Positions 1-10,476 of a stretch of DNA of 10,476 bases are shown in pieces. How positions within the stretch are numbered: the first letter of the stretch is position 1; every line of letters begins with the position of its first letter. The notes under the pieces were generated by a model, which saw nothing but the letters and a program-made list of their open reading frames with translations, did no database searches and was not told where the DNA came from. Made by a program: the position numbers and the translations under genes. The DNA comes from Nitrospinae bacterium RIFCSPLOWO2_12_FULL_45_22 (GTDB lineage Bacteria; 2-12-FULL-45-22), in assembly GCA_001803565.1 (NCBI GenBank), contig MHDQ01000321.1:1-10476 (forward strand), read 5' to 3'.

Positions 1-1
1 T

Positions 2-721
2 GGAGGAAAAACAACGCAGTGGCGGTGGCAAGTGGATGATTTAGCCAGAGATTTCCGGGTAATCGTTTTTGATAATCGGGGTGCGGGGAAGACGGATAAG
101 CCTGATATAGAATATACCATGAAGATGTTTGCCGATGATACCGCTGGGCTGCTTCAGGCCCTAAATATTAACCAAGCAAGCGTTTTTGGCATCTCTATGG
201 GGGGGATGATAGCCTTAGAGCTTGTCTGTCAACACCCGGAGTTAGTAAAAAAGCTTATCCTGGGATGTACTACGCCCGGTGGAAGGAACTCGGTTGTTCT
301 GGGTAAGGATGCCCAGGAGGCCATGACATCTAACCGCAAACTCGGCCTGGAACAATTTTATCATAAGATGATACCCTGGGTCTTCAGCGTTGATTTTTTG
401 GCCCATAATCCTCATATGGGTGAGCAATGGTTGGCGTTGCAGTTAGAGAATCCAACTCCTGACTATAGCTATCAGCGGCAGTGGGAAGCCACTATGCACC
501 ACAATACTTTTCGGAGATTACCCCAGATCAGTGTTCCCACTCTAGTCATTACAGGCAGTGAGGATAAGCTCATACCCCCGCAGAACTCAGAGCTTATGGC
601 CCGGGAGATACCCGGGGCGAAATTAGTCATGATGGAAGGGGCTGGGCACTGCTTCTTTGTCGAGAGGGCGGAGGAAACGAACAAAATTATCCGCGATTTT
701 ATAAAGAACAAAACAGATTAA
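2..721 (+). CDS. alpha/beta hydrolase, 5'-truncated by the window edge
   Basis: The reading frame is open from the first complete codon at position 2, so the true start lies upstream. The GTG at 32 is internal: codons before it encode GGKTTQWRWQ, which fits the segment after the HGxGG oxyanion loop of this fold. Numbering from that GTG, the visible parts are the strand and turn VIVFDNRGAGKTD (10-22), the nucleophile elbow GISMGG with Ser55, the acid Asp178 in GSEDKLIPP, and His206 in GAGHCFFVE. The Ser-Asp-His triad is therefore complete, with a cap region at about 85-160. Such proteins hydrolyse esters, lactones or C-C bonds. The DNRGAG form is common in enol-lactonase and carboxylesterase-like members, but the substrate cannot be assigned. 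It is probably cytoplasmic, though the N-terminus is not visible. A 218-base gap with a palindromic repeat separates it from the next gene, so it may belong to another transcript. Confidence 0.9.
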   Translation, partial: GGKTTQWRWQVDDLARDFRVIVFDNRGAGKTDKPDIEYTMKMFADDTAGLLQALNINQASVFGISMGGMIALELVCQHPELVKKLILGCTTPGGRNSVVLGKDAQEAMTSNRKLGLEQFYHKMIPWVFSVDFLAHNPHMGEQWLALQLENPTPDYSYQRQWEATMHHNTFRRLPQISVPTLVITGSEDKLIPPQNSELMAREIPGAKLVMMEGAGHCFFVERAEETNKIIRDFIKNKTD

Positions 722-803
722 ATCAGATTTACCCGGAATCCAAAGCAAATGCTCATGCCCCAAGGGACGCCACCAAGCATGAAAATGGGTTTATAGCAAA
801 GAA

Positions 804-854
804 GTAGCGGTGCCATTCATGGCATATTTATGGTCGCATAAATGCGACCGCTAC
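804..854. repeat. composite palindromic repeat (REP/MITE-like)
   Basis: Outer arms GTAGCGGT (804-811) and ACCGCTAC (847-854) are perfect inverted repeats. Between them are two hairpins: TGCCAT-TC-ATGGCA (811-824) and GGTCGCAT-AA-ATGCGACC (832-849). The right-hand hairpin shares its last three bases with the outer arm, so the structures partly compete or form a cruciform-like fold. No T-run follows, so it is not a typical rho-independent terminator. The form, terminal inverted repeats with a palindromic core between genes, resembles dispersed non-coding palindromic repeats. Whether it recurs in this genome cannot be tested here. Confidence 0.7.
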
Positions 855-939
855 AAATTTTATGTTACTTTCTCATCAAATCGTGCCCTACATTTCGTTC
901 TGGATTCAGGTTTACCCAATTTTTGCGGGGGATCGCACA

Positions 940-2304
940 ATGATAGTAGATAAGATAATAAAGAATGGCCAAATAGTCACCTCCCAAAATATCTTTGAAG
1001 CAGGTATAGCTATTCAAGGCAAAAAGATTGCGATGGTGGCAAAGGAGGCTATATTGCCCGAAGCCAAAGAAATTATCGACGCTCAAGGGAATTATATCCT
1101 TCCCGGCTGTATTGAGTGTCATAGCCATTTGGGATTATTTAACCCCTGGGAGAAGGAACTGGAAAGCGAAACTCGCTCTGCGGCAATAGGAGGTATTACG
1201 ACGGTAATGAGCACCCTTTTGGAGAAGGACCCCCTACCGGATAGATTCCCCTATTATCAGGATTTAGTGAAAAAATATGCCTATACCGATATAGTTTTTT
1301 ACGGTATGGTGATGACAGAAAAGCACTTGGAGGAACTGGAAGAGTCCGTGAAGCTAGGGATAACTTCCTTTAAATTTCTGATGGCGTATAAAGGTGAGGA
1401 GGGGAGGGCATTAGGGGTAGAGGGCTCAGATTTAGGGTTCTTATATCGCGGGTTGGAAAAACTGAAAAAATTAAAAGGACTTCCTATGGTACATGCCGAA
1501 AATATAGATATTATCTATGCCCTCAATTCCCGCTATAAGCAAAGAAATGACTTAGCATTATGGTCTGATACCCGACCCCACCTTTGCGAAGAGATAGATA
1601 TTTATACTGCCTGCCGCATGGCTGAAGAAATAAGTTCTCCTTTATATATTGTTCATACCAGCGTGGGTAGAGCTATTGACATAGTGGCAGAATTCAGAAA
1701 CCGGGGGAATAAGGTATACCTGGAGACCTGTCCTCATTATTTAATATTGGATTATACCGGTGAGAGATTGAAAGAGCCATTAATGGCCAAAGTCAATCCT
1801 CCGCTGCGCACAAAGAAAGACCAGGACTTGCTCTGGCAGGGGATACAGAGAGATCTCGTCAACTGCGTGGGGACAGATCATTGCAGCCCTTCTTATGAAG
1901 CTAAAAGAGTTGATGGAAATATATGGAATATGCTTCCGGGCTTTCCCGGCATGGCAACCATGCTTCCTTTAATGTTAAGCGAGGGAGTGAATAAGAATAG
2001 GATAACGCTCGAGAAAGTCGCAGAGCTATGTAGTTATAATACGGCAAGAATCCACGGATTATATCCACGAAAGGGGGCCATAATTCCCGGTGCCGATGCA
2101 GACCTGGTTATTGTGGATCTAGACAAAAAGATGACGGTTACCCCTGAAATACTTCAATCTGGAGCTAATTTTTCCCTTTATGATGGGTGGGAGTTGAAAG
2201 GCTGGCCGGTGCTCACTATGGTAAGGGGTAATGTAGTCATGAAAGAAGGGAAGATCGTGAGTGATTCTCCTCAGGGGTGCCATATCCCTACCAGAAGAGT
2301 CTAA
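940..2304 (+). CDS. hydantoinase/dihydropyrimidinase-family cyclic amidohydrolase
   Basis: A binuclear metal-dependent amidohydrolase of 454 residues that hydrolyses cyclic amides such as hydantoins or dihydropyrimidines. All expected metal ligands are present: His61 and His63 (CHSHLG), Lys145 in TSFKFLMAYKG (the lysine carbamylated in this family), His185 (MVHAEN), His239 (IVHTS) and Asp313 (GTDHCSPS). ETCPHYL (262-268) and VNPPLR (285-290) are also typical. The length matches the usual 450-480. I chose ATG 940 because the family N-terminus (IVDKIIKNGQIVT) begins there and a G-rich site (926-931) lies upstream. The frame is open from ATG 862, but that adds 26 unrelated residues with no ribosome site and begins just after the repeat. 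Allantoinase or dihydroorotase is less likely, since GTDHC and the lysine context fit hydantoinase better. No signal peptide is seen, so it is cytoplasmic. The substrate is unknown. Confidence 0.9.
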   Translation: MIVDKIIKNGQIVTSQNIFEAGIAIQGKKIAMVAKEAILPEAKEIIDAQGNYILPGCIECHSHLGLFNPWEKELESETRSAAIGGITTVMSTLLEKDPLPDRFPYYQDLVKKYAYTDIVFYGMVMTEKHLEELEESVKLGITSFKFLMAYKGEEGRALGVEGSDLGFLYRGLEKLKKLKGLPMVHAENIDIIYALNSRYKQRNDLALWSDTRPHLCEEIDIYTACRMAEEISSPLYIVHTSVGRAIDIVAEFRNRGNKVYLETCPHYLILDYTGERLKEPLMAKVNPPLRTKKDQDLLWQGIQRDLVNCVGTDHCSPSYEAKRVDGNIWNMLPGFPGMATMLPLMLSEGVNKNRITLEKVAELCSYNTARIHGLYPRKGAIIPGADADLVIVDLDKKMTVTPEILQSGANFSLYDGWELKGWPVLTMVRGNVVMKEGKIVSDSPQGCHIPTRRV

Positions 2305-2321
2305 TTTTGTAACTATTTAGC

Positions 2322-2361
2322 CAAATTAATCAAATTAAAGAGATAGAAATGCAGAAATGCA
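2322..2361. repeat. two short tandem duplications
   Basis: CAAATTAAT (2322-2330) is followed directly by CAAATTAAA (2331-2339), and GAAATGCA is repeated exactly at 2346-2353 and 2354-2361. They lie in the spacer after the amidohydrolase gene. They look like slippage products; no function is claimed. Confidence 0.6.
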
Positions 2362-2364
2362 GTG

Positions 2365-2380
2365 GCAGAGCTTGCTCTGC
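2365..2380. repeat. perfect 7-bp palindrome between genes
   Basis: GCAGAGC (2365-2371) and GCTCTGC (2374-2380) form a 7-bp GC-rich stem with a TT loop, ending 21 bases before the Shine-Dalgarno site of the next gene. No T-run follows directly; TTTTTT begins only at 2396, so termination here is doubtful. It may be part of a dispersed palindromic repeat or an mRNA processing site. Confidence 0.55.
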
Positions 2381-2401
2381 GAGGAATAAATCACCTTTTT
2401 T

Positions 2402-2407
2402 AGGAGG
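2402..2407 (+). promoter_or_regulatory. consensus ribosome binding site (AGGAGG)
   Basis: An exact AGGAGG lies 8 bases before ATG 2416 and fixes the start of the small four-cysteine protein. Confidence 0.85.
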
Positions 2408-2415
2408 AAAGAGCG

Positions 2416-2829
2416 ATGGTAATGGATGAGATTTGGAAAAAGAATCAACAGGCCCTAGGTTTAACCGATGAACAGATCGAGGTTATGAAACAGGATCCCA
2501 AGCGCCGGAAGTTTATTGAGGCCAGTCCCCAGTTGGTAAGGAAAAAGGTTATAGCAGAAGTTATCAGTGCAAAAAATTGCGCCGCTGGGCATAAAGTGGG
2601 CGATCGCTATGTGATCCGTGCCGCCGGATATTTGGTTCCCGAAGAATCACCAAAAAACCTGTGCTTATCAGCATTGGTTCCGCTGCAGCCCTTCGTCTCA
2701 GTAGCCGGTGAGCGCATAGCGGAAGGGATAGATCCCAACGGCATGATTACGGATCATGCCGGGTGTTTGGATGTCGGTTTTGAATGTGGCGGTTTTGGTC
2801 GGGTAGTCATGAAAATCCGGGTTGAATAA
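2416..2829 (+). CDS. small four-cysteine protein, resembles TIGR04076 family
   Basis: A 137-residue protein preceded by an exact AGGAGG. The N-terminal 40 residues are charged and probably helical. The rest is a compact domain beginning VIAEVISAKNCAAGHKVGD (45-63), continuing through PEESPKNLC (75-83) and ending with EGIDPNG (103-109) and CLDVGFECGGFG (117-128). Cysteines are at 55, 83, 117 and 124. The CaaGhkvGD motif with spaced later cysteines resembles the uncharacterised TIGR04076 family, recalled from memory and not searched. The cysteines could bind a metal or form a redox site, but no function is established. It has no signal peptide or membrane segment. It sits between the amidohydrolase and the CocE-like hydrolase and is probably co-transcribed with the latter, so it may be an accessory or ring-processing enzyme of the same route (inference). 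Confidence 0.75.
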   Translation: MVMDEIWKKNQQALGLTDEQIEVMKQDPKRRKFIEASPQLVRKKVIAEVISAKNCAAGHKVGDRYVIRAAGYLVPEESPKNLCLSALVPLQPFVSVAGERIAEGIDPNGMITDHAGCLDVGFECGGFGRVVMKIRVE

Positions 2830-2883
2830 ATGATGCTTGCGGGCAAATTATTTCAAGATAGGCAAGCAGGGGAAGGGTTCAAT

Positions 2884-2891
2884 GGAGGAGG
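2884..2891 (+). promoter_or_regulatory. ribosome binding site deciding the hydrolase start
   Basis: GGAGGAGG lies 7 bases before ATG 2899. It argues against ATG 2830, which directly abuts the stop codon of the preceding gene and has no comparable site in front of it. Confidence 0.8.
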
Positions 2892-2898
2892 AAATGCT

Positions 2899-4668
2899 AT
2901 GAATGGGAAAAAGGGCCAGGGGAGTATGCCCACATATAAAGTCAAGGTTGAGAAGAACCTCTGGGCAACTATGCGCGATGGCGTCAGGTTATCAGCCGAT
3001 ATATACCGCCCGGACAGCGATTGCAAATTTCCAGTATTAGTCTTAAGAACACCCTATAATAAAATGGGTGAATTACCCCTTACCGAGACAGAATTTTTCC
3101 CTCCCAGAGGATATGTGGTCGTTCTACAGGACACCCGGGGGCGTTTTGGCTCTGAAGGGGAGTTCTATCCGCTTATCTACGAAGGACAAGATGGTTATGA
3201 TACCATTGAGTGGGCTGCCGAACTACCCTGGTCTAACGGCATAGTAGGGACGGTGGGCCAGTCTTATCTGGGTTTGGTTCAGTACGCAGTTGCGTCCACC
3301 AGACCCCCTCACCTCAAGGCCCAATGTCCGGTGTCAGGTCCAGTAACATTATATGCCGATTTCATATATCATACCGGTGGTGCCCTTGAGCTGGGATGGA
3401 TTCTCCCCTATTTTATATTTATGGCCTTCAATACGGCGGAACGTAAAGCCCTGGGAGCAGATTTCCTGTCCCGTTTGAAGGATTTTGTGATAATCACACC
3501 TAAGACGATAATCCCTGGCCTGAAAGATTTCTGGTATCATCATCTGCCAGTCATGGACTGGGGAAGACTTCTAGGCGAGGCATCTCCCTTCTTTGAAGAT
3601 TTCCTGAAACATCCGACCCAAGGCCCTTATTGGTGGTTTAGTGAACTTGGGAGGCAATACCAGAACACGAATACACCCATGCTCCATGTCGGCTCCTGGT
3701 ATGACTCTTTCCAGTATGATACCCTTACGCAATTCTGTGGGATCCAGCAGCATGCCATGACTCCTGAAACACGCTCTTCCCAGAAGCTTCTCATGGGTCC
3801 CTGGGCCCACTTATTACCTTACTCAGTGCCTACCACCAGGGGGACCGGGGATATAGACTTCGGTCCTGAATCCCGGATAGAATTGCATGAAATTCAGGTG
3901 AGGTGGTTTGACTATTGGCTAAAAGGGATAAAGAATGGCATCATGGAAGAACCGCCGATTAGAATTTTTGTTATGGGTAATAATGTGTGGCGGGACGAGT
4001 ATGAATGGCCCCTGGCCCGGACGCAGTATACCCCCTATTACTTCCGCAGCAAAGGTAAAGCAAATTCTGATAAGGGCGATGGAATTTTGAGTCCAGAGCC
4101 TCCAGCGGATGAGCCGGCAGATCATTATATATATGATCCTTACCAACCTGTCCCTACCCTGGGTGGCAATACCCTAGGGATAGCGATGGGGGTATTTGAT
4201 CAACGTCCGGTAGAATCAATGCCTAATGTCCTGGTCTATACAAGTCCTCCTCTAGAGAAGGACTTAGAGGTAACCGGTCCGATTAGGGTAGAGCTTTTTG
4301 CATCTTCTTCTGCACCTGATACAGATTTTACCGCAAAGCTGGTCGATGTTAGGCCTGATGGCTATGGGCAAAACATTGCCGACGGGATAATAAGGGCCCG
4401 CTATCGGAACTCATTAACCTACCCCTCTCTTCTTCGTCCCGGTGAGATATACGAATTCACGATAGATCTCTGGGCGACGAGTCATGTATTCAAGACAGGC
4501 CATCGTATCAGAGTGGATATCTCCAGCAGTAATTTCCCGCGCTTTGATAGGAATCCTAACACCGGCAACCGGATCAATACCGATAGAGAGCTGAGATCGG
4601 CTGAGCAAAGGATATTTCATGATTCCAAATACCCGTCCCACATCCTCCTGCCCGTTATTCCAGGTTGA
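2899..4668 (+). CDS. CocE/NonD-family serine hydrolase (X-Pro dipeptidyl-peptidase S15-like)
   Basis: A 589-residue hydrolase with the two-part build of the CocE/S15 group: a catalytic alpha/beta domain (about 12-330, with an inserted helical cap around 150-250) and a C-terminal jelly-roll domain (about 350-589). The family opening MRDGVRLSADIYRP is at 25-38 and DTRGRFGSEGEF at 78-89. The nucleophile is Ser122 in GQSYLG, the acid Asp269 in GSWYDSF and the base His304 in MGPWAH, so the triad is complete. Known members cleave esters (cocaine esterase), amides (glutaryl-7-ACA acylase) or X-Pro peptides, and sequence alone does not choose among them. ATG 2899 has a strong site GGAGGAGG. ATG 2830 would add a 23-residue non-family extension. 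No signal peptide is seen, so it is cytoplasmic. A 141-base gap with a promoter candidate follows, so this gene probably ends its operon. Confidence 0.9.
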   Translation: MNGKKGQGSMPTYKVKVEKNLWATMRDGVRLSADIYRPDSDCKFPVLVLRTPYNKMGELPLTETEFFPPRGYVVVLQDTRGRFGSEGEFYPLIYEGQDGYDTIEWAAELPWSNGIVGTVGQSYLGLVQYAVASTRPPHLKAQCPVSGPVTLYADFIYHTGGALELGWILPYFIFMAFNTAERKALGADFLSRLKDFVIITPKTIIPGLKDFWYHHLPVMDWGRLLGEASPFFEDFLKHPTQGPYWWFSELGRQYQNTNTPMLHVGSWYDSFQYDTLTQFCGIQQHAMTPETRSSQKLLMGPWAHLLPYSVPTTRGTGDIDFGPESRIELHEIQVRWFDYWLKGIKNGIMEEPPIRIFVMGNNVWRDEYEWPLARTQYTPYYFRSKGKANSDKGDGILSPEPPADEPADHYIYDPYQPVPTLGGNTLGIAMGVFDQRPVESMPNVLVYTSPPLEKDLEVTGPIRVELFASSSAPDTDFTAKLVDVRPDGYGQNIADGIIRARYRNSLTYPSLLRPGEIYEFTIDLWATSHVFKTGHRIRVDISSSNFPRFDRNPNTGNRINTDRELRSAEQRIFHDSKYPSHILLPVIPG

Positions 4669-4705
4669 TCGATAGTGAGCATAGATTAATTTGTTATTTT
4701 TTTAG

Positions 4706-4735
4706 TTGACTTAAGAAGATTAACCAGGATATATT
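4706..4735 (+). promoter_or_regulatory. candidate sigma-70 promoter for the Mo-hydroxylase operon
   Basis: TTGACT (4706-4711) and TATATT (4730-4735) are separated by 18 bases, close to the consensus. Transcription would start near 4742, leaving a leader of about 68 bases before GTG 4810. A second TATATT is at 4760-4765. It lies in the only spacer of this size ahead of the four downstream genes. Confidence 0.5.
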
Positions 4736-4795
4736 GGAGAAAAATAGGGTAAATAGGTATATATTCGGTATGGCGAAACCCCGGTTAAATATATC
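4720..4795. repeat. crossing inverted repeats around the promoter and leader
   Basis: TTAACC (4720-4725) is complementary to GGTTAA (4783-4788), and GATATATT (4728-4735) to AATATATC (4788-4795). The pairs cross and do not nest, so they could only form alternative structures, or serve as a repeated operator half-site. The AT-rich arms are short, and chance is possible. Confidence 0.3.
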
Positions 4796-4809
4796 AGAAG
4801 GGAAGGATC

Positions 4810-5469
4810 GTGAAAGAAAAAGAGGGGAATAAGAAGGGGAAACAATTATCATCCGTCTCCCGCAGAGAATTTATTAAGGGACTGGGTGCAGGAGCCTTAG
4901 GTACCGCTGCCTTGTCCGGGGGAATTATCGCCTTGAAAGAAGCGGAGGCACACCCGGCAGAGGAATCTTTAGAAGAGGGAATAAAGATACCCCTTAGGTT
5001 AAAGATTAATGGCATCAGGTATAAGGTCGAGGTAGAACCGCGATATACTCTGGTAGATGTGATCCGCGACCAGCTCCAACTTACCGGAACCAAGAAGGCT
5101 TGTGACCGGGGAGAATGTGGTGCCTGCACAGTTTTACTCGATGGGAAACCGGTATATTCCTGCATGACTCTTGCTATTACCGCGGCAGGAAGAGATATCA
5201 TGACTATTGAGGGGCTAGCCTCTGGTGAAGAACTCCATCCTATCCAGCAGGCCTTTCTGGAAAACGATGCTTTTCAATGCGGTTTCTGCACGTCAGGACA
5301 GATCATGGCCGTCAATGGTTTACTAAAGCAGAATTTGAATCCATCCCGAGAAGAAGCAAGGAATGCCCTCGCGGGAAATATCTGCCGCTGCGGGACCTAC
5401 ACCAGAATTCTGGAAGCAACCCTGGATGCTTCCCAACGCCTCAGGAAAGGTGGTGGTAACCGTGGGTAG
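4810..5469 (+). CDS. Tat-exported 2x[2Fe-2S] subunit of a xanthine dehydrogenase-family Mo hydroxylase
   Basis: The electron-transfer subunit, 219 residues. The N-terminus is a twin-arginine signal: SRREFIK (17-23), a hydrophobic stretch at about 24-42 and a likely cleavage site after AEA (45-47). A plant-type ferredoxin domain follows with Cys98, 103, 106 and 118 (CDRGECGAC...C). The helical second [2Fe-2S] domain has Cys157 and 160 (QCGFCTSGQ) and Cys192 and 194 (NICRCG). All eight cluster ligands are present. The start is GTG 4810 with AGAAGGG seven bases upstream; no in-frame ATG occurs until after the signal. The complex would act outside the cytoplasmic membrane, as in the PaoABC aldehyde oxidoreductase, whose iron-sulfur subunit alone carries the signal. 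Its stop overlaps the next gene by 8 bases. Whether the substrate is an aldehyde, purine or other N-heterocycle is not determined. Confidence 0.93.
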   Translation: MKEKEGNKKGKQLSSVSRREFIKGLGAGALGTAALSGGIIALKEAEAHPAEESLEEGIKIPLRLKINGIRYKVEVEPRYTLVDVIRDQLQLTGTKKACDRGECGACTVLLDGKPVYSCMTLAITAAGRDIMTIEGLASGEELHPIQQAFLENDAFQCGFCTSGQIMAVNGLLKQNLNPSREEARNALAGNICRCGTYTRILEATLDASQRLRKGGGNRG

Positions 5470-7771
5470 AAGGGTTAAAACCCGGGTTGAGGAAGAAGGA
5501 AAAATAGAAGAGATAAATGTAGAGCTACCTCATGAGGATTTGCCCCCATGGGAGGAAAAAAACTTAGTATGGGTAGGCAAAGGAATCCCCAGGGTTGATG
5601 GTTTTGAAAAATGCACAGGAAAGGCAAAGTATACCTACGACATTCACCTTCCGGGTATGCTCTATGGCAAGATTCTCAGATGTCCCCACCCACATGCCCG
5701 CTTGATTAGATTGGATACCAGTAAAGCACAACGCCTTTCCGGGGTAAAGGCAATTCTATCGCAGGAAAATGCTCCCCCCATCCCTTGGTATAACGATAGT
5801 TTTCTCTTTGACCGGACGCTCCGGTGTGTGGGAGAAGAGGTAGCCGCCGTAGCCGCCGTGGATGAATATATAGCCCGCGATGCCCTGGATATGATAGAAG
5901 CAGAGTATGAATCTTTGCCCTTTGTGGTTGACCCAGAAGAAGCCCTGAGACCGGGGGCACCCCCAGTCCGCCCCGGGGGAAACCTGTTAGATGGGAAACC
6001 TATCATATATTCCCGGGGGGAGATTGAACAGGGCTTTGACGAGGCGGATTTAATAATAGAAGAGAACTTCTCTACCCAGGTCCAGGCACATGCCTGTATG
6101 GAGACGCACGGGAGCGTAGTCAATTGGGAAGGAGATCATCTAACTATATGGGAATCTACCCAGGGGGTATCGGATGTACGGGAAGGTATGGCTAAGGCTT
6201 TGGGTATTCCCATCAGCAAGGTCAGGGTCATCAAGGATTTTATGGGGGGTGGATTCGGGAGCAAAACCAGGGAAGGGAAATATACTGTTATTGCAGCCCT
6301 CTTAGCTAAGATGACAGGCCGGCCAGTAAAGCTTATGCTGGATCGAAAAGAAGAGTTTTATGCGACCGGCCATCGTCCGTCTTCTTTGCAATATGTAAAA
6401 GCAGGGGTCAAAAAAGATGGTTCTTTGACTGCTATTTATCTCAGAAGTATCGGGGCCTGTGGGGCTTATGAAACGCCACTCTTTCCCAGTAAGTTCAGCA
6501 TGATCGATGCGCTTGCCAGGCCCTACCGGGAGCTTTATCACTGTCCTAATGTGAAGACTGAGGTTTATCCTGTCTATAATAATATACCCGTTCATACAGC
6601 GCAACGGGCACCCGGTCATGTAGAGGGAACATTTGCCCTGGAACAGGTCATGGACCAGGCAGCACATCAATTGGGTATGGACCCCATCGCCCTACGGATG
6701 AAGAACTACGCTTTGAAAGATCAAGTAGAAGATTTTCCCTATACCCGAAAGGCTTTGGACCAATGCTACCAGAAAGGGGCAGAAAAGATTCAGTGGGAAA
6801 AACGGAATAAAAAACCAGGAGAAAAAAAGGCGCTTATCTGTGAAGGAATAGGGATGGCCGGCCAGATCTGGGGTGGAGGCGGCGGTCCGCCAGCATATGC
6901 GATAATCAAGATTAATCAAGATGGTACGGCTAACCTTCTTACTGGAACTCAGGATATCGGCACCGGATCAAAAACAGTCTTTGTCCAGATAGCTTCCGAA
7001 GAATTAGGTATCTCTCCCAAAGATATTACCATTACTTTAGGAGATACAGAAACGACTCCTTATGCTCCCCGCAGTTCTGGTAGCCGGACAGTACCAAGCG
7101 TAGGTCCTGCAGTCAGATCTGCGGCTGCTGATGCGAAAAGACAGCTCTTGGACCTGGCAGGATCTATACTCGATTCAAAAGCAGAAGACCTGGCCATAAG
7201 AGAAGGGCAAATCTATCTGAAGAATAATCCTACCCGAAAAATTCCTCTAAAAGAGATAACGCAAAAAATGGGGAATAATATGATCATGGGTGTGGGATCT
7301 CGTGGACCTAATCCACCCCAAGCTGCTATAAATGTATTCGGGGCACAATTTGCTCACGTTGCAGTCAATACTGCAACGGGAGAAGTAAGAGTATTAAAAG
7401 TGGTATCCATACATGATGCGGGCCGGGTGATAAATTCAATGACATTGAATAACCAGATTGAGGGAGGTATTGTACAGGGAATGGGTTATGGGCTGATGGA
7501 AGAAGTCATTTGGGATAAAGGAACAGGGATTATGCTCACCCCAAACCTACATGCTTATAAGCTGCCTACTATGCTTGATATACCTGAAGTCGTGCCCGGG
7601 GTAGCAGAAGGATCAGACCCGGCTAATAATATTGGGGCTAAGGGAATAGGAGAACCACCCAAGATTCCTACTGCCCCGGCTATCGCCAATGCTATCTATA
7701 ATGCGATTGGAGTGCGTTTGAAGGAATTGCCTATTACGCCGGATAAGGTTTTAAGGGCACTCAAGATATGA
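5462..7771 (+). CDS. molybdopterin-binding catalytic subunit of a xanthine dehydrogenase-family Mo hydroxylase
   Basis: The catalytic subunit, 769 residues from GTG 5462, that would hydroxylate its substrate at a molybdenum-cytosine or molybdopterin cofactor. A charged N-terminal segment of about 40 residues precedes WVGKGIPRVDGFEKCTGKAKYTYD, the usual start of the a/b hammerhead domain. Cofactor-loop motifs follow: MGGGFGSK (261-268), QRAPGHVEGTFALE, GTQDIGTG, and a C-terminal KGIGEPP with Glu731 at the position of the general base. The length is normal. The frame is open back to 5363, but that reading overlaps the [2Fe-2S] domain of the preceding gene. GTG 5462 has AGGTGG at 5448-5453 eight bases upstream and overlaps the preceding stop by 8 bases, which suggests translational coupling. 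It has no signal of its own, so export would depend on the Tat signal of its partner. Substrate specificity cannot be assigned. Confidence 0.93.
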   Translation: MGRRVKTRVEEEGKIEEINVELPHEDLPPWEEKNLVWVGKGIPRVDGFEKCTGKAKYTYDIHLPGMLYGKILRCPHPHARLIRLDTSKAQRLSGVKAILSQENAPPIPWYNDSFLFDRTLRCVGEEVAAVAAVDEYIARDALDMIEAEYESLPFVVDPEEALRPGAPPVRPGGNLLDGKPIIYSRGEIEQGFDEADLIIEENFSTQVQAHACMETHGSVVNWEGDHLTIWESTQGVSDVREGMAKALGIPISKVRVIKDFMGGGFGSKTREGKYTVIAALLAKMTGRPVKLMLDRKEEFYATGHRPSSLQYVKAGVKKDGSLTAIYLRSIGACGAYETPLFPSKFSMIDALARPYRELYHCPNVKTEVYPVYNNIPVHTAQRAPGHVEGTFALEQVMDQAAHQLGMDPIALRMKNYALKDQVEDFPYTRKALDQCYQKGAEKIQWEKRNKKPGEKKALICEGIGMAGQIWGGGGGPPAYAIIKINQDGTANLLTGTQDIGTGSKTVFVQIASEELGISPKDITITLGDTETTPYAPRSSGSRTVPSVGPAVRSAAADAKRQLLDLAGSILDSKAEDLAIREGQIYLKNNPTRKIPLKEITQKMGNNMIMGVGSRGPNPPQAAINVFGAQFAHVAVNTATGEVRVLKVVSIHDAGRVINSMTLNNQIEGGIVQGMGYGLMEEVIWDKGTGIMLTPNLHAYKLPTMLDIPEVVPGVAEGSDPANNIGAKGIGEPPKIPTAPAIANAIYNAIGVRLKELPITPDKVLRALKI

Positions 7772-7835
7772 AACTGATCAGAAACTACTTACAATTTCTT
7801 CTTTTTCTTTATGGGAAAAGGTTAGGGGGAGAAGC

Positions 7836-8813
7836 ATGAAAGGCTTTACCTTTCATAAACCAAGATCGCTGAAAGAAGCCTTGGCTATGCTTAAGGAGGC
7901 CGATGGTAAAGCTAAAATCATGGCCGGCGGTACAGATCTATTAGGGGCAATGAAAGATGGAATCATGCAGCCTGAACGGTTGATCAACCTGCAAGAAATA
8001 CCTGATTTAGCAAATATTCGCCCGGATAATGATAGGCTTCATCTGGGAGCATTAGTTTCGTTGCACGAGATAACAGTTCATCCCTCAATCCAGAAGAGAT
8101 TCGGAATTTTGGCCCAGGCGGCCCAAGAAGTAGGTAGCCCTCAACTCAGAAACATGGGAACCTTAGGGGGCAATCTTTGTCAGAGGCCCCGTTGCTGGTA
8201 TTATCGGGGAGATTTTGTTTGTCTCAAAAGGGGAGGGGATCAATGCTTCGCTGTTACGGGTCAAAACAAATACCACGCTGTTATAGAGGGTGGTCCTTGC
8301 TTTATAGTTCATCCTTCGGATACCGCACCAGCTTTGCTGGCAATGGACGCAAGCGTGAGGATAGCTGGTCCTGATGGAGAGAAGATTGCAGCCCTGGAAA
8401 AGTTCTTTATGACACCCCGGGACAATGTAACTCGGGAAAATATCTTAGAACCTGACCAGATATTAACTGAAATAATGGTTCCTCTCCCCAGGGAAGGAAG
8501 CCGGGGTATTTATTTGAAGGCAAGAGAGAGAAGATGTTGGGACTTTGCTCTGGCCAGTGTTGCTCTCTTGCTGAATATTGATGATGGCATTTGTCAGGAA
8601 ATAAGGCTGGTCCTGGGTGGTATAGCTCCTATTCCTTTCCGGGCTTCTAAGGCTGAAGAGGTGCTTAAGGGTAAGCCAATAGAAATCGAGTTGATTGACC
8701 AAGCTTGCCGGATGGCACTAAGCGGTGCTAGGCCCCTAGCTTCCAATGCTTATAAACTTGAGTTAACCCAGGCTCTGATAAAACAAGCGCTTCTCACCCT
8801 TTCAAATAAATAA
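7836..8813 (+). CDS. FAD-binding subunit of the Mo hydroxylase, with a probable [4Fe-4S] loop
   Basis: The flavin subunit (CoxM/PaoB/HcrB-like), 325 residues. MAGGTDLLGAMKDG (29-42) is the first FAD-binding loop, and GSPQLRNMGTLGGNL (100-114) the second. A cysteine-rich stretch follows directly: Cys115, 120, 129, 137 and 155 in the order CQRPRC, FVC, GDQC and GGPC, then HPSD. Plain CoxM-type subunits lack this stretch. It matches the arrangement of PaoB and 4-hydroxybenzoyl-CoA reductase beta, which hold an extra [4Fe-4S] cluster. The C-terminal domain (about 210-320) has the family's ERRCWDFALASVA and LGGIAPIPFRA. AGGGGGAGA (7824-7832) supplies the ribosome site. It lies 64 bases after the catalytic subunit gene, giving the order FeS-Mo-FAD, whereas E. 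coli paoABC is FeS-FAD-Mo. No signal peptide is present. Confidence 0.92.
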   Translation: MKGFTFHKPRSLKEALAMLKEADGKAKIMAGGTDLLGAMKDGIMQPERLINLQEIPDLANIRPDNDRLHLGALVSLHEITVHPSIQKRFGILAQAAQEVGSPQLRNMGTLGGNLCQRPRCWYYRGDFVCLKRGGDQCFAVTGQNKYHAVIEGGPCFIVHPSDTAPALLAMDASVRIAGPDGEKIAALEKFFMTPRDNVTRENILEPDQILTEIMVPLPREGSRGIYLKARERRCWDFALASVALLLNIDDGICQEIRLVLGGIAPIPFRASKAEEVLKGKPIEIELIDQACRMALSGARPLASNAYKLELTQALIKQALLTLSNK

Positions 8814-8839
8814 TTATAGAATCACAGGGGGGGGATCAT

Positions 8840-10246
8840 ATGGACAGAGAAAAAATAGGAAAAGGACATTTTTTCCCTAAAGAAATCAATAGGAGGGAAT
8901 TTGTAAGGCTCTCGGGCTTAGCTACAGGCTTGCTATTAACTATCGGGAGAGGAACCTTTTTCCCTTTTGACACCAAAGCCGCAGAAAATAATCATATTGC
9001 GCTTCCTATTTTTGAGCATTATGGAGACCAACAAATCCGACTGGATTTTCCTGGGGAATGGAAAATTCAAGAAGCCAGGATGAAGGCCCACGACTTTCCT
9101 CCTTTAACACCGCAGCAAATCAAAGAAGCTTTCAATAATCCTATAGGGATAAAACCTTTGCAGGAATTGGCTCAAGGGAAAAAAAGGGTTGTTATAACCG
9201 TGGACGATTTAGAGAGACCCACACCGGCATATGCTATCCTACCTCTGTTATTGGAAGAGTTAAATCAGGCAGGTATTAAGAATGAGCAAATAAGCTGTAT
9301 TGGGTCTTTTGGTAATCATGACCCCATGACCCAGGATCAGGTCATTCGAAAAATTGGGATAGAAACCGCCAGAAAGATCCCTTTTTTCAATCACAATTGT
9401 TGGGATAATTTTGTGGAGCTAGGAAAAACATCTCAAGGTACCCCATTAAAAATCAATAAGGAGTTTATGGCTGCTGATTTAAAGATTTCTATCCAGGGGT
9501 TCAGGTGGCATGAGATTGCCGGATTTGGTGGTGGAGGAAAGGCGGTATTACCAGGCGTAGCTTCTATAGAATCAACGGAACATAATCACCTTGAGATCGG
9601 TTTTCCCAATAGGAAACCAAATCCTGCGGCGGGTCCATGCAAAGTTAAAAATAATCCAATAAGGAAAGATATGGATGAAGCGGCTAAATTGGCCGGTTTA
9701 GATATGTGTTTGGTTGTTTTTCCTAATGGTCGTCGAGAGGTTATCGGCTTAATAGCCTGCGATCCAGTGACCGGATGGCGGGAGGCTTGCAAAAAAGGAT
9801 ATGCTCTGCATCTCACTCAAGAGATTAAAAGTGCCGATATAGTCGTAGCCAATACCTATCCCCAATGTGCCCAGCCGCAAAGCTCTTTTCCCTTATTGAA
9901 TCAATCGGTCCGGGAAGGAGGGACAGCCGTTCTGGTCATGCAGCATCCTGATGGAATGCGACAGATCCATTACCTAGCCAGACAATGGGGAAAAGACTAT
10001 GGTGGACATCTCTGGATGCCTCCCAATCCTGAAAGGGCTTTGGTCCCCGCAGCAAGCCGTCTGATCATTTTCACCAATTTAGGAACCAAAAACGACCAGC
10101 TTAATTTTCCTCATAAGCAAGTAGAATTTATGTATGCCTGGCCGGATGTCCTTGCCAGGCTAAAGAAATATCATAAAGAAGCATCGGTAGCCGTCTATCC
10201 TTATGCCCCCTTGCAGATTCCTACCAGCCTGACCTTGGATATTTAA
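8840..10246 (+). CDS. Tat-exported LarA-like (nickel-pincer) racemase/epimerase family protein
   Basis: A 468-residue protein: a Tat signal of about 48 residues (NRREFVR at 17-23, hydrophobic 24-35, AA at 47-48) followed by about 420 residues of the lactate racemase family, close to the 424 of Lactobacillus LarA. Family motifs are VDDLERPTP (121-129, Arg126), GSFGNHDPM (His160), RWHEIAGFGGGGKAVLPG (His224, Lys234) and STEHNH (His250). The spacings His224-Lys234 (10) and Lys234-His250 (16) equal those of LarA His174, Lys184 and His200, which anchor and coordinate the nickel-pincer nucleotide. An active cofactor-bearing enzyme is therefore likely. LarA-type enzymes racemise or epimerise 2-hydroxy acids, including sugar acids; the substrate here is unknown. 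The gene lies 26 bases after the FAD subunit gene, so it is probably co-transcribed. The start follows a run of eight G. LarB, LarC and LarE are not in the window. Confidence 0.88.
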   Translation: MDREKIGKGHFFPKEINRREFVRLSGLATGLLLTIGRGTFFPFDTKAAENNHIALPIFEHYGDQQIRLDFPGEWKIQEARMKAHDFPPLTPQQIKEAFNNPIGIKPLQELAQGKKRVVITVDDLERPTPAYAILPLLLEELNQAGIKNEQISCIGSFGNHDPMTQDQVIRKIGIETARKIPFFNHNCWDNFVELGKTSQGTPLKINKEFMAADLKISIQGFRWHEIAGFGGGGKAVLPGVASIESTEHNHLEIGFPNRKPNPAAGPCKVKNNPIRKDMDEAAKLAGLDMCLVVFPNGRREVIGLIACDPVTGWREACKKGYALHLTQEIKSADIVVANTYPQCAQPQSSFPLLNQSVREGGTAVLVMQHPDGMRQIHYLARQWGKDYGGHLWMPPNPERALVPAASRLIIFTNLGTKNDQLNFPHKQVEFMYAWPDVLARLKKYHKEASVAVYPYAPLQIPTSLTLDI

Positions 10247-10251
10247 AGGAA

Positions 10252-10276
10252 GGGGACGGATTTCTAATCTGTCCCC
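10252..10276. repeat. strong 10-bp hairpin after the LarA-like gene
   Basis: GGGGACGGAT (10252-10261) pairs with ATCTGTCCCC (10267-10276) around a TTCTA loop, with one G-T mismatch that is a wobble in RNA. It starts 5 bases after the stop codon. No T-run follows directly (the next bases are ATGCC), so it is either an atypical terminator, a 3'-end stabiliser or a REP-type dispersed palindrome. The GGGGAC...GTCCCC ends resemble elements mobilised by RAYT transposases, from memory. Confidence 0.6.
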
Positions 10277-10346
10277 ATGCCATTGAACCTGTTCCCTTCT
10301 TGTCCTTTTTGTCCCTTTCTGCAGAGAACCCAAAGAGAGATAACTA

Positions 10347-10375
10347 TTGACAAAGGTTATAAGGCTTGGTAAAAG
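10347..10375 (+). promoter_or_regulatory. possible promoter reading out of the window
   Basis: TTGACA (10347-10352) is a perfect -35 box and TAAAAG (10370-10375), 17 bases on, matches the -10 box at four of six positions. A better -10 sequence, TATACT (10383-10388), is too far away. It would drive a gene starting beyond 10476. Confidence 0.35.
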
Positions 10376-10414
10376 GAATCTATATACTCAAAAACGACGG
10401 GTAATCTTTCTTCA

Positions 10415-10427
10415 GGCCTTGTAGGCC
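10415..10427. repeat. small hairpin in the downstream leader region
   Basis: GGCCT (10415-10419) and AGGCC (10423-10427) form a 5-bp stem with a TGT loop. Another GGCC follows at 10435-10438. The rest of 10247-10476 shows no coding frame that I can support. It may be leader RNA of the next gene, but no known riboswitch was recognised. Confidence 0.3.
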
Positions 10428-10476
10428 AACGGATGGCCCTGTTTATCAAGATTAGTTAGATGAAAGGAATTTAAAT

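Follow-up and report, generated by a model that had tools for sequence, protein, structure and literature searches.

A LarA-like protein with a candidate twin-arginine signal belongs to a signal-bearing clade that spans at least five bacterial phyla

Can the nickel-pincer nucleotide (NPN) be carried out of the cytoplasm by the enzyme that holds it? To our knowledge this cofactor is known only from cytoplasmic enzymes. The question is raised by a gene at positions 8840-10246 (forward strand) of the 10,476-nucleotide stretch of DNA analysed here (the window), an open reading frame of 468 codons starting with ATG and encoding a LarA-like protein of 468 residues in which a candidate signal for twin-arginine (Tat) export precedes the enzyme domain. 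A G-rich stretch, GGGGGGGG, lies directly 5' of the ATG, and a scan for promoters and terminators around the gene gave nothing above the shuffled background. That the start codon had been annotated too far 5' was ruled out, since an in-frame stop lies 10 codons upstream of it and the next in-frame ATG is at residue 81, within the domain.

Pfam Lar_N (PF09861) matches residues 61-252 of the protein at 5.1e-50 (170 bits against a cut-off of 23.3), and the closest solved structure by sequence is that of the malate racemase Mar2 (1.3e-44). An AlphaFold2 model generated from a 29-sequence alignment (pLDDT 88.8) matches the L. plantarum LarA holoenzyme (8ezf) over residues 50-463, beginning at residue 1 of 8ezf (Z 40.3, 388 aligned residues, 2.5 A; Foldseek E 1.7e-28). 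Because the match begins at residue 50 of the model and at the first residue of 8ezf, residues 1-49 are an addition ahead of a complete LarA. The signal region outside the LarA fold (residues 1-48, positions 8840-8983, forward strand) is modelled with a helix at residues 18-32 and with low confidence at residues 30-48. It has been shown that D72, R75, H108, H174, K184 and H200 of LarA hold and use the NPN (PMC7583248). On alignment to L. plantarum LarA these correspond to Asp123 and Arg126 (9206-9217), the catalytic His160 (9317-9319) and His224 (9509-9511), Lys234, the site of the thioamide link to NPN (9539-9541), and the nickel ligand His250 (9587-9589), all on the forward strand. The spacing His224-(10)-Lys234-(16)-His250 is identical to that of H174, K184 and H200. 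Across 29 aligned homologues Asp123, Arg126, His160, Lys234 and His250 do not vary and His224 hardly does, and the equivalents of all six LarA residues are kept in every row of the clade of signal-bearing homologues (the Tat clade) described below. The initial annotation of this DNA had claimed the LarA spacing and the retention of Arg126 and His160, and on both points it was right, with Asp123 kept as well; the alignment to LarA structures that it had proposed superposes the fold on the holoenzyme, with the cofactor residues aligned and the signal as 49 extra residues in front. Its description of a full-length LarA-type domain holds for the fold, which is complete, but not for the C-terminal, substrate-reading half, which is divergent and lacks Lys298.

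This C-terminal half differs from LarA at a substrate contact to which the initial annotation made no reference. Gln345 is the kept equivalent of LarA Gln295 (hhalign) and Ser348 occupies the position of Lys298 (9872-9883, forward strand, for the pair), a column on which MAFFT and hhalign agree. In the LarA of Isosphaera pallida the substrate carboxylate is touched by both Gln295 and Lys298 (PMC11851776). At the Lys298 column, members of the Tat clade variously have K, R, S, N, A, M or E; L051, L053 and L054 are among those that keep the lysine. K298 is common in characterised LarA groups and missing from some uncharacterised ones. Lar_N, the two-domain fold, the NPN-binding residues and the catalytic equivalents of D72, H108 and H174, by which membership of the LarA superfamily is judged, are all present and K298 is not; its loss bears rather more on mechanism than on membership. 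The residues suggest that cofactor binding is intact and that substrate binding is changed, and since the C-terminal half is divergent and without Lys298, lactate is not to be assumed as the substrate. The NCBIfam models all score far below their cut-offs: 165.1 bits against 460 for lactate racemase (NF033504), 186.8 against 462 for LarAH5, 228.7 against 500 for LarAH6 (malate racemase), the best of these models, 192.3 against 540 for LarAH10 and 45.5 against 740 for LarAH14/15/16. By sequence the protein is thus placed in a subfamily separate from all of these equivalogs.

Directly 5' of the LarA-like gene is a three-gene, PaoABC-like molybdenum hydroxylase (4810-8813). The first gene (4810-5469) encodes the 2Fe-2S subunit of a xanthine-dehydrogenase-family enzyme, and this subunit bears a Tat signal of its own, SRREFIKG. 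It is followed by genes for a molybdopterin subunit (5363-7771, a mechanical open reading frame whose true start is probably close to where the 2Fe-2S gene ends) and an FAD subunit (7836-8813); all three are on the forward strand and were identified by family matches. The best score of the 2Fe-2S subunit is to glyceraldehyde dehydrogenase gamma, below the cut-off. As the ATG of the LarA-like gene comes 26 bases after the stop of the FAD gene, co-transcription is likely. A neighbourhood shared across the Tat clade was not found and molybdenum hydroxylase genes are not near the other Tat-LarA loci; since the pairing does not recur, the hydroxylase cannot be used to infer a substrate for the clade. 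Elsewhere in the window, a 137-residue protein (2416-2829) that is weakly like TIGR04076 (27 bits, cut-off 33) is flanked by a dihydropyrimidinase-like amidohydrolase on one side and a CocE/NonD hydrolase on the other.

The loci of the relatives have their own content. Two from Bacteroidales (L050, 2003-7892; L057, 1276-12743) and one from Kiritimatiellae (L053, 363-2889) hold sialidase (BNR) and DHDPS/NanA-family genes; both Bacteroidales loci also have a sulfatase (by Pfam in L050, and by 78% identity to that copy in L057) and L057 has a NanM-SSF fusion. Genes of the mandelate racemase superfamily are found at a Bryobacterales locus, and one resembling an arabinofuranosidase gene at a Solibacter locus. 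The theme common to these loci is extracytoplasmic breakdown of sugars and sugar acids, a weak hint as to substrate. Two mandelate-racemase-superfamily proteins near the Bryobacterales Tat-LarA (L052, 995-2341 and 8267-9727) have RR-type N-termini.

The absence of Lys298 makes an exported NPN enzyme that is not a racemase the main rival explanation. Such an enzyme might oxidise or epimerise a sugar hydroxyl, or work together with the neighbouring molybdenum hydroxylase in a coupled step of net redox chemistry. K298 is also missing in published groups, and where K298 or H174 is lacking a different hydride chemistry has been suspected (PMC7583248). The variability of the Lys298 column, the low NCBIfam scores and the sugar-related loci of the relatives are in agreement with this idea, but both catalytic histidines, Arg126, Asp123 and Gln345 are all kept and several clade members retain the lysine itself. 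We regard this alternative as unlikely, if not negligible, and prefer a racemase or epimerase.

Further evidence for a functional cofactor came from the genome to which the window belongs, a 3.67 Mb draft that is about 85% complete. The initial annotation had proposed a search for larB, larC and larE, and all three are there, larB next to larC on one contig (C316) and larE on another (C295), together with two copies of tatC, one of them just preceded by a TatA-like open reading frame of 77 residues. One LarA homologue is found in this genome with PF09861 and one with a diverse LarA profile, and both times it is the window protein, although a second homologue might be missing from an assembly of this completeness. 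Because the cofactor and Tat genes are present and only a single LarA homologue is detectable, the NPN of this organism most likely serves an exported enzyme. In the 13 genomes with Tat-LarA or close relatives, LarC and LarB each scored over the cut-off in 11 (larE was looked for in the window genome alone); neither LarC nor a full LarB was found in two Tat-LarA genomes (G387 and G394), which are possibly incomplete. Those two genomes could be taken to mean that the exported protein keeps the LarA fold, no longer carries NPN and has some other role. This is very improbable, given that the cofactor-binding residues, the covalently linked lysine and the nickel-ligand histidine included, are invariant in the clade and that the window genome retains larB, larC and larE and shows no other client. 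Divergent beside larB-larC is a gene for a DUF362-like protein (recognised by eye) with an RR signal of its own, DRRGFIQLGLKAAMALPLLG; the contig ends within this gene (towards the right end of L116, G000:C316:1-5631, and at 3516-3980 of L002). The DUF362 family also gives a weak match to the window LarA (20.9 bits, below the cut-off); a distant link between DUF362 and LarA, and with it a second exported client, is conceivable.

The twin-arginine signal that had been claimed for the protein is present: NRREFVR at residues 17-23 (8888-8908, forward strand) is followed directly by a 13-residue uncharged hydrophobic stretch, LSGLATGLLLTIG (8909-8947, forward strand; mean Kyte-Doolittle 1.68), ahead of the LarA fold. 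The protein has several of the features expected of a Tat substrate, with the RR motif and h-region before a mature domain that begins at residue 50, a signal kept in orthologues throughout the clade and Tat translocase genes in the genome. A candidate signal-peptidase site, TKAA (residues 45-48), was identified by eye; it is not crisp, and the protein may therefore remain anchored in the membrane. When residues 2-45 of the window protein alone were shuffled, an equally good signal appeared in 1.2% of shuffles.

That the signal is more than a local accident is indicated by its distribution. Of the homologues in 386 diverse genomes, the best (L040) is about 40% identical and bears MSRRTFLGVGATGLAATALYG, and homologues with an RR signal that are 33-42% identical to the window protein occur in Acidobacteriota, Bacteroidota, Kiritimatiellota and Latescibacterota. 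Scanning named genomes with a profile added members with RR signals from Acidobacteria gp18 (L049), Bacteroidales (L050, L057), Kiritimatiellae (L053), Bryobacterales (L051, L052, L059, L062), Latescibacterota (L054, L056) and Solibacter (L067), and three more LarA-like members in these genomes have the RR on inspection. A tree was built from the LarA core after the signal columns had been taken out. In it, all 11 Tat-bearing rows fall into a single clade (support 100/99) and the signal needs a single state change, a value as low as which was seen in none of 500 shuffles; with the root placed outside the Tat clade, the window protein branches first within it. This tree rules out an RR signal private to the window genome. 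A fixed rule that calls for an RR motif and then an uncharged hydrophobic stretch was passed by all 12 clade rows scanned and by none of the 19 sequences from outside the clade that were scanned with them, and this recurrence removes chance as the origin of the signal. Short signals make L059 and L062 the weakest cases in the clade, and a fragmentary relative (L075) has the RR and fails the rule, its hydrophobic stretch being too short. Close relatives outside the clade, some of them from Latescibacterota, have N-termini that are short and bear no Tat signal. Clade membership was sampled: among 64 Latescibacterota genomes, four gave a match at 1e-100, and the Tat form occurs in two of these. 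Scans of viral contigs, and an initial genome-contig scan with the protein alone as query, gave no match, and a search of plasmids found distant LarA only. The initial annotation had asked whether family members share the RR signal and had noted that its absence from close relatives would count against export; orthologues do have it, as one clade. On these alignments the signal appears to mark a whole branch of LarA in at least five bacterial phyla. The notion that a cytoplasmic LarA has an RR and a hydrophobic stretch by chance, with no function in export, can draw on the roughly 1% of shuffled N-termini of this one sequence that pass the same crude test, but conservation of the RR as a single clade trait across at least five phyla, an extension wholly outside the LarA fold and the lack of a further in-frame ATG before residue 81 leave it hardly credible.

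The signal and its conservation across the clade, the fold, the cofactor and catalytic residues and the cofactor and Tat genes are all observed here, and they lead us to put at about three in four the probability that the protein is an exported NPN-dependent racemase or epimerase of the LarA superfamily, loaded and folded in the cytoplasm and then exported whole by Tat. From these observations we infer a course of events in which LarB, LarE and LarC would make NPN in the cytoplasm, the cofactor would be attached to Lys234 and held with His250 before export, and the folded holoenzyme would leave through Tat to act outside the cytoplasmic membrane. His160 and His224 are probably the two acid/bases of a LarA-type proton-coupled hydride transfer at C4 of the pincer; a hydride passed to the pincer and returned on the other face would invert the carbinol carbon of a 2-hydroxy acid, for which a sugar-derived acid seems likelier than lactate. 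Such an inversion is not certain given Ser348 in place of Lys298 and the divergent C-terminal domain. It has been shown that PaoABC of E. coli, a cofactor-bearing complex, is exported by Tat (PMC4273604), and this precedent, with the Tat-type molybdenum hydroxylase adjacent to the LarA-like gene, supports Tat export of a cofactor-bearing LarA-like enzyme.

On balance we also favour a broader reading, in which an ancient, cross-phylum Tat clade carries NPN out of the cytoplasm, is in some bacteria, the organism of the window among them, the sole client of larBCE and performs extracytoplasmic chemistry on sugar-derived acids. The open-access literature on LarA homologues that was searched makes no mention of export, a signal peptide or the periplasm, in agreement with the earlier remark that no characterised exported member was known. 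The LarA superfamily and Tat export are each known; their combination as a clade-defining trait appears to be undescribed in the papers searched. NPN probably also works outside the cytoplasm. If so, a labile, covalently tethered organometallic cofactor is usable there, NPN joins the cofactors moved by Tat, and extracytoplasmic isomerisation steps new to science may be expected in environmental bacteria. As the window genome has apparently no other NPN client, it offers a clean test of loading before export.

Compared with known systems, the protein shares with L. plantarum LarA (PDB 5HUQ, 8EZF) the whole fold, the NPN-binding residues, both catalytic histidines and the Gln295 equivalent, and differs in its 49-residue Tat leader, the serine for Lys298 and a divergent C-terminal domain, at about 26% identity. 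The malate racemase Mar2 (LarAH6; PDB 6D6Z, 7S91) is the best match among both solved structures and NCBIfam models, but the window protein falls well short of the 500-bit cut-off, and Mar2, which lacks such a leader, retains the Lys298 equivalent. PaoABC-type molybdenum hydroxylases of E. coli, homologous to the three-gene set upstream, belong to another enzyme family and are compared with the window protein for export logic only, namely a cofactor-loaded cytoplasmic assembly followed by Tat export, as predicted here. The single-histidine LarA-like enzymes (PDB 9Q3J, 9Q3K), which have a suspected carbohydrate role, share the superfamily and a divergent half of the active site but lack the second catalytic histidine, whereas the window protein has both histidines and a Tat signal.
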